Below, in pieces: positions 1-64,000 of a stretch of DNA of 64,000 nucleotides. Every line of letters begins with the position of its first letter. The stretch's first letter is position 1. The notes under the pieces were generated by a model, which was given only the letters and a program-made list of their open reading frames with translations, did not search any database and was not told where the DNA came from. A program made the translations under genes and the position numbers. Source of the stretch: Pyrinomonas methylaliphatogenes (GTDB lineage: Bacteria; Acidobacteriota; Blastocatellia; Pyrinomonadales; Pyrinomonadaceae); contig NZ_CBXV010000002.1 of assembly GCF_000820845.2 (NCBI RefSeq), positions 372,001 through 436,000 of the forward strand, read 5' to 3'.

Positions 1-528
1 CGGCGCATCGCCGCGGCGCTCGAGCGGCGTGAACGCGCGCCACTTCACGCGCTCTTCGCAATAGAGCTCGCGCGTCTGATCGATTCCTACCAGAAACGCC
101 CGGCTGCCGATCAGACCCGGGAGTCGTGCGCCGAACTGGAGATGCTGCGTCAACAGTTGGAATGGGCCGCCCGCGCGTTGATGCAACAGGACGAGCGGGC
201 GGCAGAAGGCGACGAGGCGGCGATGACGAACGCGATCAGTCTCGCGCTCGAAGTGATGAGCGGCACCGCAGAAACGCTCGCCGTTTTGGAGACCCTCGCG
301 GAAGACGTCGAAATGGGCCACGATGAGGCGGAAGATTGGAAGACCGATCTCGCCCGCAGCGCGCAGCTTGCGCGAGCGCTCGTCGAGCATTTACGCTTCT
401 TCGTTCGCTTGCGCGCTGGCCGCATTCTCGATGAAGAGTTCCGCGCCGAGCACCGCGCGCGCGCCGATGATCTGGTCGAACGCGCGCGCGAGAGCGTCGA
501 ACGGATCGAAAACGCTTTGCTCGAATGA
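1..528 (+). CDS. Hypothetical protein, 5'-truncated by the window edge
   Basis: The reading frame is open from base 1 to the TGA at 526-528, so about 175 residues of a longer protein are visible. An internal ATG at 142 could give a 128-residue product, but the upstream codons look equally coding. The sequence is helical, rich in Ala, Arg and Glu, with no Cys, signal peptide or membrane segment, and resembles a coiled-coil cytoplasmic protein. No family is recognised. Its stop region abuts tyrS, and an ATG at 525 overlaps the stop, suggesting co-transcription. Confidence 0.6.
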
Positions 529-557
529 GGTTGATCGCACCGATGAAGAATGGACTC

Positions 558-1772
558 ATGGATATCGAAGAACAACTCGCATACTTACGCAAAGGCACAG
601 TTGAGATCATCCGCGAAGATGAGCTTCGCGCGAAACTTCAAAGATCAGCGCAAACCGGCAAACGACTGCGCGTCAAACTGGGAGCGGATCCGACCGCGCC
701 CGACATACATCTCGGGCATACGGTCGTGATTCGCAAGCTGCGCGCGTTTCAAGAATTGGGCCACACGGCGATCTTCCTGATCGGCGATTTCACGGGGATG
801 ATCGGCGATCCTTCGGGCAAATCCGTCACACGCCCGCAATTGACGCGCGAAGAGATCGAGGCCAACGCCGAAACCTACAAAGCGCAGATCTTCAAGCTCC
901 TCGATCCTGAACGGACCGTCATCGAATTCAACTCGCGCTGGATGGAACGGATGACGACGGCAGATTTCATCCGCCTAGCTTCGCACGTCACGGTCAAACA
1001 GATCCTCGAACGCGACGATTTTCAGAAACGGCTTGCCGAAGAACGCCCTATCGCGCTTCACGAATTGCTCTATCCGCTCGTCCAAGCCTACGACTCGGTC
1101 GCGCTCGAGGCCGACGTCGAACTCGGCGGGACGGACCAGAAGTTCAATCTTTTGATGGGGCGCGAAGTGCAACGCGCTTACGGTCAAGAGCCGCAGATCG
1201 CCATCATCATGCCGCTTCTCGAAGGCACCGACGGCGTGCAGAAGATGTCGAAGAGTCTAGGCAACTACATCGGCATCAACGAACCGCCGCAGGAGATCTT
1301 CGGCAAAGTGATGTCCATCTCCGATGAACTGATGTGGCGCTACTATGAGCTCTGCACCGATTTACGCCCCGATGAGATCGAGGCGATGCGAGCTAAGGCC
1401 GAGCGCGGCGAAATCAATCCGCGCGATGCGAAGGCGGAGCTCGCACGGCGCATCGTCGCCGATTTTCACGGTCTGGAGGCCGCGCGTCGAGCGGAAGAGG
1501 AGTTCAATCGTATCTTCCGTCGTCACGAAGCGCCTTCCGAAGTGCCCGAACTCGCCTTGACGGGCGGGCGGTGGAAAGTCGCGCGGCTTCTGGTCGAAAC
1601 GGGACTCGCGCCCTCCATGGGCGAAGCGCGCCGTCTGATGGAACAAGGCGGCGTGCGCATAGAAGGCGAGCGCATCACGCGCACCGATGCCGAGATCGAG
1701 CTCGAAGCAGAACGCCCCTTGCTCGTTCAAGTCGGCAAACGCCGTTTCCTGCGCGTGCGCGGCGCAGGATGA
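558..1772 (+). CDS. tyrS: Tyrosyl-tRNA synthetase
   Basis: Class I aminoacyl-tRNA synthetase that charges tRNA-Tyr in the cytoplasm. The HIGH-type signature appears as [14 protein letters not shown] near residue 45, the KMSKS loop as QKMSKSLGN near residue 227, and the C-terminal 70 residues form an S4 RNA-binding domain ([17 protein letters not shown]). About 404 residues, normal for the subclass with the DIHLGH form. I chose ATG 558 because family members begin MDxEEQLAYL; ATG 543 and ATG 525 (overlapping the previous stop) are in frame and possible. Confidence 0.95.
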
Positions 1773-1801
1773 TTAGGGGATGGGCGCGAGGAAGAGGGGA
1801 G

Positions 1802-2200
1802 CTATTCGGTCGCCGCCGATATACGCTCGCGCGCGCCGATGATCTCCACGATCCGATTCTCTTGGTCCACCAGTACCACCTTCGGCTCCCAGTCGGGCGG
1901 CACCGGATCGGGCACCTGCGCATAAGCCATGATGATGACGAGATCGCCGACCGAAAAATGATGCGCGGCGGCACCATTCAACTGCACGATGCCGCTCCCG
2001 CGCTCGCCAGCCAACGTGTAGGTCTCGATCCGCTTGCCGTTATCCAAATTCACCACCTGCACCCGTTCGAATGGCAAAATCCCCGCCGCATCAAGCAGAT
2101 CTTGGTCCACCGTGATCGAACCGACGTAGTTGAGGTCGGCGCCCGTTACGCGCGCGCGATGAATCTTGCCATGAATCATCGTCCGCATCATTCGTCCCAT
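1802..2200 (-). CDS. panD: Aspartate 1-decarboxylase (pyruvoyl-dependent)
   Basis: Makes beta-alanine from aspartate for pantothenate and CoA synthesis. The core MIHGKIHRARVTGADLNYVGS is present; the Gly-Ser bond in YVGS is the self-cleavage point that generates the pyruvoyl group. The catalytic Lys (HGKIH) is present, as is the conserved tail GDLVIIMAYAQV. The frame is open upstream to 2290, but family length (about 126 residues) and a GAGG ribosome site favour ATG 2200, with ATG 2191 or 2188 close alternatives. Converges with tyrS and is divergent from dapF. Confidence 0.93.
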   Translation of the reverse strand: MGRMMRTMIHGKIHRARVTGADLNYVGSITVDQDLLDAAGILPFERVQVVNLDNGKRIETYTLAGERGSGIVQLNGAAAHHFSVGDLVIIMAYAQVPDPVPPDWEPKVVLVDQENRIVEIIGARERISAATE

Positions 2201-2307
2201 CGATCCTCGACGCTCACCCAGCATTTCGACGATTCCGATTTTAACTGATCGCAAGCGAATTAGCGAAAAGCCTATGGCCCCATTCAGCACGGCGCGCCGT
2301 TTGTGCG

Positions 2308-2313
2308 TATAAT
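2308..2313 (+). promoter_or_regulatory. Candidate -10 box for dapF
   Basis: A perfect TATAAT lies 9 bases before the dapF ATG, in the divergent panD-dapF gap. No convincing -35 is seen at 16-18 bases, and the short leader would leave little room for a ribosome site, so dapF may have a near-leaderless transcript or this is chance. Confidence 0.25.
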
Positions 2314-2322
2314 CTTTCGGCT

Positions 2323-3180
2323 ATGCGCTTCTTCAAATTTCACGGATATGGCAATGACTACCTGATCCTAGAGGAAGGATCGCTTCGCCCCGCAACCGAT
2401 CTCAACGAACTGGCGCGTCGCCTTTGCGATCGGCACTATGGCGCGGGAGCTGACGGAGTCGCCATTATCGGTCCAGCCGAGAGCGCCGACGCCGATTTCA
2501 GAGCGCGCATCTTCAACCCAGACGGGAGCGAAGCCGCGATGTCAGGAAACGGCACGCGCTGCGCGGCGGCTTATCTCCACTACACCGGATCGTGGACGAA
2601 CGATGAACTGCGCTTGCACACGCGCTCCGGCATCAAACTCTATCGCTTGCGCGGGCGCTACGGCGCACGTCGATTCCGCTTCGAGGCTGAGATCGGGCGC
2701 CCCGCGCTTGAAAGCGCGAGTATCCCGATGCGAACGGATGAACCGCTCGACGCCGTTTTGAACTATCCGCTCGAAGTTAATGGCGAGATCGTCACGATCA
2801 CCGCGTTGCAGATGTGTAACCCGAACTGCTGCGTCTTCGTCGAAGATTTCGACCGATTCGATTGGCGAAAGCTCGGCAGCCTGATCGAACGCCATCCGCG
2901 TTTCCCCGAAAGGACGAACGTCGAATTCATCCGCGTGCGCGACCGCGATCACATCGTCGTGCGAGTTTGGGAGCGCGGCGCTGGCGAAACGATGGCCTCC
3001 GGCACGGGCGCTTGCGCGGCAGCCGTCGCGGCCTATCTTAACGGCTGCGTGAACCGTCGCGTGACGGTCGAGATGCCGGGCGGCGCGCTCGAAGTCGAAT
3101 GGCGCGAAGATGGCGAAGTGATCTTGACGGGAACGGCGGAAGCGGTCTACCGCGGCGAATGGTTGGGAGAAGAAGGCTAA
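2323..3180 (+). CDS. dapF: Diaminopimelate epimerase
   Basis: Interconverts LL- and meso-diaminopimelate for lysine and peptidoglycan synthesis. Both catalytic cysteine loops are visible: SGNGTRC near residue 80 and MASGTGACAAA near residue 227. It starts MRFFKFHGYGNDYL, the usual N-terminus, and its 285 residues are of family length. It is followed after 24 bases by pyrF, so the two are probably one transcript. Confidence 0.96.
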   Translation: MRFFKFHGYGNDYLILEEGSLRPATDLNELARRLCDRHYGAGADGVAIIGPAESADADFRARIFNPDGSEAAMSGNGTRCAAAYLHYTGSWTNDELRLHTRSGIKLYRLRGRYGARRFRFEAEIGRPALESASIPMRTDEPLDAVLNYPLEVNGEIVTITALQMCNPNCCVFVEDFDRFDWRKLGSLIERHPRFPERTNVEFIRVRDRDHIVVRVWERGAGETMASGTGACAAAVAAYLNGCVNRRVTVEMPGGALEVEWREDGEVILTGTAEAVYRGEWLGEEG

Positions 3181-3204
3181 CGGCACACAGCACACCACAA
3201 ACCT

Positions 3205-3930
3205 ATGAAACGAGAGATCAGAGATCGCTTGATCATCGCCCTCGACGTCGAAACGATCGAGAGAGCGCTTTTGCTGGTCGAGCAACTTCGCTCTTCGGTT
3301 GGCATGTTTAAGATCGGCTCACAACTCTTCACCGCCGCTGGGCCAGAAGCGGTGCGCGAAGTCAGTCGAATGGGAGTGCCCATCTTTCTCGATCTGAAGT
3401 TCCACGACATCCCCAACACGGTCGCAAGCGCCGCGGCAGAAGCGGCTAAACTCGGCGTCTCGATCTTCAACGTCCACGCGCTCGGCGGCAGCGAAATGAT
3501 GCGCCGTGCGCTCGAAGCCGCGCAGATGGCGGCAGAGCGCGGAGGCATCGCGCGCCCGCGCGTCATCGCCGTCACGGCCTTGACCAGCGCCGATCAAAAG
3601 ACCCTCAACGAACTCGGGATCGCGGAATCGCCCACTGCGTTCGCCGTGCGTCTGGCCAAGCTCGCGGCGGAAGTCGGTCTCGACGGCGTCGTCGCCTCGC
3701 CGCACGAGATCCGTCCAGTGCGCGACGCCGTTGAACGCGCCTCCTTCCTCATCGTTACGCCCGGCGTGCGCCCTCGATGGACGGCCCATCATGACCAAAA
3801 GCGCGTCATGACGCCAGCAGAAGCGCTCAACGCCGGCGCGGATTATATCGTGATCGGACGCGCCGTGCTCGATGCGCCCGATCCGGCGCGCGCCGTCGAG
3901 TCGATCATTGAGGAGATAGAGGATTCATAA
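3205..3930 (+). CDS. pyrF: Orotidine 5'-phosphate decarboxylase
   Basis: Last step of UMP synthesis. The active-site block FLDLKFHDIPNT (Asp-Lys-Asp network) is near residue 70, and the phosphate-binding end TPGVR ... GADYIVIGRAV is intact. 241 residues, standard for the bacterial short form. The last 36 bases including the stop are repeated imperfectly 66 bases downstream (see repeat entry). Confidence 0.96.
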   Translation: MKREIRDRLIIALDVETIERALLLVEQLRSSVGMFKIGSQLFTAAGPEAVREVSRMGVPIFLDLKFHDIPNTVASAAAEAAKLGVSIFNVHALGGSEMMRRALEAAQMAAERGGIARPRVIAVTALTSADQKTLNELGIAESPTAFAVRLAKLAAEVGLDGVVASPHEIRPVRDAVERASFLIVTPGVRPRWTAHHDQKRVMTPAEALNAGADYIVIGRAVLDAPDPARAVESIIEEIEDS

Positions 3931-3996
3931 CAGCTGTCCGATCTTCGCGAGCGCGAAGGCGTCAAGTCAATCATGGAGGGAGTAGAAGATTCATGA
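3895..3996 (+). repeat. Imperfect direct repeat at pyrF 3' end, 66-bp period
   Basis: 3895-3930 (the pyrF tail with its TAA) and 3961-3996 match at 28 of 36 positions, with the second copy ending in TGA. The 30 bases between them are not obviously related. This is one of nine places in the window with this architecture. Confidence 0.75.
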
Positions 3997-4146
3997 TCGC
4001 AAGCGCAAAGCGATATTTTGGAAACGCGCGTTGACGGATGGCGTGTAATGATCGATGATTATCGAGGGCGCGCGGAGGTGAGGCGCGTCCTCAAAATTAA
4101 TGATCGTATCCGAAGCGAATTGCGAGAAGCCACCGACAACTGGCCG

Positions 4147-5679
4147 ATGTTGCATAAAGGGATCCTTCCCGCGCTCAACAGACCGCTTCTGCTGATCCTC
4201 ATCCTCGTCTCAAACTTGCAGCTCTCGACGGCGAGGATCTCACACCATGCGGATGCGCTGGGATCAAGCGCGAACCAGACGAACGCCTATAAAACGGGCG
4301 AACGATTGATCTACAACATCTCCTTCGCCCACATTCCGGTCGCGGCGCATGCCGAGCTGGAAGTCGTGGGACGGAAGGACTTCAATGGGCGCGACGGGAT
4401 CGAACTGCGCGCTCACCTTGAAACCGTTGACATAGTAAACGCGGCGCTGCTTGCGCTCGATGACGATTTCATTTCGCGCATCGATCCGGTTTCGGGACTC
4501 CCTTTCTACTTCGCTCAAATCAAACGCCCGCCGATGAACGATCCGTCAGCGGAACTGACCTCATCGCCGAGCGCGCCGCTGACGCGGGTTTTGAATGTCG
4601 CTTCCGGCGCATTCGATCCATTGTCAGCCATCTACTATCTGCGCGCGTTACCGCTTGCGATCGGCGCGCGCCAACGCTTCCGAATCCTCTACGGCTCAGA
4701 GATCGTCGAGGCTGAAGCGCAGGTGCGAGGCGCGGAAAGGATCAACACCAACATCGGCGTCTTTAACGCGCTCGTCGTCCAAATCCGCGTGCGCAACGAT
4801 CAGCGTTTGAACGATTATCGCCCGCAGATCTACTTCAGCGATGACGCGAACCATCTCCCGCTCCTCATCACCATTCAGCATCCGGCTGGCGAGATACGGG
4901 CCGAGATCGCCAGCTTCGAAGAGATGGGATCGCCAACGCCTAATCCGGAAACGAAACGAGCTTCGCCGCCAGTCGCAACGCGCTCCGTCGAACGCCTCGT
5001 CCCGCGCGGAGACTTGCCCTTCAGTCCGAACGAGCAGCTCAATTTCCGCCTCATCCTCGGTCCGACCGAGGCTCCGATCGGTCGCATCACGCTACAAGCT
5101 CGCCCACGCGCGCGCTATTTCGACCGCGACGCGCTGCTTTTGACGCTCACGGCGCAAACATCCTCCGAGAGCGCGCGTCTTTTTTCGCTCAACGATCGAA
5201 TCAACTCATATGTCGATCCGCTGACGCTGCTCCCCTTCAGGATCGAATTGCAGATGCGAGAGGGCAGTTGGAGCCTCACACGGACGATCACCGTGGACCA
5301 GGATCGAGGGCTCGCGCTACAAGATGACGGCAAGCGGATCGAGATCCCCGTCGGAACGCACGATCTATTATCGGTCGTCTATGCGCTGCGCTCCTTCGAT
5401 CTCACCCCACCGAAACGCAACGCCGTCGCCATCCTCGCCATCTCGCGCCCCCGCACGCTCTACGTCACGGCGCTACAGCGCACGACCATCGAACTCGGCG
5501 GTCAGCGCATACGCGCCATCGAACTTGCGCTCACTACGGATGATGCGGAAGGCGATAAGCATCAGCTTCGCCTGTGGGTGAGCGATGATCGCCGGCATCT
5601 GCCGCTGAGATTGTCCGCGATGACCCCATTCGGTCCGCTCAGGGCCGATCTGGAGATCATCCCGTTGATCGAACAGTGA
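4147..5679 (+). CDS. Secreted protein with two DUF3108 domains
   Basis: Two copies of a DUF3108-type domain: GERLIYNISFAHIPVAAHAEL near residues 50-260 and FSPNEQLNFRLILGPTEAPIGRI near residues 300-500. DUF3108 proteins are envelope proteins of uncertain role, predicted to be beta-rich and exported. An N-terminal hydrophobic stretch (RPLLLILILVSNLQLSTA) looks like a signal peptide. The frame is open from 4018; I placed the start at ATG 4147 because this puts the signal peptide at the N-terminus, though ATG 4018 or 4048 cannot be excluded and no strong ribosome site decides it. It stands alone, followed by a repeat-bearing gap. Confidence 0.7.
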   Translation: MLHKGILPALNRPLLLILILVSNLQLSTARISHHADALGSSANQTNAYKTGERLIYNISFAHIPVAAHAELEVVGRKDFNGRDGIELRAHLETVDIVNAALLALDDDFISRIDPVSGLPFYFAQIKRPPMNDPSAELTSSPSAPLTRVLNVASGAFDPLSAIYYLRALPLAIGARQRFRILYGSEIVEAEAQVRGAERINTNIGVFNALVVQIRVRNDQRLNDYRPQIYFSDDANHLPLLITIQHPAGEIRAEIASFEEMGSPTPNPETKRASPPVATRSVERLVPRGDLPFSPNEQLNFRLILGPTEAPIGRITLQARPRARYFDRDALLLTLTAQTSSESARLFSLNDRINSYVDPLTLLPFRIELQMREGSWSLTRTITVDQDRGLALQDDGKRIEIPVGTHDLLSVVYALRSFDLTPPKRNAVAILAISRPRTLYVTALQRTTIELGGQRIRAIELALTTDDAEGDKHQLRLWVSDDRRHLPLRLSAMTPFGPLRADLEIIPLIEQ

Positions 5680-5726
5680 GAAGATCACCGCGGCTTGTGC
5701 GTCTTCGCATGTGAGCGACAAATGGG

Positions 5727-5877
5727 CTGAGCCTTTCTTGAGAATCCGCATGGTGGCGCGCAGAATCGGTGATGGGCGAGGCGATCAAGCTATTGATGCT
5801 TTTTGAGAATCCGCATGGTGGCACGCAAGGGCGCATACTGCATGTAACCGGCAAATGATCTGAGCCTTTCTTGAGAA
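5727..5877 (+). repeat. Cluster of three related direct repeats, 65-68 bp apart
   Basis: TTGAGAATCCGCATGGTGGC followed by G/A-CGCA occurs at 5738-5762 and 5803-5827 (one mismatch in 25). CTGAGCCTTTCTTGAGAA occurs at 5727-5744 and 5860-5877 exactly. Together they form three staggered copies starting with TTGAGAA at 5738, 5803 and 5871. The cluster fills the gap between two converging genes (5680-5892), which otherwise holds no gene. Confidence 0.75.
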
Positions 5878-5892
5878 GGGATCGCCGAGGTT

Positions 5893-6318
5893 TCAATCGC
5901 GGACGAGCAGCTTTTCGGGCGGCAGCATCGCCGGTTTTCCTCTGTGCTGCCAACATCGCTCAAGACCTCGCACCCGTCGCTGGCAAGGAGTTCCCTTCTT
6001 CGTTCGCGCGCCGCAGATGTAGAAGACCTCGCCGGTCGCCGCGCTGGAATCGCCCACAGGACGTGTCGCGAGCGGCATCGCGCTCACCGTTTGCGGGGTG
6101 GCGGGCTGAAGAATGAGCGGAGGGTTGCGATCTACGCTCCAACGCCCGATGATGACGCCCGCCCCCAAGAGCGACGCGGTGAGGAGGATGGCCATCTTCC
6201 ACTCGCTCGCGCGAAAGCGCTTGTCACACTTTGAACAGAATCGCCGACTGGTCCACGGAAACCATCGCCGGCGTTCGACGCGTTCACCGCACTCGGCGCA
6301 AAAGTTCGGGCGATACAT
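5893..6318 (-). CDS. Small membrane protein with double zinc-ribbon and C-terminal Cys/His motif
   Basis: Not assigned to a named family. Near the N-terminus it has CAECGERV and CSKCDKRF, a four-cysteine zinc ribbon, then one membrane helix (MAILLTASLLGAGVIIG). The C-terminus has a CGARTKKGTPCQRRV...CWQH pattern, a second probable metal site of the kind found in short Cys-His proteins. About 141 residues from ATG 6318; the frame is open to 6372. The role is unknown; it may be a membrane-anchored nucleic-acid or metal-binding protein. Confidence 0.65.
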   Translation of the reverse strand: MYRPNFCAECGERVERRRWFPWTSRRFCSKCDKRFRASEWKMAILLTASLLGAGVIIGRWSVDRNPPLILQPATPQTVSAMPLATRPVGDSSAATGEVFYICGARTKKGTPCQRRVRGLERCWQHRGKPAMLPPEKLLVRD

Positions 6319-6409
6319 CGCGAGAAGGTTTTCTCTGACGAGCCGGTCGGATGAAGCGCAGCCATCGAGCATTCGCAGAGAATCGTCCGACCGAGTTCAT
6401 CAGCTTACG

Positions 6410-6757
6410 TTAGCCCTCCGAGGGGCGTGAAACATCCCACACATCCAGAAGGATCTCCATCACGCCGCCGCAAACCATCCCTTCTTCGCTAGCCTCATCC
6501 GCCGTCAATCGAAAGGTGTACAGAGCCGGTCGCCCCGTGCGCATCACTTCTTGCGCTTCGGCCCAGACCTCAGCTTCGACACAACCTCCACCGACAGTCC
6601 CAGCCGTTTCACCGTTTTGAAAGAAGAGCATCTTGGCGCCGCGCCGTTGTGGCGTCGGACCTCGTGTGTGGGCCACCGTGGCGACGACGACCCGTTCGCC
6701 ACGCGCGTTCGCTTCGCGTATCAGCCGATAAACTTCGGCTTGCGATAATGCTCCCAT
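6410..6757 (-). CDS. XdhC/CoxI family N-terminal-domain protein
   Basis: Matches the XdhC_CoxI N-terminal region: RGPTPQRRGAKMLFF, GTVGGGCVEAEVW, and EEGMVCGGVMEILLDV. Members help insert or sulfurate the molybdenum cofactor in xanthine dehydrogenase and CO dehydrogenase-like enzymes. At 115 residues it is only the N-terminal domain, without the C-terminal Rossmann domain. Such short stand-alone versions exist. No molybdoenzyme gene lies in the window. Confidence 0.82.
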   Translation of the reverse strand: MGALSQAEVYRLIREANARGERVVVATVAHTRGPTPQRRGAKMLFFQNGETAGTVGGGCVEAEVWAEAQEVMRTGRPALYTFRLTADEASEEGMVCGGVMEILLDVWDVSRPSEG

Positions 6758-6779
6758 GGCCGATCGCTCCCCGATTCAA

Positions 6780-7520
6780 TCATGGCACATATGATCTTGG
6801 CGGTCGCGTCGGCTGTGTGACCGGCGGCGCATTACGCTGAGAGTTTTGCTCGCCGTCCGAAGATTCTATCGAACCAGAGGTCGCCTCGTCATCGGCCTCA
6901 TTGAGGCGCGCGCGTAACCGCTCGATCTCCGCATCAGCGCGGGCGATGGCGGATTCCAGCCCTTGACGCCTTCTTTCGAGCAGCTCGAGTTGCGAACGCA
7001 AACGCGCGCGCTCGCTCTCCAATTGGCGCCTGATCTGCTCGCGCACCTCTTCCGGTCGCGTCGTGCCGATCAGCGCCGCACGCCGTTCGATGCTTGCCGG
7101 ATCCAGATCGTACTCGAGCTGTTCGAGCCGCGCTTTCAGATCAGCTTCACGCGATTGCACATCGGTCAACTGCGTGCGCAGGCTATCGGCACGCTGTTCG
7201 GCCCGTGACAGTCGCTCCAGATCGAAGAGTTCGCGCTGCTGCGTCTTGAGCGCGTTCAACTCCTCGCTGAGGCGATCGACCTGCGCGGACAGGCGACGGA
7301 CCGTGCGTTGTAGGCTTTCGATCTCGCTCTCCCCGCCGGTCCGACCGGCATTCTCTTTTGCTGCCGCGTCATCCGCTTCAGCCGTGCTGACGAGTTCCGG
7401 TTCGTAGCCGAGCGGCGAAGCGGCCCGTTGCGGCGATACGCGCTTCTGCTGCGCCTGCGAACTTACCAACAAAGACGCGCACGATAGTACGAGCAGCATC
7501 GATCTCACTATGTTCAACAT
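6780..7520 (-). CDS. Exported coiled-coil protein
   Basis: Signal peptide (MLNIVRSMLLVLSCASLLVSSQA) followed by about 150 residues of strongly predicted coiled coil (ESLQRTVRRLSAQVDRLSEEL, then Arg/Glu-rich heptads) and a disordered Ser/Pro tail. No enzymatic motif is visible. It lies 22 bases upstream of the XdhC-like gene on the same strand. The function is unknown; a periplasmic scaffold or structural role is possible. Confidence 0.7.
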   Translation of the reverse strand: MLNIVRSMLLVLSCASLLVSSQAQQKRVSPQRAASPLGYEPELVSTAEADDAAAKENAGRTGGESEIESLQRTVRRLSAQVDRLSEELNALKTQQRELFDLERLSRAEQRADSLRTQLTDVQSREADLKARLEQLEYDLDPASIERRAALIGTTRPEEVREQIRRQLESERARLRSQLELLERRRQGLESAIARADAEIERLRARLNEADDEATSGSIESSDGEQNSQRNAPPVTQPTRPPRSYVP

Positions 7521-7612
7521 CTTTTCGTGCCCTCTGCTTCGATCTCTTGCGAGGGAACCATTGTCGCTCGAGGCTCACCGATTTACACGCCGCCCTATCC
7601 GCCGCGGTTCCT

Positions 7613-8463
7613 TTAACCGGGCTGGATCTTGAAGCTGATGTCCATCGCGCGCGCCGAGTGGGTGAGCGCGCCGACGCTGATAAAGTCGACGCCCGTTTCC
7701 GCGTAGGCGCGCACGTTCTCGAGCGTAATGCCGCCCGAAGCTTCGATCAGAACATGCGGCGCAAGCTCGCGCGCGATCCGGACAAGCCGCGCGGTCTCTT
7801 CGGGCGTCAAATTGTCGATCAACAGTATGTCCGCGCCGCTTGCGATCGCCTCGCGCAGGTCGCGTTCGTTCGACACTTCGACTTCGATCTTGTGTAGATG
7901 CCCGACCGAGCGACGCGCGCGTTCGACCGCCGTCGCCACTCCGCCTGCGAGCGCGATGTGGTTGTCTTTGATGAGGACGCCGTCATCCAATCCGAAGCGA
8001 TGATTCTGCCCGCCGCCGACCACGACGGCATACTTTTCGAGCATCCTCAAGCCCGGCGTCGTCTTGCGCGTATCGACGATGCGCGCGCGCGTCCCTTCGA
8101 CAGCGCGCACGAACTGGCGCGTGAGCGTCGCAATCCCCGAAAGCCGCTGTAGCAGGTTGAGCGCGACGCGCTCGCCGGCAAGTAACACGTCAGCAAAGCC
8201 GCTCGTGCGCGCAATGGTCTTACCGGCTTCAACCTCGTCGCCGTCGGCGACGAAAGCTTCGATCTGCTGCTGCGAATCGAGCGAAGCGAAGACCGCTTCG
8301 GCTACTTCCAAACCGGCGACCACAAGCGGCTCTTTGGCGATGAAGCGACCGCGCGCGTGCGCGTTGCGCGAAACGATCGCCTGCGTGGTGATGTCGCCGC
8401 GCCCGATGTCTTCGTTGAGGAACGCTCCGACCTGCGAAAAGAGCGCGTTGTCATCGAGCCAGT

Positions 8464-8467
<4 letters not shown>
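7613..8467 (-). CDS. nadC: Nicotinate-nucleotide pyrophosphorylase (carboxylating)
   Basis: Converts quinolinate and PRPP to nicotinate mononucleotide in NAD synthesis. Diagnostic blocks are [59 protein letters not shown] and the TIM-barrel end ASGGI...[13 protein letters not shown]. 284 residues, normal. Its ATG overlaps the valS stop by four bases (8464-8467, ATGA), so translation is likely coupled to valS. Confidence 0.96.
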
Positions 8468-11187
<2,720 letters not shown>

Positions 11188-11303
11188 GCCTTTAACCTAA
11201 CGCGCTATTGTCGAATGGGTATCGAAAGCCCCCTCCAGTTATAGTAAACAAAGGGAGACTCAGGCACAAACGATCCCGAGCCAATACACCTTATAAATGG
11301 AGA

Positions 11304-11341
11304 AGGATCGAAGCGAGCGCCTCGACGCTCGTTTCGATCCT
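11304..11341 (-). terminator. Long hairpin downstream of the response-regulator gene
   Basis: Arms 11304-11319 and 11326-11341 pair over 16 bases with one mismatch around a 6-base loop. It lies between the end of the response-regulator-like gene and the start of valS, both read on the minus strand. No T-run follows on either strand, so it may be a transcript-end stabiliser rather than a classical intrinsic terminator. Confidence 0.45.
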
Positions 11342-11369
11342 CTCTCGAATTGCTAGCTGTAATGAATGA

Positions 11370-12569
11370 CTATTGACGCCGCGCGCGTTCCTCTTCCAGT
11401 TGCCGTTTGATCAGCAGTTCGGCTAGTTGCGGAACGACCTCCCAGGCGATCTCCTGCACGACGCGCTCGGACATCTGTTCGACGACCCGTCGCGCAATCG
11501 CATCTATCACCTCAGGTGACAGATGGTCGATCCGCAATTGACTGGCGCTGCTCTCAGCTCTCGGCGTCGAGATGGGCGTGTCTGGCTCCGCCTGATCTTC
11601 CAGCACAGCGGGCGTGATCTGCGCTTCGAGCGGTTCGGTTGCAGCGATCGCTACCGCGCTCCCTTCGCTCTCCTCCGGCGGAACTTCAACCACGATCTCG
11701 GCCTCGCCCTCTTCGCTCACCGCTTCGACCTTCGGTCCCGCATCGGCTGTCTCCAAATCATCTAGGTCGAGCACAAAAGCCTCTTCTTCAGCGAGGGCGG
11801 CCTCCTGCCTAACCTCCTCTTCGCCCAAGTCGAGGATGAGATCATCGGCCTCTTGTGCCATGCCTTCCGCTTCGCTCATCTCGATGATATCCTCGCTCGC
11901 CGACAGGTCCGCCGGAGCCTCCGCTGAGACGAGCGGTGTCGTCTTAGCGCCGCTTCCAATCTGCTGGTCCACAGATGCGCCCACCCCAGCAGCGCCTTTC
12001 GCTTCGCCCACTTCGCTCGGCGATGGCACTTTCGGCGAATCAGCAGCCGCAGGCGGCGTTGTTTCGGCTGCTTCCGTTACACGCTCCTCAGCCACGTCTC
12101 CACCCGACTTGCCGCCCAAGAGCGTACCGACCTTGTTTACAAGCTCCCGAATCGATTGGAAGGGTTTCGTCAAGACTCCATCCGCGCCTACTTTGCGCGC
12201 CTCCGCTTCGTTGAAAGGTTCAAAAACATTAACGAGAAGTAGGACGGGGATATGTCGCAGACTCTTTCGACTCTTAATGTAAGCGCAAACCTCATAACCA
12301 CTGCGCCGTGGCATGTGCACGTCGGCAAGGACGAGATCAGGCACCTCCCATTTCAATATTTCAATGGCCTGTTCACCATCGCTCGCCACCATCACCTTCG
12401 CCCCTTCATCGGCGAAGGTCAGGCTGACGATCTTCTGAATCGCGACGGAATCATCCGCCACCAGAAGTTTGCGCCCCGCTAACAACGTGGCTCTCCCACG
12501 ACAGGAGCTCACGCTCTGACCGAGCGCGCTGCCATGCGGCGCACTCGCCAAAACACTAACATCGGCCAT
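11370..12569 (-). CDS. Response-regulator receiver protein with acidic linker
   Basis: A CheY-like receiver domain spans residues about 33-155: acidic pair D39-D40 (VADDS), phospho-acceptor D83 (VLADVHMP) and K135 (LTKPF). The switch Thr/Ser after beta-4 is replaced by Val (VLLLVNVFEPF), a variant also known from related receivers. Residues 160-340 are a long Glu/Ala/Val-rich low-complexity linker, and the final 50 residues (LSPEVIDAIARRVVEQMSERVVQEIAWEV) form an amphipathic region like that of some motility or polarity response regulators. There is no DNA-binding domain. Partner kinases are not in the window. Confidence 0.75.
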   Translation of the reverse strand: MADVSVLASAPHGSALGQSVSSCRGRATLLAGRKLLVADDSVAIQKIVSLTFADEGAKVMVASDGEQAIEILKWEVPDLVLADVHMPRRSGYEVCAYIKSRKSLRHIPVLLLVNVFEPFNEAEARKVGADGVLTKPFQSIRELVNKVGTLLGGKSGGDVAEERVTEAAETTPPAAADSPKVPSPSEVGEAKGAAGVGASVDQQIGSGAKTTPLVSAEAPADLSASEDIIEMSEAEGMAQEADDLILDLGEEEVRQEAALAEEEAFVLDLDDLETADAGPKVEAVSEEGEAEIVVEVPPEESEGSAVAIAATEPLEAQITPAVLEDQAEPDTPISTPRAESSASQLRIDHLSPEVIDAIARRVVEQMSERVVQEIAWEVVPQLAELLIKRQLEEERARRQ

Positions 12570-12658
12570 AACCGCCCGTCAAGAGATTTTTAACGCGCTT
12601 TTTACCTATCATCGCACTTTAACGAACTCTTGGCCCAGCCGTTTGGCGGGCGCTCCGC

Positions 12659-12688
12659 TTGACAAATATCGTCACCAGCGGCGATGTT
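12659..12688 (+). promoter_or_regulatory. Candidate promoter for the 12792 gene
   Basis: A perfect -35 TTGACA at 12659-12664 is followed 18 bases later by a weak -10 (GATGTT). It lies in the divergent gap between the response-regulator gene and the small gene at 12792. The -10 is poor, so this is tentative. Confidence 0.22.
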
Positions 12689-12791
12689 CGGTATCCCTAT
12701 CGGATTCGAGGCGTCTCGACGTAGAATTTTTCGTCGGCATCGGGCCGAGAGCTGTGTCGTTTTCGAACATTTGCGAAGGAGGAGAGCTTCA

Positions 12792-13022
12792 ATGGATGTC
12801 AGCAAAGCCCTAGAGGTCCTACGGCCGCTTTATGGCAGAGACAACATCGAGATCGTGACGCTGGATGGAAGGCGCGTGCGCGGGCTTATCCGCAGCTTGA
12901 AGACGACCCAAGCGCTCAACCGACCGAGCGTCAAGATCGAACGGGCCAATGGCGAGATCGTCAAGATCGCTTTCGATTCGATCGCCGAGATCATCGATCA
13001 TAACGTCGATCCTTCGCGCTAG
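12792..13022 (+). CDS. Conserved small protein of unknown function (76 aa)
   Basis: Preceded by a strong ribosome site (AAGGAGGAGAG, 12776-12786) that fixes ATG 12792. The product is 76 residues and beta-rich after an N-terminal helix: VTLDGRRVRGLIRSLKTT then VKIERANGEIVKIAFDSIAEI. The pattern of a short barrel-like regulator is suggestive, but no family is recognised. It is followed by a separate unit with its own candidate promoter. Confidence 0.7.
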   Translation: MDVSKALEVLRPLYGRDNIEIVTLDGRRVRGLIRSLKTTQALNRPSVKIERANGEIVKIAFDSIAEIIDHNVDPSR

Positions 13023-13051
13023 TCTCGGGGCGCGTCAGCCGGTCTCGCTTT

Positions 13052-13067
13052 TGGCACGATTTTCGCT
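13052..13067 (+). promoter_or_regulatory. Sigma-54-like promoter upstream of the 13107 gene
   Basis: TGGCACG (13052-13058), four bases, then TCGCT gives the GG-N10-GC spacing of a -24/-12 element, differing from the consensus by one base at the -12 end. The expected start would be near 13078, about 29 bases before the ATG at 13107. A TATAGT at 13068 has no proper -35, so sigma-54 fits better than sigma-70. Confidence 0.4.
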
Positions 13068-13106
13068 TATAGTTAACTCTGCTGGGCTAGCCCCAGCGCC
13101 GAGAGT

Positions 13107-13721
13107 ATGGAGAAGAGTTTGAACAAGACGATAGAGGAATTTGGCGAGCGCGTCGCCAGCGCATGGCAAGGGATGCGTCCGACGACCAAGAGATTGGTCG
13201 AGCGCGCGCTGCAAACCTCGCTGACGGCCATCCCCTACGATGCCCGCGCCGAGTGGGAGCTTTGCCGGCTACTCGCCGCGTTAGAGGATCGCGCCAAAGA
13301 GGCCAAAGGTAACCTCAACGCGGAGCAGATCGAAGCGCTGATGCGGATGGCGGACGCTTGTGCAGCCATCCTGCACACACAAGCGCGTTCAGCCGAAAGC
13401 TTCGAACTCCTTTTCACGCGCGCTCTACGCGCAAAGGACTTTAAGAAGGTGGACGAACTGGCCGATTCGCTTCTGACGCGCCTTGCATTGAGCGAGATCA
13501 GCGAGTTGGCCCGCTCGAACAACGTCATGATTCGTGCGATCGCGTTCGAAACCCTGGCCCAAGCTCCGACATCCGCTCTCGTGCAATTGCTCAACGATCC
13601 GGTGGACGCAGGCGTCGCCCGCATCGCGCTCTACATTCAAGCTGAGGAGTACGGATCGGAAGAAGCGCGCTGGGTCATCGAAGCGATCGAAGAGGCGGCG
13701 GAAGTAGAGCTCGATTCATGA
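13107..13721 (+). CDS. Helical-repeat-like protein of unknown function
   Basis: 204 residues, almost entirely helical, cytoplasmic, without Cys clusters or catalytic motifs. The second half (MIRAIAFETLAQAPTSALVQLL, then YGSEEARWVIEAIEE) is reminiscent of HEAT-like helical hairpins. No family assignment. A clear hairpin terminator follows at 13781. Confidence 0.65.
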   Translation: MEKSLNKTIEEFGERVASAWQGMRPTTKRLVERALQTSLTAIPYDARAEWELCRLLAALEDRAKEAKGNLNAEQIEALMRMADACAAILHTQARSAESFELLFTRALRAKDFKKVDELADSLLTRLALSEISELARSNNVMIRAIAFETLAQAPTSALVQLLNDPVDAGVARIALYIQAEEYGSEEARWVIEAIEEAAEVELDS

Positions 13722-13780
13722 CCGCGGAAAAGAGGTTGTGAGCGGGCTGGGTCACGTCAATTCACCTGCCGACAGATTGA

Positions 13781-13803
13781 AAGGGCCGTTTCAAACGGCC
13801 CTT
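13781..13803 (+). terminator. Intrinsic terminator
   Basis: AAGGGCCGTTT and AAACGGCCCTT are perfect inverted repeats (the inner T-C-A bases form the practical loop), followed by CGCTTTT on the plus strand and preceded by A-rich sequence that gives T's on the minus strand. It sits between the converging 13107 gene and ispH and could serve both. Confidence 0.75.
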
Positions 13804-13899
13804 CGCTTTTGCGCCTAGCCTTTGCCGGCGCTCAAATTTCGTCTTCGCCTCCGAGTTTAATGGGCGCGTCAAAGGCTCTTTTCGGCCCTGAGGTGGCAA

Positions 13900-14769
13900 T
13901 CAAGCATCTTGCGCCGCGTCGTGCGCGCGACCGATCTCATGCAAGCGCGTGATGACCTGCTCGATCAGCCAATTCGGCGTCGAAGCGCCAGCCGTCACGC
14001 CGACTCGCTTCACGCCTTTCAGGTCCTGCGGGTTGATGTCATCCGCCGTCTCGATCAGGAAGCTTCGTTCACACTGCTCTTTACAGACGGAGAGCAGTTT
14101 CATGCTATTGGAAGAGTGTGTGCTACCGATCACGTAGAAGGCATCGACCTGACTGGCCAAAGCGCGGGCTGCCTCCTGACGATCTCGCGTCGCCGAGCAG
14201 ATCGTGTTAACGACTTCGGGTTCAGCATCGGCCTTAGCGCGCACAGCTTCAGCCGCTTCCAAGAACGTCTTCAGTTTGAGCGTGGTTTGCGAAAGCACGA
14301 TCGGCGCATGCAATGGCGGCAGCTTTTCCACTTCGCTCGCATCGCGCACGATATAAGTCCTTTCGGGCGCATGTCCGCGCACGCCGATCATTTCGGGATG
14401 GTCCGGATTGCCGACGACGACCACATCCCGCCCCTGCTTGGCCGCGCGTTCGGTCAAACGCTGCACCCTGGTAACGAAAGGGCATGTCGCGTCGATCACC
14501 TTGGCGGCGCGGGTTTCGAGTTCGCGTTTGACTTGCGGCGCGACGCCGTGCGCGCGGATCACCGCGACCGTTTCGCGGTCAGCCTCTTCGGGCGCATCCA
14601 TGGTCGATACGCCCTCACGCTCGAGCCGCTCCATCTCTTGTTTGTTGTGAATGAGCGGTCCGAGCGTTCGCACTTTGCCGCCGCCTTCGCGCAGCGCGTT
14701 TTCGACCATTTCGACGGCGCGCTCGACGCCGAAACAGAAACCGTACTCTTCCGCCAAAAGCACTTCCAT
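13900..14769 (-). CDS. ispH: 4-hydroxy-3-methylbut-2-enyl diphosphate reductase
   Basis: Last step of the MEP isoprenoid pathway, a [4Fe-4S] enzyme. The three cluster cysteines are in YGFCFGVERA (C12), VIDATCPFV (near C95) and VNTICSATRDRQ (near C196). The catalytic Glu region (THSSNSMKL) and SAGASTPNW-like end (VTAGASTPNWL) are intact. 289 residues, standard. The start at ATG 14769 matches the family N-terminus. Confidence 0.96.
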   Translation of the reverse strand: MEVLLAEEYGFCFGVERAVEMVENALREGGGKVRTLGPLIHNKQEMERLEREGVSTMDAPEEADRETVAVIRAHGVAPQVKRELETRAAKVIDATCPFVTRVQRLTERAAKQGRDVVVVGNPDHPEMIGVRGHAPERTYIVRDASEVEKLPPLHAPIVLSQTTLKLKTFLEAAEAVRAKADAEPEVVNTICSATRDRQEAARALASQVDAFYVIGSTHSSNSMKLLSVCKEQCERSFLIETADDINPQDLKGVKRVGVTAGASTPNWLIEQVITRLHEIGRAHDAAQDA

Positions 14770-14867
14770 CGTTCAGGCCAGTCTATCGAAAGATCGGCGC
14801 AATGCCTGCGGAGAGGATAACAGGCTCGCTCGCCCGATTTCAAGGCGCGAATCGTCGCGATCGAAGA

Positions 14868-17582
14868 TTACAACAAGGCTTCCGAACGCACCGGCTCGCG
14901 CAAGATGGCTTCCGCCGCAGCCTTTGCCCGACGAGCCGCATCCGCGTGAGCGTGGCGAAGCGCCGCGATCTGCATGAGCGATTCTCCCGTGCGCGAGAAG
15001 AGTCGAAACAGATCGCCCTCTTCGGCTTTGGTTTCACGCACCAGATCGAGCCACGAAACGCCCTGCGCCCAACGCGCTGCCGCGGCGGCGGCAGAGAAGT
15101 TTATCTCCGAAGCCGGTTCTAAATCTTCACGCCACTCGATGCTCGCCACTTCGTAAGCGATCTGTTCGAAATCGGCGAGCGCCATCACCAACTCATCGTC
15201 GAGCGGGAGTTCGCCGTAATCGCGCTCTTCATCTGCGGCAAGCGCCGCCATCAAACCGGCTGTGCGCGGCACATCGAGCCGCGCGAAGAGGCCGCGCTCC
15301 AAAGCCTCGCCGACGAGCAAAGGACGATCGAGACGAAGGTCGGCGAGCCAGCGTCCGCGTTCGGTGACGCGCTCAGCGCGCATATCGAGATAGCCGAAGT
15401 GCGCGAGCACGCGCGCGCGCTGTTCGAACGGACGCCACGCTTCGGCGCGGAGGTTTTCGAGGCGGCGCTCCAACCTTTCCAGCCTTTCGGCCTCTTCGAT
15501 CGTCTCCCATAACGCGCGCGCGCAAGGGCCGTCGGCTGGACCAGTCACACGTTCGATGAGCTCGTCGAGCAGCGCGACGGCCTCACTCGTCTCCTCTCGC
15601 GCTTCGCGAAGACGCGGCTCAGCGAGCGGTTCGACGCTGCCGGCGCGCACTTCAGCGAAAGCGACCTCGCGCGCCTTGTCGCGCAATCCGTAGATGCGGC
15701 TGTAAACGCGCCCGACGCGCGCGAGGCTCAAGACGACGCGCCGCCCATCTGGACGCACGCCGATCAGGTTCATCCCGCGCCTCTCCGTGACGAAGATCAG
15801 ACGATCTCTGTTCCGCCCGATCTGCACGACGCGGCCCGGCACGACTACATCGTCGAGCCAGTGCATGAGCGTTTCAGCCTGGGTCGCCGGACCGCCCTCA
15901 AGAAGATAAGCGCGCGCGCTCGCCAATCGCTCCAAGGCGCGCGCCCGCTCCACACCGGAGTCGCAACCGGCAGCCGCGATCCGTTCCTTGATCCGTTCCG
16001 CGATCCGTCGGCTTTCATGCTCGAAGGCCGAAAGTTGTTCCGTCAGATCGCGATAGGCGAAACTGCGCTCGACTATCTCGCGCACCTGAGCGAAGCTGCC
16101 GTAAGCATCGAGCAAGTTGAGCAGCGTCGTATAGGTCGCGCGGAATTGACTTTCCAACGGATCGGGCGGCGCGTTCAAGAGTTGGACCATACGTTGCGGA
16201 TTCTGATGCGGTCCCGGAGAGGCGACGATGAACCCGACGTTGTCTTTCCCGCGTCTGCCGGCGCGCCCCGTCATCTGCTGAAACTCGGAAGCCGTCAACG
16301 GACGCCAGCCGTGCCCTGTGCGCATATCCGTGCAAGTCAGCACCACCGTCCGCGCCGGGAAATCGACGCCGGCGGCGACCGTCGCGGTGGCGAAGATGGC
16401 ATCGAGAAGCCCTGCGCCCATCATCCGTTCGACGACCAGCTTCCACGCCGGCAAATGGCCAGCATGATGAGCGGCCACGCCGCCGCGCACGACCGCCTCC
16501 CAATGTCGATGATGACGGATCTCCGGATGCGCGCGCGCGAATTCGCGCAAGAAAGCGCGCCGCGCTGCTCTTCTCTCTTCGTCCAGATCGCGCCGTAACA
16601 TGGCGGCTTCGGTCGCCGCCTCATCGCAACGTCGCCGCGTCGGCAAGAAGACGATCGCCGGAAGAAGATCGTAAGCTCCCAAAGCGTTGAGCAGCGTCGC
16701 GGGCGGCATTTCAGGCAAGTGTATGCGCGCTTGGCGTCCAGATCTGGTCCAGCCATCCTTGACGACGAAATCTTCCAACGCCCGCAAGATTTCAGCGTTG
16801 AACTTACCCGCCTCATCGACGAGCGGCGCGATCTCCCCATCGGGGAACAGGAATGCAGCACGCAAAGGCACTGGGCGCGCGCCTTCGCGCTTGACGATCC
16901 CGCATCGCGTGCCACGCACCCGTTCGATCCACGCAGCCACCTCCTCAGGGTTGCCGATTGTCGCCGAAAGCAGCAGCACGCGCACGCGCGGTGGGGTGAG
17001 GATGATGGCTTCTTCCCAGACGTGACCGCGCTCTTCATCCGCCATGTAGTGCGCCTCGTCAAAGACGACCAGATCGGCGCGCACCTCACTGCCGCCGCGC
17101 AGCGCATCGAAGAGTTGGTTGCGGTAGACTTCCGTCGTGCCGACGATGAGCGGGGCGTCCGCGTTTTCGCGACGATCTCCCGTGAGGATTCCGACCAGTT
17201 CGGCTCCGAACTCTTGCCTGAACTCTTCGTACTTCGAATTGGTCAAGGCTTTGAGCGGGCTGGTGTACCAGGCGCGACGACCTTGTCCGAGCAGACGACG
17301 GATCTCCTCGCGCGCGATCCAAGTTTTACCCGCCCCGGTCGGAGCCGTCACCAAAAGATCCTCACGTTCTATTCGCTCGAGCGCTTCGAGTTGAAATGGG
17401 TCCGGTATAAACGGACCCGCTTCCGGCGTGCCGATCCCCTCGAGCAGACGGCGGACGGCGCGCGGGCGCGTTGCGGCCCGAGTCGCGCTCGCTTTAGAAC
17501 GCTGCGCCCCGCCCTTTTGCGCCTTCCGCCCTGCCGGCCTTCTGGTTCGGCGCTCTCGATCTCTGTCCTTAAGCCGTGCCAT
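14868..17582 (-). CDS. Ski2-like DEAD/DEAH-box RNA helicase
   Basis: Superfamily 2 helicase of the Ski2/Mtr4-like (HelY-type) group. Walker A is APTGAGKT at residues 80-87, the DEAH box at 175-178 (VFDEAHYMADEERG), motif III LLLSATIGNP, motif VI QMTGRAGRRG. The C-terminal third carries a DSHCT-like helical domain. The N-terminus has a basic disordered tail (first 45 residues). Bacterial members are linked to RNA metabolism; substrates here are unknown. Divergent from the 17721 gene. Confidence 0.85.
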   Translation of the reverse strand: MARLKDRDRERRTRRPAGRKAQKGGAQRSKASATRAATRPRAVRRLLEGIGTPEAGPFIPDPFQLEALERIEREDLLVTAPTGAGKTWIAREEIRRLLGQGRRAWYTSPLKALTNSKYEEFRQEFGAELVGILTGDRRENADAPLIVGTTEVYRNQLFDALRGGSEVRADLVVFDEAHYMADEERGHVWEEAIILTPPRVRVLLLSATIGNPEEVAAWIERVRGTRCGIVKREGARPVPLRAAFLFPDGEIAPLVDEAGKFNAEILRALEDFVVKDGWTRSGRQARIHLPEMPPATLLNALGAYDLLPAIVFLPTRRRCDEAATEAAMLRRDLDEERRAARRAFLREFARAHPEIRHHRHWEAVVRGGVAAHHAGHLPAWKLVVERMMGAGLLDAIFATATVAAGVDFPARTVVLTCTDMRTGHGWRPLTASEFQQMTGRAGRRGKDNVGFIVASPGPHQNPQRMVQLLNAPPDPLESQFRATYTTLLNLLDAYGSFAQVREIVERSFAYRDLTEQLSAFEHESRRIAERIKERIAAAGCDSGVERARALERLASARAYLLEGGPATQAETLMHWLDDVVVPGRVVQIGRNRDRLIFVTERRGMNLIGVRPDGRRVVLSLARVGRVYSRIYGLRDKAREVAFAEVRAGSVEPLAEPRLREAREETSEAVALLDELIERVTGPADGPCARALWETIEEAERLERLERRLENLRAEAWRPFEQRARVLAHFGYLDMRAERVTERGRWLADLRLDRPLLVGEALERGLFARLDVPRTAGLMAALAADEERDYGELPLDDELVMALADFEQIAYEVASIEWREDLEPASEINFSAAAAAARWAQGVSWLDLVRETKAEEGDLFRLFSRTGESLMQIAALRHAHADAARRAKAAAEAILREPVRSEALL

Positions 17583-17720
17583 GCGGTAGCGATTTTACCC
17601 CAAGAGTTTGGCGAACGCGCGCAGTCTGCTAAACTTTTCGCTGGCGGTCGAACTTCGCCGCAAACGTTTGCTTGCGAGCCGACGTCTAAAGGATAGTCTT
17701 GTCGAGATCCGGGAGACGTC

Positions 17721-18722
17721 ATGGCTGAGATCTTCAAAACCTTTCTCCGCATCGAAGGGCGCGACCTGCCGCTTTGGCGAAAGCGTATGCGCGCGGCGCT
17801 GGTCTGCTCGCTCGCCCTTCACCTGACGACGCTCGCCTCAATCCTCTTCATCCCAGCGCTGCGCGACATGTTCAATGTCGCGTCAACGCTCGCCGGCGCC
17901 GAGTATGTCAACGAAGAGTATCAACGCACGAAGATCGAACGGGCCACGGTCATCCAATTGCTGAGCGATCGTTTTCAATATCCGCCCGGCTATTTCGCCA
18001 AACCGGAACCGCTTTCACAAATCGAAACGGTGGCGACCAAACGCCCTCGCCCGAAACCGCGCCCGACAGTTGAAATGAAACCGCAGCCCGAGGCTTCGCC
18101 GTCCCCGAGCCTCGATCCGCAGAATCTTGCCGAAGCGATGGCCTCCGAGCAGAAAGCGGAAGAACTGCTCGACAAGCAGGCCGAAGAGGCCAAGATCAAA
18201 CGCCCGCCGCGCATCAACAAAAAGCCTTTCCTCGATCTTCTGCTCAAAGCCAAGCAGATGATGGAGCGCGGCGAACTCAAACTCGACGGCACGATCGTGA
18301 TGACGATCGAGGCCGACCGCCGTGATGATGGAACATTGGAGAACGTCCGCATCACCTCGGCGCAGACGACCGATCGCGCGCTTTACGCGCTCGCCGAAGA
18401 GTTCGTCCAAGCTTTGAGCGCGAGCCGCGCACTCTCGTTCCTCGAAGGCGCGCGGAAGCTTCGCATGACGCTTCGATTGGACCAGCAAAGGGTGAGCGTG
18501 CGCGCATCGACTGAGGTGGAATCGGCGGCGCGGGCGGCGGAGATGGCGCGCGGTTATAGCGGCTTGCTCATCGTCGAAAGGCTCAGGAAGCGAGGCAGCG
18601 ACGAGGCGGTCATCTGGAACAACACCACCGTCTCCTCGCAGGGCAAAGAGGTTCTGGTCAGGTTCGAAATGCCGCGCAATCTGGCCGGACAGATGCTCTC
18701 CAAACAACTGCCATCGAGCTGA
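17721..18722 (+). CDS. Inner-membrane-anchored protein with TonB-like linker
   Basis: An N-terminal cytoplasmic stub, one membrane helix (ALVCSLALHLTTLASILFI, residues about 26-45), then a Pro/Lys/Arg-rich segment (ATKRPRPKPRPTVEMKPQP) like the periplasm-spanning linker of TonB proteins. The last 170 residues are an alpha/beta domain (GTIVMTIEADRRDDGTLENVRI) reminiscent of the TonB or TolA C-terminal fold but not clearly assignable. A role in envelope energy transduction is possible and unproven. Immediately upstream of secA but with a separate candidate promoter between. Confidence 0.55.
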   Translation: MAEIFKTFLRIEGRDLPLWRKRMRAALVCSLALHLTTLASILFIPALRDMFNVASTLAGAEYVNEEYQRTKIERATVIQLLSDRFQYPPGYFAKPEPLSQIETVATKRPRPKPRPTVEMKPQPEASPSPSLDPQNLAEAMASEQKAEELLDKQAEEAKIKRPPRINKKPFLDLLLKAKQMMERGELKLDGTIVMTIEADRRDDGTLENVRITSAQTTDRALYALAEEFVQALSASRALSFLEGARKLRMTLRLDQQRVSVRASTEVESAARAAEMARGYSGLLIVERLRKRGSDEAVIWNNTTVSSQGKEVLVRFEMPRNLAGQMLSKQLPSS

Positions 18723-18782
18723 ATCCGATCAGCCACCAGATCTCCTCACTGGCGCATCAAAATTGAGGTGGGAAAAGCTCGC

Positions 18783-18812
18783 TTGCCCCCGCCTAGCGCG
18801 CTCGCTTACAAT
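18783..18812 (+). promoter_or_regulatory. Sigma-70-type promoter for secA
   Basis: TTGCCC (18783-18788) and TACAAT (18807-18812) are separated by 18 bases, 4/6 and 5/6 matches to consensus, about 70 bases before the secA ATG. Confidence 0.4.
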
Positions 18813-18884
18813 CGTGGTTTGCACTGAAAGGCGCGAGGCGAGTTGAAGATCTCCCGCCAGGAGCACATTTGACGGAATCGAGCG

Positions 18885-21638
18885 ATGATAGACAGATTTT
18901 TAACCAAGCTTTTCGGCACCCCGAATCAACGCTACCTGAAGAGCATTCGCCCGCTCATCGAACGGATCAACGCGCTCGAACCCGAAATGCAGCAGCTCTC
19001 CGACGAAGAGATGCGGGCGCGTACCATCCAATTCAAAGAGCGCGTGGCGAACGCCGTCGCCGAGGCGCGCGACGCGGAAGAGCGCAAACGGCGCGAACAG
19101 GCGATCTTGAACGAGCTGCTGCCCGAAGCCTTCGCGCTGGTTCGCGAAGCTTCGGTGCGCACCACGGGGATGCGCCACTTCGATGTGCAGCTTATCGGCG
19201 GCATCGTCCTTCACGAAGGCAAGATCGCCGAGATGAAGACGGGCGAAGGTAAGACGCTCGTCGCCACGCTCCCCGCCTACTTGAACGCGCTCACGGGGCG
19301 CGGCGTGCACATCGTCACGGTCAACGACTATCTCGCCTCGCGCGATGCCGAGTGGATGGGCAAGATCTACAAGCATCTGGGATTGACCGTCGGCTGCATC
19401 CAGAACGACATGGACGATTGGGAGCGCAAGGACGCTTATGCCGCCGACATCACCTACGGTACGAACAACGAGTTCGGTTTCGATTACTTACGCGACAACA
19501 TGAAGTTCGATCTGGCGACCTGCGTCCAGCGCGGCCATTACTACGCGATCGTGGACGAAGTCGATTCGATCCTGATCGACGAAGCGCGCACGCCGCTCAT
19601 CATCTCCGGCCCGTCGGAAGAAGCGACCGACAAATACTACAAAGCCGACGCCATCATCCCGCACTTGAAGCGCGGCGAGAAGCTCGAGGATGGGAGGACC
19701 ACGGGCGATTACATCGTCGACGAAAAACAACACACGGTCGTCTTGACCGAGGAGGGCATCGCCAAAGCCGAACGATTGCTCGGCGTCGGCAACCTTTACG
19801 ATCCGTCGAACATGGAGATGCTCCACTGCGTCGAGCAAGCGCTGCGCGCCCATACGCTCTACAAGCGCGATCACCATTACGTCGTGCAAGATGGGCAAGT
19901 GATCATCGTCGATGAGTTCACCGGACGCCTGATGCACGGGCGGCGCTGGTCCGATGGTCTGCACCAAGCGGTCGAGGCGAAAGAGGGCGTCAAGATCGAG
20001 CGCGAAAACCAGACGCTGGCGACCATCACGTTGCAGAACTACTTCCGCCTCTACGAAAAGCTCGCCGGGATGACCGGCACGGCGGAGACGGAGGCTGCCG
20101 AGTTCCAGTCGACGTATAACCTAGATGTCATCGTCATCCCGACGCACAAACCGATGATCCGCGTCGATCATCCGGATGTGATCTATCGCACGCTGCCCGA
20201 AAAGTGGGATGCCGTGATCGAAGAGATCAAGGATTGCTATGAACGCGGCCAACCCGTGCTCGTCGGCACCGTCTCGGTCGAAAACTCGGAACTCCTCTCG
20301 CGTCGTTTGCAGCGCCTGGGCATTCCGCACAACGTCCTGAACGCCAAGCCCGAAAACGCCGCGCGCGAGGCCGAGATCGTCGCGCAGGCCGGTCGCAAAG
20401 GGGCGGTGACGATCGCGACCAACATGGCCGGTCGCGGCACGGACATCCTTCTTGGCGGCAACCCTGAGTTCCTGGCGCGCGAATTTTTGAAACGTGACGA
20501 GATCAACCCGGACGAAGCGACGCCCGAACAGTGGGAAGCGGCCCTCAAACGCGCCAAAGAGATCGTCGAGAAGGAGCACGAAGAGGTAGTCAAGCTCGGC
20601 GGGTTGCACATCGTCGGCACCGAGCGGCATGAATCGCGCCGCATCGACAACCAGCTTCGCGGGCGCGCTGGTCGTCAAGGCGATCCCGGTTCATCGCGCT
20701 TCTTCCTCTCGCTCGAAGACGATCTGATGCGCATCTTCGCGGGCGATCGAGTCCGCGCCATCATGCAGAAACTCGGCATGGAGAAGGGCGTCGCCATCGA
20801 ATCGAAGATGGTCTCGAAGCGGATCGAAGCGGCGCAAAAGTCGGTCGAAGCGCGCAACTTCGAGATCCGCAAACATCTTCTCCAGTACGACGACGTGATG
20901 AACAAGCAGCGCGAGACCATCTACGGCCTGCGCCGCCAGTTGATGGCTGAGCCCGACCATCGCGAGTACATCTTGGGGATCGCGCGCGATCTGCTTTCCG
21001 ATTTGACTAAACAATATCTCGACCCGGATGTGTCGCCCGATGAGTGGGACATCGCCGATTACAAGGCGCAACTGAAATCCATCTACGGTTTCGACGCCGA
21101 TGCCGAAGGCATAGACTTCGAGCGGATGAACAGCCGCGAGATCGAAGAGGCCATCTGGCAGAAGCTCGAAGCCAAATACGCCGAAAAAGAGGCACAGGTC
21201 GGCCCCGAAGCGATGCGCACCTACGAGCGCATCATCATGCTCAACATCATCGACGCGCAGTGGAAAGATCACCTGCTCGCCATCGATCATCTGAAGCAAG
21301 GCATCGGGTTGGTCGGTTACGGCCAGAAGGATCCTCTGGTCGAGTACAAGAAGGAGAGCTTCGCGCTCTTCGAAGCGATGCTCGACCGCATCGACATGAA
21401 CACCGTGCGCGCGCTCTTCAATCTGCAGGTCGTCTCCGAGCAAGCGCCCGAGGCGCTGCAGCGCCGCCGCATGAGCCGTCCGACGCGCATGACCTTCACG
21501 GGACCGAATCAAGGCGCCGCGGCGGCGGGCGAGGAGGCAGCGGTTAAAACGGTCCGTCGCGATCATCCGAAAGTCGGGCGCAACGATCCATGTCCGTGCG
21601 GGTCGGGCAAAAAATATAAGAAGTGCTGCGGCGCATGA
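18885..21638 (+). CDS. secA: Protein translocase ATPase SecA
   Basis: Motor of the Sec export pathway, acting at the inner membrane with SecYEG. Walker A is [12 protein letters not shown] near residue 105, the DEAD-like box [15 protein letters not shown] near 224, motif VI-type [12 protein letters not shown] and [15 protein letters not shown] in NBD2, and the C-terminal zinc-binding SEC-C motif [19 protein letters not shown]. 917 residues, full length. The start at ATG 18885 gives the usual [12 protein letters not shown]-terminus. Confidence 0.97.
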
Positions 21639-22155
21639 GGCCATCGCCAGATCGAGGCGCTCTTACTGAAACGCGCGAGGCGAAGGCTGAGCGCAAAGCG
21701 CGAATTTTCGCAGACCTCGTTCGGAGATTGTAGCGGGGCTGTAACCACGGTTCGGGCGCGATCGCTTCACCGAAGCCGTCCCTTGTACACAAGTGCGTGA
21801 GTTGTAAACCGTTTCCTCAAACCGATCGCGCATCGCGTAATCATGAATTCAATTTTAGGTTCAGGTTCACTTTCGATCCACCGCTGAAGGTTCGAATCTT
21901 GCTGCCTTACGAACGCCATGAAGATGGCCTGTGAGTCTTAACCTGAAAGCAACGAGCGATGGGGAAACGGTCTGAGTCCGCACCTCGCGAGATCTTCGAA
22001 CCTTATCATCGAGAAGCGCGCCTCCTAAAATCGCTTATGGCGGATCAGACTTCCGAAAGGGCCGGAGCGGGCGTCGGCGCGCTTCCGTTCCTTCGGTCCG
22101 AGCGACTATGATCGCTCTTTCGGCTGCCTTAATCTTTCCGAGGAGAGCTGATTCG
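21639..22155 (+). other. Gap between secA and the M16 peptidase gene
   Basis: About 517 bases with no gene that I can support and no obvious RNA gene, strong hairpin terminator or repeat pair. Short reading frames here show no coding character. Confidence 0.5.
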
Positions 22156-24975
<2,820 letters not shown>

Positions 24976-25102
24976 CCGCTTTTGAAGTTGCCGCCGACGA
25001 GCCTCCACGCCCGATCGCGCGCCGAGGCGAGCGACTTTGAAGCGACTCAAAAAGGGGCGCCGGCATCGTGAAGCTTCACATCAGGCGATATGCGATCGAA
25101 GA

Positions 25103-26116
25103 TCAATTTCGCCCTTTATCCAACTTCGCGATGATCGCATCGGCAAACTCCGCCGTGCTCGCCGTCCCGCCGATGTCGCGCGTGCGCACCTTGCCCTCGC
25201 GCAAGACCTCAAAAAGCGCATTCTGGATGCGATCGGCAGCCTCGCGCTCGTCGATGTAGCGCAACATCAGGATGCCCGATTGCAGAAGCGCCGTCGGATT
25301 AGCGATGCCGCGCCCGGCGATGTCTGGCGCCGAACCATGGACGGCCTCGAAGACGGCCCCCTGTTCGCCGATGTTCGCTCCCGGCACAAGCCCGAGCCCG
25401 CCGATCAATCCAGCGGCGAGATCCGAGATGATGTCGCCATAAAGGTTTTCGAGCAGCAAGACATCGAACTGCTCGGGGCGCATCACGAGCTGCATGCAGG
25501 CGTTATCGACTATTTTGTCGTCGGCTTCGATCTCCGGATATTCGGCGGCGACTCGATGGAAGCAATCGAGGAACAATCCATCGGAAAGCTTCATGATGTT
25601 CGCCTTGTGGACGGCGGTGACCTTGCGCCGACCTTCGCGCCGCGCGTATTCGAAGGCGAAACGCGCGATGCGCAGTGAGGCTTTTTCGGTGATGATCTTC
25701 AAACTCTCGACGACGCCCGGGACGACGACGTGTTCGAGCCCCGAATAAAGGTCCTCGGTGTTTTCGCGGACGACGACGAGATCGACTTCCGGGTAGCGAC
25801 ACGGGACGTTCGGCAGCGCCTTGACCGGTCGCAAGTTCGCGTATAGATCGAGCGCTTTGCGTAGTCCGACGTTGACCGAGGTGAAGCCTTTCCCGACCGG
25901 CGTCGTGATCGGCCCTTTGAGCGCGACGCGGTTGCGTTTGATCGAGTCGAGCAGTTCTTTCGGCAACGTATCGCCGAATTTCGCCAAAGCTTGCGCGCCG
26001 GCATAATGCGTCTCCCATTCGATCTCAACTCCCGCCGCCTCGATGATCCGCACGGTTGCGGAAGTGACTTCGGGACCGATGCCATCGCCGGGGATGAGTG
26101 TGATAGTATGTTTCAT
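25103..26116 (-). CDS. NAD-type isocitrate/isopropylmalate dehydrogenase family
   Basis: Beta-decarboxylating dehydrogenase: GDGIGPEV near the N-terminus, substrate-loop [28 protein letters not shown], and [11 protein letters not shown] with [15 protein letters not shown] near the metal site, ending [18 protein letters not shown]. The [10 protein letters not shown] form with VGLRK favours NAD-dependent isocitrate dehydrogenase over LeuB. 337 residues. Isohomocitrate-type substrates cannot be excluded. Confidence 0.87.
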
Positions 26117-26182
26117 AGCGCATGACTTCGATTGTCGGGCGACTCATACAACGCAACGAATCTTATCAACAAGTCTGCCTCG

Positions 26183-27325
26183 ATGAAAGACGTGGTGACA
26201 AATGGATCCAAAGCTGATGTCGTCATCATCGGCGGCGGAGTGATCGGCCTGTCGATCGCGCGCGAACTCGCCCGGCGAAAACTCGACGTCCTTTTATTGG
26301 AGCGCGGGCGGTTCGGAGCCGAAGCCTCTGCGGCGGCGGCTGGGATGCTCGCGCCGCAAGCAGAGGCCGATCGTGACGATGATTTCCTCCGACTCGCTTG
26401 CGCGAGCCGCGATCTCTATCCGGAATTCGCCCAAACCCTCTATGAGGAGACCGGCATAGACATCGAACTCGATCGGACGGGAACGCTCTATTTGGCCTTT
26501 ACGGAGGAGGAGGCGCGCGAGCTAGAGAAGCGCTATCGGTGGCAGAAGAGCGCCGGTCTGGAGGTCGAGATCCTGAGCGCCGCCGAAGCCCTTTCGCTCG
26601 AGCCGAAGCTTTCACCCGAGATCCAAGCTGCGCTTCGTTTCCCGCGCGATTGGCAGGTCGAAAACAGGAGATTGATCGGCGCGCTCGTCTGCGCGGCCCA
26701 GAAGCTGGGCGCGAGGCTATGTGCCGACGTCGAAGCGACTTCCATCAAGATTGAAGGCAAAAGGGTCGAAGCCGTCGAAACTTCTACGGGAAGGGTTCAC
26801 GCCGCGATGGCGATCATCGCCTGCGGGGCCTGGACCGATCTCATCAGATTCGGCGAGGGCGATCTGGGGGAACCGCTCATCAGACCCGTGCGCGGTCAAA
26901 TGTTGTGCCTCGAAGCGCGCCCGCCCATCGTCCGCCACGTCGTCTATAGCCTGCGCGGCTATCTCGTCCCGCGACGCGATGGGCGATTGCTCGCCGGTTC
27001 GACCATCGAACGGGTCGGGTTCGATAAATCGGTCACCGTGCACGGGCTTCGCGAGATAATCGATCACGCGCTCGAGATCGCTCCCGAAGCGGCCGCACTG
27101 CCGGTGAGAGATTCATGGGCCGGATTGCGCCCTCAGACGCGCGACGGATGGCCGCTCATCGGGGCGAGCGAAGCGATCGAAGGGCTCTTCTACGCGACGG
27201 GCCATTATCGCAACGGCATTCTGCTCGCTCCGATCACAGGGAAGATCATCGGCTCCCTCATCTGCGGAGAAGAGCCTCAATCGTTCACTGAGAGGTTCAC
27301 ACCGGCGAGGTTTAAGATCAAGTGA
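26183..27325 (+). CDS. thiO: Glycine oxidase ThiO-like FAD-dependent oxidase
   Basis: D-amino-acid-oxidase-fold enzyme that supplies the glycine imine for thiazole (thiamine) synthesis in its best-known role. The dinucleotide motif is VVIIGGGVIGLSIARELARR near residue 14, the SAAAAGMLAPQAE segment is typical of ThiO, and the C-terminal GLFYATGHYRNGILLAP is the FAD-closing block. I chose ATG 26183; a TTG at 26132 extends the frame. No other thi genes are near, so the physiological role is inferred. Confidence 0.82.
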   Translation: MKDVVTNGSKADVVIIGGGVIGLSIARELARRKLDVLLLERGRFGAEASAAAAGMLAPQAEADRDDDFLRLACASRDLYPEFAQTLYEETGIDIELDRTGTLYLAFTEEEARELEKRYRWQKSAGLEVEILSAAEALSLEPKLSPEIQAALRFPRDWQVENRRLIGALVCAAQKLGARLCADVEATSIKIEGKRVEAVETSTGRVHAAMAIIACGAWTDLIRFGEGDLGEPLIRPVRGQMLCLEARPPIVRHVVYSLRGYLVPRRDGRLLAGSTIERVGFDKSVTVHGLREIIDHALEIAPEAAALPVRDSWAGLRPQTRDGWPLIGASEAIEGLFYATGHYRNGILLAPITGKIIGSLICGEEPQSFTERFTPARFKIK

Positions 27326-27337
27326 CGAGAGGTTGGC

Positions 27338-28705
27338 ATGGTGGTCAAAATCGCACTCGCGCTCGCTATATCGCTTCTTTTGGACGGCGCGATTTCGGCG
27401 CAAGAACTCCCCGCCCCGCAACGATCTGAACAAGAGACAAACGCGCCCAAACTCCCTTCCGCTCGCGAACTCTATGAAGAGGCGGCGCGCTATGCGACCC
27501 GTCGCTTCGAGGAGTTCGATAAAAAGAAGCTGGCCTTCGATCGCAAGCTCTACGAAAAGACGCTGCAAGAGCAGCGCGAACTGGCACAAACGCGCGCCGC
27601 GCAGTTGAGCATGCGCCCGAATCTCGCCGGCGAGGATCTTTACTATTTGGGCCTGCTCTTCGATCTAGCGGGCCAAGCGGAAGGTTCACTCGATGCTCTG
27701 CGCCGCTTCTTGCGCGAGGCCAGCAACGCGCCTGGCGAGATGAAGCAAACGGCGCGCGTCATCATCGCGATCCACGCGGCTCAGCTCAAAGAACTTAAAG
27801 AAGCTGAACAGATGTTGGCCGAGTATCAGCGAAACGAACCGCGCAAAGCGCAAGAGATCTTCGCGCTCGAAAGGACCTTGACCTCGGCCTGCTATCAAGC
27901 GAAAGATGAGGATTGCGCGCTCCGGCATGCGCGCGCAGCTTTCGAAACGGCCAAACAGAGCTATGCGGCGCTCGACCCAGCGCAACGCGATCGGTTCTTG
28001 CTCGCCGCAGCCGATGATCTCTCAATCATCTATGCCCTTCACAATCAAAGGGACGAACTTCTCGGCGTGCTGCGCGAGTTGCAACGTCTGGGACTCAAGC
28101 TCCCGTCAGCCGAACTCTTTCGCCAAGCGACGCGGCGCTTGCGCAACTACGATGGCGCAGAGGCTGAAGATCTATCGAATCCCGAAAGGGCCATCCAGCA
28201 GAACGAAGAGAGCGCGCCTGCGCCGGAGATCCAAGCCGCCGAATGGATAGACACGAAACCCGTGAGACTCGCCGATCTGCGCGGGCGAGTCGTCCTGCTC
28301 GATTTCTGGGCCTATTGGTGCGGCCCATGCCTCGAAGCCTTTCCCAAATTGCGCGAATGGCATCAGAAGTACAAAGATCGCGGGCTGACGATCATCGGAC
28401 TGACGAGGTATTACGGAGCAGAGCGCGGCATCCCGATGGCGCCGAAAGAGGAGCTGAATTTCCTCCGCGAATTCAAAAAGAGGTTCAAGCTCCCTTACGG
28501 CATCGGCATCGAAGCGACCGAGGAGACGGCTCTGCGCTATGGCGTAAGCTCGCTCCCAACCTCGATTCTGATCGACCGCCGCGGCATGGTGCGTTTCATC
28601 ACCGTCGGGATCAACGATGAGGAATTAGATAAGCTCGGCCAGTGGATCGAGAAACTCATCGCCGAACCCGCGCCAGATGAGGCGCGCAAAGCTATAACGC
28701 AATGA
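27338..28705 (+). CDS. Exported TlpA-like thiol-disulfide protein with helical N-domain
   Basis: Signal peptide (IALALAISLLLDGAISA), a helical repeat region to about residue 290 that resembles degenerate TPRs, then a TlpA/ResA thioredoxin domain with active site FWAYWCGPCLEAFP near residue 325 and the cis-Pro in SSLPTSILID. It likely reduces or oxidises periplasmic cysteines. It begins 12 bases after thiO and heads a run of redox genes to 31346. Its stop overlaps an ATG (28702) of the next frame, and its 3' end is duplicated (see repeat). Confidence 0.8.
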   Translation: MVVKIALALAISLLLDGAISAQELPAPQRSEQETNAPKLPSARELYEEAARYATRRFEEFDKKKLAFDRKLYEKTLQEQRELAQTRAAQLSMRPNLAGEDLYYLGLLFDLAGQAEGSLDALRRFLREASNAPGEMKQTARVIIAIHAAQLKELKEAEQMLAEYQRNEPRKAQEIFALERTLTSACYQAKDEDCALRHARAAFETAKQSYAALDPAQRDRFLLAAADDLSIIYALHNQRDELLGVLRELQRLGLKLPSAELFRQATRRLRNYDGAEAEDLSNPERAIQQNEESAPAPEIQAAEWIDTKPVRLADLRGRVVLLDFWAYWCGPCLEAFPKLREWHQKYKDRGLTIIGLTRYYGAERGIPMAPKEELNFLREFKKRFKLPYGIGIEATEETALRYGVSSLPTSILIDRRGMVRFITVGINDEELDKLGQWIEKLIAEPAPDEARKAITQ

Positions 28706-28778
28706 GCTCTCCCCGAGAATCCCGAGCGACAGTTGCCACGGCGCATCGGGCGCAAAACTATAACGCGATGAACTCTCC
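28684..28778 (+). repeat. Imperfect direct repeat at gene junction, 66-bp period
   Basis: 28684-28712 and 28750-28778 match at 26 of 29 positions. The first copy contains the stop of the TlpA-like gene with an overlapping ATG; the second carries another ATG in the same frame as the downstream gene. The duplication therefore provides two alternative starts for the PepSY protein. Confidence 0.8.
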
Positions 28779-29325
28779 TATGAAACGTGAAGATCCGACC
28801 GCTCGCGATTCGAGGCGAAGATTCGTTCGCGCCTTACATGTTTGGGTGGGATTGATCACAGCCCTTCCCATCCTCGCTTGGGCCTCGAGCGGCCTTCTTT
28901 ACGCCTGGCCCGGCGCGATCGAAGGCGGGAGAGTCGAGCTCATCGATGCGGCGCGCATCCGCCTGACGCCGAACGAAGCGCTCGACCGAGCCAATAGTTT
29001 CGCCGGACGGAAGTTGCCGATCACCGCGTTGACGCTGCTCGTGCGCGAAGGGCGCCCGACCTATCAAGCGATCGGCGGGATGGGGGCCGATTCGCTGCTC
29101 ATAGATGCTGAGACTGGCGAAGTGCGACCGACCCCTCCGCCCGATCTGCTGACGCGCTATTTTCGCCAAGCTCATTTCTATTTCTTTGCCGGAAGATGGC
29201 AGATCCCGCTTCTGATCTCGCTCTCTCTCCTTTCATGCCTTTCGGCCCTGACCGGAATCTACTTGCGATTGGCCCTTTGGAAGGGATCTGGCGCGCAACC
29301 GGCTCGCGCCTCGCATGATGGTTAA
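28768..29325 (+). CDS. PepSY-associated membrane protein
   Basis: Two or more membrane helices (VGLITALPILAWASSGLLYAWP near the N-terminus and IPLLISLSLLSCLSALTGIYLRL near the C-terminus) flank a soluble PepSY-like domain (LTPNEALDRANSFAG ... DSLLIDAETGEVRP). Such proteins are often found with iron or redox genes. ATG 28768, 28780 and 28702 are all in frame, and no ribosome site is decisive. It sits between thioredoxin-like genes, suggesting a linked envelope redox role. Confidence 0.65.
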   Translation: MNSPMKREDPTARDSRRRFVRALHVWVGLITALPILAWASSGLLYAWPGAIEGGRVELIDAARIRLTPNEALDRANSFAGRKLPITALTLLVREGRPTYQAIGGMGADSLLIDAETGEVRPTPPPDLLTRYFRQAHFYFFAGRWQIPLLISLSLLSCLSALTGIYLRLALWKGSGAQPARASHDG

Positions 29326-29437
29326 CCGTTGCTTCGCGCGGCGCATTTCAGTTAAATTTTCGACTTAAGGAACAACCTAGGGCGGCCACCGGCGCATCAG
29401 TCTCAGGCTGCAAGTTTCTTACTAAGCTTATAGCGCT

Positions 29438-30652
29438 ATGGAGAGCACTAACATCACCGTGACGATAGCTTTTCTGGCCGGGCTCGCATCATTCCTTTCA
29501 CCATGCGTTTTGCCCCTCGTCCCCGGCTACATATCTCTGATCTCAGGCATAAGCATCGATCGGCTGAAGAGCGACGGCGGAGCATCGGCGCGGCGAGCCG
29601 TCATCATCAATTCGCTCGCTTTCAATGCCGGACTTTCGATGATCTTCCTGGCGCTCGGCGCCGCCGCCGGATGGATCGGCTCGTCCATCGTGGCCAATCC
29701 TTGGGTGCGCATTGCTGGTGGCATCATCATCATCATCTTCGGCCTCCACCTGATGGGTCTGTTGCGCATCAGCGCGCTCTACCGCGACACGCGCTTTCTA
29801 TCGAGCGATAAACCGCGCGGCGTGCTCGGCTCATTCACGCTCGGCTTGGCGTTTGCCGCCGGCTGGACGCCCTGCATCGGCCCGATCCTCGGCGGGATTT
29901 TGGGTTTGGCAGCGACGACGGGCCACTGGCGATCCGGGTTGACGCTTTCGGCCTTCTACGCGGCGGGTCTCGCCGTCCCCTTTCTGCTAACTGGACTCGG
30001 CCTCAACCAGTTCCTCACCTTCTATAGCCGCTTCCGCAAGCATTTGCATAAGGTCGAAGTCGTCTCCGGCCTCGTTCTGGTCCTGATCGGAGCGCTCATC
30101 GCATCAGGATACGCGACTCGGCTGGCGAGCTCGCGCCTAGCTTCGGTGCTGCCCAATTTGGAGGCGTGGGTTGGGTCGCGCGCGAAGATCTCAACCGGCG
30201 AAAGCCCGACGCAGAAGAACGCCGCATATCCCTTAGCGCCAGACGTTCAATTCACGACGCTCGACGGGCGCACCGTCCGCTTGAGCGATTTTCGCGGGCG
30301 CGTCGTGTTGCTCAACTTCTGGGCCACATGGTGTCTGCCATGCCGCGACGAAATACCCGAACTCAATCTGATGCAGCGCGATATGGAAGCGCAAGGGCTG
30401 ACGATCATCGGAGTCGCATGGGATGATACAGCCGAGGGAGTCAAGGAGTTCCAAAAGGAGATCCCGCAAAGCTATACCGTGCTGCTCGGCGGCGAAAACG
30501 TACAGCAACAGTTCGGCGGCATACCGAGCTTGCCGACGACCTTCATCATCGACCGCGAGGGGCGAATACGCCAGAAGATCATCGGCGCGCGCGATCGTTC
30601 TGGATTCGAAGCGGCGATTAAACCCGTGCTCGGCGCACAACTGGCCGAGTGA
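29438..30652 (+). CDS. CcdA/DsbD-type transmembrane reductase fused to TlpA-like thioredoxin domain
   Basis: Residues 1-235 form a CcdA-like six-helix module with paired cysteines in FLSPCVLPLVPGY and AAGWTPCIGPILGGILG, which move electrons from cytoplasmic thioredoxin across the membrane. Residues about 265-404 are a periplasmic TlpA-like domain with WATWCLPCRDEIPELN and cis-Pro SLPTTFIID. The fusion would hand reductant directly from the membrane channel to a periplasmic thioredoxin, as in DsbD. Targets may include apocytochromes; none are encoded nearby. Confidence 0.88.
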   Translation: MESTNITVTIAFLAGLASFLSPCVLPLVPGYISLISGISIDRLKSDGGASARRAVIINSLAFNAGLSMIFLALGAAAGWIGSSIVANPWVRIAGGIIIIIFGLHLMGLLRISALYRDTRFLSSDKPRGVLGSFTLGLAFAAGWTPCIGPILGGILGLAATTGHWRSGLTLSAFYAAGLAVPFLLTGLGLNQFLTFYSRFRKHLHKVEVVSGLVLVLIGALIASGYATRLASSRLASVLPNLEAWVGSRAKISTGESPTQKNAAYPLAPDVQFTTLDGRTVRLSDFRGRVVLLNFWATWCLPCRDEIPELNLMQRDMEAQGLTIIGVAWDDTAEGVKEFQKEIPQSYTVLLGGENVQQQFGGIPSLPTTFIIDREGRIRQKIIGARDRSGFEAAIKPVLGAQLAE

Positions 30653-30668
30653 GCGAAAGGGCGATCAT

Positions 30669-31346
30669 ATGAACAGGCTCGTCATGGGCTTCCATCTTCT
30701 GCTCGCGCTCTGCGCTTCGACGATCGTCTGCGCTCAAGAGAGGCACGAGTACGCGCCAATCGAAGAGAGGACGATCGATTACGCCGACTGGACCTTCAAA
30801 AGCTTGCGCGACGGCTCGCCGATCAACTTTCGCACTTTCACCCAAGGGAAGAGGCTCGTGCTGGTCGTCTACTTCGCCCCCTGGTGCCCTAACTGGAGAT
30901 ACGAGGCGCCGATTCTGCAGAGACTCTACGAGAAGTATCACGCGCATGGCCTTGAGATCATCGCCATCAGCGAGTATGGCGCGCTTGATGAGACGCGACG
31001 CTTTTTCGGCGATCGCGGCTCGCCATATCCGGTCGTCATCGAATCCGAGACGCGCGAGGCGCGCGATAAAACGACGCATTACGCCTACCGCCAACGCTCG
31101 GGCGATAAACGTAACTGGGGATCACCCTACAACGTCTTCATCGAACCGGCGAAGGTCCCATCGCAAGGCGACATTCTCGCCGAAAAGGCTTGGGTCGCTA
31201 ATGGGGAGTTGATCGAGGACGAGGCGGAGAGGTTCATTCGTGCAAAGTTGGGATTGGAACCGTCGAGCGCGCCAACCACCTCCGAGCGGAGAAATGCGGA
31301 TGATCATTGTGCCATTGAACTCAACGCTCCAGCGAAGAAGCCTTGA
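30669..31346 (+). CDS. Exported thioredoxin-like protein with CxxW active site
   Basis: About 225 residues: signal peptide (MGFHLLLALCASTIVCA), then a thioredoxin fold of the AhpC/TlpA type. The expected CxxC is FAPWCPNWRYEAP, so the second cysteine is Trp, and a classical disulfide cannot form there. It may act as a one-Cys peroxidase or isomerase-like protein or have lost redox activity. ATG 30669 follows GAAAGGG. Last gene of the redox run; its stop lies in the first copy of a three-fold repeat. Confidence 0.72.
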   Translation: MNRLVMGFHLLLALCASTIVCAQERHEYAPIEERTIDYADWTFKSLRDGSPINFRTFTQGKRLVLVVYFAPWCPNWRYEAPILQRLYEKYHAHGLEIIAISEYGALDETRRFFGDRGSPYPVVIESETREARDKTTHYAYRQRSGDKRNWGSPYNVFIEPAKVPSQGDILAEKAWVANGELIEDEAERFIRAKLGLEPSSAPTTSERRNADDHCAIELNAPAKKP

Positions 31347-31485
31347 CCCATTCTATATCATGCCTCGAGCGACGCTCTCTTAGCCTTTGACCCATTCTAT
31401 GATTCGAGCGATGCGAGCAGCAGGGCCGTGCGTGGCCCAGCCCGCGTTCGCTTTGACCCACTCTATAATTCGAGCGATGCTCTCT
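31341..31485 (+). repeat. Three imperfect direct repeats at gene 3' end
   Basis: Copies starting at 31341, 31384 and 31450 share TTGACCCAyTCTAT...TCGAGCGAyGC. The second and third match at 28 of 30 positions with an exact 66-base offset; the first holds the stop codon of the upstream gene and has a 6-base insertion. A GGGCC/GGCCC hairpin lies in the spacer at 31423-31438. The rest of the 31347-31566 gap shows only a GACGC/GCGTC hairpin at 31541-31555. Confidence 0.78.
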
Positions 31486-31566
31486 TCATTTAAAGCGATG
31501 AAGCCGGCTCTTCGCAGGTCCCCCCGCGCCCGATGAAGCGGACGCGGAGGGCGTCTCCTTTTCGGT

Positions 31567-32025
31567 TCATCGCTCGAAAGCTTCGAGCACTTCATCGGCG
31601 TGCCGCTCGACATCGACCTTATCGAAGATCTTCTTGATGCGCCCCTCTTCGTCGATCAAGAAAGTCTTGCGCGCATTTGTCCAGTACTCCTTATCGCCGA
31701 AGACATGTTTGCCGTAGGTCCCGTAAGCGTCTCCGATGCGATGATCGGGATCGCTCAAAAGCGTGAACGGCAGATTGTATTTCGATGCGAACTGGCGGTG
31801 CGACTCTTCGGTGTCGAGCGAGACGCCGAGCACTTTGATCCCGCGCTCTTCGAATCGAGCGTAAGCATCACGGAACGAACAGGCCTCTTTCGTGCATCCG
31901 GGGGTGTCGTCCTTCGGGTAGAAATAGAGGACAACCCTTTTGCCGCGGAAATCCGAAAGCTTGATCTCGTTCCCATTCGCATCGCGCGCGGTGAAATCCG
32001 GCGCGAGATCGCCTTCTTTGAGCAT
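31567..32025 (-). CDS. bcp: Thioredoxin-dependent thiol peroxidase (peroxiredoxin Bcp)
   Basis: Reduces hydroperoxides using thioredoxin. The peroxidatic Cys is in YPKDDTPGCTKEACSFRD (C46), with the resolving Cys five residues on (C51), the Bcp/PrxQ arrangement. 152 residues, typical. It starts MLKEGDLAPDF. It fits the redox theme of the surrounding genes but is on the opposite strand. Confidence 0.93.
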   Translation of the reverse strand: MLKEGDLAPDFTARDANGNEIKLSDFRGKRVVLYFYPKDDTPGCTKEACSFRDAYARFEERGIKVLGVSLDTEESHRQFASKYNLPFTLLSDPDHRIGDAYGTYGKHVFGDKEYWTNARKTFLIDEEGRIKKIFDKVDVERHADEVLEAFER

Positions 32026-32087
32026 GATGAGAGCCTCCTATTCGAGAATCATCTAACAACGTGCAACGATCATTTTAACCCGAAAGC

Positions 32088-32867
32088 TCACGCGCCGAAA
32101 TCGTTCCAGATCGAACGCAAGGCTTCAGCGAAGGATTGATAGAGATGGTGAGTTTCACTGCAACCATCGGCCTTGACTTGGTAGAGATTGAAGTCAGGAA
32201 GCGACAAGCAACTGAGCGGCGATGCTTCGTTATAGGCCGTATCGATGCCGATGGCGCTATGAAAGATATAGATCCCATGCGTCCCCAAGCGTCCGATGAG
32301 CGGCAGAAGAGGGGTTGGCGTATGACCGAAGACGCAAGTCTTGCCGCGATAGTGTTTGAAGAACTCGGCGTCGCGCGTCCACAGCAGATGTTGTGGCGGA
32401 GTCTCGCGCGGATGCTTGTTCCGCTCCAATCCGGCATGCACGTAGATGGCGAAATCGTCCTCGAAATAGAAGGGCAACGAGCGCAAAAAGTCCACGTGCT
32501 CTGCGGGCACGGCCTCGCGCAGCATGCCCCGCGCCTTGTCATCCGGGATTTCCGGAGTCAGGGCCTTCCCGGTATACTGCTCGAAAGTTCTTTCGCTGCC
32601 GACTCCGGCGCGTCTCCAATCCGAAGATAGGCCATCGAGGAAGTCGAGCATCATCTGCTCGTGATTGCCGCGCAGGACATGTACCTGATCGGCGCCGCCC
32701 CGCAGGGCGATGAGATCGGCTATCACGCCGGGCGAATCTTCGCCGCGATCGATCAAGTCACCAAGAAGGATCAAACGATCCGCATGCGCGTCGCGCGGCA
32801 AGATCTCGAGCAGCGCGCGAAGCTGTTTGCGACGCCCGTGGACATCGCCGATGACGAAACTTCTCAT
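32088..32867 (-). CDS. PPP-family serine/threonine phosphatase (calcineurin-like)
   Basis: Metallophosphatase with the full PPP signature: GDVHGRRKQL (residues 7-16), GDLIDRGEDSPG (near 35), RGNHEQMM (near 65), then metal His residues in VHAGL and FGHTPTP. About 259 residues. Its ATG at 32867 shares one base with the stop of the kinase gene (TGATG), so the two are translationally coupled and probably antagonise each other on common substrates. The related symmetrical dinucleotide hydrolases cannot be excluded. Confidence 0.85.
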   Translation of the reverse strand: MRSFVIGDVHGRRKQLRALLEILPRDAHADRLILLGDLIDRGEDSPGVIADLIALRGGADQVHVLRGNHEQMMLDFLDGLSSDWRRAGVGSERTFEQYTGKALTPEIPDDKARGMLREAVPAEHVDFLRSLPFYFEDDFAIYVHAGLERNKHPRETPPQHLLWTRDAEFFKHYRGKTCVFGHTPTPLLPLIGRLGTHGIYIFHSAIGIDTAYNEASPLSCLSLPDFNLYQVKADGCSETHHLYQSFAEALRSIWNDFGA

Positions 32868-35296
32868 CACGCGCCCTCCCGCGCGCGTTGGCGCGACGTT
32901 TCGAGACGCGCGATGATCTGTTCGAACCGCCGATCCTCGCGTAAAGGCGCGAGGTTCGGATCGGTGCGGAACCAAGGGAGATTCTCATTGCCGAGATCGA
33001 TGGAGCGTTCGAACCAGGCGAAAGCTTCGTCCCTCTCGCCTTCTAGGGCATAGGCGGAGGCGAGCCAGTAAGCGACATCCGGATCCGCTTGCGCAGCTTC
33101 ACGCACCCTTTCGGTCAGCATGGCGCGCGCCGCTTCGTGCTCGCACCGTGCGCTGAGAACGATCGCCAACAAAGGGCGAATGCCATCCATCTGCGGATGG
33201 CGCGCGAGCACTTCACGCAAGGTATCGGCGGCGACCTTCAACTCACCTCGGTAGTAGTGGATGAGCGCGCGGAAGGTCTTGATCAGCGGATGGTCCGGTT
33301 CAAGCGCGCTCCCCCGCGCAAGAGCCAGCAGGGCGTCGTCATATCGCCCTTGATACATGAAGATGCGCGCTCGATTGTAGCTTACGACGACCGCTTCCGC
33401 CGGATTCAAACGCAACATCCGATCATATTCGCGCAACGCTTCATCATATTCGCCATCGAGGCGATGGATCATCGCGCGGACGAAATGGACGCCGACATCG
33501 TTCGGCGCTTCGCGACGGAGGCGTTCGGCTTCGGCGCGCGCCTTCTCCTTCTCGCCGCGGGAGAGGAAGATGAAGACCATGTGCATGCGCGCTTCGATCA
33601 GCGTCGGCTCGATCTCGAGCGCGCGGATGAAAGCCTCCTCGGCGCGCGCGTAATCTTCCGGATTGCCCGATCCCTTGATGACGCGATTCGCGTAAGCCGC
33701 GCCCAATCCGGAATGGGCGAGCGCAAAACGCGGATCGAGTTCGGTGGCGCGCTCGAAGTGGTTGATGGCGGCGTTTAAATCTTCGCGCGCGAGCGTATGG
33801 TAGATGAAACGCCCTAAACGATCGCGCCCCTTCAAATATTCCTCATAGGCGTCGGCGCTCGGCATCGCATGCTCCAGCAGACCGATCTGCTCGTCCGTGC
33901 TCAACTCTATACTCAGCCGTTCGACGATCTGCTGGGCGATGCGATCCTGTATGGCGATGACATCGTCAGCCGAAGCGTCGATGCGATCGCTCCAGAGTAT
34001 CTCGCCGGTGGCGACGTCGAGCAATTGCGCGTTGACGCGGAAGCGCCTCTCAGAACGCAGGAATCCGGCATCGAGCACCGCATCGACGCCTAGCTCGCGA
34101 CCGACCTCGCGCGGATCGCGCGTTTGCCCTTGATACTTGGCGATGAACGAAGACGGTCGCACGATGAGCGAGCGTAAGCGCGCTAGCTCCGTGATGACCG
34201 CATCGGCGAGCGAGAACTCGTAGAAATCCACCGCCGGATCGTTGTTCAAGTTGCGAAAAGGGAGGATGGCGACGCTCTTGACCGTCTCACCTTGGCTCGG
34301 CGTCTGATCGGGCGTCCTCTTTAACGTAGAAGGGGATGGCTCTTTCGATCTCCCGATGAGCCTTCGCCACCAGTGGCGGATCGCCTCGCCGAAAGGCGTG
34401 CTGATGTGACGAGGCGCGACCGCCCCGATGAGATCCTCTTGGACCGGATCGGATGCTCCGAGTTCGCGCATCACAGCGCGCAAATCGTCGCGAAATTCGG
34501 TGATCGTCTGATAGCGATCTTTCGGATCCTTCGCCAACGCGCGATCCACGATCTGTTGCAAACGAGGCGGTACTGGCCCAGAGCGAAACTCGGCGATCGG
34601 ACGCGGCACGTCATGGAGGACGGCATAGCGCACTTCGACGCTCGTCTTGCCGCGAAAAGGCCATGTGCCTGTCAGCATCTCGTATAACAGCACGCCAGTC
34701 GAGAAGATGTCCGTGCGATGATCCGAAACCTGCCCGCGCGCCTGCTCCGGCGCCGCATAGGTCGCCGTCCCGTAGGGCACGCCGAGTTCCGTCAGATGGA
34801 GATCATGCGCGCTGCGCCCGCCCTCACTGAGAAGTTTAGCTAAACCGAAGTCGAGCACCTTGACCTGGCCCGATCTCATCACCATGACGTTGCCGGCTTT
34901 GATATCGCGGTGGATGATGCCGCGCGCGTGCGCAGCGGCCAGCGCATCCGCGACTTGAATGGCGATCGAAAGCGCGCTCCGCAATTCCAGCGGACGCCCG
35001 GCGACGAGCTGCCGCACGTTCTTCCCCTCGACGTACTGCATCACGATGAAATGCACGCCGTTCAGTTCGTAGAGGCCATAGATCGTGCAGATGTTCGGAT
35101 GGTCGAGCGCTGAAGCGAGCTGCGCCTCGCGCTCGAAGCGTTTGAGGCTAGCGGCGTTGGACGTCAATTCCGGCGCGAGCACTTTAATGACGACCGGGCG
35201 ATTTAGCCGCGTGTCGATCGCCTTATAGACCGTGCCCTGTCCGCCCGTGCCGAGCTTCTCCGTGATCTGGTAATTGAGCAGCTTTTGCCCAATCAT
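32867..35296 (-). CDS. Eukaryotic-like Ser/Thr protein kinase with TolB-like and TPR regions
   Basis: Kinase domain at residues about 9-270 with GTGGQGTVYKA, the lysine in VVIKVLAPEL, HRDIKAGN and DFGLAK, all catalytic residues present. Residues about 340-470 hold a TolB/FlgO-like segment (VKSVAILPFRNLNNDPAVDFYEF ... ILWSDRIDA) common in kinases and cyclases of Acidobacteria and Bacteroidetes. The rest is tandem TPRs (for example FALAHSGLGAAYANRV). No membrane helix is obvious, so it is likely cytoplasmic. Coupled by a one-base overlap to the phosphatase downstream. Confidence 0.9.
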   Translation of the reverse strand: MIGQKLLNYQITEKLGTGGQGTVYKAIDTRLNRPVVIKVLAPELTSNAASLKRFEREAQLASALDHPNICTIYGLYELNGVHFIVMQYVEGKNVRQLVAGRPLELRSALSIAIQVADALAAAHARGIIHRDIKAGNVMVMRSGQVKVLDFGLAKLLSEGGRSAHDLHLTELGVPYGTATYAAPEQARGQVSDHRTDIFSTGVLLYEMLTGTWPFRGKTSVEVRYAVLHDVPRPIAEFRSGPVPPRLQQIVDRALAKDPKDRYQTITEFRDDLRAVMRELGASDPVQEDLIGAVAPRHISTPFGEAIRHWWRRLIGRSKEPSPSTLKRTPDQTPSQGETVKSVAILPFRNLNNDPAVDFYEFSLADAVITELARLRSLIVRPSSFIAKYQGQTRDPREVGRELGVDAVLDAGFLRSERRFRVNAQLLDVATGEILWSDRIDASADDVIAIQDRIAQQIVERLSIELSTDEQIGLLEHAMPSADAYEEYLKGRDRLGRFIYHTLAREDLNAAINHFERATELDPRFALAHSGLGAAYANRVIKGSGNPEDYARAEEAFIRALEIEPTLIEARMHMVFIFLSRGEKEKARAEAERLRREAPNDVGVHFVRAMIHRLDGEYDEALREYDRMLRLNPAEAVVVSYNRARIFMYQGRYDDALLALARGSALEPDHPLIKTFRALIHYYRGELKVAADTLREVLARHPQMDGIRPLLAIVLSARCEHEAARAMLTERVREAAQADPDVAYWLASAYALEGERDEAFAWFERSIDLGNENLPWFRTDPNLAPLREDRRFEQIIARLETSRQRAREGA

Positions 35297-35401
35297 CTCG
35301 CAACCGGGGATTCAGCGCGAGCGCTGCGCTGAGAGGTCTAGGCTCCGATCCGCTCGACTTGCGCCTTCGCCAACTCACGGTTGGCTTCAATCGTGAACCG
35401 T

Positions 35402-35623
35402 TCAACCGCGCGGCGGATCGCCCCAGCCCGAACCGAGATAGACGCCATCCTGCACGATGCATGGCACGGTCGGATCGCCGCCCGAATAAGCGAGCATCTC
35501 AGCACGTCGCGCGCGATCGTTCTGCGCATCGTATTCGATGAAGGGGATGCCTTTAGCCGCGTAATACTCCTTGGCCTGCTGGCAATAAGGGCATCCCGGT
35601 TTGGTGTAAATGACAAGAGCCAT
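35402..35623 (-). CDS. Glutaredoxin
   Basis: 73 residues with MALVIYTKPGCPYCQQAKEYY (active site CPYC) and the cis-Pro region TVPCIVQDG. A small dithiol glutaredoxin acting in cytoplasmic disulfide exchange. Divergent from the flavoprotein at 35775, which may share its redox network. Confidence 0.9.
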   Translation of the reverse strand: MALVIYTKPGCPYCQQAKEYYAAKGIPFIEYDAQNDRARRAEMLAYSGGDPTVPCIVQDGVYLGSGWGDPPRG

Positions 35624-35695
35624 GCTTTTACCTTCCCCCGCGAAACCGATAGTTTATCAACGATGCCGCGAGTTTGCACCTTAGCTTAAGCGCCC

Positions 35696-35724
35696 TTCAC
35701 GCGAAAGCCGGATCTCGCCATAAT
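35696..35724 (+). promoter_or_regulatory. Sigma-70-type promoter for the 35775 flavoprotein
   Basis: TTCACG (35696-35701) and CATAAT (35719-35724) are 17 bases apart (4/6 and 5/6 matches), about 50 bases before the chosen start. Confidence 0.4.
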
Positions 35725-35774
35725 GCTTCGTGGGAAGCCGATTGAGCATGAGCGGGATCGAGGTGAATTCTCGA

Positions 35775-36689
35775 ATGGGAGCTGAAGCGATCATCATCGG
35801 AGCTGGTCCAGCCGGACTTTCCGCCGCATTGTGGTGCGCCGATCTTGGGATCGAAGCGCTCGTCCTCGAACGCCGCCCTGAGATCGGCGGGCAATTGCTC
35901 TGGATTCACAACGCGGTGAAGAACCATCTAGGTTCCACCGCTCAGAACGGGCGCGAACTGCGCGACAGGTTCGCCGCTCAACTCGCCACATTCGCCACGC
36001 CGATCCTACTGAACAGCGCAGTGGCCAAAGCCGATTTGACGGCGGGCAGGATCTGGTTGGAGAGCGGCGCACAGCACGAAGCGCGCTTCATCATCATCGC
36101 GACCGGGTTGCGCCGCAAGCGGTTGAACATCCCGGGCGAACGCGAATTCGAGGGGCGCGGCGTCGCCATTTCGGCCACCCGCGACCTCGACTCCTTCAGC
36201 GGCAAAAGGGTCTGCATCATCGGCGGCGGCGATGGCGCGGTCGAGAACGCGCTGATGCTTGCCGAGGTCGGCGCGCGCGTAACGCTCGTTCATCGGCGAG
36301 CTGAACTCCGCGCGCGCCGCCAATTCATCGAGCGGTTGCATCAAAAGCCCAATATCGAACTCATCACCGAAGCCGTAGCGCTTCGCATCCTCGGCGAACA
36401 GACTGTAAAGGGCTTGGAGATCGAACGGCGAGGCGTGCGCCTGACTTTGCCGACCGACGCCGTCCTGATCCGCATCGGTTTCGCGCCGAACACCGAGCTC
36501 TTCCGCGAGCAACTCGAACTCGACGCTCAAGGTTACGTGCGCGTCAATCGCGAACTCGAAACGACGATCGAGAACGTCTTCGCCATCGGCGATATCAGCA
36601 ACCCATCAGCCCCAACGATCAGCGGGGCCATTGGCGATGGGGCGACCGTCGCCAAAGTGATCGCCGAGCGCATGAGGCATCAAACCTGA
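35775..36689 (+). CDS. Thioredoxin-reductase-like flavoprotein lacking the redox CxxC
   Basis: Two-dinucleotide-domain reductase: FAD motif IIIGAGPAGLSAAL at the N-terminus, NAD(P) motif CIIGGGDGAVENALMLAEVG near residue 155, and FAIGDISNP near the C-terminus. Where thioredoxin reductase has CAxC the sequence reads AISATRDLDSF, so it cannot pass electrons through an internal disulfide. That is the pattern of TrxR-like ferredoxin-NADP reductases and YpdA-like enzymes. The GAGGTG site at 35760-35765 favours ATG 35775 over 35730 or 35748. 304 residues. Confidence 0.83.
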   Translation: MGAEAIIIGAGPAGLSAALWCADLGIEALVLERRPEIGGQLLWIHNAVKNHLGSTAQNGRELRDRFAAQLATFATPILLNSAVAKADLTAGRIWLESGAQHEARFIIIATGLRRKRLNIPGEREFEGRGVAISATRDLDSFSGKRVCIIGGGDGAVENALMLAEVGARVTLVHRRAELRARRQFIERLHQKPNIELITEAVALRILGEQTVKGLEIERRGVRLTLPTDAVLIRIGFAPNTELFREQLELDAQGYVRVNRELETTIENVFAIGDISNPSAPTISGAIGDGATVAKVIAERMRHQT

Positions 36690-37060
36690 TCCGGATATCC
36701 GCCTTCGTTCGCGCCGGAGCCTTTTGCGAGACAGCGCGCGCACAGTTCGCCTTCCAATGCGCGTTTTCGCTCCTCGCGCTGTTTTTCGGGCGTCCCCGAA
36801 GCGAACGCTTCGAACAGAGCGTAAGGCGTCGCCGAAACCAAACGCAACTCCCACGCTTCAAATCCGCCGCGCGCTGGCCGCGCAAACCACATCGCATCGA
36901 GCGGGAAGTCGCGCACCGGCGAGCTTTCGAAGATGGGTTCGCCCGATTCCGCGATCAACTGCGCGCGCGTCTCCGGTCGCATCAAGACTTCGCGCAACTG
37001 CCACCCGTGTTTGCGGTAAGTCTCCAACGTTCGCTGAAAAAGCTCCAAAGGATTCGTCAT
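36680..37060 (-). CDS. Hypothetical protein (126 aa)
   Basis: A soluble protein without recognised domains. A CARC pair near the C-terminus (ELCARCLAKG) could bind a metal. It overlaps the flavoprotein gene tail to tail by ten bases. N-terminal MTNPLELFQRTLETYRKHGW is helical. Orphan in this context. Confidence 0.6.
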   Translation of the reverse strand: MTNPLELFQRTLETYRKHGWQLREVLMRPETRAQLIAESGEPIFESSPVRDFPLDAMWFARPARGGFEAWELRLVSATPYALFEAFASGTPEKQREERKRALEGELCARCLAKGSGANEGGYPDQV

Positions 37061-37206
37061 CTATCTTCGCCCTTTGACAGCATGAGCTCTAAAGCTCCTC
37101 TCCGCATTAATGAGCCGATTCAATATTGGCCTAAAGTCGAGTCACGGCCAAGCCACACGACGTTGACCTGCAGCCCATCGCCCTCTATCATGCTCACGCT
37201 AATCCG

Positions 37207-38031
37207 ATGGGCGATAAGACGAAAGAGCGCACCGCGCCATTCTATCTCGCCTTAGAAGAGGCGCTTCGCCGTCGCGGCTTGACGCTAAATGAGGTCTGTC
37301 CGCCCGATGACGCGCTAGCCCGGCGCGCGCTGGAAGAATATGGCGCGATCTTCCTCGCTTGCGAAAGGGTCTGCGTACCGCACCGCGTCATCTTCCGAGA
37401 CGAGGCCGAGGTCGGCGACTTTCAGCAGCGCGCTGGAGCGCGAACCGAGATCTTCGGCGGCGTCCCGGTCACGCTACAGCCAGCCGCGATGGAAGCGCTG
37501 ATACTCGCCCGCGAGGAGTTACAAGGAGCGGGGCTTGACCTTACGCCGCGCGGCGGGCTCGAAGCTTCGCGTCGGACCTACTCTGACACGCTGCGCCTAT
37601 GGCAATCGCGCGTTCTGCCGGCGCTTCGCCACTGGACCGACCAGGGGCGCCTTCTGCCCGAAGAGGCGGAGAGGATAAGGCGCTTGTCCCCGCACGAACA
37701 AGCGATGATCATCCTCGATTATGAGGCGCGCGGGCTTTTTTTCAGCAAATGCTTCTCCAAACCGATCATGCGTTCGGTGGCGCTTCCCGGCGCTTCCCAA
37801 CACTTGACGATGCTCGCCCTCGACATTAACGAATTCCAAGATGCGCGCGTAAGGCACGTATTGATGCGCCACGGATGGTTTCAGACCGTGCTCGACGACC
37901 TGCCGCATTTCACTTTCCTGGGCTTGGAAGAGAACGAATTGCCGCATCATGGGTTAAAATCGATCCGTTCTGCCGACCAGATCTTCTGGACGCCAGATTT
38001 AGGTGATGAAAACGTTTCGATCGACTCGTAA
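37207..38031 (+). CDS. M15/VanY-like metallopeptidase-fold protein
   Basis: 274 residues. The C-terminal third has SVALPGASQHLTMLALDINEFQ followed about 35 residues later by DLPHFTFLG, matching the His-Asp...His zinc ligands of the VanY/M15 D,D-carboxypeptidase fold (SxHxxxxAxD ... HF). The N-terminal part is helical and unrecognised, with no signal peptide or membrane helix visible, which is unusual for a peptidoglycan enzyme. Export would need an unseen route. Confidence 0.6.
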   Translation: MGDKTKERTAPFYLALEEALRRRGLTLNEVCPPDDALARRALEEYGAIFLACERVCVPHRVIFRDEAEVGDFQQRAGARTEIFGGVPVTLQPAAMEALILAREELQGAGLDLTPRGGLEASRRTYSDTLRLWQSRVLPALRHWTDQGRLLPEEAERIRRLSPHEQAMIILDYEARGLFFSKCFSKPIMRSVALPGASQHLTMLALDINEFQDARVRHVLMRHGWFQTVLDDLPHFTFLGLEENELPHHGLKSIRSADQIFWTPDLGDENVSIDS

Positions 38032-38042
38032 GGAGAACGGAG

Positions 38043-38528
38043 ATGGCTTATTGCGCCGCTTGTGGGACGGAGAACGCAGAAGGGCTGCGCTATTGCATCC
38101 GTTGCGGAGCGATGCTGCCGCCGCAACCGGGAACTTGGCGCATGACTGAAGAAGGACAACGAACACAGCACGGCTCCGTCAACCAAACCTCGCCTCCGCT
38201 TACCTATCAACCGCAGGTGCCGCCACAATATCGAGCATCTGATGGCGAACCGATCCATCCGGCGATCCCGGCGCTGATCAGCTTCATCTTTCCGGGGCTT
38301 GGGCTCCTGTTCGTGCCGAACAAGGTCGGGTTGGCTATAGCGATCTTCATCGGCTATGCCGTCGGGATAACCATCTATAGCATAGTCGCCGCTCTTCTCC
38401 TCTTCGTTGGAGTCGGCCTATGTCTGTTTTTGTTCATCCCGGTCATCAACGTCCTCATCGCTTTGCACTCTTACGATGAGGCGGCTAAAGCATCAAACGG
38501 TAAGTATCAACCCATTCTCTTCAAGTAG
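38043..38528 (+). CDS. Zinc-ribbon membrane protein
   Basis: N-terminal zinc ribbon (MAYCAACGTENAEGLRYCIRCGAML) followed by a polar linker and two to three membrane helices (IPALISFIFPGLGLLFV, IAIFIGYAVGITIYSIVAALLLFVGVG). The architecture occurs in small bacterial proteins of unknown function. It lies 11 bases after the M15-like gene and 4 bases before the DUF2085 gene, so an operon is likely. Confidence 0.72.
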   Translation: MAYCAACGTENAEGLRYCIRCGAMLPPQPGTWRMTEEGQRTQHGSVNQTSPPLTYQPQVPPQYRASDGEPIHPAIPALISFIFPGLGLLFVPNKVGLAIAIFIGYAVGITIYSIVAALLLFVGVGLCLFLFIPVINVLIALHSYDEAAKASNGKYQPILFK

Positions 38529-38532
38529 GGCG

Positions 38533-38964
38533 ATGCTCTTCAGCATCACGCACAGCTTATACCATGCCTTGATGGCGCTCGGCAGCCTCGTCTGCCATCA
38601 GGCGCCGGAGCGCTCGCCTCATCTATGGCATGTGCAGATACCGCTTTGCTGGCGCTGCAGCGGCATACTCTTTGGATCTTTGGCGCTCGTCGCCTCGACC
38701 ATCGTTTGCCGGCGGCTGCCCCCGCTTCGCCTGAGCCTCGCTTTCGCCCTGCTGATGCCGCTCGATGTCGTGGGCGCGATCTTTGGCTTGTGGAAAGGGC
38801 TGAACGCGGCGCGCTTCATCACCGGCACCCTGTGGGGCGTTTTCGGCACGAGCGCCATCTTGCAGCTCGCGCTCCGTCCAAAGCGAAATGAACCGGCTCC
38901 GCCAAACAGGCCTCTGGAGCTTGAATCCCAAACATCTCTCCCGCCGTTTACGCCATCAAATTAA
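38533..38964 (+). CDS. DUF2085 membrane protein
   Basis: The diagnostic pattern CHQAPERS...PLCWRCSGILFG is present near residues 20-45, followed by membrane helices (LSLAFALLMPLDVVGAIFGLW). The ATG at 38533 is four bases after the previous stop. The function of DUF2085 proteins is unknown; the Cys-rich N-terminus suggests metal or redox chemistry at the membrane. Confidence 0.78.
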   Translation: MLFSITHSLYHALMALGSLVCHQAPERSPHLWHVQIPLCWRCSGILFGSLALVASTIVCRRLPPLRLSLAFALLMPLDVVGAIFGLWKGLNAARFITGTLWGVFGTSAILQLALRPKRNEPAPPNRPLELESQTSLPPFTPSN

Positions 38965-39144
38965 CGCGATCGGCACCGCCATTTATTCCGCCGATCGAGC
39001 CGTGCTAAACTTGCGCGCAACAAGCGCCCACAAACGCACGAGCGCTTCCCATCTTCCCCCCTCTGCGTTTGCGGGAAGAGTTTTACGCAGAGCCGCCCTC
39101 CATTCCCTGGAGAGCGACCCTTGATCCCGACTAGAGGGTCAGAC

Positions 39145-40596
39145 ATGGAAGTTCCGCAGATCATCGCCGGACGGTTCCGTATCGAACGTGAGATCGGGTG
39201 CGGGGGGATGGGCACCGTCTACCGCGCGACGCATATCGCGCTGGAGAGGACCGTCGCCATCAAGATCCTCAAATCGGAGTTCTCGGCGTGTAAAGATGTC
39301 GCCGAGCGGATACTGCGCGAAGCGCGGACGATGGCGCGACTTCGCCATCCACACGCCGCTATGGTCTTCGACGTCGGCCAGCTAGACGATGGGCGCCCTT
39401 TCATCGTCATGGAGCATGTCGAAGGTCAAACGCTCGCCGAACGCATCGCGCGCGAACGCAAGCTCGCTCCGGCGACGGCAGTGAAGATCGCCGCAGAGAT
39501 CTGCGAAGCGTTGGCCGAAGCCCATTCGCTGGGGATCGTGCATCGCGATTTGAAACCTTCAAATATCATACTGAGCGCGCGCGGCGCAGTCGTGCTCGAT
39601 TTCGGCGTCGCGAAAGTCCTCCAAACTTCGACGGAAGCGACGCGCACACACGCGACCACGGAGTCCGGGATCATCCTCGGCACGCCGCGCTACATGTCGC
39701 CCGAACAATGCATGGATCTGCCGGTCGGGCCGGCCAGCGATCTTTACAGCCTCGGCGTCATCCTCTACGAAATGCTGGCCGGACGCCCGCCCTTCATTGA
39801 TCCTCTGCCATCGGTCGTGCTGGTCAAGCAGGCGACCGCGCCGCCGCCGCCGCTGCCGCGTTTTCGCGCCGATCTACCGCCAGCCCTCGTGCGCACAGTG
39901 CACGCGCTTCTGGCTAAGGATCCAAACGATCGTCCGAGATCAGCAAACGAAGCGCGTCTACTGCTTCAAAAGAGCATCGCCACGCGAAGCTCCGAAAGCG
40001 GCTCATTTCCGCTCGCCTCGACCATAGATTTTTTGAACGAAAAGCGCTCGCTCCCTTTTCGCCTCTTCTGCTTTCTTGCGATCGCACTCGCGTTGAGCGG
40101 CGCCTTTTTCGTACGCGCTACCGATGATGAGAACGGGCCGGACCAGGCGCATCACCCTCGCCCTCAGACGCTCGCGCAGCATCAACCGAACTCCACTCCC
40201 ATTCAAACCAACTCGGATGACGCCCCGCCACAACGATCTGCGTTCACCTCGCTCTCCCTGACGACGCGCCACGGCAGCCCCTATTTGGAGATCGCAGAGG
40301 ATGAGGGAAGAGGCGTAAAGCGCATCAGGCTCGGCGATACGACTTGGCGGACTGCGCATTGGCGTGTGGGCTTTACTGACGTAGACGGCGACGGCGAATA
40401 CGAAGTGCTATGCACGGGCGAGCGCAAGGACGGGCGCGCGCGTCGTTATGTGCTTTACGTTCCGCGCAAGCGGCGCGCCTTCAGCCTCCAAGTCAAAGCG
40501 AATGCGCTTGAAAATCGCTCGCCCAGCCCTCCCGACGTAGCGCGCTTACGACTTTTGAGCGAGAAGGCCCAGAAAGCTCGTCCGGCTTCGAATTAG
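39145..40596 (+). CDS. Membrane-anchored eukaryotic-like Ser/Thr protein kinase
   Basis: Kinase domain at residues about 8-275: GCGGMGTVYRAT, VAIKILKSE, VHRDLKPSNII and LDFGVAK are intact. A single membrane helix (LFCFLAIALALSGAFFV, near residue 310) leads to an extracytoplasmic sensor of about 150 residues with an FG-GAP-like turn (FTDVDGDGEYEVL). GAGGG before ATG 39145 fixes the start; a TTG at 39121 is in frame. It overlaps the DUF2227 gene tail to tail by four bases. Confidence 0.9.
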   Translation: MEVPQIIAGRFRIEREIGCGGMGTVYRATHIALERTVAIKILKSEFSACKDVAERILREARTMARLRHPHAAMVFDVGQLDDGRPFIVMEHVEGQTLAERIARERKLAPATAVKIAAEICEALAEAHSLGIVHRDLKPSNIILSARGAVVLDFGVAKVLQTSTEATRTHATTESGIILGTPRYMSPEQCMDLPVGPASDLYSLGVILYEMLAGRPPFIDPLPSVVLVKQATAPPPPLPRFRADLPPALVRTVHALLAKDPNDRPRSANEARLLLQKSIATRSSESGSFPLASTIDFLNEKRSLPFRLFCFLAIALALSGAFFVRATDDENGPDQAHHPRPQTLAQHQPNSTPIQTNSDDAPPQRSAFTSLSLTTRHGSPYLEIAEDEGRGVKRIRLGDTTWRTAHWRVGFTDVDGDGEYEVLCTGERKDGRARRYVLYVPRKRRAFSLQVKANALENRSPSPPDVARLRLLSEKAQKARPASN

Positions 40597-41120
40597 AACA
40601 GGTCCAGCAACCTGCGCCCGATAGAACAGAGCACATCAAGTAGCGTGTGAAGAGCCGCTCCCCACCATAATCCGATGAACGCTGCCCAGATCGCGCGACG
40701 ATCGAGACGGGCATCGACATGATCCGCCAGCAACTGCCAAGCATGTAATAGATCGCTCAAATTCGACGCTTTTCCGGCAAAGAGGACCGAATGCAAGTAA
40801 AGCGCCGTGAAAGCTAACAGGACGACCATCCCCGTGAAATAGAAGACGCGGATGATCGCTCCGAAGAGGAGACCGTGCGACCAACGCGATCGATGCGCGA
40901 AGGCGATTCGATACGGCCACCAGATGAAGCGAAACGGCCCCCAGCGCCTGTATTGCCTTGAGGCGGTGTCGAGATCGGGACCGAACATGACCCCGCCGAA
41001 AAGCGTCGCGCCGACCACCAGCGCGCTCAGTGTCAGCTCGTGCGTCAGCGCCCAAGCGATGAAGGCCGTTGGTCCAAGAGAGAGGAGAGTGACCCGATCA
41101 TGAGTTCTTCCCGAGGGCAT
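40593..41120 (-). CDS. DUF2227-type metal-binding membrane protein
   Basis: His/Asp-rich membrane protein: MPSGRTHDRVTLL at the N-terminus, PDLDTASRQYRRWGPFRFIWWPYR, HRSRWSHGLL, then several membrane helices and LHTLLDVL near the end. This set of His and Asp residues is characteristic of DUF2227 putative metal-binding proteins. 175 residues. The role is unknown. Confidence 0.8.
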   Translation of the reverse strand: MPSGRTHDRVTLLSLGPTAFIAWALTHELTLSALVVGATLFGGVMFGPDLDTASRQYRRWGPFRFIWWPYRIAFAHRSRWSHGLLFGAIIRVFYFTGMVVLLAFTALYLHSVLFAGKASNLSDLLHAWQLLADHVDARLDRRAIWAAFIGLWWGAALHTLLDVLCSIGRRLLDLF

Positions 41121-41159
41121 CGCTACTTCGCGCTCATTTTGGAAGATTCATGTGACCCA

Positions 41160-41588
41160 TCATTCGGAAGACAGGAAACTGTTGCTTCGCGCCGTATGAT
41201 CGAAAGAGTACTGGTAGGTGAAGCCGGGCAATCGAATCGGCTTGACGAATTGCACATGGGCCTCCATGCGACCGCCGCTCTGCTGAGCTTTAATCACCGC
41301 GTCTGGGGGGACGCCATATTGCTCGCTACCAGCTCTTATCTCTTTAACCACCCAATCCGCCGTCTTCCCCGTCGCCGCGGCGATATTGACCTTCTCCTGC
41401 ATGAAATCTTTGAAACCGTAGGCCTGAATGGCTACGGGCACATACTGCATCAGGGAGTAAGCCGCCAGACCGATCAACGCCATGACGATGACGAATTTCA
41501 ACATCGCTCCGCCGCGTTCGCACGATGTGTGCGCTCTCGAAGCTCCCGAACCCTCACCGCTTCTTTTCACGCCAAGCGCTCGGTTCAT
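41160..41588 (-). CDS. Single-pass membrane protein of unknown function
   Basis: A basic polar N-terminus, one membrane helix (MLKFVIVMALIGLAAYSL, around residue 30-48) and an extracytoplasmic domain of about 95 residues (AATGKTADWVVKEIRAGSEQY ... MEAHVQFVKPIRLPGF). The layout resembles DUF4845-type proteins. GGAGGAG just upstream supports ATG 41588 over the ATG at 41603. It lies 15 bases after aroB. Confidence 0.6.
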   Translation of the reverse strand: MNRALGVKRSGEGSGASRAHTSCERGGAMLKFVIVMALIGLAAYSLMQYVPVAIQAYGFKDFMQEKVNIAAATGKTADWVVKEIRAGSEQYGVPPDAVIKAQQSGGRMEAHVQFVKPIRLPGFTYQYSFDHTARSNSFLSSE

Positions 41589-41603
41589 GTGAATCTCCTC
41601 CAT

Positions 41604-42755
41604 CTAGTCTTTCAGCGCAGCCTGCAACGCCGCTTCTAGAAGTGATCTATCCACCTCTTGTCCATCGACGATCCGCGCGCGACCGATCCGCTCGAGAAGC
41701 ACCCATTTGATACTTCCCCCGAACGATTTCTTATCGAGGCGCAGCGCTTGAAGGATGCGCTCAAAATCCAGATCCTTCGCGCGCGGCAGTCTTCCGGCGA
41801 GCTTGATCGCCGCGCGCAGTTCGTCCAGCTCGCCCCGATCGAGCAATCCCAATCGCGCGGAGATCTCTCCGGCAGCCAACATGCCGTAGCCGACCGCCTC
41901 GCCGTGACGGAAACGGCGATAGTCGGTTGCCGCTTCGAGCGCGTGCCCGATCGTATGGCCGAAATTCAAGATGCGACGCGAAAGGTGATCGGTGCGCGTC
42001 ATCTCCTCGCGTTCATCACCAGCAACGATGTTCGCTTTGAAAGCGCAATGCGCAGCAATCAGATCCGCCAAAAGCTCCGTTTCGCCGAGCGGCTCGCCGC
42101 TCATCAACAACGCGCGCGTCGCATCGAACAACCGCCGATCGCCGACGGCTCCATGCTTGATCGCTTCACACCATCCAGCCGTCAACTCGCGCTGCGGTAG
42201 CGTGCGCAATGTCTCCGGATCGATGATAACTGCGCGCGGTTGATAAAAGGCTCCGACCAGATTCTTCCCGGCGCGCATATTGACGCCGGTCTTCCCGCCC
42301 ACCGAAGCATCTATCTGGGCGAGCAGAGTCGTCGGCACTTGGACGAACGCGAGACCGCGCAAGTAGAGCGCGGCGACGAAGCCGGCCAGATCGCCGACGA
42401 CTCCACCGCCGAACCCGATGATGACATCGCTCCTTTCAAAACGCGCCTCGCACAGAAACTCCAAGGCGCGCTCGGCAGTGCGTAACGTTTTGTGGCGCTC
42501 GCCTTCCCCCATCAGCCAACGATAGACTTCAAAACCGCCGAGGCGAAGGCTCTCGCTAAGGCGCGCACCATAGAGGCCCCAAACCCGCTCATTGGAGATA
42601 ACGACCGCACGCCGCGAATATGGCCCGACGACCGCGCGCACCCTCTCCCCCACACGCGCGAGCGCTCCGGCTTCAACCTCTATCTCATATTCTCCGGCGC
42701 GTTCCGGCGTTCTCACAGTGACGCGCCTTCTCCTCTCAACCCCCTGCATCATCAT
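41604..42755 (-). CDS. aroB: 3-dehydroquinate synthase
   Basis: Second step of the shikimate pathway, an NAD- and zinc-dependent enzyme. Conserved blocks: GEGERHKTLRT, VIGFGGGVVGDLAGFVAALYLRG, VPTTLLAQIDASVGGKTGVN, NLVGAFYQPRAVIID, EAIKHG and the zinc histidines in NFGHTIGHALE and HGEAVGYGM. 383 residues. Its start overlaps the stop of the upstream gene (42752-42755, ATGA), implying coupled translation. Confidence 0.96.
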   Translation of the reverse strand: MMMQGVERRRRVTVRTPERAGEYEIEVEAGALARVGERVRAVVGPYSRRAVVISNERVWGLYGARLSESLRLGGFEVYRWLMGEGERHKTLRTAERALEFLCEARFERSDVIIGFGGGVVGDLAGFVAALYLRGLAFVQVPTTLLAQIDASVGGKTGVNMRAGKNLVGAFYQPRAVIIDPETLRTLPQRELTAGWCEAIKHGAVGDRRLFDATRALLMSGEPLGETELLADLIAAHCAFKANIVAGDEREEMTRTDHLSRRILNFGHTIGHALEAATDYRRFRHGEAVGYGMLAAGEISARLGLLDRGELDELRAAIKLAGRLPRAKDLDFERILQALRLDKKSFGGSIKWVLLERIGRARIVDGQEVDRSLLEAALQAALKD

Positions 42756-44233
42756 CCCACCTGTAGAGCTTCCACCATCATCTCCGCCATCGACTCGTAA
42801 TCGAGTTCGCCTGCGCCGATGAGCGGGGCGAGTTCTTCCAGATGATAACGCGCTCCTGTATTCCAGACATCGATCAACTCATCGCGAGCGCGCCGACTCC
42901 GCCACCAAGCCCGACCGTAGCGCGTGCGTAAGCGATCGCGCCAAATCAGCGCGAAACACTGCGCGCGCAATTCCGTCACCGCATCCCAGCCAGCTTCGAT
43001 GTCGAGCCAGAAGGTCGCCTGCTCGTAACGGAACCCGGTCGCTTCGCTCAACGAAGAGGCGTAGCTCTCCTTCTGCGCTTCGCCGACGTTCGTCCCTCCC
43101 ACCGTCTCTGTGAATACGCGCAAAAGAGCGCAACGACGCCGAGCGTCGTGGAGCTCGAGAAGCGCAACGGCGCGCGCGACCGCTTGCGCTTCGGTCGGCG
43201 TCAAACCACGATGCTCGGTTATCCAACGCGGATCGAGCCATAGATGGCGGAAAAGCGCCGCATGCCCCTGTTCGGTCGCGCGCTCTGGCGCATACACGAA
43301 CTCGGGATAACGATCCGCCATCTCGGGCGAAAGCCAAACGAAATACTGCGCGCGACCAACTTCGCTAAAAAGTCGCAAGTAACGCGACAATCCGCCGGAC
43401 CGCCCTACCACGAGGCGCACATCGCGTGGCGGATCGACGGCAAAACAGGCAGCTTCTTTTGCCCCTTCCGGTCCGATCTCGACCACGAGATCGGCCAACC
43501 GGTCCAACTTTACGTGCAAAGCTTCGACCGCTGCACGCCAGATCACGTCGAGCCCTTCGGCGGGGAAGAGACCGTCAAATGGCGCTAAGCGACGAAAACG
43601 GAGTTCATCCGCATAGCTCAGGTCGGGCGCATAGGCAGCTTCTGCCTGCAGATGCTCACGCAATCGCGCCGCATACACCTCAGCCGTCCGTTCGAGGAAC
43701 CTGTCAGCTACCGCCACCAGAGCGCTGAAAGCGGTCGGCAATGCCGCCTCGCGCAGCGCAAGATGGTTTGCCGACCCGAGGATGCGCGCCTCTTCATCGA
43801 AGAGCGCATAGCGCGCGCATCGCAAATCATCGCAAGGCCCAAGGGCATTCAGCGCCTTGAGCGCGAGGGCGCGGCGGCGGAAGACATCGCTCTCCTCCGC
43901 GATCTCATCACAGGCCTCTTCCCAGCGTTTCGACGCTGCACGTTCGCAACGCGCAAGCTCTTCCGAAACAGGCCGCGCGGCCTCTTCGAGACGCAGGAAA
44001 CGGACCGCCGATACGAGCCTCTCCAACGCCAGCCGCTCGGTCGCTGCCCCTTCCGGAGCGCTTTCAAGATGCTGCGCCAATCGATCAAGCGCTTCTCGCG
44101 TCCATAGATCGGCGAAACGTTCGTGAAGCGGCTCTTCGTCGGATGAGCCTCTTCCCAGCAATCGTTCGAACTCGCGCCGTCCCTTTTCGGCCCAATAGGC
44201 CCCGTATTCACGACGATAAACGCCTATCTCCAT
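42752..44233 (-). CDS. Large alpha-helical protein of unknown function
   Basis: About 493 residues, helical, cytoplasmic. The C-terminal half (ATFWLDIEAGWDAVTELRAQCF ... YGRAWWRSRRARDELIDVWNTG) has the look of an M3/M32-type peptidase C-terminal lobe, but no HExxH zinc motif is found, so peptidase activity is unlikely. ATG 44233 was chosen since the frame upstream (to 44410) runs through a direct repeat and looks non-coding. Coupled to aroB. Confidence 0.6.
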   Translation of the reverse strand: MEIGVYRREYGAYWAEKGRREFERLLGRGSSDEEPLHERFADLWTREALDRLAQHLESAPEGAATERLALERLVSAVRFLRLEEAARPVSEELARCERAASKRWEEACDEIAEESDVFRRRALALKALNALGPCDDLRCARYALFDEEARILGSANHLALREAALPTAFSALVAVADRFLERTAEVYAARLREHLQAEAAYAPDLSYADELRFRRLAPFDGLFPAEGLDVIWRAAVEALHVKLDRLADLVVEIGPEGAKEAACFAVDPPRDVRLVVGRSGGLSRYLRLFSEVGRAQYFVWLSPEMADRYPEFVYAPERATEQGHAALFRHLWLDPRWITEHRGLTPTEAQAVARAVALLELHDARRRCALLRVFTETVGGTNVGEAQKESYASSLSEATGFRYEQATFWLDIEAGWDAVTELRAQCFALIWRDRLRTRYGRAWWRSRRARDELIDVWNTGARYHLEELAPLIGAGELDYESMAEMMVEALQVG

Positions 44234-44285
44234 CTCGCGTTCGGCCCCTGACCTCGGCGTGATAAGGGCCGATTGTAACACGCTC

Positions 44286-44380
44286 ACAGGCACGCCCAAG
44301 ATCGCCCTCGAGGCGCCCGTCTCTGGCAACGACGCGCTTGACAACCATCTTACAGGCACGCCCAAGATCGCCTTCGAAGG
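44286..44380 (+). repeat. Imperfect direct repeat, 66-bp period
   Basis: 44286-44314 and 44352-44380 match at 27 of 29 positions (ACAGGCACGCCCAAGATCGC core). They lie just upstream of the 44233 start on the minus strand, with a 37-base unrelated spacer. Confidence 0.8.
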
Positions 44381-44410
44381 AACGGGATCTGAAGCAAGCG
44401 AGATGATCAT

Positions 44411-44807
44411 TTCCGGGTTGGATCGATGAAATGGCGCGGAACAAAAAGCGGGCGCGACAAACTTGGGGAATGCCGCACCCGCTCTCTAATATGTGGTTAC
44501 TGTCCTCACCCCAGCAACCACCGAGACGGAGGATCCACCAACCGTCTCTCTTGCCCCATAATATACACCGCAATGGCCGTGCCATGCAAGCCCTCCTTCC
44601 GGCCATCTTCTAACCCTCAATCTGACAAGGTCTTACGCTCCCTCCGATGAACGCCAAGCGCGGCGGGAAGCTGGCGGAATGTAAAAGTTACACTCACAAC
44701 CGAGTAACTTCTTCACCCACTGTCACCTATTTTCCGCCTCCCCGAGATCGTCGGGGCGAAATAGATGCGCCACAGAAAGGCGAAGAAGATGGAGATGGAC
44801 GCTGGAT
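44411..44807 (+). other. Gap without a supported gene
   Basis: Between the repeat pair at 44286 and that at 44808. It holds only a small inverted repeat (AAGTTAC 44685-44691 and GTAACTT 44704-44710) and no convincing reading frame, RNA gene or promoter. Confidence 0.5.
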
Positions 44808-44922
44808 GATGCGCTCCGTCTAACCGAAATCAATGAGCTGTAGATGGCGGGATCATGAAGCTGCCGAGGTCGCGCCCGCCGATGCCGCCGTCTAACCGAA
44901 ATCAATGAGCCAGTAGATGGCG
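44808..44922 (+). repeat. Imperfect direct repeat at ppa 3' end, 72-73 bp period
   Basis: 44808-44849 and 44881-44922 share a 22-base identical core (44817-44838 and 44889-44910) plus TAGATGGCG. The second copy overlaps the ppa stop codon. Repeat about 42 bases, spacer about 31. Confidence 0.82.
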
Positions 44923-45591
44923 AAGCGCTCCCATTCTCTCTTCAGGCTCGCCATAATTTTCGCGATAGTCATCCATGCTGCGCTTTATCACATCGAGCGC
45001 TTCAGCGCGACCATAGACGTCGATGATCTCGACTCGACGCGGGGCTTCGTTCGGCAACTGTTTGTAACTGAGGAAATAGTGCTTGAGCCGGTCGATCAAA
45101 CCTTTCGGGCATTCATCGATCTCTCGGATGCGTCCGTAAACGACGTCGGATTCGAGGACGGCGATGATCTTATCGTCAGCGTCGTTGCCATCTATCATGC
45201 GTAGTCCACCGATGGGGCGCGCGCGCACGAAGAAGTTGCCGTGCGCCGCAGTCTTCTCCGTCAGCACGCATATGTCCATCGGATCGCCATCGCCCTTGAT
45301 ATCCTTCAAGCCCGTGCGCTGGCGGCACAGTTCCGCGACCGCTTCGCCGCAAAAGGTCTGTGGGATTAGCCCGTAAAGCGTCGGGCAGAAGGATGAGAAC
45401 CTTTGCGGGCGATCGACGCGCAAATGGCCCGAGATCTTATCCAGCTCATACTTGACCGCATCCGTGGGAACGATCTCGATGTAGACGTTGACCGTCTCGG
45501 GCGCTTCTTCGCCGGGCGACACGCCGTGCCACGGATGCGCTTGAAAAAGCAGGGTGAATAGATTGTGAAGCTTCGTCTCTCGCGTCGTCAT
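44902..45591 (-). CDS. ppa: Inorganic pyrophosphatase (family I)
   Basis: Hydrolyses pyrophosphate to drive biosynthesis. The signature GDGDPMDICVLTE (metal-binding aspartates) is near residue 100, with DGNDADDKIIAV and YKQLPNEAPRRVEI downstream. 229 residues, longer than E. coli Ppa (about 176), with an N-terminal extension (HPWHGVSPGEEAPETVNVYIEIV) as in one family I subgroup. Confidence 0.92.
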   Translation of the reverse strand: MTTRETKLHNLFTLLFQAHPWHGVSPGEEAPETVNVYIEIVPTDAVKYELDKISGHLRVDRPQRFSSFCPTLYGLIPQTFCGEAVAELCRQRTGLKDIKGDGDPMDICVLTEKTAAHGNFFVRARPIGGLRMIDGNDADDKIIAVLESDVVYGRIREIDECPKGLIDRLKHYFLSYKQLPNEAPRRVEIIDVYGRAEALDVIKRSMDDYRENYGEPEERMGALRHLLAH

Positions 45592-45752
45592 CTCACAACT
45601 CCTCTAGCGAAAAAAGTTCGGCGATTCGTCTCACCGACGAAGAGATGGTTCCTTCTCGTCCAACCTCTTTCCCACACACGCGAAAGGAGCCCTCCCTTCA
45701 AACAAAAGGCTCGAAGGCCGTGAGGGGAAGCGGTGAGCAGAAAGAGATCTTT

Positions 45753-46922
45753 TCACCTGCGGAATAGGCTGCGCCTTTCTGGAAGCAAACGCACGGGGAC
45801 GCGCACGCGATTCCCATCGCGCCAGACCTCAACCTGCACCACATCTCCGACCTCGTGCCGATCGAGGATGCGCGTCAGGTCATCGCGATTACGCACGCGC
45901 TCGCCGTCGATCGCGACGATGATGTCGCCGAGCACATAATCTCCGTCCGGCGTGACAGAAATGCCGCGCAGACCAGCCGCTGCCGCCGACCCTCCCTGCT
46001 CGACCTGCACGATGATCACCCCCTCATCTATCGGCAGTCCGAGTTCTGGGCGAACATCGCGCGTGTAGATACCAAGCTTGGGGCGTATGACGTAACCGTT
46101 GTTGATAAGCTGAGGCACAACGCGCTTGGCGACATTGATGGGAACAGCAAAGCCCACGCCGGCGAATGCTCCCGATGGGCTGATGATCTGCGAGTTGATC
46201 CCGATCATGCGCCCATGCGAATCGAGCAGCGGTCCACCGGAATTGCCCGGATTGATGGACGCATCGGTCTGAATGGCTTCGATCAAACGCCCGGTCGCTT
46301 GCGAATAGATCGGACGCTGTAACCCGCTGATGATGCCTGTCGTCAGCGTCCGATCGAAACCGAAGGGATTGCCGATCGCCAGAACTTTCTGCCCGACGAC
46401 CAACTGGTCCGAATCGCCAAATGGGATCACGCGCAAAAGGTTGCGCGGCACGTTATCGACCTTTATCACGGCCAGATCCGTATCGGGATCGCGCCCGACG
46501 ACGCGCGCGCGATAGACCTTATCGCCGCCAAAGCTCACCAACACTTGTCGCGCGTCGGCGATGACGTGATCGTTCGTTAGAATGTGCCCCTCCTCATCGA
46601 TCACCGAACCGGAGCCGGTCCCTTCCCGCGGCACGGGATCGAAAAGGCTTCGCCCACCGGAGATCGAGGTGATCGAAACGACTCCGGGTGAAACCGCACG
46701 ATAGATCTCGATGTTGTTGCGCTCATCGGTCGCGACCGATGGATCGGTGATGCCCGCTGGCGGCGTTTCGCTGAAAGGAGCCCCATTCGATTGAAAACGG
46801 CGGTTCCAATAGTTCAGACTCGAAATCACTATCGCCGCGACAAACGCTGAGGTCAAAGCGATCAGTAGGATCTGTCGCACAGAGAGTTGATATGTGATCT
46901 TTGGCCGCAAGCGATCAACCAT
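45753..46922 (-). CDS. HtrA/DegP-type periplasmic serine protease
   Basis: N-terminal membrane anchor (residues 16-36), trypsin-like domain with H119 (ILTNDHVIAD), D149 (DPDTDLAVIKV) and S228 (NPGNSGGPLLD), then one PDZ domain (residues about 285-380, GVIIVQVEQGGSAAAAGLRG). 389 residues, the DegS/single-PDZ layout. Likely a membrane-tethered envelope quality-control protease. Confidence 0.93.
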   Translation of the reverse strand: MVDRLRPKITYQLSVRQILLIALTSAFVAAIVISSLNYWNRRFQSNGAPFSETPPAGITDPSVATDERNNIEIYRAVSPGVVSITSISGGRSLFDPVPREGTGSGSVIDEEGHILTNDHVIADARQVLVSFGGDKVYRARVVGRDPDTDLAVIKVDNVPRNLLRVIPFGDSDQLVVGQKVLAIGNPFGFDRTLTTGIISGLQRPIYSQATGRLIEAIQTDASINPGNSGGPLLDSHGRMIGINSQIISPSGAFAGVGFAVPINVAKRVVPQLINNGYVIRPKLGIYTRDVRPELGLPIDEGVIIVQVEQGGSAAAAGLRGISVTPDGDYVLGDIIVAIDGERVRNRDDLTRILDRHEVGDVVQVEVWRDGNRVRVPVRLLPERRSLFRR

Positions 46923-47311
46923 CCTTCACCTACCCACATGAGAAGACTTTAATCAACCAAGTTCTAGCAAGCTATTTTCCCCCTTCCGCGCCTCGATCCG
47001 CAAGTTGTTCGCGCCAGCACCGCGCCCCACAAAGCCGATCGCCAACCGCACTCATCCCCACAAGAACCTATTATTAACGCTCCGAACGCGACGACGATGT
47101 GACCTATAAAACTGCACTCATCGCCGTAAGAGGTTATCCTTCGGGCAGCAGGTCTTTACGAGATCCTTGGCTGGATGAGATGTATACGTCCGGGCAACAG
47201 CTCTCTAAGGCTCGCCGCTGAAACTCGCCCGATCTTTACACTACGCGATATGACATTAAGAACGCGCTCCGCCTCTTGCAGGATTGCCGCTGGAACTCGC
47301 CCGATCTTTCA
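46923..47311 (+). other. Repeat-bearing gap between htrA and DUF5658 gene
   Basis: Contains two direct-repeat pairs (47048/47114 and 47214/47286) and a looser third (CGGGCAGCA 47142, CGGGCAACA 47191). No gene can be supported. Confidence 0.55.
47048..47142 (+). repeat. Degenerate direct repeat, 66-bp period
   Basis: GCACTCATC at 47048 recurs at 47114. The similarity (GCACTCATCnCCnnAAGA) holds for about 18 bases and then fades. This is the weakest of the nine pairs, but the offset is again exactly 66. Confidence 0.5.
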
Positions 47312-47315
47312 CTAC
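47214..47315 (+). repeat. Direct repeat at DUF5658 gene 3' end, 72-bp period
   Basis: 47214-47244 and 47286-47315 match except for one substitution and one deleted base (GCCGCTGrAACTCGCCCGAT core). The second copy overlaps the stop of the minus-strand gene ending at 47312. Confidence 0.8.
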
Positions 47316-47671
47316 CGCAGGAGAGAGAGCGAAAGGCGATTGAAGAGTTGCGCCATAAGGGCGATCGGTTCGTAATCGAAGGCGGAAAGCGCCGTCAGCC
47401 CATGCAGAAACATCAGGGCGAGGTATAAGCCCAACGCGAGCGCGAGACCACGCCGTGCGAGCGCGCGATCATACCAGCGATATAACACCCAAGCCGCAAA
47501 CGCGCCGATCGCCAACTTGACGGCGAGAAATGGCCCTTCCCCACACTCGAGCAGACGCGACATCACAAAATTCCCCTCCCGCGCCACGCCCATCCGCACC
47601 CAATACAGGGTCAATTGCGCGTCCAGAAGGTTCAAAGAGAAGAGTAGAGAGCATTTCGCTAAAGCGCGCAC
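47312..47671 (-). CDS. DUF5658 small membrane protein
   Basis: 119 residues with three to four membrane helices. The block LNLLDAQLTLYWVRMGVAREGN and the following GPFLAVKLAIGAFAAWVLYRW match the DUF5658 pattern. The function is unknown. Its stop lies inside a direct-repeat copy. Confidence 0.72.
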   Translation of the reverse strand: MRALAKCSLLFSLNLLDAQLTLYWVRMGVAREGNFVMSRLLECGEGPFLAVKLAIGAFAAWVLYRWYDRALARRGLALALGLYLALMFLHGLTALSAFDYEPIALMAQLFNRLSLSLLR

Positions 47672-47715
47672 GCGCCTTCACCTCCGATAAACCCGTTTAA
47701 ACCGCCCCCTTAACG

Positions 47716-47749
47716 ACAGAGCCCCGGTCCGGGTGGACCAGGGCTTTGT
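47716..47749 (-). terminator. Hairpin terminator downstream of the TonB receptor gene region
   Basis: ACAGAGCCCCGGTCC and GGACCAGGGCTTTGT pair over 15 bases (two G-U type pairs) with a GGGT loop. Located between the receptor gene end (47920) and the DUF5658 gene start (47671), both read on the minus strand. A weak T-run at best, so termination efficiency is uncertain. Confidence 0.6.
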
Positions 47750-47919
47750 GAGGGGAGACGATGAATCGTTCTCTTTACCTTAAGATAGACGACGAATCGT
47801 GCTCCGTTTCCAGCGCGAAGCAGGGCGATTTTATCGCTCAAAGCGCGCTGCGAGAGGGAGGCAAGTCTCCCCTCGCTTGATCGAGGCCATCTCTTTTGCG
47901 CAAAGAGCGCGCGTTGAGA

Positions 47920-50900
47920 TCAGAATTCGAGGCGCAGTCCGAGCCTGATCTGGCGCGGGCGAAGCGTCCTTTGTGGGACGAGGAAAGTATCTTTGAAGGC
48001 ACTCCGTTGTTCAGGGGTCGCATTTGCACCGAGCGCGTTGAAGTTGATGAATTCGGCGCCGAAACTGAAGACGGTCTTGTTCAGCACGTTGTCGCATTCG
48101 ACCAAAGCTTGAAGACGTGCGCTTTCCCCGAGGCGAAAGACGCGGGCGATATTCAGATCGAAAGCGAAAAGAGCCGGTCCAGTACCCGCGTTTCGCGGAA
48201 GGTTGCCTGTGCTGCCGATCGTCGGCAACGAAAAGACCTGCACGAGCTTTTGGTCGAGCGGCTCGCCCGGGCGACGGAAGCGGATCGAAGCTGGGTCATC
48301 GCTGAAGTTTGGCCGGTCGTTGTCCACATCGTCCAGATTACGATCTGCGCCGAGCGTGATGTTAAACGGCGCGCTCGAAGCGAGGCGCAAGATGGGTGCG
48401 AGGCGCAATCGGCCAAGCCACGCTGGCAGATCGAAGATGCCGCTCAGGGCGAATCGGTGGCGCCTGTCGAGCAGACTACGCGCCAGCTCATGGCGGAAAT
48501 CTCCCGGTCGAAGCGCGTCTGAAGTGTTGAGCTCACCATCGCTGATCAGTTTTGACAGCGTGTAAGAAGCGCGCAAGGTGAAAGAGAAACCGCCCTTTGC
48601 GCCCATCAAGCGGTGGCGCGTTTCAAGCGTCAATCCGCGATAGGAGCTATTACCGATCGACGCGAGCTGTTCGATCTCACCGCGCGTTGGATCAGGGCGC
48701 AGGTCGTTCACCGCCGCATGCGCGATCTCCAGCGCGGTTTGACTCGTGCCGTTCAAATTGACGAGCGAGATCGGAACGCCCGCCTCCACTATGCGCCCGA
48801 TCGAATTGGGATTTGCAGGATCGTTCGGGGTCAACATAAATCTGATGAATTCGCCTGCCGTTGAAGCATCGTAAAGAGGGCGCACACCGGCCGCATCGCG
48901 AAAGTTCGGGAAATCGCGCGACAACAAATAGGCAGTGAAATCGCTGTAGCCCGCTGGCAAGACGGGCGCGTTGGCATTGAATTCACGCCACAGGTGCAGG
49001 CCGCGCACCCAAGCGTAATTCGCTTCGATCATCCAACCGCGCTTGATCTCGCGTTCGATTCCGAAGCTGAGCTGATAGCTTTCCGGGATGCGCAAGTTTG
49101 GATCGAGGCGGCGCATGAAACCGGTTTCAGACGTAGCGAATCGCTGGACCAGTGGCGAGGAGAGCGTGAGCGTCTCCGGGAAATTGAGATTCGCGGCGAT
49201 GAAGGCGCGCCGCTGCGCCGGCGTCAACGCCCTTCCCGTCGCCGGATCGCGCAACAGATCCGTATCGAAGATCAAACGCCGTGTGCCGAGCGTGAAGTCA
49301 TCTATAGTGCGCAAAAGCGCGCGGTTGTAGAAGATGCCTGCGCCTGCGCGCAGGACCATCTTCCCGCCTTTGGTCGGATCGAAGGCGATGCCGATACGCG
49401 GGCCCCAATTGTCGCCATCGGCGATGATCGTCTCGCGTTCATAACGCAAACCGAAGCTCAAGGTGAAGTTGTTTGCCGGACGCCATTCATCCTGCGCGAA
49501 GAAGGCGAGGTACACGTTTCGTTGCACCGAATCGGGCTGAAAGCTCTGTCGGAAACGACTCGGCTGATTGGCCAAGAAATCGCCCGCGCTCGCGAAGCTA
49601 TAGGTTCCGGCGAGGTCGGCGAGATCGCGGAACGCCGAGCGGACCAACTGTAATTCGCCTCCCGTTTTGAAAGTGTGTGTGCCGCGCGTCGACGTCAGCG
49701 AATCTTGCAACTGCAATCGCGCTTCGCGCCGTAGTGTGGCGCCGAGCGAAGACGAGCCAGCGACGAGCGTGCCTGATCGCCCCAACGGATCGTTGAGCGC
49801 GATCGTCACGACGGGACGCGATGAAGGCGCGTGCTCTTCCGGCGCGAGCCGTGATGCTTGCGCGCGGAATTGGTTGATCAGCTTTGGCGTAAGGAGGCGC
49901 GTGTCGGCGTAAGCGAGCGCGTCCGAAGCGCGATAGCGCGTCTGGAAAGCCTCGCGCAGGCGATTTCCGCCGCTCATTTGGCGCCGATTGCGCAATCGTC
50001 CATGTTGATAGAGGAACATCCCGCTGTGCCGCTGACTGAACTCGTGATCCACACGCAGGACCGTCTCATGTTTGCGCGAAGGGGTCGAGACGCGATCGAC
50101 GAAAGGGGCTAACTCTGCGGGCTGATTGGGCGGTGTCGCCTCAGTCTCAAGGCGACGCCCGACGAGCGTCGTCGGTGGTGGCAGCGGGAAGCGCGGGTTC
50201 TGCTGGATCGGCACTAAGGTATCGATCAACGTCGAGTCCAACACCGTGTTGAACTCATAAGCGAGAAAGAAGTAGGTGCGCCCCAAACCATTGTAACGCA
50301 ATGGGCCAGCGAAGCGCGGCAACATGACCGGACCACCGACGGCGAATCCGAGATCATGCCTTTGCAGCGGCAACCGCTTCAATCCGCGCGCGTTGTTGCG
50401 AAACGTGTTTGCCTCGAGCGATTCATCGCGGAAGAAGTCGAATAGCTTGCCGCGAAGCTCGTTCGTTCCCCGCCGCACGCGCAGGTTGACTCGGCCACCA
50501 GAAGCGCGCCCGTATTCGGCGGCGAATTGATTGGTGATGATCTGGACCTCCTCGACCGATTCCATCGAAGGTTGAAAGCGCTCGCGCGCCGCGCGATCGT
50601 CGTTATTATCGAATCCCTCGATGGTCAAATTGTTCGAATAAGCTGGCCCGCCGCTCAAAGCGAAGAGGCCGGCCTCTTCGGGCGTCATACGCGGATTGCT
50701 GTCTCTATCCTCAGCCAGATCGCGATCAGAGAACGGAGGCTCCGTTACGTTGCTCAAGGTGAAAACGAGATCATAAGGCGCGCGCGACTGAACCGGGAGC
50801 GATTCCACCTCTTCGCGCGTGACGGTCGCGCCGATCACCGTGCGCGAAACATCAGGAACATAGGGCCCCGTTTCGGCGACGACCGTTTGCTCGGCAGCGA

Positions 50901-51249
50901 CGCCTACAGGATGCAACGCGATATCGAGTTCGACCGTCTGTCCAGCTATGGTTTCGATCGCGATCTCTGCGGTGGCGAAACCGGGCGCCGCAGCGCGCAC
51001 GATGTAACTCCCCGGCTCGAGTTCGAGCAAACTAAAACGCCCCTCTTCATCCGTCACGGCTTGTCGTGCGCGAGCCGTGTCGCGGAGCGTCGCCGTTACC
51101 GTCGCGCCGACGACGACTGAGCCATGAGCATCGCGCACGCGACCGCGAAGCGAAACATCATCCAAATCCTGCGAAGAGACCATTTGAGAGGCCGCTAGAA
51201 GCGCATAGCCAGCAAAGAGCCAGAGTTTATGTGAGGGCGAAGGGAACAT
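47920..51249 (-). CDS. Oar-like TonB-dependent receptor with carboxypeptidase-regulatory domain
   Basis: 1109-residue outer-membrane protein. Signal peptide (WLFAGYALLAASQMVSS), then a carboxypeptidase-regulatory-like Ig domain (VSLRGRVRDAHGSVVVGATVTATL, residues 33-115), a plug domain (SNNLTIEGFDNND ... YGRASGGRVNLRVRRG) and a long beta-barrel ending in the aromatic residue F (RLGLRLEF). This Oar/TBDR class is expanded in Acidobacteria and used for uptake of large or unknown substrates. It needs a TonB system; the 17721 protein could contribute. An upstream gap (51250-51543) shows nothing recognisable. Confidence 0.9.
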   Translation of the reverse strand: MFPSPSHKLWLFAGYALLAASQMVSSQDLDDVSLRGRVRDAHGSVVVGATVTATLRDTARARQAVTDEEGRFSLLELEPGSYIVRAAAPGFATAEIAIETIAGQTVELDIALHPVGVAAEQTVVAETGPYVPDVSRTVIGATVTREEVESLPVQSRAPYDLVFTLSNVTEPPFSDRDLAEDRDSNPRMTPEEAGLFALSGGPAYSNNLTIEGFDNNDDRAARERFQPSMESVEEVQIITNQFAAEYGRASGGRVNLRVRRGTNELRGKLFDFFRDESLEANTFRNNARGLKRLPLQRHDLGFAVGGPVMLPRFAGPLRYNGLGRTYFFLAYEFNTVLDSTLIDTLVPIQQNPRFPLPPPTTLVGRRLETEATPPNQPAELAPFVDRVSTPSRKHETVLRVDHEFSQRHSGMFLYQHGRLRNRRQMSGGNRLREAFQTRYRASDALAYADTRLLTPKLINQFRAQASRLAPEEHAPSSRPVVTIALNDPLGRSGTLVAGSSSLGATLRREARLQLQDSLTSTRGTHTFKTGGELQLVRSAFRDLADLAGTYSFASAGDFLANQPSRFRQSFQPDSVQRNVYLAFFAQDEWRPANNFTLSFGLRYERETIIADGDNWGPRIGIAFDPTKGGKMVLRAGAGIFYNRALLRTIDDFTLGTRRLIFDTDLLRDPATGRALTPAQRRAFIAANLNFPETLTLSSPLVQRFATSETGFMRRLDPNLRIPESYQLSFGIEREIKRGWMIEANYAWVRGLHLWREFNANAPVLPAGYSDFTAYLLSRDFPNFRDAAGVRPLYDASTAGEFIRFMLTPNDPANPNSIGRIVEAGVPISLVNLNGTSQTALEIAHAAVNDLRPDPTRGEIEQLASIGNSSYRGLTLETRHRLMGAKGGFSFTLRASYTLSKLISDGELNTSDALRPGDFRHELARSLLDRRHRFALSGIFDLPAWLGRLRLAPILRLASSAPFNITLGADRNLDDVDNDRPNFSDDPASIRFRRPGEPLDQKLVQVFSLPTIGSTGNLPRNAGTGPALFAFDLNIARVFRLGESARLQALVECDNVLNKTVFSFGAEFINFNALGANATPEQRSAFKDTFLVPQRTLRPRQIRLGLRLEF

Positions 51250-51543
51250 CTTGTCAACTCCTTCGTGAGGATTCGCGCCGTTTGAAACGCAAAAGACACG
51301 CTAGCGCCGTTCGAGCCTGAGGTCGCTCGATTTATGCGCCGCGCAATTAATTTGATGGCGGGGAATCTATCACTTCGGCGGGACCGAATCAAGAGGGTCA
51401 ATCACACCGTAACATTTTCGGGGCGGGAGATACGCTTTGAGAGCGACAGCTCAAACCATCCTCGTGCTGTACGCCGATCGGTCCGGATCGACGCGCAGCA
51501 CGAGGAGCAAATGGTCTTTGGATCAGCCCGCCCACCGCTGTTT

Positions 51544-53817
51544 TTATGAGGCCTCTTCGAGCATCTTCGCCGCCTGTTCGATCTTATCGGCGACCGCTCG
51601 AAGCGTTTGCGCGACCACTTCTATTTCGCGCGTCGCCTCATCCCAGTTGCGCTGCTCGATCGCTTCGCGCACGCCGGGCAAAGTCTTCACGCCGTAGCCC
51701 GTATAGAAGCCCGGCGCGTAGATCTGATGCTTGAACCACGGGCGGCGCGGCAACCCTTCATCGCGCGTCATGGCGCGTTCGGTCTCTGTGAGCAGACGGT
51801 CGAGCGCTGCGCGTTGTTCGCGCGAAAGCGTGCGCCCGCCGCTCAAGGCGCGCTCCGCCGCCCGATCGTAGCGGCGCGCGGCTTCTTGCAAGCGCACGAG
51901 CGCATTCTGAAGCGGCGCGAAGTTCAAATAAGGCACCGGAGCTTCCCGCTCGGGCGGCACATACCGTTCTTTCGGATCAGCGACGTTCGTCAACGCGCGC
52001 TCATCCAGCAGGCGATTCCGCTCCTCGGTCTCTTCGCGCATCGAATCGGTCAAGCGCATCAATTCGCGGACGTAGGTGCCGATTGTGTCGGCGAAGTTGC
52101 CGAAAGCAAGCGGCAACACGTCCGCATCGGCCAAACGCATGACCAATCGCCCGCCGGTTTTAGCGAGCGCCAGACCGTAATCGAAGTTCGGATCGATGAA
52201 GCGCGTGAAATGATCGAACGAATCGTAGTTCGAGTGGTACGACCCGCCGCCGTCTTCGCCGCCGTAGCCGATGTTCAAGCTGGCGATGCCGATATGCTGC
52301 AGAAAGGGCGTGTAGTCGGAACCGGAACCGAGCGCGGCGATGCGCAGGTCGCGCCGTTCGCGCGCGTCGCGTCTTTCATCCGCGCTTCCGCGCACAAGGC
52401 GAAGATCGCGCAAGCGCTCCCAAACGCTGATGCCCTTCTGTGGATCGGCGACGGCGCGCGCCGTCTCGTTGGCGAACCGTTCGAGCGTATGCGAGCCTCC
52501 GACGCCGAGGAAGCCTCGTCCGTTGGAATCGGAGTTGATGTAAACGGCAGCCTTCTGGTGCAATTCCGCGGCGTGCGCTTCGACCCACTCGGTCGAACCG
52601 AGCAATCCCGGCTCTTCGCCGTCCCACGCGCAATAGACGATGGTCCGCTTGGGGCGCCAACCGCTTTGGACCAGTTGACCAATGGCGCGCGCCTCTTCCA
52701 TCATCGCGACCAATCCGCTCACGGGATCGTCCGCGCCGAAGACCCACGCATCGTGATGATTGCCGCGGATGATCCACTCATCGGGGAACTCTGCACCCGG
52801 CAATCGCGCGATCACGTCGTAAGCTGGAACGAGCTTCCAATCGAATTCGAGCTTGAGATGGACTCGAGCCGGTCCGGGGCCGATGTGGTACGTGATCGGA
52901 AGCGCGCCGCGCCATTCGGGCGGCGCGACCGGTCCGCCGAGCGCGCGAAGGAGCGGCAGCGCATCGCCGTATGAAATCGGCAGCACGGGGATCTTCGTCA
53001 ACGTCGGAGCCTCTTTCCGGTCCAGCCGCTTCGCCCCTTCGGTGGCACCGACATTGGGCGTCAGCGGGTCGCCCGGATAGAGCGGCATATCGGCGACCGA
53101 ACCGCGTTGCACTCCCCATTCGTTGCGCCACGCGCCTTTCGGATAGACATCGCCTTGAAAGTAACCATCATCGCGCGGGTCCGAATAGATGATGCAACCG
53201 ATCGCGCCATGTTCGGCGGCCACTTTCGGCTTGATGCCGCGCCACGAAGCGCCGTAGCGCGCGATGACGATCTTGCCGCGCACGTCTATGCCGTGTTCAC
53301 GCAAGACTTCGTAATCGCGCGGCAAGCCGTAGTTGACATAGACGAGTTCGCCCGTCACGTCGCCATCGACCGAATAAGCGTTGTAGGGCGGCAACGCTTC
53401 GCCCACGTTGCTCGAAGTTCGATCCTCTTTGAGCGACGGCTCTTCGAGTCGCGCTCGATAAGTCTCCGGCGCGACGAGTTCAAGCAAGCGCGTGCGCGGC
53501 GTTGGAAACAGAACTTTGAACTCTTCGATCTCCGTTTGATAGCCCCACGAACGGAATTGCGCGGCGATGAACTCGGCGTTTTCGCGCCCGGCAGGCGAGC
53601 CGACATGATGCGGGCGCGCAGACAGCCGCTGCATCCAGTCGCGCAAGTTCTCGCGTTTCAAGAGCGCATCGAATCGGGCTTCGCGCTCTTCCTGCTCGCG
53701 CTGCCGCGCCGCGACGAAGCCGTAGGTTGAAAACGCAAGGGCCGGCTGAACGGGAAAGACGATGAGAAGAAAGATCAACAGAGAAGAGATCGAGACGTTG
53801 CGATGTCCCTTCAACAT
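51544..53817 (-). CDS. M28 family zinc peptidase with PA and TfR-like domains
   Basis: 757-residue exported protein resembling glutamate carboxypeptidase II. Signal peptide (LLIFLLIVFPVQPALA), an inserted PA domain (residues about 150-330), then the M28 core with zinc ligands in RGNHHDAWVFGADDPVSG, CAWDGEEPGLLGSTEWVE and YHSNYDSFDHF. The C-terminal 150 residues match the transferrin-receptor-like dimerisation domain. Likely cleaves C-terminal acidic residues or dipeptides outside the cytoplasm. 125 bases from the amidase gene on the same strand. Confidence 0.92.
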   Translation of the reverse strand: MLKGHRNVSISSLLIFLLIVFPVQPALAFSTYGFVAARQREQEEREARFDALLKRENLRDWMQRLSARPHHVGSPAGRENAEFIAAQFRSWGYQTEIEEFKVLFPTPRTRLLELVAPETYRARLEEPSLKEDRTSSNVGEALPPYNAYSVDGDVTGELVYVNYGLPRDYEVLREHGIDVRGKIVIARYGASWRGIKPKVAAEHGAIGCIIYSDPRDDGYFQGDVYPKGAWRNEWGVQRGSVADMPLYPGDPLTPNVGATEGAKRLDRKEAPTLTKIPVLPISYGDALPLLRALGGPVAPPEWRGALPITYHIGPGPARVHLKLEFDWKLVPAYDVIARLPGAEFPDEWIIRGNHHDAWVFGADDPVSGLVAMMEEARAIGQLVQSGWRPKRTIVYCAWDGEEPGLLGSTEWVEAHAAELHQKAAVYINSDSNGRGFLGVGGSHTLERFANETARAVADPQKGISVWERLRDLRLVRGSADERRDARERRDLRIAALGSGSDYTPFLQHIGIASLNIGYGGEDGGGSYHSNYDSFDHFTRFIDPNFDYGLALAKTGGRLVMRLADADVLPLAFGNFADTIGTYVRELMRLTDSMREETEERNRLLDERALTNVADPKERYVPPEREAPVPYLNFAPLQNALVRLQEAARRYDRAAERALSGGRTLSREQRAALDRLLTETERAMTRDEGLPRRPWFKHQIYAPGFYTGYGVKTLPGVREAIEQRNWDEATREIEVVAQTLRAVADKIEQAAKMLEEAS

Positions 53818-53942
53818 TTACGCCCCTCCGACGATGATCGTTTGAGTGGATCGTCACGTAGAACAAAGCGCGCTGCGCGTCAGAACCGTTCGTTTACCGC
53901 ATGAACCGCGCATCGCATGGAACGAACTGCGCTCGCCGACCT

Positions 53943-55538
53943 CTACGAAAGATCGAGGCTCGCGAGCAAGCGCGGCGGACGGCGATGGCGCGTCGCCTGT
54001 TCAAAGGCATAAGCGATGCGGATCAGTTTCGGCTCGCTCCACGCCGCGCCGAAGAAAGAGATGCCGACCGGCAAGCCGAAGACGAAGCCCGCCGGCACGC
54101 TGATGCTCGGGTAACCTGCCACCGCCGCCGGAGTGGAGCTTCCACCCGTGTAATGATCGCCGTTGACGAGATCGGTCGTCCACGCTGGACCATTGGTCGG
54201 CGCCACAAGGCAATCGAGACGATGGCGGCGCAACGTCGCGTCGATGCCGAACGTGCGCGACAGGCGATGGTTTTTGGCGAGCGCGCGCCTGTAAGCCGGA
54301 TCGGCGAGCGTGCCCTTGGCTTGCGCGCGCACGAAAAGCTCTTGCCCGAAGTAGGGCATCTCGCGGTCGCGGTTCCGTTCGTTGAATTCGATCAATTCGG
54401 CGAGCGTGCGCGCCGGCGGACCGACGCGCCGTTCAGCCAGATACTTGTTCAAATCGTGCTTGAACTCATAAAGCAGCACTTCCAATTCCGAATCATCGAA
54501 TTTGCCGACGGTGACGATCTCCACCGGATCGATGATGACGGCGCCCAGGCGTTTCATCGCGTCGAGCGCTTCGCTCATCAATTTATCGACGGCGTCGTTG
54601 AAACCGAAGAACTTGCGCACGACGCCGATGCGCGCGCCGCGCAGACCTTGCGGATCGAGGAAGCGCGTGTAATCGCTAAGAGCGCGCCCCTGAGAGGCGC
54701 GCGTCGCCGGGTCGCGCGCGTCCACGCCGACCATCGCACCGAGCAAGATGGCGGCATCGGCGACCGTGCGCGCCATCGGTCCAGCCGTGTCTTGGCTGTG
54801 CGCGATCGGGATGATCCCTGAGCGGCTGAGCAAGCCGAGCGTCGGTTTGATGCCGACGATGCCGTTCGTCGAAGACGGGCAGACGATTGAGCCATCGGTC
54901 TCCGTGCCGACCGCAGCGGCGCACAGGTTGGCGGCGACCGCCGCGCCCGAGCCGGAACTTGAACCGCATGGATTGCGATCGAGCGCGTAGGGGTTGCGCG
55001 TCTGTCCGCCGCGCGCGCTCCAACCGCTCGTCGAGCGCGTCGAACGAAAATTGGCCCACTCGCTCAAGTTCGTTTTGCCAAGGATAACCGCTCCCGCCGC
55101 GCGCAGGCGTTCGACGATAAAGGCGTCGCGCAAAGGTTTCGCCGCCCCGACGAGCGCGAGCGATCCGGCGGTCGTCTCCATGCGATCCGCCGTGTCGATG
55201 TTGTCTTTGATCAGAATGGGGATGCCGTGGAGCGGACCGCGCACGCGCCCTGCGCGCCGCTCGCGGTCGAGCGCGTCGGCGATGGCGAGCGCGTCCGGGT
55301 TGATCTCGACGACAGAGTTGATCTTTGGGCCAGCGCGATCGATCGCTTCGATCCGCTCGATGTACCGCTCCGCGAGCCGGCGCGCGCTCCATTCGCCCGA
55401 TTGCAGGCGCTTTTGCAACTCGGCGATGGTCACTTCCTCAAGTTCCGCCGCCGGCACTCCGCTTTGCGCAGCCGACGCGCCGATCTTGGCGGCCACTCCG
55501 GCCAGGGTCGCCGCCAGCAAGAAGTCACGTCGATTCAT
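53943..55538 (-). CDS. Amidase-signature hydrolase with Tat-type signal
   Basis: 531 residues. MNRRDFLLAATLAGVAAKIG is a twin-arginine leader. The amidase catalytic triad is visible: K111 (GIPILIKDN), cis-Ser in CGSSSGSGAA (residues 191-200) and nucleophile S217 (TETDGSIVCPS). The substrate is unknown; exported amidases of this type hydrolyse amides or peptide derivatives. It lies upstream of the M28 peptidase gene and may be co-expressed. Confidence 0.9.
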   Translation of the reverse strand: MNRRDFLLAATLAGVAAKIGASAAQSGVPAAELEEVTIAELQKRLQSGEWSARRLAERYIERIEAIDRAGPKINSVVEINPDALAIADALDRERRAGRVRGPLHGIPILIKDNIDTADRMETTAGSLALVGAAKPLRDAFIVERLRAAGAVILGKTNLSEWANFRSTRSTSGWSARGGQTRNPYALDRNPCGSSSGSGAAVAANLCAAAVGTETDGSIVCPSSTNGIVGIKPTLGLLSRSGIIPIAHSQDTAGPMARTVADAAILLGAMVGVDARDPATRASQGRALSDYTRFLDPQGLRGARIGVVRKFFGFNDAVDKLMSEALDAMKRLGAVIIDPVEIVTVGKFDDSELEVLLYEFKHDLNKYLAERRVGPPARTLAELIEFNERNRDREMPYFGQELFVRAQAKGTLADPAYRRALAKNHRLSRTFGIDATLRRHRLDCLVAPTNGPAWTTDLVNGDHYTGGSSTPAAVAGYPSISVPAGFVFGLPVGISFFGAAWSEPKLIRIAYAFEQATRHRRPPRLLASLDLS

Positions 55539-55609
55539 CGATCCTTTCCATTGACGATTGAGACTGTTTGCAAGAACGCAAGCGCATTATATGCCGTTGG
55601 CCAGAAGTG

Positions 55610-55715
55610 TGGGAATGGCATCGGACATCTCGACTCCCTTCGAGATCGGTCGCTCTTGGCAGCGACCGTCTCGGACTGAAGGGATGGGAATGGCTTCGTA
55701 CGTCTCGACTGCTTT
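55610..55715 (+). repeat. Imperfect direct repeat between amidase gene and intI relic, 75-bp period
   Basis: 55610-55640 and 55685-55715 match at 26 of 31 positions (TGGGAATGGCwTCGkACrTC core). A weaker third hit begins at 55754 next to the integrase stop. The remaining 55539-55763 gap holds no gene. Confidence 0.65.
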
Positions 55716-55763
55716 TTTAAAGACGGCGCGGGACTTCCCATCCTCAAGTAGGCTGGGATGGCC

Positions 55764-56761
55764 CTATGAATCGAGCGGGCGACGAACGCCCCTTGCACCT
55801 CGGTTCAAAACGTGCGTGTAAACCACGGTGGTTTTTACGTCCTTATGGCCTAATAGCTCCTGCACGATGCGGATATCGTCGCCCGACTTCAGCAAGCGGG
55901 TGGCGAAGCTGTGGCGCAGGGTGTGGATGCTGGCGTGTTTATGAATACCTGCTGCGCGTACGGCTTTTTTCATGGCGCGTTGAACAGCGTGCTCGAGCAG
56001 ATGATGCCGCCCTACCCGTCCCGTGCGGGGGGTCTTTTGAACGATGAGCCGCAGGAAATACATACTGCCAGCCCCACTCCTTGGCCGCGTTGGGGTATTT
56101 ACGAGCCAGAGCGTAGGGCATCTCGACCTCACCGAAGCCTTCTTCCAGGTCTAGCCGGTGCATACGCCGGGCGTACTCGAGCTGCCGGTGGAGCGCCGGA
56201 ACCAGTTTGCGTGGGAGCATGGTTCGCCGATCTCGCTCACCCTTGCCATCCCGAACTGTAACCTCTAGCCGCTCGAAATCCAAATCCTTCACCCGCAGGC
56301 TCAGGCATTCGGACAGGCGCATCCCGGTTCCATACAGCAGGCTCAAAATCAGATGGTGGATGCCCGACGCACGAGATAAAACCTGCTCTACCTCGCCACG
56401 GGTGAACACCACCGGAACCCGCCGAGAGCGCCTGGCCCTTTCAATGTTCTCGATGTCGGGTAGGTTGACTTTCAGCACCTGGCGGTACAAGAAGAGCAGC
56501 GCCGATAGGGCTACGTTCTGGGTAGAGGCCGCCACGTTGTTCTTGGTAGCCAAGTGGGATAGGTAAGCCCGGATTTCCTCGACCCCCATCTCGTTTGGGT
56601 GGCGCTTGACGTGAAAACGAATGAAGTCTAAATATGTAATACACATACGAGGTTTCCGTGCGTCGGCTCATATGCTTGAGCCTCAGAACATTGCGAACCT
56701 CGTTGAGAAAGGGGGAAGTTTTGGGCGAGTACCGTTTTTGGCTATGGGAAACATCTGACAT
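55764..56761 (-). pseudogene. intI: Integron-type tyrosine recombinase IntI, two frameshifts
   Basis: Three frames join into one IntI-like protein of about 330 residues. The N-terminus (FLNEVRNVLRLKHMSRRTE) continues after a one-base shift near 56630 as DFIRFHVKRHPNEMGVEEIR. The middle contains the catalytic Arg (GTGMRLSECL) and the IntI-specific inserted helix patch [21 protein letters not shown] second shift lies in a run of six G (56027-56032); removing one restores [12 protein letters not shown]. The C-terminal part has [20 protein letters not shown] and the tyrosine VYTHVLNRG. It is transcribed away from the cassettes, as in all integrons. Sequencing error at the G6 run is possible. Confidence 0.85.
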
Positions 56762-56854
56762 ATCGGATAACATCCTAGTACGGGGTGTTATATGGCAGCG
56801 TGACATTTAATCACTAGTTATGCCGCTTAACCCATCCAAACAAGGTGAAGGTCA
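56762..56854 (+). other. attI region and cassette 1 entry point
   Basis: Between the IntI start and the first cassette gene. GTTATGC at 56817-56823 is the expected recombination core (crossover after the G). The ten bases 56817-56826 are the exact reverse complement of 61292-61301, the first arm of attC1, as expected if the cassette spans 56818-61358. The flanking integrase-binding repeats of attI are not resolvable by eye. Confidence 0.65.
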
Positions 56855-58693
56855 ATGAAGATACGCCCTTTTTATCGCATTCCACCAGAAGACTGGCTTC
56901 TCACAACTAACGCTGATGTTGCCGCCGCTCAAAGGAAAGCCATAGAAAACCCCCAAATGGATGAGCGGGACATTGAAGAATATGTGCGGCAATGGGTTCT
57001 TCGTGAACTAATTGAAACCTATGGCTATCCTAGAGAGTGGCTTGGCGAGCGTATTGTTGTAGAAGAGAGTGTGCCAGTTGCTACTGCCGATAAAGAAGCT
57101 GACATCGCCCTAAAAAACGAACGTGGACGTCCCTACATTTTTATTGAGACTAAGAAAGCAGGATTGTCTGACCCAACGTTTGAGCGTGCTGAACGTCAGC
57201 TAGAGACCTACTTATCAGCAACACATACTGCTACTATTGGGATGTTGACAGACGCACATAGAGTTAAAGTTATTCGCAAGAAAATAGACCCCAATGACTT
57301 TGAGTATATCCCTGACATCCCTCATTATGAGCAAAAACTATCAACCAAGGGAAGACTTGTCCGTGAACTTCCGCCCAATGCAGACGCAAAGCGCATAAAG
57401 ACGGGCTTGAAGCCGATATCCCACCGGTATGAAAATCTTCTATTTGAAGCACATAGTGCAATCAGAGATATTGATGGCATGCACGCTGATGAAGCACTGG
57501 ATGAATTAAGCAAAATCTTGTACACAAAGATATATGATGAGCGCACAACCAGCACACAAGGGATAGGCGCAACTTTCCGTTTTCAGATTTACGGCGCAAG
57601 CAGCGCCTCCGAAGCGGCCTCCAACATCAGAGAGCTATATGATGAAGCGCGCAAAAGAGACATAGAGATTTTCGCGCAGAGAATCCCTGGTTATGAAAGA
57701 AGTCGTGGCGTGTTTTCAGCAAACATTAGACTGAGCGATGAGGCTCTCGCACGAGTCGTAGAGATATTACAAGACTATTCACTCATTGACAGCAACTTGG
57801 ATGTCAAAGGAAGAGCATTTCAACGCGTGTTGAGTTCAGCCATACGCGCAGGAATGGGGCAATATTTTACTCCCGATCCTGTAGTTCGCCTAGCGATAGA
57901 AATGTTGAATCCCACGCCACAAGATATTATTCTAGACCCTTTTTGCGGTTCAGGGCATTTCTTAACCCGTTCGCTGGACTTTGTGCTTGAACGTTATGGA
58001 GATAAAACTGACGAATACACGCTTCACGAATTTCGTTTTTTCAAGCTACATGGGATTGAGAAGTCGGACAGAATGGTTCGTATTGCAATGACTGACATGT
58101 TACTGCACGATGATGGTCATAGCAATATCCGTAATACCAACGCGCTGTTGAGTTTTGACAATTATCCAGACATAATAGCTCTCGGTGGAGACGAAAACAA
58201 GGATCCAGAGATATTTACTATCGTGGTGTCAAACCCTCCTTTTGGTTCACTTATGCAAGAAGAAGCACGTCGCATGCTTGGTAGATTTGAACTCGGCAGG
58301 AATAGGAAAACAGTCCCGCTTGAAATACTTGGTTTGGAGCGCTGTTTGCAATTTCTAAAGCCTGGTGGAAGAATGGCAATTGTATTACCAGACAGCATAT
58401 TGGCTAATAAGCAAACGGCGTATGTCCGAGAGTGGCTAGTGCATCAAGTCAAAATTCGCGCAATAGTGAGTTTGCCAATAGAAACTTTTATGCCTTATGG
58501 CGCAACCCACAAGACAAGTCTTTGTATATTCCGAAAATGGAAAACAGGCGAAAGCAAGAATTTTGACGCGCCAGTGTTCTTAGGGCGCATTGATAATATC
58601 GGTTATGACGCAACTGGTAGAGAACGCTCCAATTCAGAAGTAGATGAAATTGCTAGGCAATTTGCAGATTTCATTAACAGGAACGGATGGTAA
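56855..58693 (+). CDS. Fused restriction nuclease-N6-adenine methyltransferase (BcgI/type I-like)
   Basis: 612 residues, noticeably AT-richer than the chromosome around it. The N-terminal HsdR_N-type nuclease domain has D83 (EADIAL), E98-x-K100 (FIETKKA) and Q115-x3-Y119 (QLETY). A helical linker (about 180-330) leads to an HsdM-like methyltransferase: GQYFTP (335-340), SAM motif DPFCGSGHFL (361-370) and catalytic NPPF (460-463). All key residues are intact, so one chain could both cut and modify. ATG 56855 follows AAGGTGAAGG. With the half-size specificity gene next door this resembles a BcgI-type IIB or compact type I system. It sits as the first gene of integron cassette 1. Confidence 0.88.
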   Translation: MKIRPFYRIPPEDWLLTTNADVAAAQRKAIENPQMDERDIEEYVRQWVLRELIETYGYPREWLGERIVVEESVPVATADKEADIALKNERGRPYIFIETKKAGLSDPTFERAERQLETYLSATHTATIGMLTDAHRVKVIRKKIDPNDFEYIPDIPHYEQKLSTKGRLVRELPPNADAKRIKTGLKPISHRYENLLFEAHSAIRDIDGMHADEALDELSKILYTKIYDERTTSTQGIGATFRFQIYGASSASEAASNIRELYDEARKRDIEIFAQRIPGYERSRGVFSANIRLSDEALARVVEILQDYSLIDSNLDVKGRAFQRVLSSAIRAGMGQYFTPDPVVRLAIEMLNPTPQDIILDPFCGSGHFLTRSLDFVLERYGDKTDEYTLHEFRFFKLHGIEKSDRMVRIAMTDMLLHDDGHSNIRNTNALLSFDNYPDIIALGGDENKDPEIFTIVVSNPPFGSLMQEEARRMLGRFELGRNRKTVPLEILGLERCLQFLKPGGRMAIVLPDSILANKQTAYVREWLVHQVKIRAIVSLPIETFMPYGATHKTSLCIFRKWKTGESKNFDAPVFLGRIDNIGYDATGRERSNSEVDEIARQFADFINRNGW

Positions 58694-58696
58694 ATC

Positions 58697-59503
58697 ATGT
58701 GGGTATCGGAAACTCACACAATTGCCGATTTGATAAAGAAGGGTGTTTTCAAATCAGAATTCTTTGATGAGAATTTTGGAGCATCTCTTAACGGTGTACA
58801 GCAGTATGAATTGGTTGAAATCTCTCAGGTTGCTACACTGAGACGCGAATTGATTAACCCTGCTTTGTATCCAGAGCACACTTTTAACTACTTGAGTCTT
58901 GCAAATATCGCCTCGGACACGGGAGAATTAGTTGATTTTTCACCAATTAAGGGAAGAGAGATAAGAAGTCAGTGTAAAGTCTTTCATGAAGATGACTTGT
59001 TATATGGACGACTTCGCCCTTATTTAAACAAATGTTACCATGCTAAAGGCCCAGTTAAGGAAGGGGTTTGCACTGGTGAGTGTATTGTCATTACGCCAGA
59101 CAAAGACAAAGTTTTGCCAGAGTATCTTCACGCACTATTGCTGAGCAAGTTTGTCCAAGAACAGGTTAACTATTTGCAAACTGGTTCTTCGCGTCCTCGT
59201 GTGCTAGAAGATGACTTCATGACCATCAGAATTCCCTTAATGCCGAAGGAGAAACAGCAATTTGTCGCTAATATACATACTTCTATGTTACGCCTTAGGC
59301 GACAGAAGCTACTGGAGCGTAGCGAATTGCTTCGGATAGCTCGTCATGCAATAGAAAGGCTTGCATCTGGAGAAAATGTAGAAGATGTTAATTTGCTGGA
59401 CATTGCCGTACCTGACGAACCAGAGTTCAACAATCCGTTGCCACAAGAATATCAGGCGTCTCCAAAAGCATTACAAATGGAACGTCATAGACCCCACAGC
59501 TAA
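58697..59503 (+). CDS. hsdS: Restriction-modification specificity subunit, single TRD, 3' end altered by ISC insertion
   Basis: HsdS-like protein of 268 residues with one target recognition domain (YELVEISQVATLRRELINP ... LLYGRLRPYLNKC ... GSSRPRVLEDDF) and one conserved helix (residues about 185-225). Full HsdS has two TRDs, so this is a half subunit that would dimerise, as in BcgI. It starts three bases after the methyltransferase stop. The present stop (TAA 59501-59503) lies inside the left end of the ISC element. The original C-terminus probably ended within a few codons beyond the insertion, so function may be retained. Confidence 0.82.
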   Translation: MWVSETHTIADLIKKGVFKSEFFDENFGASLNGVQQYELVEISQVATLRRELINPALYPEHTFNYLSLANIASDTGELVDFSPIKGREIRSQCKVFHEDDLLYGRLRPYLNKCYHAKGPVKEGVCTGECIVITPDKDKVLPEYLHALLLSKFVQEQVNYLQTGSSRPRVLEDDFMTIRIPLMPKEKQQFVANIHTSMLRLRRQKLLERSELLRIARHAIERLASGENVEDVNLLDIAVPDEPEFNNPLPQEYQASPKALQMERHRPHS

Positions 59504-59801
59504 AGCCGGGGGCTTGAAGGTGCCTGAGAGCCTTCAGCGCAGGCCGGTACCTATGACCAGCCCGAGCGCCGGAGCCCGAAGGACAAGGGCGATGAAGGCG
59601 CTACGTTCTGTGGGTGATGGCACCCTGGGGTGCTTCTCCAGCTCCAGGCCCTGCCGCCTGCGGTTAAACAGCGAGCTGGGGGTGTAAGCGAGCCGTGCCA
59701 CAGGCGTAAAAAGCCCACGGAACATGGGCGAGGAGAGATGCGGGCGGAGTCCATCCCGCGCGTCACCAGGCCCGTAAGGGCACTCCGAAAGGAGTGGGAA
59801 G
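59475..59801 (+). ncRNA. Predicted IscB omega RNA
   Basis: The 311 bases between the element's left end and iscB contain no gene but many short inverted repeats, for example around GGTGATGGCACC (59612), CCCTGGGG (59625), GCCGTGCCACAGGC (59692-59705) and CACTCCGAAAGGAGTG (59781-59796) just before the ATG. This layout, with the hairpin immediately before the start, is that of known IscB omega RNAs. The guide should be the roughly 16 bases flanking the left end (about 59475-59490, inside hsdS). Expression is not shown by the sequence. Confidence 0.75.
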
Positions 59802-61248
59802 ATGGTTTTCGTTTTGGACAAGCACAAGAAGCCGCTGATGCACTGCACGGAAAAACGTGCGCGGTTACTACTACGGCGTGGGCGGGCTGTCGTCCACAGA
59901 CTGGCCCCGTTCACGATCCGGCTCAAAGACAGGGTACTGGAGGATTCCGAAGTCCAACCGTTGCGACTCAAGCTGGACCCGGGATCAAAGGTCACGGGCG
60001 TGGCCGTGCTCCGGGGCAATGAAGTGGTGTTCCTGGGAGAGATCCGCCACCGGACAGACATCGAGGATCGGCTGGCGAAACGCCGGATGATCCGGCGGAA
60101 TCGGCGGAACCGCAAGACGCGGTACCGGAAGCCCCGTTTCCTGAACCGGCACCCGGAGAAGTGCGCCGGGTGCGGGAAGAATGCGAAACACGGTAGCCGG
60201 TACTGTCGCAAGTGCGGACAGCGGCCAAAGGACAACGGGAACCGCAACACATGGTTGCCCCCATCGCTTGGGGCGCGAGTGGACCAAGTGATCCATGCTC
60301 TGCGGAAGATTCGGGTGCCGATTGGCGGGATTTCGGTAGAGTTGGTGCGGTTCGACACGCAGAAGTTGGAGAACCCCGAGATTTCGGGTGTCGAGTACCA
60401 GCATGGGACTTTGTTTGGCTATGAAGTGAAGGAGTACTTGCTTCAGAAGTTTGGCCACCGGTGCGCGTACTGCGGTGGTGAATCGGGTGACCCAGTGCTG
60501 GAAGTGGAGCACGTGGTGCCGCGCTCCAGGGGCGGGAGCAACCGTGTGTCGAACCTGGCGATTGCCTGCCGAACGTGCAACGAGGAGAAAGATGATTGGA
60601 TGCCGGGCGAGTGGCTGGCGATTCTTCAGCGGTCGAAACGAAAGCTGGACCGGGTACGGGCGGTAAATGTGCAGAAAGCCCTTGGGCAACTGAAAGTGCC
60701 GCTGAGAGACGCCGCGGCGGCGAACACCACCCGCTGGGCGCTGTACCGGCGTCTTCTGTCCCTGGGATCTTCGGTGAAAGTGGGGAGTGGCGGACGGACG
60801 AAGTGGAACCGGGAGCGGATGGGGCTGCCGAAAGAACATTACTGGGACGCGGCTTGTGTGGGGGACAGCACCCCAGAGAAGTTCCGGGACATTCCCGCTT
60901 GGGTGCAGGTATGGGAGGCGAAGGGCCGTGGAAACCGGCAGGTATGCCGGACGGACAAACAAGGTTTCCCGGTCCGGCACTTAAACCGGCAGAAGAGGCA
61001 TTTTGGGTTTCAGACGGGGGATATGGTCGTAGCTGAGATACCGCGCGGGAAATACGCGGGGAGATGGAGGGGGCGGGTAGCGGTGCGCGCCAATGGGTGG
61101 TTCGACTTGTTCGTGGGAGGAGTACGTGCGGTGCAAGGCGTGAGCCACAAGCATTGCCGGGTGCTGCAACGTGGTGACGGGTGGGCGTATGAGCAGATGA
61201 GGCCTGCTGTCGCGGCTCCTCCCCATGCCTAAAGGCAGGGGATTCCGC
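59491..61248 (+). mobile_element. ISC (IS200/IS605-like) element carrying IscB, no transposase
   Basis: The left end has a CCCC...GGGG hairpin around GCTAAAGC (59492-59512); the right end has a CCCCATGCCT/AGGCAGGGG hairpin (61221-61241). There is no target duplication, as expected for single-strand-transposing elements. No Y1 transposase (TnpA) is encoded, so it would move only in trans. ATAG occurs in both flanks (59487-59490 and 61253-61256), so the border is uncertain by a few bases. It is inserted at the 3' end of the specificity gene within integron cassette 1. Confidence 0.85.
59802..61232 (+). CDS. iscB: IscB RNA-guided nuclease (RuvC plus HNH)
   Basis: 476 residues, the OMEGA ancestor type of Cas9. 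A PLMP-like N-terminus (PLMH, 11-14), RuvC-I D59 (LKLDPGSKVTG), an Arg-rich bridge helix (90-112), RuvC-II E180 (GISVELVRFD), an HNH domain with zinc cysteines C221, C224, C256, C259 and catalytic H237 (LEVEHVVPRSRGG), RuvC-III with D349 (EHYWDAACVG), and a C-terminal TAM-interaction region (400-470). All catalytic residues are present. Unusual is an extra CxxC...CxxC zinc knuckle (C121, C124, C135, C138) between the bridge helix and WLPPSL. The stop codon lies in the right-end hairpin. A GGAGTGGG site precedes ATG 59802. Confidence 0.93.
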   Translation: MVFVLDKHKKPLMHCTEKRARLLLRRGRAVVHRLAPFTIRLKDRVLEDSEVQPLRLKLDPGSKVTGVAVLRGNEVVFLGEIRHRTDIEDRLAKRRMIRRNRRNRKTRYRKPRFLNRHPEKCAGCGKNAKHGSRYCRKCGQRPKDNGNRNTWLPPSLGARVDQVIHALRKIRVPIGGISVELVRFDTQKLENPEISGVEYQHGTLFGYEVKEYLLQKFGHRCAYCGGESGDPVLEVEHVVPRSRGGSNRVSNLAIACRTCNEEKDDWMPGEWLAILQRSKRKLDRVRAVNVQKALGQLKVPLRDAAAANTTRWALYRRLLSLGSSVKVGSGGRTKWNRERMGLPKEHYWDAACVGDSTPEKFRDIPAWVQVWEAKGRGNRQVCRTDKQGFPVRHLNRQKRHFGFQTGDMVVAEIPRGKYAGRWRGRVAVRANGWFDLFVGGVRAVQGVSHKHCRVLQRGDGWAYEQMRPAVAAPPHA

Positions 61249-61291
61249 CACGATAGTTTCCGTTGAAATCGAGTAATCTCTCAAGTAAGGT

Positions 61292-61364
61292 GCGGCATAA
61301 CACGCGCTTCCAGCCGACACGCTTCGCTTCGCTCCGCGTGCGGCTGAACCGCCGCCCGTTAGAC
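61292..61364 (+). other. attC1 integron recombination site
   Basis: Arm R'' GCGGCATAAC (61292-61301) and R' GTTAGAC (61358-61364) flank a hairpin: CAGCCG (61311-61316), an unpaired A (61317), CACGC (61318-61322), loop, GCGTG (61336-61340), CGGCTG (61341-61346). The single extrahelical base is the classical strand-selection feature of attC. R'' is the exact reverse complement of the cassette 1 start at 56817-56826. Confidence 0.88.
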
Positions 61365-61513
61365 GGCTCCCGCTGATGAGAGAGCGGTTTTAACCGGAGA
61401 AGGCATGTCATGGGCCTGGACCTGCGATGAGGGCCGGTGTATATGAGCCGCACAACAACGGGTTGCAGCGGGCGATCCCACGCTGCGCGCGGAACTGCCG
61501 CTGAACCGGAGCG
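61359..61513 (+). other. Mini-cassette of 155 bp with a 13-codon reading frame
   Basis: Bounded by the crossover points of attC1 and attC2. The only reading frame with a ribosome site (GGAGAAGG, 61396-61403) is 61405-61446, encoding MSWAWTCDEGRCI. It may be a leader peptide, a promoter cassette, or simply a gene-less cassette. Confidence 0.5.
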
Positions 61514-61519
61514 TTAGAC
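61447..61519 (+). other. attC2 integron recombination site
   Basis: GCCGCACAAC (61447-61456) and GTTAGAC (61513-61519) flank a stem pairing GGTT-G-CAGCGG (61461-61471, with one extrahelical G) with CCGCTGAACC (61498-61507). The outer arm is a partial complement of the cassette start, with GCCG and AAC conserved. Confidence 0.8.
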
Positions 61520-61547
61520 CGCAGAAGAATTAAGGCGGTGCCTTCGC

Positions 61548-62381
61548 ATGAACACAACACGGCCCTTGGAACACGCTGACGGAGTACAGCGTTTGTCCTC
61601 TCAGAGTTTCGCCGAACTCTATGAGCAGATCCTGGTCGGCCCGCTCTTCCATCCTTGGGTTGACGCGCTGCTTCAAGACATTGACCTTGGACCCGGCGAC
61701 CGCGTTCTCGATATCGCGTGCGGAACCGGAATTGTTGCGCGAATCGCCAAGGAGCGCCTGGGCTCGACGGGGACGGTTGTTGGCGTCGACGTCAACCCTC
61801 AGATGCTGGCCGTCGCACGAAGCCTAGCTCCCGCCATTGACTGGCGGGAAGGTGATGCTGGCGCCCTGCCGTTGCGCGATGGCGAAGCGTTTGACGTGGT
61901 CATGTGCCAGCAAGGATTTCAGTTTTTCCCGGATCGAGCCACAGCCGCCCGCGAGATGCATCGCGCCCTGGTTAAGGGCGGGCGATTTGGCGTGAGCACC
62001 TGGCGTCCTGACGAGGAGTTTCCGGTGCTGCGCGAGTTGCGCGCCATTGCGGAACGACACATTGGACCGATTGCCGACCGTCGCCACAGCCTCGGCGACC
62101 CTGCTTCTCTGAAAGCCATCCTTCGGGAGACGGGATTTCACGACATTCGGTCGAAGCGCTTCTCGCGGACGATTCGGTTCCAAGACGGATCTGTGTTCGT
62201 ACGCCTGAATGCCATGGCTCTCGTCGGCATGAGCACGCAGGCAAGCACGCTTGACGACGAAGGACGCCAGCGCACCGTCGACGCCATTGTCAACGACAGC
62301 GCTGAACTCGTGCGCTCGCAGAGTGATGGTGCGGGATTCCACTACGAAATCGGTACCAATGTAGTACTTGCCAGGGCCTGA
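61548..62381 (+). CDS. Class I SAM-dependent methyltransferase (cassette-borne)
   Basis: 277 residues with Rossmann motif I VLDIACGTGIV (53-63), motif II GVDVNPQML, the ALPLRDGEAFDVVMCQQGFQ post-II/IV region and HRALVKGGRFGVSTW. It resembles UbiE/MenG-type small-molecule methyltransferases; the substrate is unknown. It occupies integron cassette 3 (61514 to about 62415), starts 34 bases after the cassette border and has an AAGG upstream. Its codon use and GC are closer to the chromosome than the RM genes. Confidence 0.85.
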   Translation: MNTTRPLEHADGVQRLSSQSFAELYEQILVGPLFHPWVDALLQDIDLGPGDRVLDIACGTGIVARIAKERLGSTGTVVGVDVNPQMLAVARSLAPAIDWREGDAGALPLRDGEAFDVVMCQQGFQFFPDRATAAREMHRALVKGGRFGVSTWRPDEEFPVLRELRAIAERHIGPIADRRHSLGDPASLKAILRETGFHDIRSKRFSRTIRFQDGSVFVRLNAMALVGMSTQASTLDDEGRQRTVDAIVNDSAELVRSQSDGAGFHYEIGTNVVLARA

Positions 62382-62399
62382 CAATGCACTCAACACAAC

Positions 62400-62421
62400 G
62401 CGGTCTAATTGATGGTTAGCC
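62400..62421 (+). other. Degenerate attC3 at the end of the methyltransferase cassette
   Basis: GCGGTCTAA (62400-62408) is the exact reverse complement of the cassette 3 start (61514-61522), identifying the R'' arm. A GTTAGCC at 62415-62421 may be R' after loss of the stem, or the site may extend to GGGCTTTAA near 62440. No normal hairpin with extrahelical bases is seen, so it is probably inactive. Confidence 0.55.
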
Positions 62422-62456
62422 TGCTTCGTCGTACTCACGGGCTTTAAGGAGTACCA

Positions 62457-62573
62457 ATGGCAATAGTAATGGTTTCACTATTAGGTGGTCGCCCGGTGCC
62501 AAATATGTTAGCGATATTGCACCTGAAGCCTGATTATCTGTATGTCGTCGTTTCAGAAGACTCGGTCGTGTAA
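62457..62573 (+). pseudogene. N-terminal fragment of a CARF (DUF1887/Card1-Can2-like) protein
   Basis: A ribosome site AAGGAG (62446-62451) precedes ATG 62457. The first 36 codons (VMVSLLGGRPVPNMLAILHL, then KPDYLYVVVSED) match the start of CARF domains of the DUF1887 type, where the glycine-rich loop after beta-1 helps bind cyclic oligoadenylate. The frame ends at TAA 62571 inside the IS256 terminal repeat, so only the first beta-alpha-beta unit remains. CARF effectors usually accompany type III CRISPR systems; none is seen here. Family call is by pattern only. Confidence 0.55.
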
Positions 62574-63788
62574 GGAATTATGTGTAGGGGTTTGTGTAAA
62601 AAGAGGGGGTACCAGACAAGAGGAGGTACCCCATGGACCAGGATACCCTGCAGGCGATGTTACGGGAAGCGGTGAAGGAAACGGTGACCGAGGTGCTCCA
62701 GTTTCTCCTGGACGTTGACCGGGACGCCTTCCTCCGCCAACATGGCGGGCGCAAGAACGGCCACTACCCCCGCAAACTGGAGACCACCTTCCATCCCTCG
62801 GGATCGGGAAGGGCGGTATTACCCCAGCTTGCTCCAGCCCTACGCCCGGCACCAGGTGGACGTGGGGGAGGTGGCCGTGGCCCTGTACGCCGCCGGGGTC
62901 ACCCAGCGCAAGGCGGCCGAGGTGATGAGCCTGCTTTTGGGCCACCGGTACTCCCACGAGACCGTGAGCGCCCTCACCGATGGGGTGCTTGAAAAGGTAA
63001 GCGCCTTCCGCCAAAGGCCGCTGCCTGAGGAGATGGCCTGGGTCTACCTGGACGGCTTCTTTCTGAAGGTTCACAGGGAAGGTCTGGGGGTGGAGAAAGA
63101 AGCCGTTTACGTAGCCCTGGGCGTCACCCCTTGCGGGGAGAGGCAGATCCTGGGCTTTTGGCTTTTACCCACGGAAAACGCCTCGGCCTGGGAGGGGGTT
63201 CTGAAGGAGCTATGGGGGAGGGGCCTGCGGCGGGTTTTGCTCTTCGTCACCGATGGCCTACCGGGGATAGAGGAGGCTATCCGCCGGGTGTATCCCCAGG
63301 CGGGGTGGCAGCGGTGTGTGGTGCACCAGGTGAGGGGCAGCCTGGGCTAGGTGCGGACACGGGACAGGGCTCCCCTGATCCAGGACTTGAGGGGGGTCTA
63401 CATGGCGGAGAGCCGGCAAGAGGCGTTGCGGAAGCTGGAGGGGCTCAGGGAGGTACCCTTCCCTAGTGGCGGCCTGGTGGGAGAACTCAGGGGCCCTGCT
63501 TCGCTTCTACGATTACCCCCAGGTGCTCTGGCCATATCTTCAAAGCACCAACCTCATGGAGCGGTTTATCCGTGAAGTGCGGCGAGGAACCAAGGTGAGG
63601 GATCACAAGTTCCCAGGCGAAGGAGCGGTGTACAAGCTTTTGTACCTGGAGGGGGAGCGCCAGGAAGGGCGGTGGGCGGAGCGCAAGCTCAAGGGTTTTG
63701 CTGACGTGCAGGAAGTACTGGAGAGGATGCTTCAGGAGCGGTATGCCCCCCGTACACAGACGCTTACACATAAATCTTGACACGACCG
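62563..63788 (+). mobile_element. IS256-family insertion sequence, Thermus/Meiothermus-like
   Basis: Terminal inverted repeats: the left end (62563 onward, CGGTCGTGT...TTATGTGTA) and the reverse complement of the right end (to 63788) agree at most of the first 28 positions, including nine identical outer bases. No 8-9 bp target duplication is found, and the two flanks carry unrelated gene fragments. Confidence 0.78.
62633..63780 (+). pseudogene. IS256-family transposase, frameshifted
   Basis: Three pieces make up one transposase. 62633 to about 62795 gives MDQDTLQAMLREAVKETVTE...; a shift moves to another frame with QVDVGEVAVALYAAGVTQRKA, the first catalytic Asp in WVYLDGFFLKV and the second in LLFVTDGLPGIEEA, ending at a TAG (63348-63350) after CVVHQVRGSLG; reading resumes and shifts again near 63460 to WWENSGALLRFYDYP with the STNLMERFIREVRRGTKV motif. 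Two frameshifts and a nonsense codon make it inactive. Protein style is Thermus-like (high Glu/Leu/Arg). Confidence 0.88.
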
Positions 63789-64000
63789 CAAAGAATGGCG
63801 AGAAAGCCTTGAACGGGCCGGTTTGCTGCACCGCGATAATGAACTTCCATATCCGCCTATTCCAACAACCTGTGGCGTAGATGGTTCCTATGCCGTAGAG
63901 CGACTGTTGGCTAGCGACCTAGTTGCCGCGGCTGCCGTCGCTGTAGAAGGCCTAACACCACCCTCGGAAGCGCGCCATTGGCCAGAACCCCGGCATCTCG
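63784..64000 (+). pseudogene. 5'-truncated NurA-like nuclease fragment, running off the window
   Basis: An open frame of 72 codons begins at the IS256 right end (in-frame TGA at 63778) and continues past base 64000. It includes CGVDGSYAVERLLASDLVAA followed by AVAVEGLTPPSEARHW, resembling the first catalytic Asp motif (VDGS) of NurA 5'-3' nucleases, partners of the HerA ATPase. No start codon or ribosome site is available, so the gene's 5' end was lost to the IS. The assignment is by motif only. Confidence 0.45.

What the first reader, a model, noticed from the sequence alone, without database searches (positions are those of the whole stretch)
59475..61248. Apparently intact IscB-omega RNA system lodged in a restriction-modification specificity gene
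All RuvC and HNH catalytic residues are present and the upstream 311 bases have omega-RNA architecture. The predicted guide comes from the hsdS 3' end, so the element would target the uninterrupted hsdS allele. That offers a mechanism for keeping the element in place and eliminating empty sites. It lacks TnpA.
Basis: partly seen in the sequence, partly recalled or inferred. Interest (0 to 1): 0.85.

Follow-up and report, generated by a model that had tools for sequence, protein, structure and literature searches.

The report
Ordinary intact IscB-guide RNA mobile element
A small mobile element encoding an RNA-guided DNA-cutting enzyme (IscB, of the family from which Cas9 arose) sits in the last few codons of a restriction-system gene carried by an integron; it looks intact and would be expected to cut any copy of that site lacking the element, but it is a typical member of a common family.

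Summary
An IscB (NF040563, 384 bits, cut-off 175) and an upstream omega RNA (Rfam HEARO, 128.8 bits, cut-off 83) are present and look intact: RuvC/HNH motifs align with solved IscBs, dN/dS is about 0.15 against the nearest relative, and 36 of 61 RNA pairs show compensatory change among relatives. Related elements move the ends to 59484 and 61262. The right flank is TTGAAA: 25 of 26 related elements stop before [AGT]TGA, and TTGAAA fits OgeuIscB's published motif NWRRNA. The guide is the hsdS 3' end (GCATTACAAATGGAAC); the rejoined site is a predicted target, the occupied site is not. No TnpA lies inside, but a TnpB element elsewhere in the genome has nearly the same ends, so mobilisation in trans is plausible. 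Retention by cutting empty sites is the known model for such elements and is inferred here, not shown. New member of a known kind.

The parts
59484..61262 (+). complete IscB element (left end GTCATAGACCCC..., right end ...GATAGTTTCCG)
   Evidence: homology with L025 (84% DNA identity) starts and stops here; 26-element comparison of right ends and left ends
59468..59483 (+). predicted guide GCATTACAAATGGAAC (3' end of hsdS); 16 nt length is assumed
   Evidence: flank immediately 5' of the omega RNA; occurs once in the genome with up to 2 mismatches allowed
59484..59741 (+). omega RNA / HEARO RNA scaffold
   Evidence: Rfam RF02033, 128.8 bits, full model 1-211; consensus fold with 36 of 61 pairs compensated
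59802..61232 (+). iscB, 476 aa, intact
   Evidence: NF040563 384 bits; Pfam RRXRR and HNH; matches solved IscBs; dN/dS about 0.15 vs L025
61263..61268 (+). predicted target-adjacent motif TTGAAA of the empty site
   Evidence: [AGT]TGA follows 25 of 26 elements; fits NWRRNA of OgeuIscB (PMC11900391)
58697..59503 (+). specificity subunit gene; last codons replaced by element sequence (268 aa now, 266 in the rejoined site)
   Evidence: PADLOC Specificity_II 121.7 bits over residues 27-202; reconstruction
56855..58693 (+). DNA methyltransferase with N-terminal HSDR_N nuclease-like domain (type II-like restriction-modification)
   Evidence: Pfam N6_Mtase + HSDR_N_2; PADLOC MTase_II 500.7 bits
55764..56806 (-). 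integron integrase (intI), in broken frames
   Evidence: TIGR02249, 269.7 and 141.8 bits in two frames; frames printed
61295..61364 (+). attC-like recombination site closing the hsdM-hsdS-IscB cassette
   Evidence: boxes GCATAAC/GTTAGAC and symmetric stem; bottom-strand DNA fold z -1.9
61450..61519 (+). second attC-like site
   Evidence: GCACAAC/GTTAGAC, 28 cross pairs; bottom-strand fold not exceptional, z -1.0

Best explanation
This is an IscB-type IS200/IS605-like element without its own transposase. It is transcribed with or after hsdS into an omega RNA whose 5' guide copies the flanking hsdS sequence. IscB loaded with this RNA would cut DNA carrying GCATTACAAATGGAAC followed by TTGAAA, that is, the same site without the element; repair from an element-bearing copy would then restore the element. 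The resident site is spared because the guide-matching DNA is followed there by GTCATA instead of the motif. Shown: ends, intact protein and RNA, guide and motif anatomy. Inferred: transcription, cleavage, repair, and past mobilisation by a TnpA acting in trans.
For: HEARO hit, IscB equivalog hit, catalytic motifs aligned to solved IscBs, purifying selection in the lineage, RNA covariation. Element ends are seen across 26 elements, including near-identical copies at different sites (L046/L051, L042/L045/L056, L040/L044) whose similarity stops at GTCA on the left and [AGT]TGA on the right. The rejoined site reads hsdS in frame to a stop just before attC. A TnpB element in the same genome (contig C1) carries nearly the same two ends and an adjacent ATGA.
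Against: No natural empty site was found: hsdS relatives reach only 36% identity, and exact guide matches in viral contigs look like chance (3 of 96 followed by [AGT]TGA, none by NWRRNA). No expression or cleavage data. The only Y1 TnpA in the genome belongs to another IS605 whose ends match only partly.
Confidence: 0.8

Rival explanations
1. A stranded relic: protein and RNA are intact only because the insertion is recent; nothing expresses or mobilises it now and it has no present effect on the hsdS site.
For: Single full copy in the genome; no TnpA inside; the only TnpA has partly different ends; no promoter excess upstream.
Against: dN/dS about 0.15 shows selection on the lineage, though not necessarily in this host; TnpB elements share its ends.
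Confidence: 0.15
2. A domesticated IscB serving the restriction cassette, for example by cutting rival cassettes or incoming DNA that carries the unoccupied hsdS.
For: It lies inside a cassette that also carries a restriction system, and the guide would hit hsdS alleles without the element.
Against: Element ends are intact and standard; the guide is simply the flanking DNA; no related locus found keeps this pairing.
Confidence: 0.04

Closest known systems
IscB / HEARO OMEGA systems (NF040563, RF02033)
   Same: omega RNA upstream of iscB, guide from the 5' flank, RRXRR + HNH + RuvC, motif on the 3' side
   Different: nothing essential; the motif is NTGA-type as in its close relatives
IscB element of Candidatus Carbobacillus altaicus (L025)
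   Same: 85% protein and 84% DNA identity over the whole element; both followed by TTGAAAT
   Different: other insertion site, no restriction gene or integron at the junction
IS200/IS605-type TnpB elements
   Same: a TnpB element on contig C1 of this genome has nearly the same two ends and an adjacent ATGA
   Different: carries TnpB on the opposite strand, so it would read the same motif from the other side

Membership tests
IscB OMEGA nuclease | IscB protein above curated model cut-off | tested here: met
   NF040563 384.3 bits, cut-off 175
IscB OMEGA nuclease | RuvC and HNH catalytic motifs | tested here: met
   D59, E180, H237, H346, D349 align with solved IscBs
IscB OMEGA nuclease | omega RNA directly upstream | tested here: met
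   RF02033 full-length hit; covariation
IscB OMEGA nuclease | element inserted next to its target-adjacent motif | tested here: met
   TTGAAA; [AGT]TGA in 25 of 26 elements. Ends were placed partly by eye, but near-identical copies at different sites fix them independently
IscB OMEGA nuclease | RNA-guided cleavage | not testable with these tools
   needs biochemistry
autonomous IS200/IS605 transposon | own Y1 TnpA | tested here: not met
   no TnpA in the element; one in the genome, in another IS605
integron gene cassette | intI beside an array with attC sites in cassette orientation | tested here: met
   TIGR02249 in two frames; two attC-like sites by box and stem scan. No dedicated attC model was available and the folds are only moderately better than shuffles
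type I restriction specificity subunit | two target-recognition domains, about 400 aa | tested here: not met
   268 aa; best PADLOC profile is a 227-position type II specificity subunit

The most novel reading that the evidence does not exclude
An RNA-guided nuclease riding in an integron gene cassette acts as a cassette-level drive: any copy of the restriction cassette without the element is cut and converted, so IscB spreads along with cassette exchange.
Probability: 0.1. Interest if true: 0.5.

Novelty: new member of a known kind. Interest (0 to 1): 0.28.

Why it matters
It is a clean example of a guide-programmed element with well-defined ends and a readable target. Its location in an integron shows that gene cassettes can carry such elements; a limited paper search found no report of that, which does not establish novelty.

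Tried and rejected
Empty site in public data: hsdS relatives in 145 related genomes, viral contigs and plasmids gave no close allele. Exact guide search in viral contigs gave chance-like matches. Integron integrases beside related IscBs: none in the flanks held. Promoter scan of the region: no more hits than shuffles. The original papers on IscB, on retention and on HEARO (Altae-Tran, Meers, Weinberg) are not held. Rejected: that the insertion inactivates hsdS (only four terminal codons change); that the restriction system is type I.

Full report
Observation. The window holds an IscB gene at 59802-61232 (NCBIfam NF040563, 384.3 bits against a cut-off of 175; Pfam RRXRR and HNH) and a HEARO/omega RNA at 59484-59741 (Rfam RF02033, 128.8 bits against 83; alignment). 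The catalytic motifs LDPGSK (D59), VELVRF (E180), VEHVVPR (H237) and PKEHYWDAA (H346, D349) are present and line up with solved IscBs. Against the nearest relative, L025 from Candidatus Carbobacillus altaicus (404 of 476 residues identical), dN is 0.085 and dS 0.57, a ratio of about 0.15. A consensus fold of 14 upstream RNAs has 61 pairs, 36 with at least one compensatory change. The RNA alone folds better than shuffles (z -2.5).

Ends and target. Similarity to L025 begins at GTCATAGACCCC (59484) and ends near TTTCCG|TTGAAAT. In 26 related elements including this one, 25 end before [AGT]TGA; L036 has GTGG. I placed these ends partly by eye, but near-identical copies at different sites (L046/L051, L042/L045/L056, L040/L044) diverge at the same points; left ends begin with GTCA in all but one of those compared. 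The element is therefore taken as 59484-61262. Joining the flanks gives hsdS ...KALQMELEIE-stop, 266 codons, against ...KALQMERHRPHS-stop, 268 codons, with the insert. Only the last four codons change, well beyond the conserved part of the protein (residues 27-202). The adjacent TTGAAA fits NWRRNA reported for OgeuIscB (PMC11900391); the occupied site has GTCATA there, which does not. The 16-nt guide occurs once in the genome.

Context. The minus-strand frames at 55764-56806 are an integron integrase in broken frames (TIGR02249, 269.7 and 141.8 bits; the only match in the genome above the cut-off). Two attC-like sites lie at 61295-61364 and 61450-61519; these rest on box and stem symmetry, and the DNA folds are only moderately better than shuffles. 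The methyltransferase and specificity genes, the IscB element and the first attC-like site thus form one cassette. The specificity protein matches a type II profile best (121.7 bits), the methyltransferase also (500.7 bits), and the latter carries an HSDR_N domain, so the system resembles BcgI-like type II enzymes rather than type I; the BcgI comparison is from general knowledge and was not tested directly.

Mobility. No TnpA lies in the element. The genome has one Y1 TnpA, in a TnpA-TnpB element on contig C4; one of its ends shares a 17-nt core with the IscB left end, the other does not clearly match. On contig C1 a TnpB-like ORF lies in an element whose two ends match the IscB element at 92% over 26 and 37 bases and which is followed by CTGATGA; another TnpB on C4 is bordered by GTCATAGACCCCAC. 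Shared ends suggest that one TnpA served both kinds of element. That few IscB/HEARO nucleases have a neighbouring TnpA is reported (PMC9755519).

Mechanism. The retention model, cutting of sites that lost the element followed by repair from an occupied copy, is described for TnpB in PMC11870625, which cites Meers 2023; that paper and the first IscB paper are not held. Everything anatomical that the model needs is here; expression, cutting and repair are inferred. No natural empty site was found.

Verdict. A well-preserved but ordinary IscB element.

Noticed in passing
55764-56806 and 61295-61519: Chromosomal integron with an integrase in broken frames and two attC-like sites about 85 bases apart with no gene between them.
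   Followed up: partly
related IscB loci L025-L068, right ends: Of 26 IscB elements, 14 are followed by an open frame of 60 or more codons starting at the adjacent [AGT]TG (29% expected from other [AGT]TGA sites in the same loci, p 0.0075), and several ends carry GGAG or AGAGG just before it: elements may insert at start codons and resupply a ribosome-binding site. Related elements are not independent, so the p value is optimistic.
   Followed up: partly
own genome C4:576645-578280 (L063:8646-10280): Second IscB (52% identity in the best segment) with a weaker HEARO hit (72.7 bits), next to a TnpB gene.
   Followed up: partly
L178:268-1541 (own genome C1): TnpB-like element with nearly the same ends as the IscB element, nuclease gene on the opposite strand.
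   Followed up: partly
62633-63780: IS256-family transposase split over several frames.
   Followed up: no
L064:8824-13539 (beyond the window end): A HerA-like ATPase, a gene with a weak type II restriction-enzyme match and a DNA methyltransferase in a row: a possible defence cluster.
   Followed up: partly
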